A DNA stretch of 64,000 nucleotides from Cystobasidium ongulense (Eukaryota; Basidiomycota; Cystobasidiomycetes; Cystobasidiales; Cystobasidiaceae): positions 1,922,001 through 1,986,000 of the forward strand of contig BQUP01000004.1 of assembly GCA_022835595.1 (NCBI GenBank), given 5' to 3'. Both the position numbers and the translations under genes were made by a program. This document shows positions 1-64,000 of the stretch, in pieces; positions within the stretch are counted from its first letter, which is position 1, and each line of letters begins with the position of its first letter. A model generated the notes under the pieces. That model searched no databases and had not been told where the DNA came from. It saw nothing but the letters and a program-made list of their open reading frames with translations.

Positions 1-104
1 TCCAGAACTCGACGGGCTTTCCTTCATTCTAATCCGATATAAGCGAATAAAGCCAACTCTAGTTGAAGCAAGCACAAACAAACACACAACACCAACACTC
101 AGCC

Positions 105-688
105 ATGTCTTCTCCAGGTGAGCGCCAAGGAGAGAACCGCCTTCCGGGATCCCGCCTATCGGGCTGACTCGACGGACGCATCGCATCGCACACAGGACGA
201 GACCTCACCTGCCACGCTCGACGACAGTCCTTCGGCGGCACAAGCAAACTCTGTGGCCGACAGACCCACGAGGGTTCTTTGCTGTGCTCGGATCACGAAT
301 GCATTGTGGATGGGTAGGTGGCTTCTTTCTCTCCTGTTCATGCTGATCGCGTTTGCTGGCTGTCAATACTGACGTGGCTCGCTTTCCCCGATGCTTGACT
401 GCAGCTGCTCGAGAGTCAGACAGGACACCGCTCCCTACTGCTTTGTGCATAAGTGAGTGTTCACCTTTCCAGCCAGCTTTCCTCCCAGCCCTCCACCCAG
501 CTTTCCCTCCAAGCGTCTGTCAGTGTCGCTATCTGGCACCTGTCTCATCTCCGCACAGCCACCCCCGGATGGCGCACACTCACCGCTCCTTGACGAGCAC
601 AGAGAACTGATGACACCTTCTTTGTCTATACAGGCCAGCACCCAAGGCTTTCCACGACAGCGACCTAGCTCGGGTCATATCCCGCTGA
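105..688 (+). CDS. Small cysteine/histidine-rich protein (putative zinc-binding), spliced
   Basis: I do not recognise a named family. Exons are read as 105-117, 196-313, 405-452 and 634-688. The first three are joined by good GT-AG introns, the first with a GCTGAC branch point. The product begins MSSPG and carries two similar modules of the form C-x(n)-C-x2-H, seen as LLCSDHEC and YCFVHK, separated by a CIVDGC segment. This spacing of Cys and His resembles small fungal zinc-ribbon-like proteins with repeated C..H.C knuckles, so metal binding is inferred from composition only. No signal peptide or membrane segment is visible. The last exon is the weakest part: the 181-nt intron is long for this locus, and another acceptor near 546 would give a different tail. 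Its position near the window start also leaves open a longer upstream transcript. Confidence 0.42.
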
Positions 689-1644
689 GCGCCTCGCCAG
701 CTGCATCCTTCCCGCTCATCCCTGCCTGTCAATTCGTCAACGGTAACGTCGCTTCCCCGGTCTTAACGCAAGCTTCAGCTCATCTTCCCCGGTAGCATCT
801 ACGCTATATAACTCTCAACAAATCATCTACGTGTATAATAACTGGTCAATTCCTCGACTCGCCTCTATCGCCATTTTGTCAACCCCGCTCAGAACTCTCA
901 TCTCCAACTTGAACTCTATTTATAGTCGAGGGGCTCTAATCCCGATTTCCTCTCCGATACGCTATTGTACATTACTATCTCACTCCGAGACTGTCGACGC
1001 CTCTCGAAATGCTCGTGAAGCAATCTCCTACATTACACCATCTTGACTGTTTTAGTCAGCTGGCTTGAAGGCCTGCGGGACCCTTTTCTGTCCAACAGCA
1101 CTCAAACATCTAGGACCTGCCGTCAACCCAAGAGTTCATCGGTCTTCAATTGGCTCATTGGGCAACGTTGACCCTCCGACGCTTGCATCAATACTGCCAG
1201 CACAGATGGGGGGTGAAGTTGAGCTTGACAGTGTAAGAGTAGGCTTGACAGTTTCATGTCTTTCCATTGTTCAAATTTTACCAGGTGTAGCACAACAGCA
1301 ATACTTATATTTCCAATATACCGACACATTCTCGTCCGTGACGCGATAGGGCCGTCGTTGGCTGCTTGTGATGAACACATTGGGTGGGTGTTATCCCCTG
1401 GTCCATCTAATTGAGAACAACAGTAAACCAACCGTACAGTCACAAGGTCATGGAAATAGAAATACGGTTTATTCATTGCTGAGCTCGATATAAATAACGT
1501 TCATACGCTTCATTCGAGACCAATCGAGCTACCTGAACTCGTTCAGCGAAAGGGTTGTACAACACAAGCCTATGTCAAGAAGATTGATCCCATAGCATCT
1601 AATTTTGCACACTACTCCAGCGCTGAGGCTAACATCCTCAAACC
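689..1644. other. Gene-free interval between convergent genes
   Basis: Between the Cys/His-rich gene and the stop of the SIMPL-domain gene. Reading frames are short, lack splice-consistent extension and have no recognisable motif. It probably holds the two 3' untranslated regions. Confidence 0.5.
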
Positions 1645-2555
1645 TTACTTCCCAGGACTGAGCTCATAACATTCGAACTTGCAGCCCACTCCAGCACTGA
1701 GACTGACATCCTCGGGTTCGAAATTAAGACTTTCACCCTCTCCACCATAACCACCGCCTACCGCACGTTGAGCGTACATCATAGCTCTAGGAGCGTTACC
1801 AAAGTGGTTATCCGTAGAAACGTCTGATATCTCTATTGGTTTACATATCCAACTTGTATCAGGAGAAGTTGAGAATGCAGAACAATAACCTTCTGCTTTA
1901 TCTCTTGCATCCAAGACTGCTCCTCGACGAACTGTAAGCTTTAACTTGCTCTGAGTTAAATCGGTGAGACGCCAATCTAGATTTGAAATTGAGATATCGT
2001 CGTTTTTCTGTTGTAGAATATGAGAAATGAAATGTTTAGATCAGTTTATGAAGGCATTGACGTCCGGTCCGTCGGACACGTGCATTGGAAACGTGGTGGC
2101 GAGGCTGTGCACAAAAGCCCAGCATAACGGCAATAACTTACAGCGATATCCAAGCAGACCTGACCCATCTTCTTAAAGTCTTTAAACTTGACCTTGAAGC
2201 TTGTGCTGGCCCTGTATTGCCTTGGTGCAGGTCCAGCCTCGGTGCCATCTTTCTTGGGCGGGAGATACGGTATCCAGCTGGATGTAGAGAGCGAAGACAT
2301 GCTCCAATGCGTAACGGATAAAGTAGGGTCATTAACATCTTTCGAGAGCTTCCCAGTGCTTGTATCCTTGGGGCATAAAGTCTTGAAGAGCTCGCTCAAG
2401 TCGTTCGAGAGCGCCGTGACAGCTTCCACGACACCAGCTTGAGAGTTACCTTCTTTCGACACTCGAAACGTGACGACGCAGCGCTCTGCTGGGGCATAGT
2501 GCGTGTGAGAACCACCGACATTTACTTGTATACGAAGTGGTAAGCTATCTGTCAT
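1645..2555 (-). CDS. SIMPL-domain (DUF541/YggE-like) protein
   Basis: Two exons, 2142-2555 and 1645-2007, with a GTAAGT donor and CTACAACAG acceptor, give about 258 residues. The N-terminal part (from PLRIQVNVGGSH) has alternating beta and helical segments. The C-terminal part has a helix with GAVLDARDKAEGY, a PIEIS strand, and a closing strand PEDVSLSAGVGCKFECYEL. This order (strand, long helix, YA-type helix, P.eI strand, final sA.V..F strand) is the SIMPL fold. SIMPL proteins in bacteria are mostly periplasmic and poorly understood; mouse SIMPL is a signalling adaptor. No signal peptide is seen at this start, so a cytosolic role is inferred. The chosen ATG (MTDSLPL) lies just before the first strand; upstream in-frame sequence is non-conserved in appearance. 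Confidence 0.72.
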
Positions 2556-2970
2556 GCTTGCTAATGAGCTGTTACTGTTCGATGCAAAGGCAAGAAGCAG
2601 AACCAAAGTCGTCGAACAGCCTCTTTCACAGTACAAAGGTCGGACGAAGCGCACGTGACTGATACAACAAGGCTTCATACAATGCAGACAGAGCATCTGT
2701 GACATTATTGTGTTTATATTTCAGATATCAGTGTGTGTACTTGTATAACGAAGATCTCGATGCACAAATATTCAGAAACAGGCCAAAAGATCATGAGTGT
2801 GCTGAACTCTAGTCGAACAATGAAGGGTCTGCTAGAAGTCTGGATAATACGCTAGGCTTATTGGCGAGTGAAAAAGCGGTCCTGTAGAGACTTATATGTT
2901 CATTCGTCTTTACTCTGCTCTGCCTTTCTCCTTGCTTCTTTTAAACCAGTATATTGACCTTTCTCAGCAC
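2556..2970. other. Intergenic, upstream of SIMPL gene
   Basis: Promoter and leader of the SIMPL gene (reads leftward) and the 3' end of the OM14-like gene. No further gene is seen. Confidence 0.5.
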
Positions 2971-4220
2971 CTAGTGACGCCTCTGCTTGACTGCGTCAGA
3001 TTGGGGTAGGAGGTATCTATTAGCGGGAGGTATTCATGCGAGGCAAGGGGAGAAAAGAATATAGTCAGTAAATGCAAACCCACCTAATAGCGAGCAATTC
3101 TGCATACCCTTGAACACCAAACCAAGATACCAAACCAATGACTGTAGCCGAGACGACACGCCTGTCCCATCTTGGCTGGTTTCTATTCTTGTAAGCAAAG
3201 TAGACTGTTGTTCCAACGACTGCGAGGTTGGCTGGAGAGAAATGCATGTATCAGATCGAGGTCTGATAGCTCAAGACTAAGGGTGTCCTGAAACTCACCT
3301 AATCCAAGAAGGGATCCCCAGACTTCGGGCTTCTGTAATTCCTGACCAGCTTCACTGTTCTTTGCTTCTTGCCACTTCTTCTTTGATTCAGCAGATAGTT
3401 TTTGCCAGTCATTCTTAGCTTCTGTACTGAGCTTGTCATAAGCTCTCTTTGCCTTTTCAGACATTTCATCATATTCTTTTTTAGCTTTATCAGATAATTC
3501 ATTATACTCCTTCTTAGCTTTCGAAGATACTTCATTGTATTCCTTCTTTACTTCTTCTTTACCCTGTTCATACTTCTTCTCTCCTTTGGCATATGCCTTT
3601 GAAGCTTCTTCTTTGCCCTGTTCGAGCTTCTTCTCTCCCTTGGCGTATGCCTTTGAAGCCTCATCTTTGACCTCCTCTTTTGTCTCTCTCGCTTGCTCCT
3701 TGGTCTCCTTAGCTGTCTTCTTGGCGGAGTTTACCTGTCTGTGAGTCTCGGCCTCTACCTTCTTTGCGTCCTCCTCTGCTTGTCGTGTCGCTTCTAGTTT
3801 AGCTGGTGCATCATCTTCGCTGAGCAGCTTTGGGGCTCGGGGTGCGGGCGGGGACTCGATGGCCTGCTGTTCCTCTTCGAACTCCTCTCGCGTGACGACT
3901 GGAAGGGCGGAAGGGAGTCGTAGGATGGCGTGAGTGAGTGCTATTCATCTTCATGTGCCGGGTACCTCCACCGTCTCCACTCACCATGAACCTTTTCGTC
4001 AGAAGCAGTCGAGTGGGACAGGTCGTTGGGGTCATGGTGATCGCCCTCCAGCAAGCCCTGGTCAGGATGGGGCTGCTGCGACTCTGGCAGGCGGTTCTTG
4101 GCAGCAATGTCTGCGTAGCTGTTGGTAGGAATGATGGTGCGTGGATGCGTATCAAGCCCGGCACGGCAGTCAGCGAGTGACGGCAGCGAGATAGTCGCAA
4201 GCGGAGGATGCGTACCTCAT
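2971..4220 (-). CDS. OM14-like mitochondrial outer-membrane protein with long amphipathic repeats
   Basis: Five exons (4216-4220, 3985-4118, 3299-3898, 3084-3231, 2971-3016) give 310 residues. The first coding exon is only ATGAG, and splicing makes the start MSYADIAAKNRLPE, followed by a PHPDQGLLEGD segment typical of basidiomycete members. The C-terminal domain starts at LQKPEVWGSLLGL and has two hydrophobic segments, NLAVVGTTVYFAY and VVSATVIGLVSWFGVQGYAE. The same layout occurs in yeast Om14 (LQNP...ANH...). Om14 is an outer-membrane protein that helps recruit ribosomes and translation factors to mitochondria. Between the termini lies a charged helix of roughly 190 residues built of two 18-residue repeats (EASKAYAKGEKKLEQGKE type) and at least five 11-residue repeats (SDKAKKEYDEM type). 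Localisation is inferred from the family. Confidence 0.75.
3535..3655 (-). repeat. 54-bp tandem repeat in OM14-like gene
   Basis: Two neighbouring 54-bp units encode 18-residue repeats ending KEEASKAYAKGEKK. They differ at a few third positions and at L/Y, so the duplication is not brand new. Confidence 0.7.
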
Positions 4221-5066
4221 GGTGGTGATGGATGGGATCGGTGGCTGGAGGGGAACAAGTCGTGTATGGCTGTTGTGCTTGGATTGATAGAAAAGCAAGC
4301 CCAAGTTGGGCGAAATCGGGCAAGCAAGTGCACGTCACAAAATGGCTGATCGAATGGCATTGCAAAGAAGTCGTCGAAATGATTGCAAGATGAGTCACTT
4401 GAGACACCACCTTGCAGCTATTATACAATCCACAGGATGATGCTCGGCTCGATGCGCCTCCGATGCAATCCACCGCCTAGCCGTGCCAGCTGGCCCGGAG
4501 TGCGTGGTAGCGTTCAACTTGGAAGCTGCCTACAATCCTTGTTGACGTGAATCAAGCATAGTATTACCGACAGTCAGAATAGTTCAACAACGATCCTTGC
4601 TATTTAGCAATGCATTTGACTGTCGAAGGTGCGGCTTGTGCAAGTCCAACAGCCGGGTATTCGCCAACTTCGCCGACTCTGACAGAAAGGACGTGGCAGT
4701 GACGAGCAGGGAGTGAGCCAAGCACATAGGGAGTCAGAACATTTCTAGAGTATCCAAGTGGTGTGCCAGCCTCTCCGCTAGCTGTGCATGCGCTACTTCG
4801 AGCTGTGGCAGGATCTACTTGCTGTGCGCCTGTGGAGGTCGTGCAAGAGCGTGACAAGCGGAATGAAGGGCTGCTTGTCTTTTACTGTCTCGCCCATGTT
4901 TAGTGATTGTGTTCTGCCTGCTGTATTCTACAATGTGCGATAGACATGTTCGGTTGGAGTGCATGAGAATGCTGGCGAGTGACCTGAAGGCAATACTAAT
5001 GTCGACTTTCTGGCCACTTGACTGTCTGCGACTCACCGACTGGTTGCAAGTCTGTCATTCACCAAG
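4221..5066. other. Divergent intergenic region (OM14-like / RPB3)
   Basis: About 850 bp between two divergent start codons. It must hold both promoters. No coding or RNA gene can be supported. Confidence 0.55.
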
Positions 5067-6668
5067 ATGTCAACGACACTCTCTCAGAACATTCCCAAGA
5101 CAACCGACGCAAGCGAGCTAGCGGTCAAGATCACAGAGTATCACGCTGGAAAGGTCGCTTTCATCCTGGATGGTGTCGAGCTAGGGTGAGTTGCAGACCT
5201 GGTTCTGGCTATGCAACGACAGCAGGAGCAATAAGCACCTGCTGAAGCATACCGAAACGGAGCTGACATGCTTATCTTGGGCAATGCAGAGTCGCCAACG
5301 CTCTTCGTCGAAGTGTAATTGCCGATGTCGCTACGCTAGGTGAGTTATCGGCAGGCCTTCCCATCAGACAAGCTCGACAGGCTCGACAGCAGTGCAATCT
5401 CTGACGTTTGATCTCCTTCCATATGCTCGTACTCTACGCTACCACAGCTATCGACATGGTGGAAATCGAAGAAAACACAACAGTCCTGCCAGATGAAATG
5501 ATTGCACATCGATTGGGAATGATTCCTTTAAACAGCGAGAACTTGGACAGACACGTACCTAATTATACAAGAGATTGTACGTGTATGGGATACTGTGAAC
5601 AATGTTCTGTCGTCATTACATTGCATGCTAGATGTAATGATAATAGGACTATGGAGGTTGCGAGTAGGGATTTGGTGGTGGGTGCTGGCGCGGACGGACA
5701 GTCGAGAGGAGAGATTGGTAGGCCTGTTGGTGAGTTCTGTACTCCTATGTCGAGACGGTAATCGCCTATGGGGCTGACACGACTTCCCATGCTTTATAGA
5801 CGATGGCAATGCCATCACGCTGGTCAAGATGCGAGCAGGTCAAGAACTCAAGCTGACATGTAGAGCTACAAAGGTAGGCACGATCCAAGCGCATTTCCTA
5901 CACACAAGGCTGACCAATGCAACCACCTCTAATTCCCGCTATAACTCCAGGGCATAGCTAAAGAACACGCGAAGTGGTCACCAGTTTCAGCAGTCGGTTT
6001 CGAATATGACCCTCACAATAGATTACAACATACAGACCTCTGGCATGAACTTGGTACAGACCCAAAACAAGAATGGCCAGTTAGTAAGAATGCTAGATAT
6101 GAGAGGGATTCGAGGCCAGGTGAAGGAATGGACTGGAAGAGCAGACCTTCGAGATTCTATTTTGATGTGGAAGGTGTTGGGAGTTTGAAAGTCGATGATG
6201 TCGTTATGAAGGTTAGCTTTAGTCTTCCCCCGGCTCATACTAAGCGTACAGACTAACCCTTCATGCGATTGCGCACTACAGGGCATCGACTCCCTTATCA
6301 TCAAGCTCAGTGGCGTGCTAGGCGGTCTACAGGAGCTCATCAACCCACATCCGCAGATGGGCATGGGCGGTGCAGGGGGCGCAACACCAGGTTATCCAAT
6401 GGACGGAGGAGCTACAGGATTCCCTGGTGCGATGGGAGGTGCAGCAACACCATACGGTGGAATGGGAGCATCACCATCATACGGAGGAGTAGCACGCAAT
6501 TACAGTGCGGGCCTAACCAATGGAAATACGCCTGCTGCTACAGGTAGCGGTGGCGGTGGTGCATGGGGATCTACAAGCCCGGCTTATGCTACTGGTGCTG
6601 TTCCAGGAGCCGGTTTCGGCGCGCCGAGCAACGCATGGGGATCTACAAGTCCGGCGTATAATAGATAG
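5067..6668 (+). CDS. RPB3: RNA polymerase II subunit RPB3
   Basis: Six exons (5067-5185, 5290-5339, 5448-5729, 5800-5873, 5951-6211, 6282-6668) give 390 residues. RPB3 pairs with RPB11 as the alpha-like dimer that nucleates Pol II assembly in the nucleus. The dimerisation start reads VANALRRS then [13 protein letters not shown]. The zinc-binding loop near residue 100 has [10 protein letters not shown] with four cysteines. Later motifs ([21 protein letters not shown], then [16 protein letters not shown]) are highly conserved. The last exon carries a [14 protein letters not shown] helix and then a roughly 100-residue Gly/Met/Ala/Ser/Thr-rich tail with two copies of AWGSTSPAY. Yeast Rpb3 is 318 residues, so the tail is an extension. 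The start was chosen as the ATG giving [14 protein letters not shown] directly before the first strand. Confidence 0.95.
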
Positions 6669-7069
6669 GCTTGTTTGCCTGTGGTCGCTGTAGATTATCA
6701 GTTCTTGCTTCGTCGGGTCAAGTGTTGTACCGAGTGGTTTTCATCCCTACCTGTTGACATATTACATAGAAATGAAAAGTGCGGCATCCAAGGCCAAAGT
6801 ATTTTCGCCACCATTTCGCAGAGGTCTACCACATTTGAGGTCTGATGATTACGACTATGGCTGTACTGCGTGCTTATTGGGATATAGCAATAATGGGTCT
6901 ATCTATCATAACGCGGGTCGACCACTGCGTTGCTTTTCGAGTCAGCCTTCGCATCCCACAAAGCGGTCAATGGTGTGCGACCAGACAATGACAGCTTGAC
7001 TTGAGCCAACCTGTCCGGCAGACTGAACATGGTGAGGATACGCACACAGAACGGACGGTATAAGGAGTG
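6669..7069. other. Intergenic RPB3 to palmitoyltransferase
   Basis: About 400 bp holding the RPB3 3' region and the promoter of the next gene on the same strand. Nothing else seen. Confidence 0.5.
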
Positions 7070-9445
7070 ATGGAGGAGGAGTCGAATCGCAGACTAGAGG
7101 GCGGAGAGGGCCGAACTTCCATCTCTCTGCCTTCATCGCTACGTCCAGCGCGGGTCTCTATTTCAAATGGTAATTCTCATCAGTTACAGGAGAACAGCAA
7201 TGAAAACAAGATGGACGATGTATTCAGCTCGGCTCAAGCCTTCGATACCGTGTCGCCCGATGGATCTGCTATCACGCTGCAGTCCTCGCCGCTCTCAGCT
7301 ACGAAGCGACTCTATTCCACCAACAATGCACGGTCGCCTGCGCGAGGATCGATATCAACAGCAGCGAGCAATAGAGCGTCCACAGGAGCAGGCGCAAGTC
7401 CGCTGTACGAGAGCAAGACCAGCCCGTCTAGGCGAAACGGCGCCGGTGGACTGCCCTCGATATTGCCAAATTCCGCTTTCCTTACACCGAGAAAACCGAG
7501 CTATACGCCTCGCTATTCACAAACGAACAATGCGACATCCCATCCCCCTACATCTGCAGCGAGTAGTGCTGGTGCGCTAGGCAATTCAAGAGAAGGGGAT
7601 CAGAATACATCGCATGGTGATGGACCGCTCTTTGCAGAACAGCAATTGCAGCCCAGTCTGTTCCTGGCAGGCTCACGCGCATCCAACGCCACTGAACGCG
7701 AAGCTCCTACTTCGTCAGAACTGGCTTCATCACGAGACGTTGCTTCTCTAAATCGGAGTGGCAGTATCGGTACGAATGGACACACGAAAGCCTCATTCGC
7801 CGATGCGAGTAATTCCGGCACGGTCAGAAGTAGCTTCAATACTGCACGTGCTAGGTCGGACAGCCGGCAAGATACCTTACGCAGCAAGACTTCAAGAGAG
7901 CCTCTTATAGCTGGCAGTACGACATCCAAATCTAATGAAGTCAGCATAGAGCCGGCACACCGTACCAGGCGGAAGAACAGTAAGACTGGCAGCATTACTA
8001 CCTTGCTGGGGCTAAGAACGCACTCTGCTGGGCCCAGCAGCCCGCACAACCGTCAGCAATCAGGAAATTCACTCAACAACCCTATGCCGACTCTCAATGA
8101 AGGACACGAAAAGATGTATGGGTCCCCTGGTCGCGCTTATGCCCCGACCAGACAAAGCATCCGTGGTGAGGAAGTGGACGGCCATGGGCGGCCTCATCAA
8201 GACGAGACTCCGCATACGGTCGTGCCTATCCTTTCAAACAAGACCAATAAGCCCATGAGGAACTACCAAATATATCGTGAAATGCAGCGGCAACACAAGC
8301 AAGTCCCTAAGGCAAAGTCGAGCGGGGGTGGCAATAAGGAGAAATTAGGGAATCCAGCTCTTGCATATGGTAGTACCGACTATGGCGGTAACAACCGCTT
8401 CTTATTAGGTGGTCGTCTAGTCACAAGTGGGGATTCGCCTTTTCCTTTCATTGCGTCCTTCGTGCTATCCCTCGTACTACCTGGCGCTTTCTTTGCATTC
8501 GAAGGACAGTGGTTGTGGGATACTTCGCCTTCTGGTATAGGTACATCTGGCGGTAAAGCTATCATTTTCCTTTTCCTCTACGCTGCTCTCATTATGTGGA
8601 CCTCCCTATTACGTACCGCTTTGAGAGATCCTGGCATTATCGTAAAAGGTTTAGATCAAGAACCGGACTGGGAGAGCATTGCTGTGCCTGTTGGTGGAGA
8701 AGATGATCTTACGGGTACTGGCATGGGACAGAGACCTAAATTGAGACATTTCAAGGTTAGAGATGAGTGGGTCAGCAGTAAATGTGAGGTTATATATCTG
8801 CGTCTTTGCGTGAGTGTGCTGAAATGGGTCCCATCTGCATCAGGGTGCGAGACATGTCAGACCTATCGACCTCCTCGAGCATCTCACTGTCGACTATGCG
8901 ACGTTTGTACCGAGCAGACAGATCATCACTGTTCCTTCTTGAACAATTGCATTGGAAGACGCAATTACTCCTCTTTTATAGCATTCCTCATCAGTACGGT
9001 CGTCTGCTCTGCTTTAACAATTGGCGTATCAGCTGCGCACTTAGCCAGAAGCGCCTCGTCGGACGGAAACTTCTTCGAAAATTGGAGGAATATTGGTAGT
9101 ATCGCTTTACTTGTGATCACTGCCGCTGTTACAATCCCTATTATTGGCCTGCTTGGCTACCACTGCCGTCTTATATGGTTGAGCAGGACTACCATTGAAA
9201 TCGTGAGTGGTGTTGAGACCTAAGACTCGAATCTTCCTAAATGAACGTGATTCTTCGTTGCACAGCTCCGGCCTAGATACCCTTCTAGCAATGGTAAAGG
9301 CAAGCCTGCTAATCCCTATGCGTACTCTCGGCGCATCGATAATATCATCTATAACCTCTGCAAACCGATGGATCTATACTCTACTATTCAACCTCACGCC
9401 CTCGCCGAAAAGGATGCAAGGCAAGAAAACCCTGCATTTGCTTGA
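7070..9445 (+). CDS. ERF2: DHHC palmitoyltransferase, Erf2 type
   Basis: Exons 7070-8783, 8844-9202 and 9266-9445 give 750 residues. The enzyme transfers palmitate from its own cysteine to cysteines of membrane proteins such as Ras, at ER or Golgi membranes. Residues 1-440 are a Ser/Thr/Asn-rich disordered region. Hydrophobic segments lie near 457 (FPFIASFVLSLVLPGAFFA), 497 (AIIFLFLYAALIMWTSLL), 617 and 655. The cysteine-rich domain reads CETCQTYRPPRASHC, CDVC, then DHHC near residue 597 followed by SFLNNCIGRRNY. The TTxE-like motif appears as TTIEI just before intron 2. Erf2 family members usually have shorter N-termini, so the long disordered region is notable. The 60-nt first intron has no stop and a length divisible by three, so unspliced mRNA would still be open. 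Confidence 0.92.
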
Positions 9446-9654
9446 TGTTACTTTTCCTGGTCAAACTCTTCCATTATACCACAGGGACATTCAGTATTAC
9501 ACTGCATTTACGTTCATTACATTTTACCTTGATTTCGCATACTCATCCTGCTGTCGCTCGTTGCGCTTCCACTGATAGTCAACTTGGTGCTTGTCGTTGT
9601 ATATAATATATCACCGCACGGGCTGGTAAAGCATTTGCCTGCTACTTCGACGTG

Positions 9655-11228
9655 ATGCTTCGGTCCGCTTTGTCTCGCACAGAAGGCGATATGGCCGATC
9701 AGCCTGGATTGCCCTCGGTCTCTTTCGCATCAAGCGGAGCGCCAGTGCAAGAAGCCTTGATTATGCCGCCATCGACGAGATCCGTCAGTGCCTCACTATC
9801 TACTCCGTTGGTACAGGCTGCCGCTGCTGCTGCCACTTCTCCATCTGCAAGTCCGGCCAAGCGAGCTCGCGCAAATGGAGCGGGAGCTTCGAAACCAACT
9901 GCAGGAAGCGCTAAAACACCAACAAAGAGCAAGCGTGTCAAGGTAGAAGCGACTGTCCCTCCCCCAGCTGCTATCCTTCAAGATGCATCATCCCCTACGA
10001 GACCAAAATTCGATATTACCGACGGAGTCGATGATTCCGCTGAACTCGTCGTTCGACCGGAACTTGCTTTCAATATTGAAGAGGCAAAAAGACACCTCAA
10101 GACAGTAGATACTCGTTTCCACGCACTATTTGAAAGACTCCCTTGCAAGCCTTTCGAAGAAGAGTCGGATTTGAATCCGTTCAGAGCGCTTTGTAGCAGT
10201 ATACTCGGCCAACAGGTACGTCACGACTAAGTTAGCTTTGTCCGAATCTATCCCTGACAGTCTGCTTACTCGCCAGATCTCATGGTTGGCTGCAAGATCT
10301 ATTACCCACAAGTTCATACGTTTGGTCGCCTTCCCGGAACTTCCTGAGAAGCCCGGCCCAACGGGCATGACGACGCTTTTCCCGACCCCGAAGCAAGTCG
10401 CGAATGCTCCGATGGCTACTTTGCGTGAAGCTGGTCTGTCGCAGCGAAAAGCTGAATATGTGCAAGATCTGGCTACCCGCTTCGCGGACGGTCGCCTATC
10501 GGCTAAAAAGCTCCTGAGAATGTCGGATGAAGAAGTTCTGGAGACTCTGTGCGAAGTTCGAGGAATCGGCAAGTGGACAGTGCAGATGTTTCAAATTTTC
10601 ACGCTACGAAGACCAGATGTTCTACCTTATGGTGACCTTGGAATCCAGAAAGGCCTTCTGAGGTGGCACACTCAGATCAATCCCAACATCCACGTACGAA
10701 AGCTTCCAAATCCCCACTCGCAAGACACGACCGTACCCGCCGCCGATGTTCCTGCTGTGAAGTCGCCTATTGTAAATGGCGCTGCTTCGATTCCCGGGAC
10801 GCCTAAGAAAGCAAGAGCTGGCCAGACCGCAGACAGCGAAGGGTTTGTTGCCCCTGAACCCCCAGCGACGCCTTCCACCTCATCTCTACCTGCCCCGTTC
10901 ACTCCGCAAGCCAACAACGATACAATAGACGTGCCACTTATGACACCCAGAACAGAAGTCAAGGTCGAACTGCCGCCGTTCCCTGAAAGTCAGACTCTAA
11001 CGCGCTCCTCCTTGCGAGCAAGATTGAGCAAGAAAGTCAAGGGCAACAATTACCTCACACCACAGGAAATGGAGGAACTCAGTGAGTCTTCGAGTAATTG
11101 AAATGAGAAAGGGCTGTCAGTGCGATGCTGATGAAATGGTCCATGCAGCTGTAGCCTGGCAACCCTATCGAAGCATTGGGGTTTGGTATCTCTGGAGTCT
11201 CGCTGACGAAGACACCTCCTTCGCCTAA
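9655..11228 (+). CDS. MAG1: DNA-3-methyladenine glycosylase, HhH-GPD (MAG1/AlkA type)
   Basis: Three exons (9655-10215, 10277-11081, 11149-11228) give 481 residues. It excises alkylated bases to start base-excision repair in the nucleus. Residues 1-145 are low complexity with a basic KRARANG / TPTKSKRVK stretch, probably nuclear targeting. The fold begins with NPFRALCSSILGQQ, a family hallmark. The helix-hairpin-helix reads LCEVRGIGKWTVQMF, and the catalytic aspartate is in LPYGDLGIQKG near residue 306. The conserved C-terminal motif is split off by the last intron and reads WQPYRSIGVWYLW near residue 460. Between the two lies an unusual insert of about 140 Pro/Ser/Thr-rich residues, where other family members have a short loop. 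It is convergent with the next gene, only 109 bp apart. Confidence 0.93.
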
Positions 11229-11337
11229 AGGAACCGACTACATTGGATACTAAGGTATAACGAAAGAGAGGCCCGCCTCTAGATACTGCAGTGTGCAGCG
11301 AGCAGAAAGGAGCAGGGAGGGGTGGCATAGATCGTTC

Positions 11338-12625
11338 TCATCCTTGGGAAGATCCGACCATGGTAGCCATACTATCATTTGTTCTAGACATCACTACATT
11401 TCTGCCCGACTTCATCACCTTCTCTTCGTCAAGAACGGTATCGAAAGTTACGACCGGGCATGCCATCCATACTGGCATGATGAGCGCTCGAAGCCTGTGA
11501 AAGCATCCCAATTAGACTTCTTAGGAGATAGGCTGGAACGAGATCTGCCTATTGAACATACCCTGCTCCGATACCTATCGTTGCCGCCGAACCCGTCACA
11601 CATAATAGCAAGCGTGATATGAAGGCTCCGAGCATGAAAAGAAGAATAGCAGCCATCCGATCGTCTCGTGGTCTTGAACGACGCCATGGCCAAGGAATAG
11701 TAGACAGCTGTACCCAGGTGCTGGTCAGAACTACTGTAGCACCGAACTGTTGGGGATAAATATTAAATCAGGATGTAGTCAAGTCCTCAAACAAGCTGAG
11801 TGGCTTACACCAGTTCCCAAAGGTTCGGCCGCGGCTCCTTGCAATCCGAAACTAGCGCTGAGCATGGCGATGGTTGCAAAGCCGTACGCGTTGTGCCAGC
11901 TGGGCGCCTCCCGGTTGAGTGTGAAAGCTGGCTCGCTACAGAGATCTGAGCACAATAGCAGGAGGTTCAGTTTGCCACCACCTACTCTTGCATAAATCAG
12001 CAGGAAAAAGCCTACGAGCAGTAATCGCGCTAAGCATAGTCAAGATCACCTGCATCCACGTGGATAGCATAATTCGCCCACGACTTTTCGGACTTCCCGG
12101 AAGTAGCCGACCACCGATTTGGGCAAAGAGCGCGAATGAGGCGACCGAGCAGAGTGCCTGCCAATCGTTGATCCGAAAATCCTCATGCACTATGCGTCTA
12201 TAACAAAAGTTCCATATAAGTGACAATCAAGTGTGGTAGCGTCCGCTTACTTGAAAATTGGCACGACTCACTTGTCAAAGGCTGTCCGACTGAGCGCCAT
12301 GGCGACCTGTACTGAGTTCCCTGTCTGAAAGCCAATCCTGCAGAGTACATTGTTAGCCCTGCCGGTGTTCTCTAAGAGACCATGGAGACGAACCAAATGG
12401 AGCACGCCGAGAAGGAGACACATGCAAGCCCTGTCGTTCAGACGGTCATCAGCCAAATTATTCCGAACGAACAAGGATAGGCTGCTACTGCATACATCCG
12501 CTCAGGAAGCAGTAAAGCATCAATGCACATCGTGCTCCCGTCGAATCCACCTCGCTCTTGAAAAAGCGCTTCACGCGGCTTCTGACTCCATTGATATCTT
12601 TCAACCCTGGCGGCTCTTGGATCAT
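11338..12625 (-). CDS. DUF1275 (YoaK-like) membrane protein, copy 1
   Basis: Seven exons (12496-12625, 12394-12430, 12272-12337, 12016-12197, 11809-11945, 11562-11746, 11338-11494) give 297 residues. The sequence runs CFLSGWLACVSFSACS, then IGFQTGNSVQVAMALSR, several hydrophobic helices, then MLSASFGLQGAAAEPLG. The F/Y-QTGN and xGLQ motifs are hallmarks of DUF1275, a family of roughly six-helix membrane proteins of unknown substrate found in bacteria and fungi. It is a tandem paralogue of the next gene: exons of 37, 66 and 137 nt are identical in length and phase. It has one extra intron near the end. The start is uncertain, because upstream sequence in frame soon meets a stop and the N-terminus is poorly conserved; the ATG giving MIQEPPG was chosen. 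Confidence 0.8.
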
Positions 12626-13369
12626 GCTATCGGGTCGAAGAGGAAGATCGTTGAGTATGGAGGATGGGCATTGGTGTCAGTGTTGTGTGTGTGTGTGTTC
12701 TCGTAGCTGGTTGCATCAGAGGAACACTTACCGTATATAATGATTGTCAATTTAATTGGTAGTTGATCGACAGCCTGCTGTCTAAACTAGCAATATCTTC
12801 CCACGCCCCCACTGCAACATCTATCACTGGGACTATCTCTGCTCCCTCTATCTCTCCAAGATCTTCCCACTTGGTTGTTCAATAAGCGAAAGTCTTGGCT
12901 TCAATCACCGTCACCGATACATCTCCTACGGCTCGCAACGAATTCTTCTTTTCCGCACAGCTCTGCGCTGATCTATACAGCCTTCGAGTGAATTCATGGA
13001 CATCAGCATCAGTAGCTTACTTGCCTTCCAGCCAGCTCATTTCGCTATATCATGACGGAAATGACGACTTAAGAAATTGATTGGTCGAGATTGAAATGGG
13101 AGATATGGGCAACACGTGCAGTGGGCTCTGGATGGCAGTCATCGAAGAGCTGGGATGCGAAGTCGGACATCAAAGCATCGTCGTTGCAAATAGCCAAAGC
13201 CGCCTAACTTTGTTCCTTTTGCGGTGCAGCTATTGTCCGAAAAATTGCGATCTACGCAAAACAACGAAGATGGAGAGGCTTGTCTATGAATTGCTAAATA
13301 TAACAACGGAATGTGTCTTGTACAAAATGCCAGGTATACTGATGTGTTTTACAAATACTTCTAATCGTA
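12626..13369. other. Intergenic between the two DUF1275 genes
   Basis: Promoter of copy 1 and the 3' region of copy 2. It includes a short GT-dinucleotide run near 12688-12702. An upstream non-coding or short coding exon of copy 1 ending at a GTAAG donor near 12732 is possible but unsupported. Confidence 0.45.
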
Positions 13370-14896
13370 TTATGCTACAGAAGTCGTTCTTTCTCTTCGC
13401 ATATTTCTATTCATGATCTTCTCGACCAGCGTACCCTGGGTCGAAGTTCTTGTGATGGTCAACTTCCTGCTGATAGTAGTAAGTAATAATCGATTCTCTT
13501 GAGCTGAAGATTTACATAGCATCCATGCTGGTATCAATAAAAATCTTATCCCCGCTGCTATACATAATGTACCATAATGTTCTATTCCTACTAAGCAGAA
13601 ATGGGCTATTGCTCCGCCGAATCCAAAGAGGAATACTGATAAGACACGATCATCACGCGCTGGTGACCAGCTCTTCCATGACCACTTGATAGTGGCTAGT
13701 TGGCAGTACACTGATGTGAGAACGACTGTTGCAGTAAACTGTATCACTCGTTCAAAGTCAGCGCGTTCTATCTATCCGCGAGGGACGAAGCGAAGGGATG
13801 CATAACGACTCACTCCTGATCCGAGGCTCTCGCCTACGACTCCTTGAAGACCCATTGAAGCGCTCAATAGAGCTATCATCAGAAAACCAGCCGTATTGTG
13901 GAAAGAAGGGTTTTCACGACTGAGATTGAAGGTAGGTCCATCGGTGTAGACTAAGAACACAAAAACAGATGTCAGCACTGTTATTCGGGCTAGATGTCGA
14001 AAAATGAAGATTGTATGACTTACAAGCAGCAACGGCAGCTCCGATAGTAAGAAGCATCTGTACGAAAACCGAAATCATGATCCAAATTCTGCTCGTTCGA
14101 GACAGGTGATAATGTAGGCGACCTCCAACTTGACATGCTATCACGAATGAAAGAAGTGAACATAATGCTTGCCAGTCATTCCATCGAAAATGATGAAGAT
14201 TCATATTGCTATGTGGTTGAAGGTAGAGAGTAGGGTAAGGATCGAAAGTGAGTGAAGGTTAGAGTCAGGAGAGCTCTGGCTTAAGATTTGGGCTGAGGTA
14301 CCACTCACGGATCAAATATTGTTCGACTGATAGCCATGGCTGTCTGCACTGTATTCCCTGTCTGATAGCCAACCCTGTAAATATCGAAAGATCAACACGA
14401 AAGTCAGCTTATCTGCAGCGTTTGGCAAGTTCAGATTCCAAGCCGAGATACGTACCAAACGGATGTAGCAGAGAAAGTGACGCTTCCAATGACTGAGAGA
14501 GCGGAGAGCAATAGTCAAATTAGTACGAGCTAGTATTGTCAAGTAGTCCAGTAAAGTATATGAGGTCCACTCACAGCCACTCAGGAAGCAGTTGATAGCT
14601 AGAGGTATTCTCGTAGTCTCCTTATCCAGCTCCGCCATCATGTATCTTGCAAATCGACCTCTCCGTTTTCCAGCTGTATCGATTGTCTCTTCTACTTTGA
14701 GCTCCCTTCGAAGGCTTTCTGAGGCATCGTTGACAATGTTGCTGCAGGGTGAGGCTGCTAGTGAAGCATCTGGAGGAGTGGGAACTGGTACAATCGAACC
14801 ATCCTGTCCATGTGCATAATCTTTCGGGCTGACCGATGGAGGCGATGGTGGTGGATCGAGATAGATGGGAGCGCTCGCGATGGGAGGGGGAGGCAT
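13370..14896 (-). CDS. DUF1275 (YoaK-like) membrane protein, copy 2
   Basis: Six exons (14575-14896, 14456-14492, 14309-14374, 14024-14208, 13814-13950, 13370-13738) give 371 residues. Residues 1-70 are Pro/Ser-rich and cytosolic-looking (start MPPPPIASAP). The membrane domain begins at CFLSGFIGSVTFSATSVW, continues VGYQTGNTVQTAMAISR, then LCSLLSFVIACQVGGRL, FVQMLLTIGAAVAA, LSASMGLQGVVGESLG and a last hydrophobic stretch. The QTGNTVQ and MGLQ motifs place it in DUF1275. Copy 1 and copy 2 share intron positions, but copy 2 lacks the last intron and has a long basic tail (MNRNMRRER). Transport of a small solute is a guess from the topology only; no substrate can be read from sequence. Confidence 0.86.
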
Positions 14897-16152
14897 GTTG
14901 TGAAAGGAGTCGAGAATAGGGAGAAGTAAGAGCGTCGTAATCTGCTTTGCTTGTACGACTTGAGGGTTCAGTCGGTATAATCGAGTTCGGATTTGGTAGG
15001 CTGTGTGTGGAGTATTTTCGTTCAACTGGCGGTGGAACAATGCTCTGAAAGAGAGAACAAACGAGACTACTGAATTTGATGAAAAGCTTGTTATATGCCC
15101 AACGTGTTTATGGTAAATAAGAATGGACAAGAGGAAGTTCGAGTTCCGCCCGACCAGGAATGTCTTCGCTGTCTGGACAAGCACAACACGGAGGATGGAA
15201 GGAGATGTGAAAGGGTGAACAAGGCAGTGAGGGTAGGAGAGAGTAAGAGAATAACAGTAGTGAAGGCATCAGACAAGCGTGCAGATGATAATGCCGTATC
15301 TTGTTCAGCGCATTAGGTCACCCGCCTATTTAGCGAGCAGCGCATCCATCGCCAAGAGAAGCTACTTGCGCAGACAGGATGACTCGCATTCTATTATTAC
15401 TCTCATCGTGCACCCCCGCCCCATCCTGTGTGTGTGCTGACTGCCGTGCTTCACCTTCTCGCACCATTCTGAATGCTTGCACTGATAAGCAGCATAGCGC
15501 CCGCTTGGCAGCAGCAGCAGGCTGGGGGAGCTGATTACAGCGACTAGTGTGCCAAACTCTCGCATAGAACGTGCATGCGCGTCTCGTCGCGGTGTGTCAT
15601 TCATTCGATTCGGTCTGCCCGTCTTACTAGTCGCGCTCGTCATCAAGCAGAGAAGCAATCTCCGAGGTATCCGCGCTTGAGCTGAGCAAGCTGTACTAGC
15701 GTGGCGAAAAGACACAGCCCGTGCAGAGGTCTAACTTGGCTTTTAGCAGGACAGAAGCAAGCAAGGCAGAACATGTAATCAGACTAGCTATACAAAGAGT
15801 GTGTCATTCTCGTTGCATATTCACCTAGGCTCTTCTGTGGCGGACATTTATTCAGAAAGGCTTATCGCAAGCTAAGCTAGCTAGGTGCTCTCCGATAGCG
15901 AATTTGGCAGCGAATGCAACCATCTACTAGTAGTAGCAGGTGGTAGATAGATATGTTCACCATATAGGTGGTAAATCATAGCAAGTGTAAATGATTTGGG
16001 TTTTTGGTTTTGCTGTATCCGGAAAAGCCCTAGGCTGCGATGGCAGTGTAAAAAATTTGTTTTGCATCAGTCCGTAAAATGTAAAAAGATAGAAAGAGTC
16101 AAGGAGAATCGCGTCTTCCTTTTACAACTTCTGCCTCTATCGGTATCGAGGT
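14897..16152. other. Gene-free interval
   Basis: About 1.25 kb between the start of DUF1275 copy 2 and the 3' end of the next minus-strand gene. Several open frames exist on both strands but none shows motifs, splice continuity or bias. I see nothing beyond likely promoter and untranslated sequence. Confidence 0.5.
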
Positions 16153-16246
16153 TTATCCAGTCCAGGAGCGAGTTGTCTGTCCAGGGGAGCAGCAGACTTT
16201 TGCACCAAAATGTGAAACGAAAATGGGAAATATAATTGTCAGCTTG

Positions 16247-18465
16247 CTAGGCACGCGGGTGACAGTGAGCTTTTAAGAATTTACTCACAAAAACAGGTGA
16301 TCTTCTCTGAGAAGAAACAGCATATCCAGGAGACGGTACTTTCTTAAGTGCGTACTCAGGATCCCATCCATTGACAACTGGGCGAGGCGGAGTATTATTA
16401 TCGTCGTCCCATCCTATTCCAACGGTGCTCGAAGTAGGCATGACCCTGGGAATTGTATTGAGTTGCGTTTGCCCGCAATTGCGGTCAGGTCCCCAGCCGA
16501 ATAGCAAATCAGAGGGGATCTTGCCATTTGATGGTAGCTGAGCAGGATTATCCAAGCTTTCAGAGATCCGAGTATAATGCTCATTGGTGGTAGCTTGGTA
16601 AGGCAAGTTTTCGGAGTTTGAAGACAATTGCAAGGTAGGTGGGGTGTGATTGAGCGGTTTCCAAGCAGCGGTGGTATCCGAGTTTGTAAACGTGTGATCA
16701 GAACGACCATGGTTGATAGCGTTGGGAGTCGACTTAACAGTCTCCGAAGACACCTTGGTAACGACCGGATGTCCATTGACTACCTTTGGAGAAGTGGGAG
16801 TAGATCTGGTCCTCCACAATGCAGCTGCGGCTGCGAATTGTTCATTCTCAGCTGATGGATCGACTTTCTTCAATTCAAAGTCCGTGGTGATCTTCAATTG
16901 CGGAAGTATATCATTTCTAGGTACTTCTTGTACTATCGGCTGTGTCTCGTAACCAATTTGATCAAGACGAAGGTCCTTCTCGCCATTGATGACGGTAAAT
17001 TCAGGAGAAGCGAGTGATGCTGAAGGTGGTGGAGGTGTCAAAGCCGGTGAGAGAGTCGGTCCAGAAGGAGATATAGTAGCGGGTACAGGAGCTTGTAGTA
17101 GTAGCAATTGTCGTAGGGTTTCAAGATTTAGAGTTGATCCACACTTATCGCATACCACTGATGGGATATCGTCAGATTGAATTGCTTTTTCTGGCAGAGT
17201 GGCTTTGATCGGTGACGGAGGTTTAGGTCGAGTAGGCTGAAAGTCTCTCCATCCTCTTTGTGGGTCCGCGAGGTTTTCGACTGTCTGGCCCCAGGCGGTT
17301 CCTTTGATATGTTTTGTTGCGCCATCTTGGATGCCGTTGGATCGATGTGTCTGCTGGACTGTACCTTCACGATGAGATGGTTCGTCGGGTCTCTCTCTCT
17401 GATGAGGTGGAACATACTTCTGCTCGACGACATGCTCTTTCATTTCTTGCTCCTTCTCAACTTCGTCATCGCTGAGAGGTATTTCCTGCCTTCTGACCTC
17501 TTGAAATACCGGCTGTCTGAACTGCCTTTTAGAAGTAGGCATTCGCGGCGCAGTAGGGTAAACTCCTTCTACGTGATTATTACTAAACGGTAAAAGAGGT
17601 TTATAAGATGACCAAGTGGTATCATTCGGAGTATCAAAACTGATCAAATCGGAAATCTGATCCGAACGCGTATATTCATGTTTGTTATCTTGTTTCTTCT
17701 GGGTGGGTGAAAGACCAGTCGCAAATGAATTTCCAGTCAAGGTAGTGTGTTGCTCTACTTTTGCTGTTATGCGAGAAAGATATTCGAAATCTTCAAGTGT
17801 AAATTTTGATATTTGAGTTGTTCTTGGATCTGATGAGGAAATAGATGAGTATGTAGCAGTTGAGCTTGTTGAAGGAGCGAGCCAGTCTCTAGCGACAGTC
17901 TGGAAAGAACCTCTAGTTCCTTCGGAGACTTCGTCAATACCGGGATAGCGGAAAACTTCTTCTTCGTCGAGCTGTAGTCAGGGGGTGAATGGTAGATGTG
18001 CGAAGAACGAAAATAGATTGCTTCAGCCAAGAAGTCAAAGAAAAAGGCACAGTTATACGCTATTGAGGTGTGAAAGGCCTTCGCCAACCTCATCACTCCC
18101 TCATAGGTAGTCTGCCTCTGAACGCAGACAAGTAAGACAAGGTTGCTGACGCGAGGAGAGTATATGCTGAAGGGGATGGCGAAAGGAGGAATGAGTGAGA
18201 AGTAGGGGCCGCGTTACTCGTACCTCGTCGTTCGTTTGGGTCTAGCAAAGCAGCAGAGCAGGACAACGAAAGCTATCGTCAACATACAGCTTAGAAAGAT
18301 GAAGAGACAAGCAGTACTAACCTGATATGATGCCTGAGTAGGAGCAGTCGATCCATGTTCGGTTTCACTTGCATCTACGAATTCGTCGCCCTTGTCGGAC
18401 TCGTCACTGTCGCTGTCTGAGAAGCGTTCGCCAGAGTAAGTGTAGGGCTGTCTGGTCCTCGCCAT
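16247..18465 (-). CDS. Low-complexity protein of unknown function
   Basis: Exon 1 (18322-18465) encodes MARTRQPYTYSGERFSDSDS and an acidic Ser/Asp stretch. A 350-nt intron, long for this locus, ends at CCCTGACTACAG. Exon 2 (16247-17971) reads LDEEEVFRYPGIDE onward, giving 622 residues in all. I do not recognise a family. Visible pieces are KYVPPHQRER, similar to the YVPPHLR motif of Ded1/DDX3 N-termini, a CDKCGSTLN pair that could be half a zinc site, and long Pro/Ser/Thr-rich disorder. An alternative 3' end is attractive: a GTGAGT donor after SPVF (16288) spliced to 16176 gives a final exon 16153-16176 coding TTRSWTG and a stop. An RNA-associated role is only a weak hint from the YVPPH motif. 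Confidence 0.7.
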
Positions 18466-19109
18466 ATCGGCGAGAGCTGGCGTGGAGTGAGTTGAACAGA
18501 GAGAAGAGATGCAATTATAGGTTGTTGTCGGACGGGCTTGTCGAGCGTGCTGGGAGCTTGGAATGAGTGGAGAGAGCTGTAGAAATCAGAATTGTGACCA
18601 CCGAGAAGAGCGGATGGTGGAAGTGAGAAGACGACAGGATCGTGTGCATGCCAGCCAGAGAACAGCTCGTACTCGTCCATTCCATCGGCAGAGTCGAGGT
18701 GTGTGGTCGACGCCTTCTCACCGCTTCAACGCCAGCAGGTCCAAAGTCACCGGCCATAGCGGGCACGAGTACGAGTCATGCTGGCTCCGCGTCGCCATAG
18801 AATAGTGTAGTATAGACCCTCGTCATCCCATAGCATCTGGTAGGCCGTTCTCGAGTCGTCAACGCTCTTCACCGCTCTCCTTCTCGGGCGTGGCTCTTTC
18901 CAGACTGGCTTCCACAGAGCCAGCTCGTCCGTCCTGTACCGAAGATGCATTGCAGTGTGCAGTCCCTACAAGCGTCCTCTTGCTAACCTGTAGCGGTCGT
19001 ATCTCTGCCCTGCAAATGCTTTCCGACGTATACTACCGCGGTCTGGAAGAGAGAGAGAGACTTTGCTTTCGACCATCCACAGAAGAAGCAAGCGAAAGAG
19101 GCAAGAATC
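18466..19109. other. Divergent promoter region
   Basis: About 640 bp between divergent starts of the low-complexity gene and the MDR oxidoreductase. A GA-rich run (GGAAGAGAGAGAGAG near 19045) precedes the oxidoreductase start. No gene seen. Confidence 0.5.
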
Positions 19110-20668
19110 ATGGCGAACATTCCAAAGACGATGAAGGCCGCCGTGCTAGGCAAGGCAGAAGGTGTGCATCCTCACTACGTTGCATGTTCACTTCTCCGAG
19201 CTCGCTTACTGACATTCATCGCGTCTTGTTCTCCGCCGGCTACTTCGGGGCTCCTCACCTGCTCTACTTTACATCTGACATGCAATCTGGCAACTTCAAG
19301 GCAAACCAGGCCAAGTCTGGCACCCAGTCACTGTGGAAGAAGTAGACGTACCGCAGCTCAAGGATGGAGAGGTGCTTGTCAAATTGCATGCCGCCGCGCT
19401 GAACCATCGAGAAGTATTCATTCGCCAGTGTACGTCCTTCTTCCCGAATGCCCGGTCACTGAACATCAAAGCTGAGCTTCTTCATACAGCTCTATACCCT
19501 GGCATACAGCACGGTACATCCATATCCATAGACGATTGATAGGCCATCGCTAATGCTTTTTCTTGCATCCCCGCAGGCTCGGTACTTGGAGCAGACGGAG
19601 CAGGTATCCTGGTTTCTCCATCTTCTCATCCACTATACAACAAACCCGTCCTTCTAAGTCCAGAAGTCGGCTGGGTTTCCTCGACGTACGGACCAGATCA
19701 GAAGGAAGAATATGGTATCTTAGGAGGAACACGTCAGACTGGTGGCAGAGGCACATTTGCAGAATATATTGCTGTTAAAGAGCAGGATATAGTTGAATGC
19801 CCTGCCCATTTACTCGAAGAGAAGAATGGATGGGAATTAGCGGCTGCTCTACCTTTGGCTGCTCTTACGGCTTATAGGTAAGTAATGACGAGCTCTGCTT
19901 GGATCGGGCTTTGAGCTGACTATATCTCCACTTGGCAGAGCTTGCTTCACAAAAGCTGAGGTGGAGAAAGGTCAAAACGTCCTAATTACCGGTATAGGCG
20001 GAGGGTGAGTCGAAAGTGACTTTCTTCAGCTCCTGCCTTCTCTGATAATTTTCATGGCACAGTGTCGCCATCCAAGCTCTCCAGTTTTGTGTAGCAAAGG
20101 GAGCCAATGTCTACGTCACATCCAGCAAGCAAGACAAGATAGACCGAGCGAAAGAGCTTGGTGCGAGAGGCGGTGTGAATTATAAGGAAGAAGATTGGGC
20201 CAAGAAGCTGGCTGCTTTGTTGCCTAAGGACAGACCCGTCCTAGACGCTGTCATCGATTCTGCCGGTGGTAACGTCACAACTCAGCTACTCAAGGTGCTC
20301 AAGCACGGTGCTAGAGTAGCTGTCTACGGACAGTAAGTGTTCAGGCCGCCTTCTTCTCCCGCCTACTTCACTATCTCAAGCTAAAATGGCTTTGTTGCCT
20401 CACCAGAACAACCGGCAAACCTCACACTCTGGGTATGGGTGAAATTCTGAAGAATATCGAATTGCGGGGATCTACAATGGGTTCATTCGAGGAATTCAAG
20501 GAGGCAGTCAAGTTCACAGCACAGCACAAACTTTTGCCTGTCGTTCATCAGACATATCATTCACTTGATAAAGCAGATGAAGCTATTACTGCTTTGAAAG
20601 AAGGAACACAATTTGGTAAGGTCGTAGTAGCAATCGCTGGCAATAATCAGAGCACGAGCCGACTCTAG
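19110..20668 (+). CDS. MDR-family NAD(P)H oxidoreductase (quinone reductase-like)
   Basis: Seven exons (19110-19161, 19310-19429, 19490-19513, 19577-19877, 19939-20004, 20063-20332, 20407-20668) give 364 residues. The GroES-like part reads MKAAVLGKAEG, then AALNHREVFIRQ, LYPGI and LGADGAG. The Rossmann part has the dinucleotide loop NVLITGIGGGVA, then VYVTSSKQDKI and AVIDSAGG. These are typical of medium-chain dehydrogenases of the YogA/quinone oxidoreductase branch. The lobe that holds structural zinc in classical ADHs lacks its four cysteines, so a zinc-free enzyme is inferred. Its substrate cannot be read from sequence. Exon 3 is only 24 nt. It is convergent with the UNC93-like gene, 193 bp away. 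Confidence 0.9.
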
Positions 20669-20861
20669 AATGTAAATCAGATAACTCAATTCCTACTACT
20701 GTAGCGTAGCTTCTTGATCACTTCTTTAGACATTCTCCCTACAAAACTTTCGCAAAGCATTTCATATACTGCGTCTTGGTACCTTTGCGAGACTATAACA
20801 ACAAAAGGAACTCTCAAAGGTTGTATGCATACGTTAGTCATATCCGAATCTGAGTGTACAC

Positions 20862-22862
20862 TCATGCCTTAGCGACCACATCGCCACTGTCATCGACAAC
20901 TACGGATGATTGAAGTTTCAGTTCGGTGGTGACTTGCGATAATTTGGTGGAGCTCTGTGACGTACCTTCTTCGACAGTATGCTCGTGTATGCGCAATATC
21001 AAGACAGGAACCATAATGACCAAGCTACCTGCAAGTAAGCCCCATGTCGAAGCGAGTTCCGTCTGCCAAATGGAGGAATAAGTACCCTCCTGGAGTTCAA
21101 TTCTTTGAGCAATAAAATCTTACCATGAACGGAGTCTTCTGAGCATCAATACGGAAAGTGATTGCCGATCCGGCGGATTGCAGTCCTTTGTAGAAACCGG
21201 TGAGGTAGGCTAGTCTTCTCGGCTCGTTACTCATAGCACCCATCAGCCAGTCTGTTCACGAAGTTAGGGTAAATTAGATTTGATGGGATCAGATAGAAAA
21301 ACCAGATACGTACAAGCATATGTCTGCCAAGCAGCATCAAGAACGCCGTTGAAGATGTAGAGAATAGCCAAGCCAGCATATTTACTAGTATTGACACCCA
21401 AAGCCTCGAAAGATGGATCTTTCAGGCTTTCTCGTGTATAGGTACGCTGGAAAGCATAGTTGCCTCCGAACACAGCAAACTTGAGGGTGGAAGAAGGTAC
21501 ATTTGTCAGCTAGGCACGCCCCTTCGTTTTGGTAGTGTATACGCACCACTAGAACAGCCAACCATATAAGACCGCCCCAAGCTCTCAAGCGACGCTGAAT
21601 TTTCCAATCGAGGAAAAAGCCAGTAATGATACTTCCGAAAATCTGACTGGTCCAGTACAAGAAGTTGTTGAGAGACTAAAGAGGTGGATTTGTCAGTCTC
21701 TGACCAGGCGCTTGAAAAGATGGTGTAATTATGCTCACACGGCCACGAATACCAAAGTAACCTGATCCGTTGATAGCATTGAACTGATAGGCATAGAACC
21801 AATTTGAACTTAGGAAGAAAGGGAATAGTAGGAGTACGATCCTGTCTGTCTTCAGGGCGAATAAGAGGCCTTTGAATTCAGAGACCCAAGTTGGCTGCCT
21901 TTCCACTAAGACCGGCCTTCCGTTGGGAAGAATGACTCCCTTTGGGTTTGCGAGGAACACGGAGATTCCCAGACCGACAAGAGTAAGGACCAAGAAAACT
22001 ATGTAGGTCGTTCCGCTGGCTGCTGGGGCTTCGGGTTTGTCCCAGTTGGTTGCCATTGGGATGATAGCTCCGATGACAGCACCCTGCAGGCGAGAAAAAG
22101 AAGGTTGCGTGTGAGGTCAGTATTCGTATGCAACTCGTTCGTAAGAAGTGCGCGCTCACCAGATTGAAAATAGACCAGAAAAGGGCGACGTATCTACCCT
22201 TGGTCCTTTCGGTCGCGTACGCAAGCATGATAGCACCTTGAGCAGTCCATAGTAATCCAGCGCAGACACCAAGAATAGCACCGGCCGCGATGACAAAGTT
22301 TTCTCTTGCTTGTGTCTGCGAAATGACTGTACTGTATAAAGCGCCGATGTAGAGTGAATAGCCGCTAGCGCCAATAATCAAAGTGGGCTTCAAACCAATC
22401 TTGTTGGCAACTGTACCCCCGAAGAAAGCGAAGACTGAAAAGGTAGAGTAGAGGGCGACGTTTCCGCTGCGGCGTGATATAGTAATTTAGCAACAGTACT
22501 CGATCTTAGAACATAATGAAGAGATCTCACTTGTCTGCAGTAGTGGCGTCTTGCTTTCCTCCACCTCCTAGACCGTTCAGTGCATTGAACATGCCTGTCG
22601 GATGAGCCATCATCTAGTCAGACCACTCTCACTACGTGATACTCAATATTATCGAATACTTACCAGGGCACATGAAGCATACGAAGGAAACAAGAACAAT
22701 CTGGGAGATGGGCCTTCTCCACCACGGCTGATCATAGAATGCAGGGGCATATTCGTCCTTGGAAAGTGTCTCTGCTGTAATAACTTTGTGGGACGCTGGC
22801 ATATCATTAGAAATACCTTCACTTGCGAGCTTGCCATCCTCCATCTTTGTGGGCGAAGCCAT
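20862..22862 (-). CDS. UNC93-like major facilitator
   Basis: Eight exons (22664-22862, 22531-22594, 22160-22466, 21739-22083, 21547-21675, 21314-21479, 21124-21251, 20862-21062) give 512 residues. The protein has about eleven hydrophobic segments. Key stretches are ISQIVLVSFVCFMCPGMFNA, LNGLGGGGKQDAT, GGTVANKIGLKP, GAGLLW-like CAGLLWTAQGA and YATERTKGRYVALFWSIFNLG. The GMFNALNGLGGGG signature is characteristic of fungal UNC93/DUF895 members of the major facilitator superfamily. The substrate is unknown; family members regulate ion channels or traffic other membrane proteins in animals. The C-terminal tail is acidic and cytosolic. The ATG giving MASPTKMEDG was used. Confidence 0.88.
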
Positions 22863-23762
22863 CGTGTTGCGCTGACCCTTCGGAAATGGGAGAGGCTGTA
22901 TTGACAATGATTAAGAGGAAGTGAGGTAAGTCTCAGAGGGAGCTGTATGATTCGAAAGACAAAGAGAGTTGTCAAGAACTGCGGAGAGCACGCTGAATTG
23001 CCGCTTGGACAAAGCGCCAGAAGTCAACTCAAGTCAGGTCACGCGATGATAAGCCGATGGATCTGTATTTTTAGCGCGCGACTCTAATCTCGCGTCGGCG
23101 GGACCGATTGATTGCCGGCTGAGCATGTGCTGCTTATAGCCCGGCCGAACCGATAGAGAGGCACACCCAGAATCAAGGCAGAGATAGAGTGTTCCAGCGG
23201 CGATACTCGGTTCGGAAGGCCACTTGTCCAGGGAGATGTCTCGGATGAAGGCTATCGACCACTGCCGCAATCAGCAATCGTTTGATTGGCGTACAAGCTG
23301 CACGTTTCGTTTACCGTTGTGGTCAAGCTCGTGATCGAAATTTGCAGGCAAGCTGGTGCTGTTCGACACGGTGTGCCGCTTGCTGCTTTGATCCAACTCA
23401 TCAGGTCGCACACTGCAATACCAACTCATTGGACCATGACTTATGAAGCTCTTACTACGGTGCTGTGCCGAAGGTGCAACACAGTCCAGACGACTCCAGT
23501 AGCGTAACGAAGCGTTTCGGCCGACGTACATGCACGTGCAGATGGATGCCGCCAATAACGATCCTATTTATATACCCTTTCCTCTTCGAACGAAGCTGGC
23601 TGTTAAGTGTTCGGGCCGAAGTTACTGTTCCCTAGCTAGCTTCACCTTCATGAGATCATGCCTTCCCGCTGGATGCTCGAGTTCGTCCATAAAAGAGCTG
23701 GAGATACTCACGCTTCTTGACTCCTGATAGTCTCGTCACTCTTTGGACCATCAAGAGCAATC
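22863..23762. other. Divergent promoter region (UNC93-like / alpha-galactosidase)
   Basis: About 900 bp between divergent start codons. A TATA-like stretch lies near 23567. No coding sequence is supported. Confidence 0.55.
23566..23576 (+). promoter_or_regulatory. TATA-like element upstream of alpha-galactosidase
   Basis: CTATTTATATA about 190 bp before the start codon of the GH27 gene and followed by CT-rich sequence. Most genes in this window lack such a box, which fits an inducible secreted enzyme. Function is inferred. Confidence 0.4.
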
Positions 23763-25882
23763 ATGTTGTCCCTACAGGTGCTTCAAGCATCCTTACTAGT
23801 CGCCACATGGATGAAGTCTTCCAGTGCTACGGTTCAGAACCCCTCAATCCTGAAGACCCCACCGATGTAAGTGGTCTAATTCCCTCCTCAGTCTGTCCAT
23901 GGTCGTCCGTATTGATACGATGGCAAATTCACCTGCGTACTATAGGGGTTTCAATGATTGGAGTCGCTTCCAATGCAACATAAGCGAACAGTTGTTCGTC
24001 GACACCGCCGATGCCATGGCATCGAACGGTATGCTCAAAGCAGGCTACAATCGTAAGTACTTCCGAGATCTGGGCGACGGCCAGCTCTGAAACTCACTAG
24101 CATTGTTACAGGCGTCAATATCGATGACTGCTGGCCAAGTGGAAGATCCGATGATGGTACCCTGATGTGGAACACAACCATCTTCCCAAAAGGCTTGCCT
24201 TGGCTTGTAGATTATGTAAAGAACAAGGGTTTTCACATGGGTATCTACTCCGACGCAGGTAATTTAATTAAATAGTTTGAGGGTAACCAGACGCACAGCT
24301 AATTACGCAACTTTGGTCCGACCTAGGCAATGTAACGTGTGGCAAATTCGTAGGCTCGCTAGGCTATGAAGAGCAAGATGCCAAAACTTTCCGAAGCTGG
24401 GGAATAGACTATCTGAAGCTAGACGGATGCAATGTCTATAATGGAACAGACCAGACCCTAGAAGAGCGATACTACGAATTATACCACCGATGGCATGAAG
24501 TATTCTTGAAATATCCAATGATATTCAGTCAATCTGCACCTGCTTATTTCTCAGCATACGGTGATACGGGTCTGAATTTGACGGATTGGTATACTGTTAT
24601 GGATTGGGTGCCTCTGAATGGAGAATTGTCAAGACATTCGAATGATATTGCTGAGTACAAGTATAGACCAGATGTAAGTGAACTGCATTTACTCTTACTC
24701 ATGGCTTCTGCTGATATACGTTCTGAAACAGCCCTGGAATAGCGTCATGACAAATTATGGCTATGAAGTAGTTGTCATGGCTATGAAGTAGTTGTCGCCC
24801 GCGTTCAAGCTCCCGGCTATTTCGTATGTCCTGTCTTCTATCGAATTGAATTATTCCTCAAGACCGTCGCTAATGCTTTATTCAACATAGAACGACCCGG
24901 ATTTCCTAGTTGTCGACGAACCGGCTCTGACTCTTACCGAGCATAGAGCACACTTTGCACTTTGGTCGATCCTATCCGCCCCTCTTATCGTCAGTGCCTA
25001 TGTTCCCGACCTCCCGAAAGAGACCATCGAGTACTTGACAAACGAGAGACTTATCGCCATCAACCAGGTAGGTCCCATAAACGATACTTGTTTTAAATGC
25101 GCAACTAAGACTGCATCGATCTATCTGCTTTAGGATACACTCGGACTTCAAGCCACTATAGTCAGTCGGGAGAATCTAGCTTTCGATGTGCTTTCGAAAT
25201 CGCTCTCGAATGGAGATAGAGCAGTCGGTTTACTCAATAATGGCAGTACACCTTCTTCCTACTCGATACCCGTTGCACGTATTGGATGGACTAAAGATTT
25301 AGGATGCGAGCTAGAAGCAGTTGAATCGTTCAGCGGTAACAAGACGGATATCAACGCATGCGAAGCAAATGCTGCTTTGACTACCACTCTAGCAAGTCAT
25401 GAAGCTGTCGTTTGGAGGATTTCAAATGGAGGAAAAGGAGGTTGGGAATCAACAGGCGCTATCTTTAATTCTGCCTCGCTCGCTTGTCTCACTATGGCCG
25501 ACTCAAGCGTGACATGGGAGACTTGCAATGCAAGTGATGGACAAGTATGGACGGTTGGAAAGAAAGGGAGCTACATCAAGAATACTGCGGCTGGGACGTG
25601 CCTGTCTGCCTCGACAAATGGGACACTGTCTATGACAAAGTGCGGAAGTGGATCAAAGGGCACGGAGTTCGCTTATAATACCAGCGGGAATATCAAGAGT
25701 CCGGCCATGAACTATCAATGTCTCACTGCTGGCGATGATGGTACTGCTTCTCTAGCAGACTGCCTCAACCTTGCTAATACACAGGTGTTCGAGCTGCCTT
25801 CCGGTAAGTCGTATTTGAGGTTGACTGTGTTCTGAATGTTTTGTGCTGACTTATTTCGCACATTGAAGGATGGCAACTTTGA
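23763..25882 (+). pseudogene. GH27 alpha-galactosidase with ricin-like tail, frame disrupted by a 20-bp duplication
   Basis: Eight exons (23763-23866, 23946-24052, 24112-24258, 24327-24673, 24732-24823, 24891-25067, 25134-25803, 25869-25882). The product would be secreted: the signal peptide starts MLSLQVLQASLLVA. The catalytic domain has PPMGFNDWSRFQC, VNIDDCWP, the nucleophile in YLKLDGC and the acid/base region HSNDIAEY. The enzyme removes terminal alpha-galactose from oligosaccharides. After it come three ricin-like modules, e.g. CLTMADSSVTWETC and CLSASTNGTLSMTKC, probably carbohydrate-binding. In exon 5 a perfect 20-bp tandem duplication (24757-24796) shifts the frame and exposes a stop. 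The exons total 1658 nt, and without the extra 20 bp they would be exactly 546 codons. All other motifs are intact, so this is a recent break or an assembly error. An unspliced last exon would stop at 25835. Confidence 0.85.
24757..24796 (+). repeat. Perfect 20-bp tandem duplication in GH27 exon 5
   Basis: Two adjacent identical units of ATGGCTATGAAGTAGTTGTC. The unit length is not a multiple of three. Confidence 0.95.
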
Positions 25883-26598
25883 AACTAGAGAGATGGAAAG
25901 TTTGTGCGTACGTGTAAGCAGGTAGTCAGAAGTAGATCTGACACGCGGTACCGGTTCAATGATTTAAGTACAGCGAGACTATTGAGAGAAGCCAATCAAG
26001 CGGACCGTTGGCAGTCCAGCACCATATCACATACAATGTAGCATTACTTTGTGCACGCAATACGGGCATAAGCAGTGCCCTGGCTTTTGCAGCATCACCA
26101 ACGACAAATAGCGTGCTTACCTGGCTGAGCTGTCATTACACAGTAGTTACGGTATTATTAGATGGGTTCGGATGCCGTTGGTATGGTTACTCTTGCCCGC
26201 GATCGCGATCTTCGTGGCGAATTTGTTGTGTGCCTGAATTGGGACTGAACGAATTCCAGCAAAGCAGAGAGAGTGAATGGGCGATGAAGCTGAAGGTGAG
26301 GATAGCAGCAATACTATGTCCAGCTGGAGGTGGCATTGACCTGGTATTCGTACATCCCCGTTGAGCACTCTCCCTTCGCAACCAAAGAAAGGACAAAGCA
26401 AAGCAAGCAACTCAAGAGAAGCCCCGAGCGAGAGCATCATCAACGCGTCTCACTCGCTGCTTCCACCTCGACCACATCTTTCAACATTCACACTACCGTC
26501 AATCACGCTCATTATCCTCGAATACGACGCCAGTGTATGGGCTCTGTCCCAATCTCTACACTCTCTGCAAAGGCACGTGCGCGCCCATTCAACAAAGC
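25883..26598. other. Intergenic
   Basis: About 715 bp holding the 3' region of the alpha-galactosidase and the promoter of the GPI-anchored protein gene. Frames here lack motifs. Confidence 0.5.
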
Positions 26599-27946
26599 AT
26601 GGCCTGGCGGATACGCCTGGCAGCAGCAATAGCAGGACTGGCTGTTCTCAACGCACCCACAGTAGCACTGCTGTCGCCATTCAGCGCACCCTCGTCCGAC
26701 ACAGGCCTCGTCGCTCCTCTCGCCCCTCCAGCCGGGATTTCTCGCCGATCACCTTCTCCTCAAGGCATCACTCTTGCTGATCCTACAGACACATCTAATT
26801 CGACATCTGCCACTTCTACTCTACCCGCTGGATATTCCTTCCCGCAACCTTTCGAGTGAGTTTGCGAAGGGCAACCTTTGCGGATGAAAGCAACAAAAGC
26901 TGACCGCGTATATACTTGATAATTCTGCTAATTTCAACAGTGCCGTCCTCGGCATCAACTTCACTTCCACTTCATGTCCCACCTTCTTCAACCGCTTCCT
27001 CGCAGACCCAGCTTTCAAGGCCTGTGCCCCGCTATCACTGCTTGTGCGTAACATACCCTTCAATATCAATAAAGTAGTAACAACAAGCCAAATGCTGACA
27101 CATCCCCTCTTCAATAGCTCGACACTTCTACGACCTTCTTCCAGGCACTACAAAATGCAAGTCTATTGCCCGCGGTATTGGACCAAATTTGCTCTGCGGA
27201 TGCAGATACCTGTTTGGGGGTAATGAGTGATTACGCTGGTCAAATAGAGCAGTCTAGTACATGTAAGTGTTACTGCCTGCTCTATCAAGGTCGGTGTACA
27301 TTGTACCGCGTCTAATTTCTCGCACCCTCCTCTCGAACGTTTACTAGGCGGGCCCGACCTTCGCAAAGGCAATATGTTAGCTGTCTCCGCCCTGAATGGC
27401 TTCCGGAACTATAAGCTCTATCTTCAAGCAGGCTGTTTGAGAAATCCCAACACACAAAAATATTGCTTAGCGGAAGCTGCAAATTCAACGAGTCCGAAGT
27501 GAGCGCTGGAGTTTCTCAACCTGAACCCACCCTTACGGTAATTCTGATGATAATGGTTGAACAACCTCTACAGTGACTTGTATCTGTATTACCTACCTGG
27601 GGGAACTAGTCTGCCATCGGGCGAGAAACCTACATGTAATAGATGTTCGCAATCTTTGATGGGCACTTTCAGGTATGCGAAAACAACGTTCGACACGAAA
27701 CACATCACCCGCTATCAAGCTGTACTAACGTTGGACTTTCCCCTCAGCAATTATGCTTCAAATGCTACCCTTCGGATATCAGAAATATACATCAATGCGA
27801 GAAATATCATTTCCTTATCTTGTGGACCTTCTTTTGCGCCAATGGTAGCAGCGACGAAAACGGCAGCTGCATCTCGGAAAATAATAGGAGGTGGAGTCGT
27901 AATCCTCACTACTCTTTTAGCTGGTTTATTGGTCGCGCTAGCATAA
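26599..27946 (+). CDS. GPI-anchored cysteine-rich cell-surface protein (DUF7729-like)
   Basis: Six exons (26599-26855, 26941-27043, 27118-27262, 27348-27498, 27574-27672, 27748-27946) give 317 residues. The N-terminus MAWRIRLAAAIAGLAVLNA is a signal peptide. A Pro/Ser/Thr-rich linker follows. The folded part has a fungal cysteine pattern: TSCPTFFNRFLADPAFKAC, LDQICSADADTC, CGPDLRKG, YCLAEAAN, LYYLPGGTSLPSG and TCNRCSQSLM. The end is small residues, then KIIGGGVVILTTLLAGLLVA, a GPI-addition signal. I recall this cysteine layout as the fungal DUF7729 family; the name is from memory and function is unknown. GPI8, which would attach the anchor, lies elsewhere in this window (54-55 kb), but that is coincidental linkage. 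Confidence 0.85.
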
Positions 27947-28488
27947 TTGAATAAGGCAGCGGGGGTTTTGAAATGCTTTCGGGAGAAACTATTCGGCCAT
28001 GCTTGATGAGAAGGAGAGGGAGACTTCAGTGTTGATGTAAACATACAGTACGATGGGGAAAGCCAGGAACGGACAAATTTGAAGGACAGTACCAGTAAAA
28101 ACACACAAGATACCGTACACAATCGTTAGGGAAACAAATCCATATGTACAACAGACAAAATCACGCACAATATTAGTAGCAGGAACTTTAGTAATCTTCA
28201 GGAAATAATCAGTGTTGCAGTACTGCTCTCTTCATCTGGGTCGCCATATGCATACCTTGCTCTTCACGGTACAGCTTTCCAGATAATTGGTCCGGTGGTC
28301 GATCACGCTTGCTACCTCTACCGATGTCTTCCCTGCCATGACTAGATAGAGTACAAGAAGCCCTGTCTTAACGAGCAGCCGCAGCGGTCACGGAACCCAC
28401 TTGTGATGGTACATGATTCAGATACGCTAGCTGAGTGTAGTGCACTCTGAATTTGTTCCTGGCTCTCCCACCAACGCATTCACATGCT
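27947..28488. other. Intergenic
   Basis: About 540 bp upstream of the first DUF4188 gene. No gene seen. Confidence 0.5.
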
Positions 28489-29635
28489 ATGACCGCGCAA
28501 GGCAAGATGATGGCGAAACTGCCACCACCGGCCTATGCAGGTTTGAAGCCAACTCAAAAGCCCCGGTCACAAGCGAATTGGAATCAAAAGATAGCCGAGC
28601 TGGGTGTATTCCGTGATCAATTAAGTCTGGCACACTGGCTCCTCGCTGGCGCAACTCTACACGCCTTGCTTATTCTCGTCCTGCCGCCGCTTCCAAAGAC
28701 AATCATCGTACTACCTGTACTTGTACTGGCCACTTGGAAGGTCCTCCAAGCTATCGTTGCGATTTCCTCGTATAGGCCTGGGAAAGCTGGTGATCATGTT
28801 ATACTAGGGAAATTTGGTGCTACGATGGAGAAAGACATCAAGTCTGATGGCGGGGTATGCCTGCTCATTTCGGGGGCTCGCTCGAATCAGTTGAGTTGCA
28901 CTTGGCAATTTGTTTTTATCACCGCTCAATGGAACGTGAGAATCGATTACTGCAGAACTGACATTGATTTATAGTCCATTAGGAATGCTGGCACCAGGCT
29001 TCAAAGAACTGGGTGATTACTTACAGAAAATGCAGAAGGAATTGGAAGTGAATTCCGAAGAATTCGATTTCTTGGGATATCAATCTTGCATCGGGCTAGA
29101 CAGTTCCAGAAGTAATTCTTTAATATCTCATTACTATTTCAGGAACTATGAAGGTTTACACAAGTTCGCTCATTCTGGTATTCATAGAGTTGGATGGGAT
29201 TGGTGGAATAAAACCATTAAAGAACATCCTCATCTCGGAATGTGAGTATACTCGGACTTCAACAACTTCCTGAAAATGCAAGCGGCCTCTGATTAGATTT
29301 CCGTTTCGTTCTTGACACCGCAGCTTCCATGAAACTTTTCACTCCCCAGCTGGTCATTGGGAATCTATACGCATCAATCTTGAACCCAGTGGAATCGGAG
29401 CGACTGTCTTTCCGTACATGACAGAAGAAGGTGAACGAACATGGCGTACACCGATGGAGGATGCTATGAAGGGTAGACTGAAGACGAGTCAAGGACGTAT
29501 GCTGAGAACGCAAGGGAACGATAATGATCAGTACGATTTGTCTAGCAATGGTCAGTGATTTGATACTATTGCCGACGACACTTCTGCGTAATCGGGCTGA
29601 CTTGCGACCTGGACATAGATAAGGTAGTCCTATAG
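28489..29635 (+). CDS. DUF4188-family protein, copy A
   Basis: Four exons (28489-28889, 28975-29241, 29324-29550, 29619-29635) give 303 residues. One or two hydrophobic segments (WLLAGATLHALLILVLPPL, IIVLPVLVLATWKVL) lie near residues 45-85. A globular domain follows, with SDGGVCLLISGARSN, PLGMLAPGFKELGDYLQ, SHYYFRNYEGLHKFAHS, WDWWNKTIKEHPHLG and FHETFHSPAGHWESI. The last motifs are typical of DUF4188, which has a dimeric alpha/beta-barrel-like fold related to small haem or monooxygenase proteins. An oxidoreductase role is inferred from the family only. The final exon is 17 nt. Exons 2-4 match copy B in length exactly (267, 227, 17 nt). Confidence 0.83.
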
Positions 29636-30265
29636 AGGGTGACCATCTTGGAGGCCTTTCTACTTTGAGAGCTCCCACCTTTCAGATACCGGATTCAGGC
29701 ATGTGTCTTTCGTAGCAGGATCCCATAGTTGCAGTGATGGCTGTGCCCTAAAGAAAGCTAGGGCAGTATATGGAGAGCAGAGTCAATACTACTGCTAAAA
29801 GCGAGCTCGGTGTAATAAAATCATGTACCATATATTCTATTCTTACAACACAAATCACCTGTATAACAGGAAGTCTATACCCTTATGCGGAAAGGCTAGT
29901 CAGCTGAAAGGGTAGCAATCCATGCAATTAACGACTATTGTAGCTTTTTAAAACAAGTGCTTATTCTGTTTATTCTTAATCATGTGGTTTCCGACGTCGA
30001 ACATTGCAGGATTGGTCATGCTAGCTTGCTCTACTACTGATGGCAATCCATCAAGAGCAAGCAGAGCAACACCGTTCCCCGCTACTCGTTCTCCTGTCTT
30101 TGTGAATTACAGGCTCCCTACAAGTGGCCCTGCCTTACTTCAATACCTTCCTCGGGCTTTGTTTCAGAAGATCGACGCACGTGTCCCGACGCCGTGTTCG
30201 CAGCGAGCACTCCTTCTTCCTCCTTGCACTTCTTCCAACAGCGCCCACTACAGGGCAAGACAGCA
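29636..30265. other. Intergenic between DUF4188 copies
   Basis: About 630 bp, probably the terminator of copy A and the promoter of copy B. No other feature seen. Confidence 0.5.
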
Positions 30266-31390
30266 ATGCTGCCGCCAGCAGCTTACACAGGATTGAAGGC
30301 AAATCGAAAGCCCCGCTCACAAGCATTGTGGAATCAGAAGGCGGCAGGATTGGGAGTATTACGGGATCAATTAAGCCTGGGGCACTGGGTACTAGTTGGT
30401 GCAACACTCCAAGCTCTGCTTGTTCTTGCACTACCGCTCTCGAAGAAGATCATAGTGGTACCTGTGCTCGCGTTGGCAACTTGGAAGCTACTGCAAGCTG
30501 TTATTGCAATATCCTCCTATAGACCTGGTACAAGTGATGACCATGTTATACGAGCCAAACTTGGTGCTACAATGGAAAATGACATTAAATCTGATGGTGG
30601 GGTATGTCTGCTAATCCTGGGGACCCGCTCTTATCAGTGAGTACTTGATCGCCCGCCACCGCTCTATATAATAACGTGGAAGTTAATTCTTGTGATGAAC
30701 TGACGTGATATGAAACAGTCCATTAGGTATACTAGCACCAGGATTTAAAGATTTAGGTGGATATCTACAGAAAATGTTGAAAGAGTTAGAAGCAAAATCA
30801 GAAGAATACGATTTCTTAGGATTTGAATCATGCATTGAATTAGGTGATTTTAGAAGTAATTCTTTGAAATCTCATTATTATTTTAGAAATTATGAAGGAT
30901 TACATAAGTTTGCTCATTCTAATATTCACAGAGAGGGTTGGGATTGGTGGAATAGAACTATTAAACAACATCCTCACTTGGGAATGTGAGTTATTCTAGT
31001 CGGGCCACTGCACGATTTTCTCCAGCAAAACACAAGCGGATCTCCTGACTGACTGGACTTGTATATCTTTCGATGCACTATAGCTTCCATGAGACTTATC
31101 ACTCTCCAGCTGGTCATTGGGAAGCAATCTATGGTAATTTCGAACCTAGTGGAATAGGAGCGACTGTCTTTCCATATACGACAGAAGAAGGTGAACAGAC
31201 ATGGCGTACACCCATGGAGGATGCCATGAAAGGTAGATTGAGGACGAGTCAAGGACGCATGCTGAGAACCCAAGGAAATGATAATGATCATGTTGATTTG
31301 CCTAGTTATGGTGAGTGGATTATGTTTTGACCTGTTGAATCTTTCGTGGAGCTGACTTGTGATACGGACGCAGATAAGCAACATTTTTAG
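30266..31390 (+). CDS. DUF4188-family protein, copy B
   Basis: Four exons (30266-30636, 30719-30985, 31084-31310, 31374-31390) give 293 residues. It starts MLPPAAYTGLKANRKPRSQA, aligning with copy A after its first ten residues. Hydrophobic segments WVLVGATLQALLVLAL and IIVVPVLALATWKLL match copy A. The globular motifs also match: SDGGVCLLILGTRSY, GILAPGFKDLGGYLQ, YYFRNYEGLHKFAHS, GWDWWNRTIKQHPHLG and FHETYHSPAGHWEAI. Differences are mainly conservative, so both copies look functional. Copy B has noticeably more A/T-ending codons in exon 2 (30719-30985) than copy A. The substrate and reaction are unknown. Confidence 0.83.
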
Positions 31391-33510
31391 TGAGAAAGGC
31401 TATCGGGGTCGCTCGTGATTTGTAGCGCTTTCCCTTGGCTTGGCCTTGAACCTCATGCTGCTTGTGTAAGTTGTGCCTATGTGTTGCAGTATTATCTGGT
31501 GGTCTGGTGCTTCGCTTGATCTGTCAGTACCAGGATATTAGGTATTTCAAGTAATGATGCTCGTAATGAGCTTTATGTGAGAAACGTGACACGTTGCAGT
31601 TGCCGGCAATGCTACATTCGCGTAAAAACTAAGCTACATGCGTATATGTGGAAGGGGATGTACATGCGAGATGACAGCAAGCTAAGACGGTAGAGCGAGA
31701 GTCAGTAATGTGAACGCTTGAGCGAGTGCAGATAGGAGAGGGAGGAAAGGTGACAGGCTCAGAATAATGGCCGTTAAATTAGGTTTAGTGGCGGCCGGTT
31801 TCGCCATGTATGCGTACGAAGACCGTCGTGATGATTGAAATATTCATCTTGCAAATGATGGGAGGGCATAGCAGCCGGGTAGATGGGGAGGTAACGAGAA
31901 AAGGAAGTTGGCTTACCTGGATCTTTGAATGGCCTTCTCATTTTCGTGATATGCTGGGTCTGTGAGAGGGGAGATGCTCAGCTGAGTGAACAAGGGGCGA
32001 GGGAGGGCCAGAAGAGTGAGAAGGGGGATGGATGAGGGAGAGTGGGAGGTCTCAGAAGAGTTGCGCCAAATTATCTGTCATTGCCCGAAGACTGAGACGG
32101 TAACTAGGAAAAAGAAGCATAGGTCAGTACATGCGAACGAGATGATCACAGAAAGTCCACCATTCACTCACTTCCATTTGTTGTTGTTTAAACTATTGTG
32201 CATACTTCATCATTGAGAGGGAGAGAGAGGGAAGTGGGAGTGTGATGGATGGAGGATGTTTGACCTAGGCCATCTGAAATTTTCGCTTACACTCAAGAGA
32301 GGGAAGCAGGACCTGGACGAGCAGAGGAACGACGACAAGAAGCATCAGCATGGTTTGTCGAGTGTGCTCTCATCCACCACGACAGTCCCGAAGCAGGAGT
32401 GTCATCGCATCGTTCAGAGAGAAGATTGTAAGTATAAGCATCGCAAGCCCTGTAAGGCTGCTCAGCGACTCTAGTTTGAATATTGATACATGGTGTTCAT
32501 CTGGTGGGGTGATGGAAGGGAGGATGTGTGGACTGTAGTGGAGGACGTGTGCATGCTGTGTAGACTCACCCTTCAACGTGGTCCTGCTTGCATGCTTTTC
32601 CAAGCTGCTGTGCGGTTGGAGAGAAGAGAGCCGCCAGAATTCTGCAGCAAGGAAGGAAATGGGCGTGCTCATGGTGGCAATACTGTGTATCTGTCCACAC
32701 CTTGCAAGCTGCACTGCACCGACTCATACATGCACACTGGGATAGTCTACGCACTCTCACCCTCTTCATCTTCCTCCGACACCCTCAGTCTTGTTATCCT
32801 GCGACTTTCTCGATCACCCACTCGCCTTCTGCGCTTCAAGCTGCTTCTTGCTCTGAAATCCATCAACAAAGTCAAGGTTCAGGGCGACTGCTGCGGTAGC
32901 TGCGTGGCATGCATGTCATATGAGACACACTTCAGGCTGAAATGCTCATCAAGCCAGCTCGACCGGCCTGCGGATCGGCCAGGCTCTCGACGCGAGCCAC
33001 CTTCCTATCCCGGATCAGCGCGCCATTCCTACTTGTAATGGACAAATACAGCGTGCCATCCATGAGCAACACTGCTCGGGTGCAGACATAAACAACCACA
33101 TTACAGGCAGGTCCCTTGTTTGGGGAGATTGGCAAGCGAGCATCGTCCACTGTCTGGCGTTCAAGCCACTCGAAACGCTCAAGTATGGAAATCATTCTGA
33201 CATACACCACCGCTCCCATTCGGACTCTTGTAACTTATTGCATTCTTGTGGTTCGCTTGTGTGTTTTGTCTTGGGTCTTGCTTTAAAACGGCCTGCTCAT
33301 CTCACTGTCACTCCTCTCTTCTCTTCCCATCACCTCACTCTCCTACATCTACCATACACTAGATCCTAAGCTCCAATCTATCCTAGACAGGACCAACACT
33401 CCAACGGAACAAGGGCAGGAACCTCATCCACTACATTACAGTGCACTTTCGTCTTCCTTCCTTCTTCACTTTACTTCACTTTACCTCACCTTCCATCCAA
33501 TCTATTCAAG
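31391..33510. other. Largest gene-free interval
   Basis: About 2.1 kb before the GH16 gene. It contains purine-rich stretches (31980-32060, 32215-32245) and CT-rich sequence close to the GH16 start (33300-33500). Only one weak candidate, a 32-residue two-exon frame on the minus strand (31774-31941), can be drawn. I see no RNA gene or repeat element. Confidence 0.5.
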
Positions 33511-34605
33511 ATGGTCGCCGGTCAGATCACCTCCGCAGCAGTCATGCTCCTAGCATCTGCTTTCACATTCAGCTCCGTCAACGCAGGCGAGCTGGACGTT
33601 CCAGGTGCCGGCACTTTCATCCCTCGTGCTGCCCCTCTCGTCAAGGACTACAAAAGAGCCACCAGCAAGACCTACAATGTCGCTCAGGATTACTCTGGCA
33701 GTAACTTCTTTGACGGCTGGTCCTTCTTTAACTGGGCCGATCCTACCAATGGCATGGTCAATTACCAAGGTAGCGGTGATGCCTGGAGCAAAGGCCTGGT
33801 GTCGATTGATGACAACGGCAGAGCGTGAGTGACACTATTGGCTTCGAACATCCTTGCGTCCTTATACTAATGCTTGCCAATCACCAGTATTATGAAAGTG
33901 GACGACTCCACATGGCTACGTGAAGGCTCATACCGAGACTCTATCCGAGTCACATCAAACACACCCTTCAAAAAGGGTCAACTCCTCGTTCTCGATGCTC
34001 AGCACATGCCATACGGGTGCGGTACATGGCCTGCCTTCTGGACAGTCGGCGCCAATTGGCCATGGGGAGGAGAGATTGATATTGTAGAGGGAGTCAACAA
34101 CCAAGACCGCAACCAAATGACACTTCACACTGGACCAGGCTGCGAAATCCAAAAGACTACCAACTTCGCCGGTAACATCTTACAAGAATCATGCGATGCC
34201 TTCTACAACTACAACACAGGCTGCGGTATTCAAGACCCTTCTACTAAAACATACGGTAAAGGTTTCAACAACGGTGGAGGTGGTGCATTCGCAACACTCT
34301 GGACGGACGATGGTATCTCAATCTGGTTCTTCGCACGAAACAATATACCTGCAGATCTATCAAGCAAGAAGCCCAATCCTTCAAACTGGGGACGTCCTAG
34401 AGCCCACTTCGCCGCTGATGACTGCGCAATGGGACAGTTCTTCGGTGATCAAACTATTGTTTTCGATACTACCCTTTGCGGTGACTGGGGTGGTGCTACT
34501 TACCAATCTGGTGGATGCCCAGGAACATGCTCTCAGAGAGTCGCAAACCCAAATAACTTTAAACAAGCTTACTGGGCTATCAACTATGTTCGTGTCTTCC
34601 AATAA
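33511..34605 (+). CDS. Secreted GH16 endo-beta-1,3(4)-glucanase-like enzyme
   Basis: Two exons (33511-33824, 33888-34605) give 343 residues. Signal peptide: MVAGQITSAAVMLLASAFTF, ending near SSVNAGE. The catalytic core is ANWPWGGEIDIVEGVN, with the E-x-D-x-x-E triad of GH16. Flanking motifs are NFFDGWSFFNWADPTNGMV, GCGTWPAFWTVGA and the C-terminal YWAINYVRVFQ. These fit the fungal laminarinase-like branch, which cleaves beta-1,3/1,4 or 1,3/1,6 glucans of its own wall or of plants. Six or more cysteines in the second half suggest disulfide bonds. There is no GPI signal, so the enzyme should be released. A CT-rich leader precedes the ATG. Confidence 0.93.
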
Positions 34606-35075
34606 ATCATCGAGACTCTCGCAACAAGAAGGCTTCTTCAAGGGGAGATACGACTAGAGCAAGATACAACATTTTTCAGCATCACATCATTTTTCATCAT
34701 TATTCAGACAGGACATCACTAGAGGGGTATAATATCAGTAGCTTAGATCGGTACAAGGAGGTTTTATGTTGTCATATCAGTGCAATCTTCTTTCACTTTG
34801 GGATACCCGCGTCATTATCTTTAGAGCAATACAGCCGGCTTATATTGATCTTTCAATCCGCTCTATACTAACTTGACTCTAAGTTATTATTTGAAGTCTA
34901 CTTGCCTGAGACGATGTACTTGTCTTCCTTGCTCTCTGCACAAACACGACCGACAATAATCCAGCGCCACTCGCCACGTCGTGGGTTGCAGGATTACAAC
35001 CCGGCCTGAGCATGCTCTCTCGTCTCTTGTTTTCAAACCGACACCCAGCTTGCCGTCGGAGCAAGGAAGCTTACT
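34606..35075. other. Intergenic
   Basis: 470 bp between the GH16 stop and the Lunapark start on the same strand. Nothing else supported. Confidence 0.5.
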
Positions 35076-37047
35076 ATGGGCCAGGTAGCATCCTATTTCA
35101 GGCGTGTAAGTGCACACCCCTGCAGCTCATCAGCTTCTCAGGCGCGATACTGACATGCGCTTCACATAACGATGATCGAACCTTTGCTTGCTCCCATTTC
35201 GATACATAACACTGTGGAACTATCAATTACTGCAACGACTGAAACTACGGAAAACACATACTTGTTGTGGACAAACAGCGAGAAAATGATGATTTCGAAA
35301 CAATACTCAATGAATTAGACGATTCAATCAGAGTAAAAGAAGAGAATCTAGCTTTTATAAAACAACGAGAGAAGAGAGCTATTGTTTATTTCACTAGTTA
35401 TTCTATTTTAATTTGGTTAATTTATGCTTTGTTATGGTGGTTTGGTGCGTTAGATTGGACTTCTGCTTATTCGTTTGATGACGGTCAGGAGAATAGTGGT
35501 GACGCCGAAGGAGGGGACTTTAACAATGAAGATCTATTGTCGAGGATTGCAAAGACCGTTCCTGTAGGAGCTATACCAGTACTGTAAGCTCGCTATACTC
35601 AGTATATAAATCCTACTTGCTTACTCTACCCCTTGTAATTACAGCATCTTCTTCACTCGAAGAATAGTGAAGTCATGGTATACACGCAAACAGAATGCCG
35701 AAAGTGAGTAGATTGTCAGGACATAGTGTCTTCAGATAACAAAGCTGACTCTGCACTCTTTTTTATAATATCTCCAAGACAAACACCTTACTGCGCTACG
35801 TAAAAAGCAAAAAGATCAAATCGATAAACTAAAAAAGCTATCAAACTATGATAAGATCACTGAAATGCTAGAACGACACGGTCAAGTGCCACCACGGGCT
35901 TCATTCGGTGGAGCATTGCCAGGAACACCAGCTCGACAGACAGGTGCGGGATCCAAAGTACCTGGAAGTGCATATTCTACACCTGTTGGTGGAGGCGCAA
36001 AAACACCTTTCGGGTTTGGGCCCGGCGCAAAAACACCTTTCGGGTTTGGGCCCGGCGCAAAAACACCTTTCGGATATGGGCCAGGACAGATGCAGCATTT
36101 GACACCCGCTCAGCAGAGAGCTGTAGTCACTTCTCAGCAGAAGGGACAACCTGTACCCCCTAATCTACAAGCTGCTTTGACGGCTTCCGCTCAGAAGGGC
36201 TCCTTGCAAGGTCAGAAACAAGCTCCTCTGGGTGGGAAAAGAATGTTCCCCCCTCCGCCGCCTGGACCATCTTCTTTCAACCCTGCTGTTGGAATGGACG
36301 GTACTTTTGACGTGAATAGCATGACTCGTAGGTTTGAACTTAATTTGAGAGATCATGGACGAATGTTCTAATTATATGTGACTTCCAACACTCCCCTTGA
36401 TCTTCACGCCTGTTTGGTTGATAAACAGCACCAAATCAACCGAAGACATTCATCGATAAGATTGCAGATGCTTTATTGGGAGGAGATGAGCAGAGTCCAG
36501 CTAGTAAATATGCACTCATATGCCAGAAGTGCTTCTCGCACAATGGGTTGTGCTTGAAGGATGAGGTTATGGATGTCCGTGAGTACCCGAAGATATTTTT
36601 CTCTCGAGAGGGTGTAACAAAATGAGATGTCTAACTCTGGCTTGCCCTGCAGAATTTGTCTGCCCACGCTGTGGTCATTTCAATCCGTCACGAAGGGCAA
36701 GAATGACAGGTTCATCTGGAATGTCGCGTCCCAGCAGTGGACAAGGAGCACGAGCGCAAGATGTAGCAACAAGCAAAGATGGTGACGAGAGTATGGGAGG
36801 AGGGGATGAATCTATGAGCTTGAGTTCACCAACGACACATATCCACCCTATGCATAAGGACCTAAAGAAGGGAGAGGAACGAGACCAGGAAGGGAACGAG
36901 TTGTTTGTGAATGAGGACGATGAGGAGGATAGCAACGCGGCTGGAGGCGATGCGCTTACGAGCGATATGAACGTAGACGAGCGGAAAGAGCAGCTAAGAC
37001 GCAGGGCGAGCAAGAAGAGTGGGAGGGATGCGGATGTGGATTTATGA
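35076..37047 (+). CDS. LNP1: Lunapark (ER three-way-junction protein)
   Basis: Six exons (35076-35105, 35279-35583, 35645-35703, 35779-36327, 36429-36578, 36653-37047) give 495 residues. Lunapark stabilises three-way junctions of tubular ER against atlastin/Sey1 fusion. The N-terminus MGQVASYFRR has the family N-myristoylation-type glycine. A coiled coil follows (FETILNELDDSIRVKEENL), then two membrane hairpins, VYFTSYSILIWLIYALLWWF and VGAIPVLIFFTRRIV, and a second coiled coil. The zinc finger has CQKC (about residue 344) and CPRC (about 368), with the conserved SHNGL between. The tail is acidic (DDEEDSNAAGG). Between lies a Pro/Gly-rich linker with three 10-residue repeats. The first exon holds just 10 codons. 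Confidence 0.92.
35994..36083 (+). repeat. Three 30-bp tandem repeats in Lunapark linker
   Basis: Three adjacent 30-bp units encode GAKTPFGFGP, GAKTPFGFGP and GAKTPFGYGP. The first two are identical at DNA level, indicating recent amplification. Confidence 0.92.
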
Positions 37048-37965
37048 GTTTGTTGTTTATCATGCTCGATGTGTGTGTGTGTGTGTATTTCCCGCCACCA
37101 GTAGGTAAGGTTGAAAATGAGAAAACAAAGCATGGAAGTCCAGAGTTGCTGCATGGAAGGCAAGCGTGTGACGAATGTGTGCGTCGACGTGTCTACGTGT
37201 CTTGAGTCCCTGCAAAGGCCCGGCCGAGTCTTCCACAAATGCAAGCCAGTCTCACCGCCAGAAGAAAGTCGGCTGCCCCGAAAGTTGGAGTTTGAGGAAT
37301 CCGAGTTTTGCAGGTCAGCGAAAGGCCGATTCATTCACCAGCAACAGGCAGGCCGCATCTACGCAGACAGTGTACATACACGTCTCGCTGCATTACGCAC
37401 ATCCACACACGCGCTGCTCGTCTGCACCCCAGCCAGCCGTGCCGTCCGCAACTCGCAGCCAGCCAGCCTCAATTGGGGGAAAGAGAGAGAGAGAGAGAGC
37501 GACAGCGTCAAAGAGCGAGAGAGAGCGAGTGAGACGAGATAAACGGTCAGCAGACACGTCAGGAAAGACTATAGGCCAGCGCGTGTCAAGAGCGCCAGCA
37601 GTACTACCCAAGCCCACATCTCCAGGTGAGCATGCGCGTTGGACCGCGAGCAGCTGCATTGGAGCGTAGAGCAGCACAAGCACAGCGGCAGCAATAGATG
37701 GGAAACGACAGGGAACAGCATGAGGGGCATACATGCACAGGTAGATGACACACTCGCTGTCTCGCTGCCTCACCCCCTTGTGTGCCCACCGCCCGCCCTA
37801 CCCAGCCTGTCGCGTCCGCCCCGCCATGATTCGAGGTCAAGCTGGTCGACACCATCCAGCTATTGCTCTGCTGCTCACGCTCCACAAGCTCGCTAGAACC
37901 TAGCCCGAAGTGTTACTTATTCTGATTTATATCGTTCGAACAGCCCTCAATATCCTCAACTCGCA
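37048..37965. other. Intergenic with simple repeats
   Basis: About 900 bp. It holds a GT run (37070-37086) and a GA-rich stretch (37480-37535). Several long frames on both strands lack motifs. It is the promoter of the first PP1 gene. Confidence 0.5.
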
Positions 37966-39569
37966 ATGGCAGAACAGACTCCAGAGGTCGACATCGACTC
38001 TGTCATCGACCGCCTGCTAGAAGGTGAGGATGATGTATTACGCGGTGTCGTGGGGTACCACAGACGGTGGAGAGCACACCAGAGCACCAATTGCGTCTCG
38101 CGTGTGGCCTCCCGGCTGCCCGTTCGCGCTCGAGTTTCGCCTATGCAAGCAGCAGCTGCAAACCGCGACCTTGGAAGCGAGCCTTCGTGCCCCGGCCTTT
38201 TATCCGACCTTTCACCGCCAGCAGTGACAGCATGCTGATACACTTGTCATCTCTGTCATGTTCTGTAGTACGAGGCAATAGACCAGGAAAGCAAGTACAA
38301 TTGCAAGAATCAGAGATCCGCTTCCTCTGCACAAAGGCACGGGAAATCTTCATCTCGCAACCTATTCTTCTTGAACTCGAAGCGCCGATAAAGATATGCG
38401 GTAGGTCGATCCGGCACTCACTTCATTTATATCAGTACTAGCGTTCCTGACGTATCCTTGTCTTTTACTCGCCCTGGCTGCTGTCCGTCCTTACCCGCTC
38501 ACAGGTGATATCCACGGACAATACTACGACCTCCTCAGACTCTTCGAATACGGCGGATTCCCACCAGAAGCGAATTATCTCTTCCTAGGAGATTATGTAG
38601 ATCGTGGAAAACAAAGTCTCGAGACCATCTGCTTACTCTTAGCATACAAGGTCGGTTTGCCCTTATCGGCGGCAGAGGCCAAGGCAGCTCATACTGACAT
38701 GTGAACTGCAGATCAAATACCCTGAAAATTTCTTCATCCTACGCGGTAATCACGAGTGCGCGAGTATCAACCGTATCTATGGCTTTTACGACGAATGTGA
38801 GTGTACAGAAACCTTGCTTTTGCGTTCGTCCCAACGCCGCCCTGCCACGCATCTTCAGTGATCGAGCATTGCCATGGCGCGCGAATTTAAAGCATTCACG
38901 AATCTAAAACAATGTTTTGTATGCGTACAGGCAAACGGCGGTACAACATCAAGCTATGGAAGACCTTCACAGACTGCTTCAACTGTCTTCCCATCGCAGC
39001 TATCATTGACGAGAAGATCTTCACTATGCACGGAGGACTATCGCCCGATTTACAAAGCATGGAACAGATTAGAAGAGTAATGAGACCAACAGACGTACCC
39101 GATACAGGATTGCTATGCGATTTGCTTTGGTCGGATCCAGATAAGGATATTACTGGATGGAGTGAAAATGACAGAGGTGTATCCTTCACATTTGGTCCAG
39201 ACGTCGTTTCGAGATTCTTACAGAAGCATGATATGGATTTGATATGTCGAGCTCATCAAGTTGTGGAAGACGGTTACGAGTTTTTCGCCAAGAGACAATT
39301 GGTGACACTATTTTCTGCACCGTGAGTTGACTAGCTCTTTCTTGCAATTTGTAATGAAGACAATGCTGACTCCGTCCTCGTTTCACAGTAATTATTGCGG
39401 AGAATTCGATAATGCAGGAGCAATGATGTCAGTCGACGAAACATTACTATGCTCATTCCAAATCTTAAAACCAGCGGAGAAGAAACAAAAATTTCAGTAT
39501 GGAGGGATGAACGTCGGTAGACCTGTAACACCGCCGCGCAAGCAGAAAAAGAAGGGAGAAGGAAAGTAA
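37966..39569 (+). CDS. GLC7: Protein phosphatase PP1 catalytic subunit, canonical copy
   Basis: Six exons (37966-38023, 38269-38400, 38505-38650, 38712-38796, 38931-39321, 39389-39569) give 330 residues. This Ser/Thr phosphatase acts with many regulatory subunits in mitosis, glycogen metabolism and gene expression. All metal and phosphate residues are present in their motifs: [63 protein letters not shown] and [18 protein letters not shown]. The RVxF docking groove residues (R261, L289, C291, F293 by human numbering) are retained. The C-terminus has [10 protein letters not shown], the CDK-type inhibitory TPPR site. The only small oddity is IFTMHGG where other PP1s have IFCMHGG or IFCCHGG. Intron 1 is 245 nt, long here. 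This copy probably supplies the essential function. Confidence 0.97.
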
Positions 39570-41046
39570 ACGCTGGTCGGAGGGTAAACAATAGAAAATG
39601 GGGAGACGAGAGAAAGAGAGACAATGAATGCTAGAGGGTTTCCATCGATATCTTTCAAAACTTTACTTCCCGCATTGAAAGCAATGAAGAGAAAGAACCT
39701 GACATATAAGCAATTTATATATCAGTTTGTACCCTGTTGAACTTACTACCTACCCTTCTACTTTGCTTGTATTACGACGCTAGCAAAGTTTCTTATCCTA
39801 CTATTCCGAACTCAGATTTAAACGAAATATCAAGAACGTCCCTATCTCCTGCCAAGCACTTGTCCCGTCCTCCCTTTCTCGCTTGAAATACCAATATCTT
39901 CCCTCACTTCCACTTGGGCCCAACTTGACGCTCTAGTACAAATACCATTCCTCATACTTCCCTTCGGACCCAAGCTTGAAGAACTCCCATTACAGCTTTA
40001 GCACAAATACAAGCCGCTTCAAAGTGACTATCAATTATGGAGCAAAAACTATATGCTTCCACTCGCACCTCAGTACTCCCAATATCTATGTCGACTCCAT
40101 CGAACGTAGTGTCTCATGAAGATGAAACGATTCAATTCATTCATTGTTTCGCGTCAAGGTTTTCGACAACTATAGACTCCGCTTTGGTGTGTTTTGTTGT
40201 TCCGAGGATACGAATCTCTAAGACGTGATATGTATACTTCTCTCTGTCTCGATCTCCCCCTTCTCTACCATTTCCTCTCCTTCCCTCCGAACTGTTTTCG
40301 TTTAACGTAAAAGGTGTAACAACAGGATTTCTTCTTCTACTATCTTCTTTCTTTCTTCTCCTTCATCTTTACTCACTCCTCCTACAAATATCTCGTTTTG
40401 TACTAGTTCCCTGCGGTTCCTTGCGCAATTCTGGAAAAATCAAGATCCCCGATCAGAAGATGCTTGAGTCTTCTTCTCTTCTCCCCCCGACTGACTCGTT
40501 TTGTTCGCAGCAAGCTTGGCAGATCTCGCTTCAGATTCATTTACATTCTATGTGTACATACTGCCACCCCCCGACTGACTCGTTTTGTTCGCAGCAAGCT
40601 TGGCAGATCTCGCTTCAGATTCATTTACATTCTATGTGTACATACTGCCACTGATAAAAACGCTCGGATGCGCGCGTGGCTGGCTCTTCCATCAATAACC
40701 CACCTCCGCAATCTCAACCGGCAGTGGCGCTGGGCACCTTACACAAAATCTTCCAGACATGCCTGGAACAACGTAGCTTGATGGACACGGGAAGGAGTGA
40801 TGAGGGTGCTGTGTACCCTGTCTTACTTACTGTGCATGTCATGCGCACCGCCAGCCGGTAAACAGTCTGTCAGGTCCGTTGCGCCAGACTGGTCGCGGTC
40901 ATGCTGATCAAGTTCATACAGCTAGCTGAATCGGAGACACCTCCGTACGTTACACAAGCCTCTTGGAACCGCTCCGATGTACTATTGTTTGCATATCGCA
41001 ACTTCTTGTCGCATATCCGAACAGCCATCAATAACCTCAACTTGCC
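39570..41046. other. Spacer between the PP1 copies
   Basis: About 1.5 kb. It contains an 84-bp tandem duplication and, just before the second PP1 start, a leader similar to that of the first (CGAACAGCC then TCAAT and CCTCAACT). No gene is supported. Confidence 0.55.
40483..40650. repeat. Two perfect 84-bp tandem repeats
   Basis: Units 40483-40566 and 40567-40650 are the same sequence, beginning with six C and GACTGACTCG and ending ACATACTGCCA. The length is 28 codons and one plus-strand frame is open through both. Confidence 0.95.
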
Positions 41047-42615
41047 ATGGTGGAACAGACTTCAGAGCCTGATGCCGATATAGACTCTGTCATTGCACGT
41101 TTGCTGGAAGGTGAGAGTTCATTCTTACTCGATGTCGAGGGATGCCAAAGACGGGATAAGCACTCGCTTCTTGCGTGCTATCCCGACCGTCCGTTGGCAG
41201 TCAACGGTCGGCATTACAAGCTGCAAACCTCGACTGTAAAACCGACCCTCTGCCATTCAGCCTTTTGTCTGACCTCTCACCGCTAGCAACCGACAGCACG
41301 CTGACGCATTTTGTCATCGCTGTCATGGCCTGCAGTACGAGGCAGTAGACGAGGCAAGCAAGTACAATTGCAAGAATCAGAAATCCACTTCCTCTGCACA
41401 AAGGCACGGGAAAGTTTCATGTCGCAGCCCATTCTTCTGGAACTTGAATTGCCGATAAAGATATGCGGTAGGTCTACTTCGTTCTCAGTTTTGTGGCAAG
41501 AGAGCCTCGTTCCTGATTATATGGTTTCTTCAACCGTCCTCTTCCTCCCTTCTAATACCGCACGCACCAACGTACTCGTAGGCGATATTCATGGACAATA
41601 CTATGACCTCCTCAGACTCTTTGAACTGGGTGGCTTCCCACCAGAAGCAAATTACCTCTTCCTAGGGGATTTTATAGATCGGGGGAAGCAGAGTCTCGAA
41701 ACAATCTGCTTACTGTTAGCATATAAGGTAGGTTTGCCCTTATCGGCAACGGAGGGCAAGGCATCTTTTCCTGAAATACTATATCCATTATTATGCAGAT
41801 CAAGCACCCTGAAAACTTCTTTCTCCTGCGCGGTAACCACGAATCCGAGAGTATCAACCGCATCTACGGCTTCTACGACGAATGTAAGTGCAAAAAAACT
41901 TGATTGTGCAAGTTTTTGCTTCAATGCCGCCATGGCACATGTTACGTATCGGGCGTTGCGATAACTCAGACGCAAGAAGGCTGATATCAGATTCATGAAC
42001 ATGCAGGTAAACGGCGGTACAACACTAAGCTATGGAAGACCTTCAACGACTGCTTCAACTGCCTCCCCATTGCAGCTATCATTGACGAGAAAATCTTCTG
42101 CATGCACGGCGGACTATCACCTGATTTGCAAAGCATAGAACAGATCAAAAGGGTCATGAGACCAACAGACGTACCCGATACAGGATTGCTATGCGATTTG
42201 CTTTGGTCGGATCCGGATAAGGATATCAAAGGATGGGATAGAAATGATAGAGGTGTATCCTTCACCTTTGGTCCAGACGTCGTTTCGAAGTTTCTACAGA
42301 AACATAATATGGATTTAATATGTAGAGGTCATCAAGTTGTAGCAGATGGGTACGAATTTTTCGCGGACCAAAAACTGGTGACGCTGTTCTCCGCACCGTG
42401 AGTTACTTTAGAATTACTTTACATACTGTTTTAGCAAGTTATGACCGTGCTGACTCAAACTTGCTTGTAGTGGCTATTGCGGAGAGTTCGATAATGCAGG
42501 AGCGATAATGTCAGTCGATAAGGAGCTGGTATGCTCGCTCGAAGTATTGAAACCAACCAACCAGAAAAAGGAAATTCCGCACGGGGAAACGAGACCAAGA
42601 GGTGGAGAGAAATAG
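41047..42615 (+). CDS. Diverged protein phosphatase PP1 catalytic paralogue
   Basis: Six exons (41047-41110, 41336-41467, 41582-41727, 41799-41883, 42007-42397, 42471-42615) give 320 residues. Internal exons of 132, 146, 85 and 391 nt are the same lengths as in the upstream PP1 gene, proving tandem duplication. Catalytic motifs remain: [28 protein letters not shown] and [10 protein letters not shown] with Y272. Changes by human numbering include Y93F, V94I, C127S, A128E, A247G, E252A, K260D, R261Q, N271G, M290V and F293L. The last few line the RVxF docking groove. The tail ([13 protein letters not shown]) lacks TPPR. I infer an active or weakly active phosphatase with altered partners. It has no internal stop or frameshift, so it looks selected rather than decayed. 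Confidence 0.93.
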
Positions 42616-42995
42616 CAAGAAAAGATAAAGGGTCTTCTTCCAACATGGCAAAGTAAAACCCCAATCTGAAACAAATGAAAGGTAGGCAAATCGATATGTA
42701 CAGTTGAACATCGGCTTCTACCCTGGCTCATCCAAGCCAACAAGTTGCCCTGACAGACGGGGCATATGTGATAGAGAATGGTATAATCGTGGTTACTCGG
42801 CGCACAAATATGAGTGAAAGGGTATGACGACGGACGCCTGTCGTGTAGTGTAGTATATAACGACATGAATATTCGATGCACTGCTTAAATTAGTGATGCT
42901 ATGCAAATCCTTAGAGTACAACAGACACGCTAATCTCTCGTGTTACTTGCCTTACAGCAAATCAGCCAAAGCAAAATCAAGTATAGTGCCTGACT
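42616..42995. other. Convergent 3' region
   Basis: 380 bp between the stops of the second PP1 gene and the serine-rich gene. Nothing else seen. Confidence 0.5.
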
Positions 42996-45900
42996 CTAGC
43001 CTCTTCCGCTGCTGAACATGTTTCCATGCCCGACGACACGGGGACGGGAAAGAACGGAATTTGCAGAAGTCTTGCAGCAGCAGCCGCACGAGGTACAAGC
43101 CTGGAAGAAGGAAAATAAAGTCAATATATCAGCTAATAGTGCGAGGTGAGAGATCGCGAACATGTACGCACCTTCTTTGTATTGGCTGGATCCTTACAGT
43201 CTGAATCAGACAGGATGATCTGAATAGGCTCTCCTTGGACAGCATTTAGTTCTGCTCGAAGGCCGATAATGAGCTGTTCCAATTCGACTATCTTAGCTTT
43301 GTACGCTGCTATTAATGCATGTTCACGAGCTTGATCAGGCGAGCTCGAGGGAGAAGTGGGTACGGTTGGCAGGCTGGAAGCTGAGAATGTTCGAGCGGAA
43401 GAAGCAGAGTGAGGTGGAGTAGGAAGACCGAATACGTGTTTGCTATTTTGAATCTTTGAAGCATTGGCAGGTGAAGGAGAATCGTTGAGCTGTTCTGCTG
43501 CCGGAGTGTTAGGTGTTTGGCCAGAAGGAGGGGTTGCATTATTGTCGGAATCAAAGAAGACAAAAGATGGCGTATCGGGTGTGCGGGCTGGACTAGTACG
43601 GCCGACGAGTGAATCAAGGCTAGAAACACTCGATCCACCTGGAGTTTGTACAGCTTTTAAGTGTGTCCCCTTCTTGACCGACTTCTCCATCTCTGCCAAG
43701 AAATTCTGGGGCATTGAGGAAAGCATCATAGATACAGGCCGCAAGCTCAGACTTGGGGCTAGCGCATCCCCTTGCTTGGTATGTGGCGGACTTGCAGCAG
43801 TTCGATGATCCTGGACTGACAGGCCGCCTCTATTATCGCTGAAAAAGCCTTGCGTCTTGCTGAGATCAGGCGAAGGCTTGATGAGCGACACCTGAGGAGG
43901 AGCCGAACTACCAGATCTACGATTGTCTTCCCCTGCTTGAGCGTCTGAAGAAGCATTAGGTGCACGTTGCTGAGGGAAGGGCATAGCAGACGCGAAATCT
44001 GATCGTGCTGCTGGTGTACGTGATTCCGATGTTGGCATTGTAGGACTAGTGGAACCGATATGAAGTACATTATCAATTTTCCTGGGGTCGGTAGGTCCAG
44101 AGACGTTTCTCGTGTTCGGAGCGAAACCATGCGATATCTTCGGAGATGGTAAGCTATCTGTAGATGGTCGTGGTACCGCAGGAGCTTGTGAATGATCCTC
44201 TTTATGTTTGAAGAGTTTCAAGAAGCCACTCTTCTTACTTTTGAGTGTCTTTGTTGGTGGAGGTGGCGGGGGTGCCGAAGTAGGATGAGGTGGTGGTGCT
44301 TGATGGTTTGTCATAGCTTGCATCTGTGCTTGACGAGCACGCTGTGCGTTCGCTTGTTGTTGTTGTTGCTGTAGATGTATTTGTTGCATCTGCTGCAATT
44401 GTTCCGCTCTACGCTCTGCAGCTTGATTACCCCTTTCGCGCTCCCGCTCTCGCGCATCTTGCAAAGAGATGAGCTTCATACCATTGGGACCTAAATTTAC
44501 AAATAGAAGCACGATTGTAAGCAAGAGGACTAGTTTCAATGGTTTAAATGAAAGGGTACTGACTGTTTGCCTTTGAAGCCAAATCAGAAGGATCGGAATT
44601 ACCAGTGGGTAAAGAAGTTTGGGAAGTTGAATGTGACATTGCACTGTTGTACGATTCGCCAGTACAGATGCTCGTAGTATTTGAGAATGTCGAGTCTTGA
44701 TGAAGCATAGGAGGACGCTTCCTAGGAAGAGTAGGAGTCTTTCGACTATTCTTGGACGAGCCTTGTATGCTATTCTCCGGTAAGCTACTCGACAGAGCAT
44801 GTATGCATGCACTAGCAGCTGTGAAAGTTGCGCTACTGTCAGGCGCAGAGGTGACGGTTTTTAATTGACTGAAAGGTGTTTCTGAACCAGGTTCTCCATC
44901 CAGCTTATCAGCAGGAGAAACGCTTCTTGAAAGTGGAGGAAAGTTTGGAGTGATAGCAGAAGGAGGTAGAGGAGGGTAATTTTCAGGTGATTTCGACCGT
45001 GTTATATTTGTCACTCTCATGGCTGCTGTCGCTGCTGAGTGTGACGGTAGTGGAGGTAGTGGAATAGAAGAAGCATCGAATGGCTCTTGACTTTGTGATC
45101 TTGATAGCTCTGTTTTGTCACCATCAGTTGTAGTACCTCGACTTGTGCCTGACCAAGTGGAGAAAGCAGAAGAAGCGGTCGTAGTTCTTGATTTGGCACG
45201 TCTCTCACTGCTCATGCTTGGTCTTGAAGAACCACCAGTAGCTGCATTAGCGACGACTGCTGAAGCTGATGCGATTGCTAATCCTAGTCCTTTCAAAGTA
45301 CCGGTCGCAGTACTTGGAGTTCCGTCTTTACAATTGCCTTTGGTACCAGTACGAGCGACAGATTTGGTAGCCATATGAACGGAGCCGATTTCAGAGTCAA
45401 CTTCATCCCAAATACCACTTGTAGCTTCCGATACAGGTCGACTAGAAGATGAGACTACAGAAGCAGCATCTCCATCTGTAGACCAAGGTGCTGGTGATAT
45501 ATGCTTCATCTTGGGACCTAAGAAAGATTGCATTCGCAATAGAGAAGCTTTATGTGGTCCGAGAGAATCATCTTCGTCTAATATCGGACTTGATAAATAG
45601 GACAAACTCGAATCTGTCGATGAGCGACGTACAAGCTTTGCTGCTTGTAAAGCGCGTTGTGAATCATGTCGGATTGGCCCGGCAGTATGAGGAACAGGTG
45701 GTAAGGTAGCTGTACGAAGAGGAGAAGATGAGTTGTGGGTAATGAGAGACGAAGTTTCAGGAACAGAACGTAAAGTTAGAGGAGGTGGGGAATGTTCAAT
45801 CTTTGCGGAATTGGGCATCGCAATTGGAGGTGTTGTAGTTTGATGTGGGTAAGGGCGAGCAGCAGAGGCTCCATTTGTATTGATGATTAGATTACGCGCG

Positions 45901-46454
45901 TTCATGACGCGTTTGGAGGGTGAGGCAGTAGGTGTATACTGATCATTGTCGATTGAAGAGGAGGAAGATGAAGGTGCCGAAGAGACAGACGATATGCCTA
46001 GTCCGCTCGTAGGAATTGCTTTTTGAACGACAGCAGCCATGCGAACACTACCTAGGGAAGGAGAGCGCGAGTATTCGCTTTCGCTCATTGTAGGAGTTGC
46101 CAAATCCGGGTTTGGGCTCTGATTATACATATTTTGATGGTGGGTATTGGCGTGCACGTGCTCGTTTTGAGTGCTTGAACCATCATCATCGATTTCGCCG
46201 TCGCGTGCAGCAGGGTCGCAGGCCTGCTCGTCGTCGTCGTCGTAGGTGCTGCTCATACTGGGACTCCATACTGGATCAGCAGACTCTTGAGCCATGGCTA
46301 GACGGGCAGACTCGGACAGGTCGAGCTCGGTTTTGGCGGACAGGGTGGTGATGGTGGAATAGATGCTGTTCGTGGCGAGGTTTTGATGGGAGCGCTTGCT
46401 TCGTGCAGAGAGCAGGTCTTGCACCGAGGGCGACTGGGTGGTGGGCAGTGCCAT
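42996..46454 (-). CDS. Large serine/proline-rich protein with C-terminal cysteine cluster, function unknown
   Basis: Three exons (44564-46454, 43172-44490, 42996-43100) give 1104 residues. I do not recognise a named family. Most of the length is disordered (Ser, Pro, Thr rich). Structured parts are a helix SPNGMKLISLQDARERERER leading to a Gln-rich coiled coil (about residues 630-680), a basic patch KTLKSKKSGFLKLFKHKEDH, and a coiled coil near the end, EHALIAAYKAKIVELEQLI. The last exon codes ACTSCGCCCKTSANSVLSRP, then RVVGHGNMFSSGRG. Such a terminal CxxCxCCC cluster could bind metal or be lipid-modified. The join of exons 1 and 2 preserves a continuous conserved-looking helix, which supports the model. 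The start MALPTTQSP is the first in-frame ATG; a 5' UTR intron is possible upstream (GTGAGT near 46567). Confidence 0.78.
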
Positions 46455-47353
46455 GGATGGCTTGCTGGGGATGGTCGAGTCGAGAATGTGAATTTGGATA
46501 TAGCTGAGCTTGGATGGAAACACCCGCCCTCAGCAATGCGGTAGCGCGAGGTAATGCAGCAAACTCACCAGCCTAGGTAAGCTGCGTACAAGCTGGGCAG
46601 CTGTCTATGCTGCCTGCACCAGCTGCTCCTGTACGGCTGCCGTCTCTGCGGTATTCGCTCGCTCGGTTTATCGTCGTTGTGGACGCGTCTCGGTCGCCAG
46701 CAGCACGACACGGTGATGGGCTGCGATGTATGCCAGTGTTGATGGCCAGTCAAGCAAGAGTACAGCAGACGATGGGAGGATGCAGAGCAGCTCGACGACC
46801 TCGGGAACGTGCAGTCCACCTCTGCTATGCACTGCTGTGGATCCTCCAGGCGTGGAATGCTGACGAGCTCGAGAATGGCCTGCCCTGCCAGCCTGCAGCC
46901 GAGGTAGGATCCAAGAATACGAAGCAATGATGGGGTCGAGTGCAGCAGACACACCACACCCATCCAGAATAGTCGACTACAGTATCCACCATGCACGCTC
47001 CACCTCGACTCTGCAGCCTCGCCCGCTTGAAACGCCGGAATGCCTTGCTCGATCAGCTTCATGGCCAAGTCGCGATACAAAAGGCAATGATAAATCAGCC
47101 AATTAACGACAGCTACATAGATAATTCCTCAGATACCAATACTGACCCATCGTGTGGAGTTAATCTCTCTTGACATCTTGAGGGTGATGTGGGGCAAGAG
47201 CATCAATCAGCGCACCAACTCTGTCTTTTCAGATGTGCACTATAATTTGACACTCGAAGATAGGTGGGGATATCTGGCGTGTATAGTAGAGCATCACATT
47301 CACATCCGTTTTCATCATATCACGAAACATATATCTTGCCCATCCTTCTTTTC
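46455..47353. other. Intergenic
   Basis: About 900 bp between the start of the serine-rich gene and the end of the phosphatidylserine synthase gene, both on the minus strand. It may include a 5' UTR intron of the former. Frames on both strands lack motifs. Confidence 0.5.
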
Positions 47354-48507
47354 TTACGGCTTAGGGATATGCAGAGTCTTTGAGATCATCAAAGCAGCCC
47401 AAACTACAAAAATAACACTAACCCAATGCATCTCAAGTGGTGTTTTCTCGAGTGATTCGATAAGACCACCTGGTAATCCTCTGAGATTTGGTCCTTCGAA
47501 TCTATTCGTATAGACGCAATACGCCATGCACGAGACTAAACACAATGACGATGGAATTGGTAGACCTTCGAAATATTGTGATTTGCCAGTCTTGTCTTTT
47601 GGGACTAGTGCTACTGTTGCATTGAATCTTGCTAATCTTGCTAGACCACAGCAGATGAATGTGGTCAGGGCGAAAATGTCAAGTGTGGAACGGCATCCGA
47701 TAGTGAACGCTAGGAAAGCGGGTGCAACGCCAAAGGAGATCTGGAGGTCGGATAGACGTGCATAAGTATAATCATATTCATTTAGCAGCGTTTGACAGTT
47801 CAACCACCTACCGAATCAGCCAGACTGTCCAGCTCCTGCCCTAACATACTGCTTTCCTTCCTCCATCGTGCAATCTTGCCGTCGAAGAGATCAAAGAACA
47901 TGCCAGCTAGAGGTGCCCATAGTGCGATCCTATTTAATGTTAGGTCCGTCCAAGGGTTGTGAGTGTGTTTGGTGGATGTTTGGAATCAAAGGTCAGCTTC
48001 AGTTGTAAGAGGTGCATAAGAATGACGGAAGAGCGCGCCCCGGTGAAAGGGTTCCGAATGTGGAAGAGGCGAAGAGGTATAGGAGGAAGAGATGGGAGAG
48101 AGAGACACTTACCATAGATACGATCTATTCTGCGTGAGCAGGTACTTTCCACAGTTGAACACAGACAAGCTTCCACAGACTCCATTCATGATGGTGACAC
48201 AGTCTGCGAGACGAAAGTTGCGGACGAGACTGAAGTGCCCTGTATCGTCTACAAAGTCTCTCAGCTGAGCGACGTCTGTGTGTCCATCTGTCTGTAATCA
48301 GGAAGGTATGGCTATAATGTCAGCATTGAATGCTTCTCCCAAAACACTGGTCCTGTCGGTCGTCGTCGTCGTCGCCATCAAGCGGTGACGCCCGCTGGAC
48401 GAAAGCAAGCAAGCAACCACAGACAGACTCACAGCATCGGCGGCCGAAGACGCGCCTGCTCGCTTCTGAGCCACGCCTGATGGTCTCGCTGTGGATGTGC
48501 CTGCCAT
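47354..48507 (-). CDS. CHO1: Phosphatidylserine synthase (CDP-diacylglycerol type)
   Basis: Four exons (48433-48507, 48113-48291, 47812-47929, 47354-47740) give 252 residues. It makes phosphatidylserine from CDP-diacylglycerol and serine in the ER membrane, the entry to the fungal PS-PE-PC route. The sequence [19 protein letters not shown] leads into the first membrane helices. The CDP-alcohol phosphotransferase motif D-x2-DG-x2-AR-x8-G-x3-D-x3-D is complete: [12 protein letters not shown], then [14 protein letters not shown]. Further conserved pieces are [24 protein letters not shown] and [11 protein letters not shown]. Yeast Cho1 is 276 residues. The short N-terminus ([14 protein letters not shown]) sits on its own exon. 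Bacteria-like and animal PSS enzymes differ; this is the fungal type. Confidence 0.95.
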
Positions 48508-48813
48508 TGCTGCTGACTTCGAGTCTTGTCGGTCTTTGTATGCGGCAACGCAGTCGTTGCGGATGAAAGAGAGGCACGGACGGCTGGGCGAACAGGTGGA
48601 GCTTCGGGGTCGGGCAGTAGAGTCAGGCCAAGGAGCTCAGAGTACATTGTCCTGCTTCTCGTACACCTGCTGGAAGTGTCACTAGTCTCTCGCGTTGTTG
48701 GTGTAGCATCCTTGCACAATTGCACGTATTGCGCAGGGTGGCGAATGACCACGCCATGGAAAGCAGTACCAAATACAACGACATGCGATACTGCTGTACT
48801 TCTACTGATACCA
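48508..48813. other. Short intergenic region
   Basis: 306 bp upstream of CHO1, also the 3' side of the coiled-coil gene on the same strand. No separate feature seen. Confidence 0.5.
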
Positions 48814-49572
48814 TTACTTCTGGTTCTGCTTTTGTTTCTGCTGCCTCTGCTCGGTAATGTCGTCGACGAGTCTGCAAGAACCAAAAGCCCGTTAATCATG
48901 AAGCCTTCGACTTCATATGATGGATGTAATGGATAAGACGGGTCTCACCTGCTCAAAGACTTCTCTTGCTGTCTGACGTTCCTCCCCAAATCCACACATT
49001 CCATCTTCAATTCATCATTCAACTCCTTCAATTTGTTGACAGCATCGTCAATAGACCATCTTTCTTTAGGTAGATTCACTTGATCATCTGGATCGTACTC
49101 GAATTCAGATACATCCTCCTCTCCTAGTCTTACTGATTCTGTGTCGTATTCTAATGCGAAGTTTGTAATGGCCTCTCGTACACCTTCCCGCAGTTCTTGT
49201 CGCTGTGTATTGAGTTGGTCCACGAGTCGCGTTTGCAATTTGGAGCTGCAATTGCATACAACAAACTGGGATCAGCGACTCGAAACGCTGAAGGACTCAT
49301 TGAGAAGCTACAACGTACGTCTTGTTCTCAGTCTTACTGCCCCCTTTCCCACCTTTGTTACTCGAGCTGCTCTCAGGCGCTCCTCCCATCGAACGAGCGA
49401 CAGCATCCTCTCGAACGGTATCATCCAAGCTGGTAGCAAGTAGCAGGAAGTTCTCAAGAATGGAAGCAGTAGTCACTTCTTTCCGTTTCTTAACTATCTT
49501 CTGCTCTACTTCGGCATGCTCGCTTGCTTCTTTATCATCATCGCTATCATCGGGTTCGCGTGGCCTTGCCAT
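48814..49572 (-). CDS. Coiled-coil protein of unknown function
   Basis: Three exons (49319-49572, 48949-49245, 48814-48871) give 202 residues. It starts MARPREPDDSDDDKEA, then a predicted helix (TTASILENFLLLATSLDDTV), a Ser/Gly/Lys linker, a long helix (LQTRLVDQLNTQRQELREGV) and a coiled coil (DAVNKLKELNDELKMECVDL) that continues to the Gln/Lys-rich C-terminus. The segment EFEYDPDDQVNLPKERW joins the helices. Length and layout are similar to small kinetochore or tethering subunits such as Mis14/Nsl1, but I cannot show homology. An in-frame upstream ATG at 49674 would add 34 residues. The spliced frame closes exactly at the TAA after KQNQK. Confidence 0.7.
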
Positions 49573-49960
49573 GCTTTGAATTGGTACAGAGAAGACACGT
49601 GACTGAAATATTATGGATGACCTGTCGCTACGATACACTGACTGAACGTACGCGAATCCAGCCGTAAATGACATGCTACATTGAGCTGGCGTTCATGGTA
49701 TGAGGTGCTCTAACTTAGTGCTAGCAGCTGCCACCGGTAGCTGGACGCTTCGGTAAGCCAGCTTCAATCTTGCCTGTCCCCCCGGACCTCATTGAAAAGA
49801 TATGCGTGACATGCCGGTCAGCAGAACCGTGTATAGACTGCTGCGGCCTAGACTTCGGTTTGCTTGAAAAGGGCGTCTCGCTTGTTCAGGCTGTTGATCC
49901 AGCTACTGAGTAGCCGCCTTTGTGAATTATAGGCTTCATTATTTGTGTTGTTCGATGCTG
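49573..49960. other. Intergenic
   Basis: 388 bp between the start of the coiled-coil gene and the end of SPC19, same strand. Promoter only. Confidence 0.5.
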
Positions 49961-50682
49961 CTATCCGCTAGGTGACGATTTCTTCGCATCAACATCCGCT
50001 TGTATACGATCCACCTCCTTGTGCAAATTTCTGAACAGTCGGAGAAGCATCAGCGACGATATCTCCATATTGAACACTGGCAATCGCGTCGGGAATTAGT
50101 AGAGCACACTTACTCCCGTTCGATCTGAAGGGCCATCAAGCGTGCTTTGAGCTTTGCACTCTCTACTGTCATTCTTGCTCCTGTTCTGACTGCAGGTTGT
50201 GCTTTTACTTCCTGTTCTCGTGTTATCTTCTTCGTCTCTTGTTCTTGTTTACGGTTCTCAGCCTGAGCAAACGGTAAGAACGCAACCGATGTCAATTAGA
50301 TTTGTAGCGAGTCTTGGCAAAGTCAGCAACTCACCATCTCATGAAGTGATCTTTCACGTCTCTGTAGACCATGCAAACCCTCTTCCGCCAGCTGAATCAG
50401 TTCCTTGATCTGCGGTTCTACTTCACGCTGAACCTCGAGCTGAGCTTGCAATATTTCATCTTGCGAGACAAGTTCATAGAAGCGTTCACTTGAAAGTACA
50501 CGTTGAAAGCGTGGATAGTCTTCTGTTGCTTCCGTTACGGATGTTAGTGAAGCATGAAGCTATTTGGGCCAGCTTGGAATCAGCCACTGAGCGAGAGACA
50601 GGTTGGAGCCAGCCGGTCTCACAGTTGCGTTTGACTGGACAAGACCATTGCAGCACTTGTCGAGTGTGCCGAGTATGCTCAT
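49961..50682 (-). CDS. SPC19: DASH complex subunit Spc19-like
   Basis: Four exons (50623-50682, 50335-50559, 50114-50262, 49961-50030) give 167 residues. DASH/Dam1 forms rings on microtubules and couples kinetochores to plus ends. The sequence is all helix. The N-terminus MSILGTLDKCCNGLVQSNA is followed by LTSVTEATEDYPRFQRVLSS, ERFYELVSQDEILQAQ, REVEPQIKELIQLAEEGL and HGLQRRERSLHEM. The order of two short helices, D-[FY]-PR-[LF], x-R-x-FELV, E-x-P-x-I and a closing LERREQSL-type helix matches fungal Spc19. Later residues form a basic coiled coil ending in DRIQADVDAKK. Spc19 is absent from animals, which supports a fungal genome. It shares a 146-bp divergent promoter with SMD1. Confidence 0.78.
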
Positions 50683-50828
50683 ATTGTGCTGCTGTAACTG
50701 CCGGGTCCCTTTGGGTCAGCTTGATGAATGGAAGTGAGCAGAGAGAAGCACGCCAGAAAGACGGCAAGAAGCTCTTTGCTTTCGACAACCACTTCACACA
50801 AGCGGAAACACCCTCAACATCCGCCAAG
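50683..50828. promoter_or_regulatory. 146-bp bidirectional promoter SPC19 / SMD1
   Basis: The two start codons face away from each other with only 146 bp between. Both transcription starts and 5' leaders must fit in this space, unless leaders are extremely short or overlap. Confidence 0.6.
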
Positions 50829-51527
50829 ATGAAGCTCATCAGGTGCGTACTTGTAGACTCATTGTCTGCAGACGCTCTGCTGCTTTTCGGGAACCGCAAA
50901 CTGACCTGTTCTGCTTTGTCTGGCCTTGCTCATGCAGATTCTTGTAAGTCGACAGCGAGCACTGGAAGAACGCATGGGAGACAGAGCAGGGACAATGACA
51001 GCTGATTGGACTACTTGCTGTGTGTCAATTGCACAGGATGAAACTCAACAACGAGTCTGTCCAGATAGAACTCAAGAATGGCACACAGGTGTCCGGCACC
51101 ATCACAGGTGAGTGCGACTCCACGGAAGCAGGGCAGGAAGCGATGGGACAGCTCGTCGAAGGGCATTCCAAAACAGCATGCTAATGACACCGTTCTCCTC
51201 TACTTGCTATTTGCTATGCTCTGCTCACCCCCTGCAGCCGTCGACATGGCCATGAACACACATCTCAAATCAGTTAAAATGACAGTGAGAAACCGCAACC
51301 CTCAATCACTCGACAGTCTGTCAATCCGAGGCAGCAACATTCGCTACTATATCCTACCCGACTCGCTCCCTCTCGATACACTCCTAGTCGACGATGCGCC
51401 AAAGCCTAAAAAGAAAAAGGTAGAGGCTGACCGTGGTCGTGGTCGCGGCGGACGGGGTATGGATAGAGGTGGACGAGGGGGAGGTGGAAGAGGAAGAATT
51501 GGAGGTCCACCACGCGGGCGTCGATGA
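50829..51527 (+). CDS. SMD1: Small nuclear ribonucleoprotein SmD1
   Basis: Four exons (50829-50842, 50938-50943, 51037-51107, 51238-51527) give 126 residues. SmD1 is part of the Sm ring on U1, U2, U4 and U5 snRNAs. Exon 2 is only six nucleotides (ATTCTT), flanked by CATGCAG and GTAAGT; including it gives [20 protein letters not shown], which matches the universal SmD1 start. Sm1 and Sm2 motifs follow: [47 protein letters not shown] and DTLLVDD. The C-terminal tail is Arg/Gly-rich ([15 protein letters not shown]), the site of arginine methylation in other species. A factor for splicing thus depends on correct recognition of a micro-exon in its own mRNA. Confidence 0.96.
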
Positions 51528-51882
51528 TTATGTCCAACTTTCTCAAGCGTACATCGGCAGTATGGTGTTGTGGTAGTGTGAAAATGATGGATGAACAGAT
51601 TCAGAAATCGTCAAGACCTGGCTCGAAGCTCCAACTCTGGCCTACCATGGTTATGTTCCAAAGCGGCTAGTCAATCACTCGCACCAACAGCTCTCGAGTG
51701 CAATATTCCATATCTCAATATGTCGTGCTTAGACGATACCTTTCGGCTTCTCTGTCCTTTACCTGTATGTAATAACACGAAAAAGCAAGTTCGCCAGATC
51801 CTGTGCAAAATCACAAAGACTCGCAGAAGCGATACCTCCCAGGCAACAGGTGTACAACTAAGTCGTTTCGCTTGTGAGGTGT
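51528..51882. other. Convergent 3' region
   Basis: 355 bp between the SMD1 stop and the AsnRS stop. No gene seen. Confidence 0.5.
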
Positions 51883-53387
51883 CTAGAACCGCGTTGCTTC
51901 GGCCCCGCGTGGGAATGGAATACACTCCCTAACGTTCTCTATGCCGCACAACCAACTAACTAATCTTTCCCAGCCCAGACCGAAACCTCCATGTGGTGCT
52001 GAGCCATACCTCCTAAGGTCCAGATACCATTCATAATTTTCCACAGCCATACCGTGCTCTTTCATCGAAGCTGTGAGGATGTCTAGTCGTTCCTCGCGGA
52101 GGGATCCACCAACGAGCTCGCCCACCCTGGGAACGAGAAGATCGAAACATGCTACAGTCGCTTCTTGCAGGTTCTTATTGATACTGTTTGCGCGCATATA
52201 GAAGGGCTTTTGATTGGTAGGGTAGTCCGTCACGAAGGTGGGGCCATATTTGTCGGCCAGAAAGCGTTCATGCTCTGATTTGAGACCGCTTTCGTAGCTT
52301 GGCGAATGCTGAAACAGGGATCCGTCATCCTTCGCAGCTTGTTCTAGCTCCTTGACAGCTTCGGCATAGGTAATGCGCTTCCAGGGTTTTGTTGACGATG
52401 TTATGCTTTCGCATTGTTCGTAGCCTTTTGCCATGACTTGCTTGAGAGTAGATCCATTCTCTTGTAAGACTTGATGTGCAATGCTTCTGACTAGACCTTC
52501 CACGACACCCATTACATCCTCCAGATTTTCCGTCCATGCGAGCTCAGCTTCGCACATCCAGAACTCGTTGAGATGTCTATTTGTGTCTGATCTTTCCGCC
52601 CGAAAACATGGTCCAAGGTGCCATGCTTTGCCTAGACCACCGCCTATCGTCAAAGCTTCCAAATGCAGTTGCCCGGAAACTGTGAGGTACGATGGGCAAT
52701 CACCCCAGAAAGGCTTCTCCTTCCCTGAAGGACCATGCATAACCGTGAAGACCTCTCCTGCGCCTTCACAGTCCGAGCTTGTAATGATGGGCATAGCTAC
52801 GTTTGTGTAGCCTTGATCTCGGAAATATGTGTAGCATGCTCGCGTCATAGTATCGCGTACGCGAAGCATAGTCGCTATCGTCGTCGTTCTACCTCGCAAA
52901 TGAGCATTTCGTCGGAGAAAAGGTGCCGAGTGATCTTTCTTCTGTATGGGGTATGTCTGGGCGCGCTCGTCTTAGCATGAACGACGTACATGACCGAGAA
53001 AGAACAGCTTACTGCACCATCACACTCGCCAATAACCTCTAAAGCATCGACTTGCAGCTCTGCAATCTTCTCCATAGCTTCGGCAGTATCATTTCGACGA
53101 CCACCTTTCTTCTCGGTCAATCGGCCAGTGAAGCTGACGCTCGCACCAGTCTGGAGGCCAGCATGGGTAGCTTGACCTTCCTTTTCAAGCAGAGAATTAG
53201 GTATCACAGCTTGTAGACCCTCATTGTTGCTGCCGTCGTTCAAATTGACGAAAGAAATGTGCTTTTGACGCCTGATACTCTTGATCCACGCATTGATTTG
53301 AACTTGTTCCGCTGCGCTAGACTGACAATCCCGTATGCTAATGCGCTTCGCTATGGACTGTGCACATCTTCGTACGCTGACTTGCAT
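51883..53387 (-). CDS. SLM5: Asparaginyl-tRNA synthetase, probably mitochondrial
   Basis: Two exons (53013-53387, 51883-52956) give 482 residues. It charges tRNA-Asn. The N-terminus MQVSVRRCAQSIAKRISIRD is basic, amphipathic and free of acidic residues until about position 20, as in mitochondrial presequences. The OB-fold reads VQINAWIKSIRRQKHISFVN. Class II motifs are seen: motif 1 region RGRTTTIATMLRVRDTM, motif 2 AWHLGPCFRAERSDTNRHL and motif 3 GGFGLGWERLVSWLCG with the ATP-binding arginine. The asparagine-type signature FYMRAN and VPRVGELVGGSLREER fit the bacterial/mitochondrial branch. A nuclear-encoded cytosolic AsnRS would be a separate gene. Mitochondrial localisation is inferred from the presequence. 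Confidence 0.9.
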
Positions 53388-53578
53388 GGACGTACGAGGG
53401 GTGCATAGAATAGTTGCAGATCAGTAGACAGTAGCCGATGCAACCATGCTTCACCTTCTAGAAACGCGCCAACACGAAGGGTGATCGGCGTACACGTATT
53501 TGTGTTCCAGCTATACAAGAAATTACAGCTGAGACTGCTTTTGTACAACAACACGTCACTTCTATTATTATGTCTGTG

Positions 53579-55158
53579 CTATCGAGAGGCGAACAAGCCA
53601 AGTTTGTAGCATTGCCACAAGACCCAACAGACGGCATGACCTAGAAGCAGGACAACTCCAGTCTCAACGTGGAGTGAACGGGTTTGCCTTGTCTGAGCCA
53701 GCATCTCCTCCTCTGACAAGCTGTTCTGTAGCATGAACGGTTTGTTTGCGGGTAAAGGGACTGCAATGGGCTTCGTCTTGTGCCCAGTTTTGCGCTCGAC
53801 TAGCTTTCGTTCTTTCTTGTTCAGTCGGGTACTGGGCAATGTCCCATCTTCCACACCAGCGCTCTCAATAGTAGCGCTGATGCTTTCTGTGTCGACCTCT
53901 GCCACGCCCCCGAAAAAATCGGTTAGCCTGACGGAATCAGGTCGTCTAGGGTAGAGATCCGTACGGACTCCAGCATTTGACCGGAAGTCTTCGAAAGAAT
54001 AGCGATTGAATAAGTCTTGTAGAGTTGCATGTGAGGTTTTATTAATGCCTTCGAGAAAGTTCAGAACAACGTGAGTGTATCGGTCGATCACAGCGACGCC
54101 CAAATCCGAATCAGAATGGTGCTAGTGATCATTGTCAGCTTGAGCTTCAAGTATGTTTGGGCTTGTACCCACAGAATATGAGTTTTCACCCTTGCCAGAA
54201 CTTGCAGTTGCCAGAATACCGGGCGAGTAGAACTTAGAATATAGAGTATTGGCTTGACAAGTGTCTGCCATAAAGAAGATCTCTTTGTATCTGTAGACCA
54301 GAACATAAGCATGGGGATTGCTGGCAGAAAGTAATCTACAACGCACCGCTTCTGAGTATGCATCTGCTGGAAAGCGTCCGCTATATCGTAGGCAGATATC
54401 TCTTCCTGATCTTGAAACTTTAGAAATTCGTCTCCCCCGTGTCCTGTCATATATATAAAGATGTTTGAATTCTCATTGGTATCCAGCCGCTTCGAGACAG
54501 GTGTGTCTGGACTTGTTCGGCCTACATGACATCTCAGCTTCGGGCATTGTCGAAGAGACACATCCACACTTACCAGTCAATAAGCGGATGAAGCTCTCTA
54601 CGCTGACTTCGTAGTTTCGATAGTCGACTTCGATGCTGTCTCCATACAGATCGAGGTGACGCCCAGAATTGGCGTATACCTTGCCAGGGAATGAATTTCG
54701 AGGATTGCAAGCAACATCATCTGCTAGCATAAGGATGATGTTGCTATCTGGAATACCGAGGCGCTTGACGGTTCGGTACCTACCCAACAGGAAGTAAGCA
54801 CTACATCCTAGCAGCCGCATAGGCTGTACATTACTGACATTCCTAATGTATTGGCCATATGCTAGGGTATATTCGATGGATTAGTGCGTGTTCGAATACC
54901 CACGAGCGTGCTCCATCAACTCACGCGATAGTTGAACCTGCGAGCGCTCGCTCAGCCCAGAATTCTCAAGGCAAGAGCTCAAGTTACCTACCAGTATCTT
55001 GATGTGCATACTAACACAGCCCAGTTATTGACAGATTGGCCAGTCTCGGTCCCGTTCGCGTCACCGAGCTGGCACAGGCATAACGCCACGAGCAAGCAAG
55101 ACAGTAGGCCGGTCCAGCGTGGCAGGAGCGTGCGGTGCAGGTAACCGTGACATCGCAT
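53579..55158 (-). CDS. GPI8: GPI transamidase catalytic subunit GPI8
   Basis: Seven exons (54992-55158, 54925-54937, 54839-54861, 54574-54779, 54347-54521, 54173-54290, 53579-54121) give 414 residues. It cleaves the C-terminal signal of GPI proteins and joins them to GPI in the ER lumen. A signal anchor reads [16 protein letters not shown]. The caspase-like domain has [17 protein letters not shown] and [16 protein letters not shown], then [18 protein letters not shown]. The catalytic histidine is in [12 protein letters not shown] (about residue 163) and the cysteine in [12 protein letters not shown] (about 205). A C-terminal membrane helix ([17 protein letters not shown]) follows. Exons 2 and 3 are only 13 and 23 nt and are needed to restore the [15 protein letters not shown] family motif. 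The start ATG giving MRCHGYLHR is in frame with the signal anchor. Confidence 0.95.
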
Positions 55159-55570
55159 GAGTACGTTCGAGGCCTTGTGGTGTGAGACTTTTCGTTGCGC
55201 TTTCGTCCTGGTCTTCGTTGAGCAGAGTACTGAGACGAGTCTGCCAGGTCTGCAGCTTGACTTGAAGGCAATCGACGACTTTCACCACCTCAAGTGTACA
55301 ACAATGCAAGAGCAAGGTGAGAGGCGAACGCGTTGACCTTCACTGAGCCGCGTATTGAGTCTCTCTCTCTCCAGCTTCTTCCGTGCTGCAGGTATGTTGA
55401 CTTCGACCGTCCAGAAGCCTTGATACCGTTTCCCACTTCTGTCACTCGGTTCTTCACGTGCAGAAAACATCTGAATTGACCATACGTGGTGCAGCAGAAG
55501 GTGCAAGAGACCCACTCATTCCCTGGTGAAATATAGGCTAATCAAGACCCTCTGTCTTGCAGCTCGAAAT
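55159..55570. other. Divergent promoter region (GPI8 / HCNGP-like)
   Basis: About 410 bp. A possible upstream exon of the HCNGP-like gene (ATGCAAGAGCAAG at 55304-55316, then GTGAG) splices in frame to an acceptor at 55562, but it is not proven. Confidence 0.5.
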
Positions 55571-56384
55571 ATGCAGGCTCAGGAAGTAACCTCTACATCG
55601 ACTGCTGAAGAAGTCTTGGAGGACCGCATCGAACCACAAGCGTCTACCTCAGCAGTAACGTTAGAAAACGGACATCACGAAGATGATGCTGCTGTTCCTC
55701 GAGTGCAACAATGTGTAAAGCCGTCAAAACTCTGGGGCTTAGCCGAGTATGGGATACCTCCTCCGCCTGCCGACATATTACCAGACCCAGCTGTTGAGGT
55801 AAGCGTCTAAACACTAGAGGCGTTGCATTCTTGTCTGATTCCTGTGACTGCTGTTAATCTGTGAACAGGCCAAACTACGCCATTTCCACGCTCTGCGAGC
55901 GCAAGGCGTCTTCTTCAACAATTCACTTCAAAGTAACAAGTCCTTCAGAAATCCTAGTATTCTCTCAAAACTGGTCGACTTTGTCAACGTGGATGAAAAG
56001 ATATCGGCGATACCGCTTGACATATGGAGTAGCAGTCATGGTGTTTCTCCTCAAGCATGGGCAGCTTCTATTGCCGAGCGTCAAAAGCAGGAATCAGAAG
56101 AACGCGAGCGTGCTCAACAGCGCGGCAAGCGAAGTGGAATTGACTTTTCTTCGTCAAGTAGCACGAGAGACAGGCCGAGGGAGCGACTGGGCGTCCCTGA
56201 ATCCTCTTCTCGAGCGAATCAACGCCCGAAAGAAGACCGCAAGCCTTCACGATGGGATAAAGCCGATCCTGCAAGACGGTCAGAACATAGTCGTTATGGA
56301 GACAGAAAAGGGCGCGAATTTAGTAAAGACTCACGGCAGTCGCAACGTACGCGGAGTCGCAGTCCAGCATCTCGCCGGTATTGA
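55571..56384 (+). CDS. HCNGP/SAP30BP-like nuclear protein
   Basis: Two exons (55571-55798, 55869-56384) give 247 residues from the ATG used. The core domain reads KLWGLAEYGIPPPP, then AKLRHFHALRAQGVFFNNSL, QSNKSFRNPSILSKLVDFVN, VDEKISAIPLDIW and WAASIAERQKQESEERERA. The HAL-x-QG-x-x-FN-x-SL and F-x-NP-x-x-x-x-KLV-x-F-x-x-VDE motifs are diagnostic for HCNGP/SAP30BP. The human protein is a nuclear factor reported to aid splicing of short introns with RBM17/SPF45 and to bind SAP30. The C-terminus is Arg/Ser-rich (SRSPASRRY), as expected for a spliceosome-linked protein. In this intron-rich genome with short introns such a role is plausible. An upstream exon at 55304 would add residues MQEQARN. 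Confidence 0.88.
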
Positions 56385-56483
56385 AGCCTGTATTGCTGCA
56401 CGAGACTAGATGTTGCTACAACGACATTGTGAACTACTACATAAGTAACAAGGATACTGCGTTACAAACTACTCGACTAATTT

Positions 56484-57736
56484 TCAAGAGGCTAGCTCTG
56501 CTTCAGCATCTTGTTGACGTATCTCTTCCTCGAGCCGTTCTCTTTCCCTCTCGCGCGCACGCATTTTCGATAGTATATCGGTTTCATCTAGCTTTGGCAA
56601 TTTGAAAGTCTGCTGTTTCGGCTCTGGCGTGTTGCTGGCGCTGCGCTTACTCGACGCAGAACCATGAGCGTCGTTTGATTTGAAAGTCTGGTCCCTCTCG
56701 CGTGCCTTTCGGACAATTTCTGGCTCTTGTCCTCCCGCCCAGGTAACTTCTACGCCTTCTAGACTACCTTTGCTCGAGGCATCTATCAGTGTCACCGCAG
56801 CTGTCAAGGTCTTCAGGGCGACCATTGCTGTACCCGACTTTAATTTCGGATTGGCAGCCATTTTGGTTGAGATGACGATTGATTCTATACTGGTCTTGTT
56901 TATTGGTAGCTTCATAGTGATAGCGTCCTCATCCAGCTCGAACGAAGGATGCAGCTTTCTTTGCCACTTTAACCGAACGGTTGTGTCTAGCGGACCGAGC
57001 TCGTTCTTAGCGAGCCTTTCTTTCTCAGCTTTCTGTCGTAAGGTGTCCTCCTGAGCTTTAATTTCATCATCTTGCTTCTGCTCTTTTGCTTTGCGCAGAC
57101 GTTCGCCTTCTTGTTTCAGGCGATCTAGCTCGGTCTTTTCGCGTCTTAGTTCGTCACGCTCTTCCCTCTTTGCCGTATTATATGCCCTTTCTCTCGCTTC
57201 AAGGTCGTCTGCTAGACCTTTGCGTCTCGAATCAAGAGCTTTGAACCGCTCTGCTCGTGCTTGCCGAGCTTTGAAGATCTTGTCATAACTCTCACGTTTG
57301 ATCGGGTCCGAGAGAATCTCATGTGCAATAGAAAGCTCGTGAAAGAGATTAGCTGGAAAGACACGGAGATGTATTTGTCAGGTTATGTAGGACTATGCCG
57401 GTTCTTGGGATGATTGGCGCACCTGCTTCTGGATTGTCCGGATTCTGCAAGTGCAAGCCCAAGCGGCGTCAGATCATATGGCCTTTTCTTTTCCACCTAA
57501 GCAAACAATCTCCACTCACTCTATCAGGATGGACCTTCAAACTCTTTTGCCTATAAGCCGTCCGTATGTCTTTGCTGTTGCTGTTCGCAATAAAGCGTGT
57601 TCGCCAGCGTGGGAGTCAGAAGCAACATTTCAGAAACAAGGAATCGAATCAACCATCAACTGAGAACAGGAACTTACGCATCAGATGCAATGCCCAGCAG
57701 AAGATAATAGTCGACATGTTCCTCCGTCGCATCCAT
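56484..57736 (-). CDS. DNAJC17/Cwf23-like J-protein
   Basis: Four exons (57678-57736, 57520-57574, 57423-57444, 56484-57352) give 334 residues. The J domain starts YYLLLGIASDA and has the HPD motif in LKVHPDR (about residue 36), then NPDNPEAANLFHELSIAHEI. A charged helix (ARQARAERFKALDSRRKGLA onward) leads to an RRM-like domain: TTVRLKWQRKLHPSFELDED, IVISTKMAANPKLKSGTAMV and VTLIDASSKGSLEGVEVTWA. The C-terminus is acidic and Gln-rich. J domain plus RRM is the DNAJC17/Cwf23 arrangement, a J-protein needed in spliceosome assembly or disassembly. Exon 3 is just 22 nt. The stop codons of this gene and the HCNGP-like gene are about 100 bp apart (convergent). Confidence 0.9.
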
Positions 57737-58403
57737 TGGGAAAGATGCCGGTCGCAGGCAAGCGGGACGAGTGGTGCTGCTGCTCTGGGGAACGAGTCGC
57801 AGCGAAGCAGAAGCTGGCGCGGTGAGATCTTGTCAGGGTATATCGTCCGGTGCAGCTGGGCCACCCGGCTTAGGAAACACCACGGGAAGGATAGCTCGAG
57901 CCCGTCGAGTGCTACCAGAAGAAAGCTCTTGCCGTCTCGAGTGCCCGGTGAAAGAAGCCCGCGTTGATACACAGGTCCGTATGGCTGGCCTGCTTGCGCG
58001 ACCGCTGCTTTAACTGGGCAGTGCACAGTCATAGATGAGTTAGGAAACGACAGATCTGCTCGAATCTCTCTCATCTACTACAGCCTTCCTGCGCACCAGC
58101 CTTCGATGATATTTGACTCGGTTTGGTTACCATAAGCTGGCTGGCCGATGAACGGCGGGTCTGCCATCCACCCAATACCCAATAGCACACCTCAGACTTC
58201 TGACGATACACGGGTGCAGAGTTAGCTGACTCGGCTGGCCTCCACTTTCGTATCTTTCGTATTTTGGTCCACCTTTGTGGTTCAAGCGGCAGAGTCGCGA
58301 GCTGCAAGGACCACAGACAAGCTGGACGGCGTTGTGAGCCTCTTGGAATAACTACACACACACACACACACACACACATGTCTGGCCAAAATCTCACTCA
58401 AAC
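57737..58403. other. Divergent promoter region with CA microsatellite
   Basis: About 670 bp between divergent starts. It contains a (CA)12 run just upstream of TOR. Confidence 0.55.
58354..58378 (+). repeat. (CA)12 microsatellite
   Basis: Uninterrupted ACACAC run ending 25 bp before the TOR start codon, so likely in its 5' UTR. Confidence 0.9.
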
Positions 58404-61400
58404 ATGGCTATACTGAACATCAGCATTCCCCAGTCTGCTCGAAGGCTGGTTCCGAGCGCTCCACACAGCGCTGTACATCCTCCGCCTTCCATGGCTGCCA
58501 GCGCTGGGCCGGCCTCAGCTGTCACTACTCCAGTCCCCGGTGTGCACATGCATCAAATGCACGAGCTTGCTGTCGCTCTATCGGGGCTGACCTCTTTGGA
58601 AGATCTTCTCAACTCACTGCGGGCAAAGTGAGTCCCTCCACGAGCTGCCTTTTTCGCCACCCATCTAGCATAACGCTGACTATGATTTCATTTGTGAAAG
58701 GGCATCGAGAGATAGGCAGATAGCACTCGAACACTTCAGAGATGCCTTACGCAAAGAAGAAGGCCCTTTGCTAGCTGGCGCACCAGGATCATCTCAGCAC
58801 AATCCAAGCTTCCTGTCCGACGCAATGACAGCCAAGTTGACGTCGTTCGCAAGTCTCGACGAGCTCGACGCTAAATGGGCTGTCGTTTCCGCCATTGAAG
58901 AGATACTCAGAGTACATACTCCTGACAAGAAGAGCGCCGCTAGACTGGCCCTCGCTTTGTTCCGAGTCATACCCTGCGCAGATGTAGCGATCACGCGTAA
59001 AGCAGCGAAGCTATATGCGACCTTGATACTCCTTGATGGGATGTCAGTGATGGCAGAATCACAGTCACAGACTATGCTGGAATGGATAGAAGCAGGTACG
59101 TGGCGCAGTGCATCTTGCAAAGGATAATGCCTGATCATACTTGTTTTCTTCCCGCCATTCCTTCGCCACAACAGACTCTCGCAGTGAAAGAAAGCGCCTG
59201 GGAGCAATTATCTTCTTCACTGAAATCTTTAGCGTCGACGAATCTCGTGCAGTCGTCGCACATCACATTCCGCGCGCCGTTCACAGCCTCTGGGACAGCG
59301 CACTCCAAGATCACAAGCTGGAAATCCGCGAGGCCGGCAAGCTCGCTTTGGAGGTATGCGTCGCCAACATGTCAAGACCGGATGCCATCGTGCACCGAGA
59401 AATCCTACTCAACGACGTACTTTCAGTCGTATCATCGCACGCCATCAGCGGACATCAAATACATGGCGCTCTCCTTACTGCCTGCGTGCTTGCTCGAACA
59501 GGTGAAGGAGGCGACTCCAGTGTTCAGCTATTATGGCCTTACGTACTCAAAACCAAAGACAAAGATCTTCATACAAGCAGAGCAGCGATGGAGTTCATGA
59601 CTATTGCCGCCGAGAAAACCCCGGCCGCTTTCCTGCTTCAGTGGCTGCAACCTACAATGAATTGGTTATGCGAAGCCATGAAACGCGAGCGTGACCACAA
59701 TGCAGGTGAGCATCCTTCGTGATTGAACGTCTTAGTCGTAGTCTTCCCGCTGAGCCACTGTTCATAGCTGTTATCGCCATCGCCCGCATACTGCCTGTGG
59801 CGAAATACCAAGCGGATGCTTGGCTCGATAGCATTGTGCACATCCTCCACGATGGTCTGACTCACGTCAAGCGTACTCCTGGTCAAGTGGAAGCCTTACT
59901 AGCGCTCATCGGAGGCTGTGCAACTGCCTTCGGACCAGCTATCGAAAAAGCTCTTACACTCTGCATAGACAGCATGTTCTCGGGAGGTCTAACACCCGCT
60001 CTGGTGGATGCTGCCAATTGTATAGCCTTAAATATCCCAGGACTGGCATACTTGGTCAGGGTACGACTGCTCGACTGCATCAGTATGATTATCACCGGTA
60101 CTTCTTTCCAAGATTTCGCAACGCCTGCAAACTCTGCTCGAAGAGCATCGGTAGCCAGCTTGCGTGAACCACGTCCAGGTCACGAAAGGCGGAGAAGTGC
60201 CAGTCTCCTGGTACGCGCTCGTGCACGCTCGATCTCACCAATGCGAGATCTCGTGTCAACTCAAAGGCCGGAAGATGGAGATGAGCCGGATACTGTTTCG
60301 CAAATACAGGCATTACACTACCTGGGCGCAGTCGACTTTGGTCAACAACCTCTCCTGCTTGGGTTCATACAGCATCAGGTCGCGCCAACGATGTCTTCCA
60401 CCGATGTTGATCTGCGGAGGGCGGCCATGCAAGCTTGCTGTGACTTTCTCGCCAAGGCGGGCTCGATTAATACAGCTGCCAATGATCAGCCGTCATCCGC
60501 TGTTCGAGAGATTGTACATGCCGTTATGCTCGTTGGAGTAGCGGACGACAATGCAGTGCTTAGAGAGGAGGCATTGACTGCTCTCGGTAAACCCCACCTC
60601 GACAAATATTTGGTAAGCGCGGTCTGTCAGCTGCATGCCCTATGCTAGGCTGATCAATCTGCTAGATTGAGCATGAGAGCGTCCGCATGCTTATATGTGC
60701 ACTAAACGACGAAATATTGTATGTTCGTTTAGCTGTCATCAAGCTTCTGGCGAGAACGTCAGTGCAATCCACGTTACTCGAAGGGACAGCAGTAACTGAA
60801 TCGTTCTTCATAGTACATCCTCCACCAAGGCAACAGTCCTTCCTTCTCTGCGTACCGAACTTACTGGGCTTTTAACTGTTCTGGACCAGACTACCGACGG
60901 GTCAGTGCCCGCGCGACTATGCCTTTTCTACTTTACTTGACCTTGGCTTGCATTTTTCCAGACATGCTCGACATCAGATCTTGACTGTGTTAGTGCACAT
61001 CATAGACGCTGCACCTTCGCTGGCCACACTGTATGCTCAGCCAATCATGCAAGTGCTGAGCGCTCAGCTTCAGACAATGGAAGAAGAGCGCCTAGTTGTG
61101 GTTGCATTCGAACTGACAAGGCGGCTGGCTCGACACGCCGGACACTTCCTCCGGGAAAAGGCAATCCCCTTCGTACAGTACACACTTCAAGGCTTGCGTG
61201 ATCAGGCATCTGCAGTAAAGCGCAGATCCGCTGTCGTCACCTTGACAGACATCGTGGCCTACACAGCATGCATGTCCGAAGTTTCGAGTTTGCGAGATGA
61301 TTTTATCGATCTACTCGTGGCACATCTGGCAACCGAAACCAGTATTGCAGAGAAGCGAGAAGCTGTGAGGGCACTCGGCATGCTAGGAGCTAGCCGCCCA

Positions 61401-64000
61401 AGCCTCTCGCCAGAGGATGTCACGGAAAAGCTCATCAAGACCTGGTCGCTCGATGCGGAAGCCATATCTTCGGCCTCGAGTCTGGAAAGCGGTCTCATAT
61501 CTACCGATCCGGATGTTATGCGCATTCGAATGCCGCTATACATAGCAGACTGGGTACTCAACCAGCTCATCACCATCTGGAGGGAGCCTGGTCTGAAGGC
61601 CCTTCATCTTGCAGTGAGTCTCCACTGCCTCTCCCTGTTTCCAGTAGATTCGTTCTCATAATTTCACGTGACTAGGTCGCCGACGCAATAGTACGCATCT
61701 TTAGGCATGAGCGGAGCCGAGTCCGCTCTTGGCATTTCCTCAATAGTATCATACCATGCTTCTTGGATGCTATCAATGATCGCAGTCTAGATACTACGAG
61801 CACCTGCTTTTACATAGCGGCTCTTGGGAAGGTGTGCAAAGTGGCTGACACCCGAGTCGAAGAACACGTTCAATCCATTCTGGGCGCTCTCATGGCGAGA
61901 TGGGACGACGGCCTCGAGCCTACCAATTGCATAGTCGAGGCAATCGCAGACTTGGCTGTTGCATTGCGGGGAAGCTTTCAAAAATACTTGCCGCTGGTCA
62001 TAGCAAAGATCTGTAGTGTGCTACGGCTCCACACTTGTTCAGAGGCAACGGCCTTGGCTGCACTTCGTCTTCTGCAAGAAACGGCAGCCTTATTACGAGA
62101 TTGGACGCATATCATAATACCAGCGCTACTAGCCACTGCCGAAACGCCCACAAGTAACAATTCAATGGCAGTTATGGACACGCTACTCGCCCTCTCCTGT
62201 TCGGCACATATCACGCCGCATTTATCCCGCATTCTGCCGGTACTCCATAAGATGTATCTATGTCCTCATCTCAGTGATAAGGCACTGCGTACTATGTGCT
62301 CTATAGCCAAGGAATGTGGGAAAGACGCCAACAGCTTTGTTCGGGGTTTTGAACGCCACGTCGGAATCACTATCATTGGCCATTGCTATTACAACGAGTA
62401 TCTTGAAGGCACGGGGGGAGTCTTTGAACCGAGGTGAGCATAAAACAACATTAGGTCGACTGTCCCTGACCAGATATCTGCATTAGACCTGAAGAAGCGG
62501 ACGATACTACTGAGGTTCCTGACTTGAACGTCGATAGCATCGTCACTGCATTCGGACCTCCCAAAGGCGCCGTAAGCTGGTCTGACTGGCTCCACAATTT
62601 AACGAGCTCTGTCGTGAAGACCAGCAACAACCACCATGTTCGCGCCTCAGCTCCAGTTTCAGAGGCGTACCCTCCCCTTCAACGGCAGCTTATCAACTAC
62701 GCTACATATACCGATTGGATTGACTTACCCAAGGAGGCTCGAACTGAGATCTGCAGACACTTATCCGAAGCTCTTAGCATGCAAGCAACGCTGGAAGTGC
62801 ATGACATGATTCTTCAGTAAGTGAACAGATAAATGGTTACCTTCCAAGACACTGATGAAAAAAACTCCTCCCCTCATCAGTCTGATAGACTTCATGAGCC
62901 GCATGGGTATCGAGCTTGCTATACCTCCCAAGCTATGTAAAGAAGCTGCCCTCAGAAGAAACTTTTTACATCGGGCACACCGGTATGCAGAGCTGGAATA
63001 TGCAGAAGCACAGGACGAGTCGGTGATCAATGATCTTCTCAAGATTGAGCACGACTTTCAACATCGCGAACCAGACCACGCCCTTGGTCTTCTAACAATG
63101 ACGACCCAGTCCACAGTCGAGTGGGCCGAGCTTGGACAGTGGCATCAGACTTTACAGTCGTACGACGCCGAGCTGGCTAAAGATCCGGAGAGCCACAGCG
63201 CTATCCGAGGAGTGTCTCGGTGTCTACATGCGCTACAGGAGTGGGATATTTTGTTGACATTCGGAGAATCTAAGGTGAATACAGCAGACATCGATCTGCA
63301 ACGCGCAGTGGCTCCCATCATCGCATCAGCAGCGTGGAGCGTCAATCGCTTCGATACGATGGAGCAGGCAATTACACTTATGCAAGGCCCGGAGCGAGCG
63401 TGGTACTCCGGCGTTCTAGCCACAATTGAAAATGATCTTCCTGCGGCAGAAGCGCATATCAATACCGCTAGAGATATGCTGTGCCGAGATTTGGGTATGT
63501 CTTTGGCTAGAACGACATTTACACTGTGTAGAATACTGATTACATCGGCTCCAACAGTCAGTATGCGGGGAACACGATCAGGCCGAGCATACGATCTTTT
63601 GGTACGCACCCAGCTCCTGACTGAGCTGGAAGAAGCGTGAGTCGGCAGCGAACCGTGCAAGAATAGTTGCTGAAGTGACTCATATTAGGGGCCGCTACCG
63701 TCTGTTTGAGAGCGAGCGCCCGCTGATACGAGAGCGGTGGACGCATCGGTTAGGCAAACTCCAGAAGGAAATCGAGGTAATGCAGCGATGTCTCAAGGTA
63801 AGCACGGATAACAAGTATCCTAGTGTGACACGCACTGATGCTCACTTTTTTTTAGATCCATTCCCTTGCGATACCACCCTCTGAGAACGCCAAAGCTATG
63901 ACAAAGTATGCGAGAATATGTAGGAAAGCTGGGAGAAACGATCTCGCATACAAGGTCCTCACCTCTACCATGGCTGTTGGCTCGAGCGATCCTCTTGACT
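58404..64000 (+). CDS. TOR: TOR kinase (target of rapamycin), 5' part, cut by window edge
   Basis: Twelve exons are visible (58404-58627, 58701-59095, 59175-59705, 59768-60612, 60666-60757, 60814-60900, 60962-61613, 61676-62433, 62487-62816, 62881-63636, 63689-63797, 63856 to the edge), about 1641 codons with correct phase throughout. TOR is the central growth kinase of TORC1/TORC2. The N-terminal HEAT array contains SERKRLGAIIFFTEIFSVDE and EIREAGKLALEVC. The later array includes FVQYTLQGLRDQASAVKRRS and TIWREPGLKALHLAVADAIV. The FAT domain starts near ALRRNFLHRAHRYAELEYAE and shows LYALQEWD-type LHALQEWDILLTFGESKVN, ITLMQGPERAWYSGVLATIE and RERWTHRLGKLQKEIEVMQR. The FRB, kinase and FATC domains lie beyond 64000. 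A basic Arg/Ser insert (RRASVASLREP to RARARSIS, about 60140-60240) interrupts the HEAT array. Confidence 0.93.

Follow-up and report, generated by a model that had tools for sequence, protein, structure and literature searches.

The plus strand of the 64-kb stretch of DNA analysed here (the window) carries two PP1 genes in head-to-tail arrangement, the first encoding a canonical PP1 catalytic subunit (copy 1) and the second a diverged paralogue (copy 2). The exon borders of both genes were set by hand and then spliced by script (Table 1). Five intron positions are common to the two genes, all with GT-AG borders, and the spliced translation of copy 2 contained zero internal stops. An earlier note on this DNA had placed the second PP1 in an interval that proved to run exactly from the ATG to the stop of copy 2.

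Table 1 Features of the tandem PP1 locus (positions in the window; residues in human PP1 numbering)
Feature	Position	Strand	Description	Basis
Copy 1, canonical PP1 catalytic subunit	37966..39569	+	330 aa, six exons, C-terminal TPPR	Spliced translation, Pfam
Copy 1 exons	37966-38023, 38269-38400, 38505-38650, 38712-38796, 38931-39321, 39389-39569	+		
Copy 2, diverged PP1 paralogue	41047..42615	+	Six exons, intact, 963 nt, 320 aa	Spliced translation, Pfam
Copy 2 exon 1	41047-41110	+	6 nt longer than copy 1 exon 1	
Copy 2 exon 2	41336-41467	+	3' end encodes KICG; SILK-pocket E54 and E56 kept; A57L	
Copy 2 exon 3	41582-41727	+	Motifs GDIHG, GDFIDRG; Y78L (PhiPhi pocket), Y93F, V94I	
Copy 2 exon 4	41799-41883	+	Motif RGNHE; C127S, A128E	
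Copy 2 exon 5	42007-42397	+	H173, D208, R221, H248 kept; E252A, K260D, R261Q, Q262K	
Copy 2 exon 6	42471-42615	+	Residue 271 is the first full codon (N271G); Y272 kept; E287K, L290V, F293L, Q294E, I295V; tail without TPPR	
Left alignable duplication unit	37937..39502	+	Starts 29 nt before copy 1 ATG, ends within exon 6	blastn
Right alignable duplication unit	41018..42584	+	Starts 29 nt before copy 2 ATG	blastn
84-bp unit, two exact tandem copies	40483..40650	+	About 400 bp upstream of copy 2	

Both proteins carry the Pfam STPPase_N and Metallophos domains, and 261 of the 311 aligned columns are identical between them (84%). The best PDB match of copy 1 was PP1-beta (1s70), and the closest solved structures to copy 2 by sequence were those of PP1-gamma. 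Among the matches listed, several fungal PP1s, including those of Laetiporus, Rhizophagus and Leucocoprinus, were 94-95% identical to copy 1, with 96-100% of copy 1 covered, and in a protein tree copy 1 joined the basidiomycete rows weakly (80/60). In copy 2 the first Pfam domain begins after only 11 residues, leaving no long N-terminal extension of the PPZ type. The C-terminal tails differ, copy 2 ending in ETRPRGGEK without the RPVTPPR tail of copy 1.

The two duplication units aligned by blastn at 74% over 1608 columns, introns included, and the five introns of copy 1 and copy 2 matched in 67-75% of ungapped columns, each exceeding all 100 shuffles. Copy 2 arose by DNA-level tandem duplication and not as a retrocopy. 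Further upstream than 29 nt before the ATG, blastn detected no homology between the two genes. The 84-bp repeat, of which a genome search revealed no additional copy, appears to have been duplicated very recently, within the likely promoter region of copy 2. Within exon 5 of each gene (42007-42397 and 38931-39321), copy 1 and copy 2 match at 19 consecutive codons corresponding to human residues 190-208, even at synonymous sites (permutation p=0.006); this sequence pattern is suggestive, and only suggestive, of gene conversion.

No further PP1 this close was found in the genome (19.8 Mb, 19 contigs; 24 candidates scored), the next-closest relative being a PPZ-like gene on a different contig with 65-67% identity. 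The PPZ-like gene (L002, minus strand, G000:C1:724016-724838) has M78, D260, E294 and F279. The profile of the Ypi1/inhibitor-3 family (PF07491) gave one match above the cut-off, covering 36/57 positions (L017, G000:C3:984618-984716), so that an inhibitor-3-type regulator is probably encoded in the genome. The Inhibitor-2 profile (PF04979) gave zero matches in the genome and zero in the controls, and this result is therefore uninformative. Scanning the window against Rfam and for tRNAs gave no hits. By eye, the ORF at 51883-52899 (-) resembles an asparaginyl-tRNA synthetase and the ORF at 62855-63640 (+) a stretch of TOR kinase.

For comparison with the wider family, 240 distinct proteins were drawn from protein-database searches (the best 120 of thousands per search), of which 224 aligned to copy 1 over at least 200 residues and 16 were left out. 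Copy 1 departs from the majority of these 224 rows at 11 sites, and copy 2 agrees with copy 1 at 6 of them. Over human residues 8-298 the two copies differ at 37 positions; judged by residue frequency in the 224 rows, copy 2 carries the derived residue at 35 of these positions and copy 1 at 2 (binomial p=1e-8). In the protein tree the branch length was 0.23 for copy 2 and 0 for copy 1, the position of copy 2 being unsettled owing to its long branch. Where the earlier note had proposed dN/dS by site class, the estimate obtained is a whole-gene pairwise one between copy 1 and copy 2 (292 codons; NG86, LWL85, YN00 and ML), with dN of 0.073-0.077, dS of 0.49-0.74 and omega of 0.10-0.15. Differences at codon positions 1, 2 and 3 numbered 25, 23 and 89. 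Assuming that synonymous change is split equally, the branch omega was approximately 0.2-0.3 for copy 2 and 0.01-0.02 for copy 1.

Neutral evolution was simulated along one branch at four lengths (0.15-0.37; 400 runs each). The runs accumulated on average 78-150 amino-acid changes, with a minimum of 59 in any run, against 35-38 observed; they acquired on average 4.0-7.7 stops and were stop-free in at most 2.25% of cases, against no stops observed. When sites were grouped by decreasing family conservation, 8/136 (at least 98% conserved), 6/57, 5/25, 7/37 and 11/36 (below 70%) were changed, the raw counts declining as conservation rises. Together, the dN/dS values, the simulations and this conservation pattern indicate that copy 2 is held under selection. 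Neither the frame breaks nor the neutral codon pattern of a PP1 pseudogene was found. Neutral change at all residues, catalytic ones included, which the earlier note had named as a refutation of its reading, was not seen in this pairwise comparison. Copy 2 is under purifying selection, looser than that on copy 1. Codons with a change at position 1 as well as at position 2 numbered eight, more than the 2.0 expected overall (p=0.0001); among the 38 changed codons, however, 12.1 were expected and there is no excess, which points to uneven constraint rather than selection for change. Positive selection is unsupported at a whole-gene pairwise omega in this range.

The earlier note had described the metal- and phosphate-binding motifs as kept, and all 13 of the metal, phosphate and general-base residues checked are indeed unchanged in copy 2. 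They include D64, H66, D92, R96, N124, H125, H173, R221 and H248, which we take to be PP1 metal and phosphate ligands and the general base. The absence of change at catalytic sites (0/13, compared with 14/180 at other conserved sites) was not significantly low (p=0.36). Judging from these residues, copy 2 is very probably still an active phosphatase, and we infer that it has been retained as an active enzyme. The idea that it is instead a decoy, binding substrates or inhibitors without turnover, draws on N271G, Y93F and V94I, which adjoin active-site residues in sequence. It is very improbable given the 13/13 residues kept, and a further phosphatase encoded in the genome (L008) likewise combines F93 with D92 and D95.

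The residues of the docking pockets were taken, in human numbering, from published descriptions of RVxF (PMC9582199, PMC3387161), PhiPhi (PMC9582199, PMC4999541) and the inhibitor-3 acidic groove (PMC10776994, PMC10066265). In the RVxF pocket, 9 of 12 residues are kept (D166, I169, D242, L243, Y255, F257, M283, L289 and C291) and three are changed in copy 2 (R261Q, L290V and F293L); in the PhiPhi pocket, five of eight are kept (R74, A279, L296, K297 and P298) and three changed (Y78L, Q294E and I295V). The substitutions F293L and I295V are conservative. All four SILK acidic residues (E54, E56, D166 and E167) are kept, as is the inhibitor-3 Lys59 pocket (4/4; D208, D210, N219 and D220). In the inhibitor-3 acidic groove E252A is changed, and the remaining three of four residues (D253, E256 and E275) are kept. 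E287K flips one charge in the acidic patch that is described as lying between the SILK and RVxF sites (PMC10066265). The single residue checked at the SDS22 interface, Y134, which binds SDS22 (PMC10776994), is kept in copy 2. Outside the docking pockets, conserved sites are also changed (A57L, Y93F, V94I, A128E, T153N and A247G).

Several of these changes had been listed in the earlier note, and R261Q, F293L, K260D, Q262K and N271G are all present in copy 2. The change that it gave as M290V is correct relative to human PP1; copy 1, however, has L290, so the local change is L290V (in the 224 rows, residue 290 is M in 135 and L in 77). It had not listed Y78L, E252A, E287K, Q294E, I295V, A57L, C127S/A128E or Y93F/V94I. 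K260D and Q262K, although present, are not special, with D260 in 31/215 rows and K262 in 11/215; 26 of the 31 D260 rows are plants by name, and D260 is also the PPZ residue. N271G turns the SAPNYC signature of the beta12-beta13 loop, whose N271 occurs in 215/215 rows, into SAPGYC, and because this signature is broken copy 2 was filed as a diverged PP1 paralogue and not as a canonical PP1. Other residues of copy 2 are rare in the 224 rows (L293 in 2, E294 in 1 and K287 in 2), and G271, Q261, L78 and A252 each occur in 0/224, rows short of a site being counted as lacking it; no orthologue of copy 2 was found among these rows. Among the best 120 of thousands of matches to copy 2, none exceeded 85% identity. 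The species itself is possibly absent from the database, and since its own copy 2 is missing from the listing, the absence of orthologues is weak evidence.

Published work indicates what some of these substitutions may do. In the fission yeast PP1 Dis2, F292A (human F293) abolishes two-hybrid binding of Ppn1, a PNUTS relative, and R260A (human R261) weakens it, whereas neither C290 nor the acidic residues D165 and D239 nor the tail mattered for this interaction in the assays described (PMC7990198). D240N should thus be harmless for Ppn1, because alanine at the Dis2 equivalent was without effect, and at 293 leucine is a milder substitution than alanine, which makes weakened binding likelier than lost binding. 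Y78 defines the PhiPhi pocket; in Candida PPZ1, where Lys replaces Y78, Trp occupies position 279 and an extra C-terminal helix contributes, affinity for GADD34 is more than 19-fold weaker and pull-down of PNUTS and spinophilin is reduced by approximately 85% (PMC4999541). Copy 2 is changed at Y78 yet, unlike PPZ1, keeps A279. The PTG regulator is contacted by Y78 and Q294 (PMC9582199), and inhibitor-3 by E252 and R261, R261 contacting its D49 and E252 being one of four acids opposite its arginines (PMC10066265). In the complexes examined in PMC10214084, N271 touches all PP1 regulators except I-2. By analogy with these studies, copy 2 would be expected to show lower affinity for RVxF- and PhiPhi-dependent regulators, with a milder effect on others. 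The tail deserves less weight: the earlier note had spoken of an inhibitory tail being lost, and the spliced translation bears out the absence of TPPR, but the loss carries little meaning, since TPPR lies within the last 45 residues of only 52 of 100 database PP1s of 300-345 aa (among the matches listed) and the Dis2 tail is dispensable in fission yeast (PMC7990198). Absence of the TPPR tail is neither rare nor informative.

Enrichment for change was assessed at the docking sites. The RVxF pocket alone was not enriched (3/12 changed, compared with 34/279 elsewhere; p=0.19), and the PhiPhi pocket alone gave 3/8 against 34/283 (p=0.07). Residues 240-298 were changed at 14/59 sites, compared with 23/232 (p=0.006), and the two pockets combined at 6/20, compared with 31/271 (p=0.03). 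Restricting the combined set by family conservation gave 5/19 against 14/199 at sites at least 90% conserved (p=0.016), 5/19 against 9/174 at sites at least 95% conserved (Fisher p=0.006; intervals 0.09-0.51 and 0.02-0.10), a roughly fivefold higher frequency of change at near-invariant docking residues than at the remaining near-invariant ones, and 3/14 against 5/122 at sites at least 98% conserved (p=0.036). No linear clustering was detected, the densest 12-residue window holding six changes (p=0.14). The RVxF and PhiPhi pockets together appear modestly enriched for change; because PhiPhi was added post hoc and several uncorrected tests were run, this is suggestive and not proof. The earlier assertion that regulatory docking is lost is not supported, given that nine of twelve RVxF residues and all four SILK acidic residues are kept and the RVxF pocket alone shows no enrichment, although it is true that several near-invariant docking residues are altered.

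These distributions bear on a live rival account, that copy 2 is partly redundant and has changed under weaker constraint throughout, wherever PP1 tolerates it, without a new role. Changes are commonest at variable sites and dispersed over the protein, they form no significant linear cluster, they are not enriched in the RVxF pocket by itself, and the double-changed codons fit uneven constraint. Nevertheless, we regard this account as somewhat unlikely, as the frame, the splice sites and every catalytic residue checked are intact at a dS of approximately 0.5-0.7, neutral runs at branch lengths of 0.15-0.37 seldom stayed stop-free, and near-invariant docking residues changed disproportionately. 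A second account, akin to a suggestion made for Sds21 of fission yeast, holds that copy 2 retains sufficient docking to bind the usual regulators and differs from copy 1 mainly in timing or level of expression. In keeping with this proposal, the majority of docking residues are intact and the promoter region is not recognisably common beyond 29 nt; it is made unlikely by the changes at F293, R261, Y78, Q294 and N271, which include residues found in none of the 224 rows (G271, Q261 and L78), and by the effect on Ppn1 binding of alanine at the F293 and R261 equivalents (PMC7990198).

In our best reading, copy 2 is an isoform of PP1 that has become specialised, in part resembling PPZ, and whose RVxF-PhiPhi docking is weakened. 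With moderate confidence, on the basis of sequence comparison, we regard it as a tandem-born, constrained and fast-diverging isoform in which selection may be loosened or altered on the RVxF-PhiPhi strip and the acidic substrate groove. In the mechanism that we propose, R261Q, L290V and F293L would weaken the RVxF pocket, Y78L and Q294E would spoil the PhiPhi pocket, E252A with R261Q would reduce binding of inhibitor-3-type regulators, and N271G would alter the beta12-beta13 loop. Docking is predicted, by analogy, to be weakened rather than lost; the number of GLC7/PP1 regulators bound by copy 2 would fall, with a smaller effect on SILK-type binding, and the enzyme may serve as a PP1 that is specialised or less restrained, expressed from a promoter not recognisably that of copy 1. 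A more far-reaching version, in which the docking strip (78, 252, 260-262, 271 and 287-295) has been remade to exclude GLC7 regulators and accept different partners, seems quite unlikely to us; if it were true, the two neighbouring genes would supply PP1 enzymes running insulated holoenzyme networks.

The PPZ-like features of copy 2 could also be read as a shift to PPZ-type regulation, such as Hal3 sensitivity, via K260D and Q294E. K260D corresponds in our numbering to D615 of Ppz1, and D615K makes Ppz1 refractory to Hal3 (PMC8836105); D260 and E294 are both present in the PPZ of this genome. Moreover, 22 of 37 copy 2 changes fall at PPZ-differing sites (94/291; p=0.00025), and at 4 of these 22 the residue is identical to that of PPZ (permutation p=0.04). 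The same overlap is nevertheless expected from shared drift at PP1-tolerated sites, two of the four identical residues (L120 and C171) are ordinary PP1 residues, and D260 is frequent in plant PP1. PPZ enzymes are marked by D at both the K211 and K260 positions, and copy 2, with D260, retains K211. In addition, Ppz1 of Cryptococcus and Ustilago is reported not to be regulated by Hal3-like proteins (PMC6506691, PMC6695811). Such a capture is highly improbable, and we retain the specialised isoform with weakened docking as our preferred reading.

Most fungi have a single PP1 gene (PMC6506691). In a survey of 57 fungi, a second PP1 was recorded in four fission yeasts, Calocera viscosa, Gonapodya prolifera and Allomyces macrogynus, the Sds21 proteins being the most divergent PP1s of that survey (PMC8836105). 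Among the papers listed in our literature search, none reported tandem PP1 duplicates in basidiomycetes. With the Glc7/Dis2 family, copy 2 shares the Pfam domains, the active-site motifs and, via copy 1, the intron plan; it differs by the 37 substitutions relative to copy 1 and by having no TPPR tail. Sds21 of fission yeasts is likewise a second PP1 beside a canonical one, with a divergent C-terminal tail (PMC7990198, PMC8836105). However, Sds21 has retained Ppn1 binding, and its catalytic domain can take the place of Dis2 (PMC7990198), whereas copy 2 has altered docking residues and stands in tandem with copy 1. Fungal PPZ resembles copy 2 in its PP1-like catalytic domain and changed PhiPhi pocket, and the PPZ of this genome shares D260 and E294 with it; by contrast, copy 2 lacks the long N-terminal extension, retains the SILK acids as well as K211 and A279, and shares 84% identity with copy 1. 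Drosophila PpY-55A, PpD6, Pp1-Y1 and Pp1-Y2 are also extra PP1 copies, some of them in tandem, but these began as retrocopies and the new ones described there are male-specific (PMC3137614), whereas copy 2 was duplicated at the DNA level and has every intron. Together with single-residue isoform selectivity of PP1 in mammals (PMC5005033) and isotype-specific PP1 docking in Leishmania (PMC10731240), the fission yeast and Drosophila precedents make a second, diverged PP1 an already known kind; among the material examined, this combination of changes is new at the level of sequence. The specificity surface of PP1 is common to very many regulators and is thus nearly frozen. Copy 2 has kept its catalytic residues and changed its partner-docking surface, which suggests that it may work with fewer of the usual partner proteins. 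With docking parts moved and active-site residues fixed, it offers a natural experiment on the contacts that each regulator needs, and it bears on how PPZ-like enzymes may have split from PP1.
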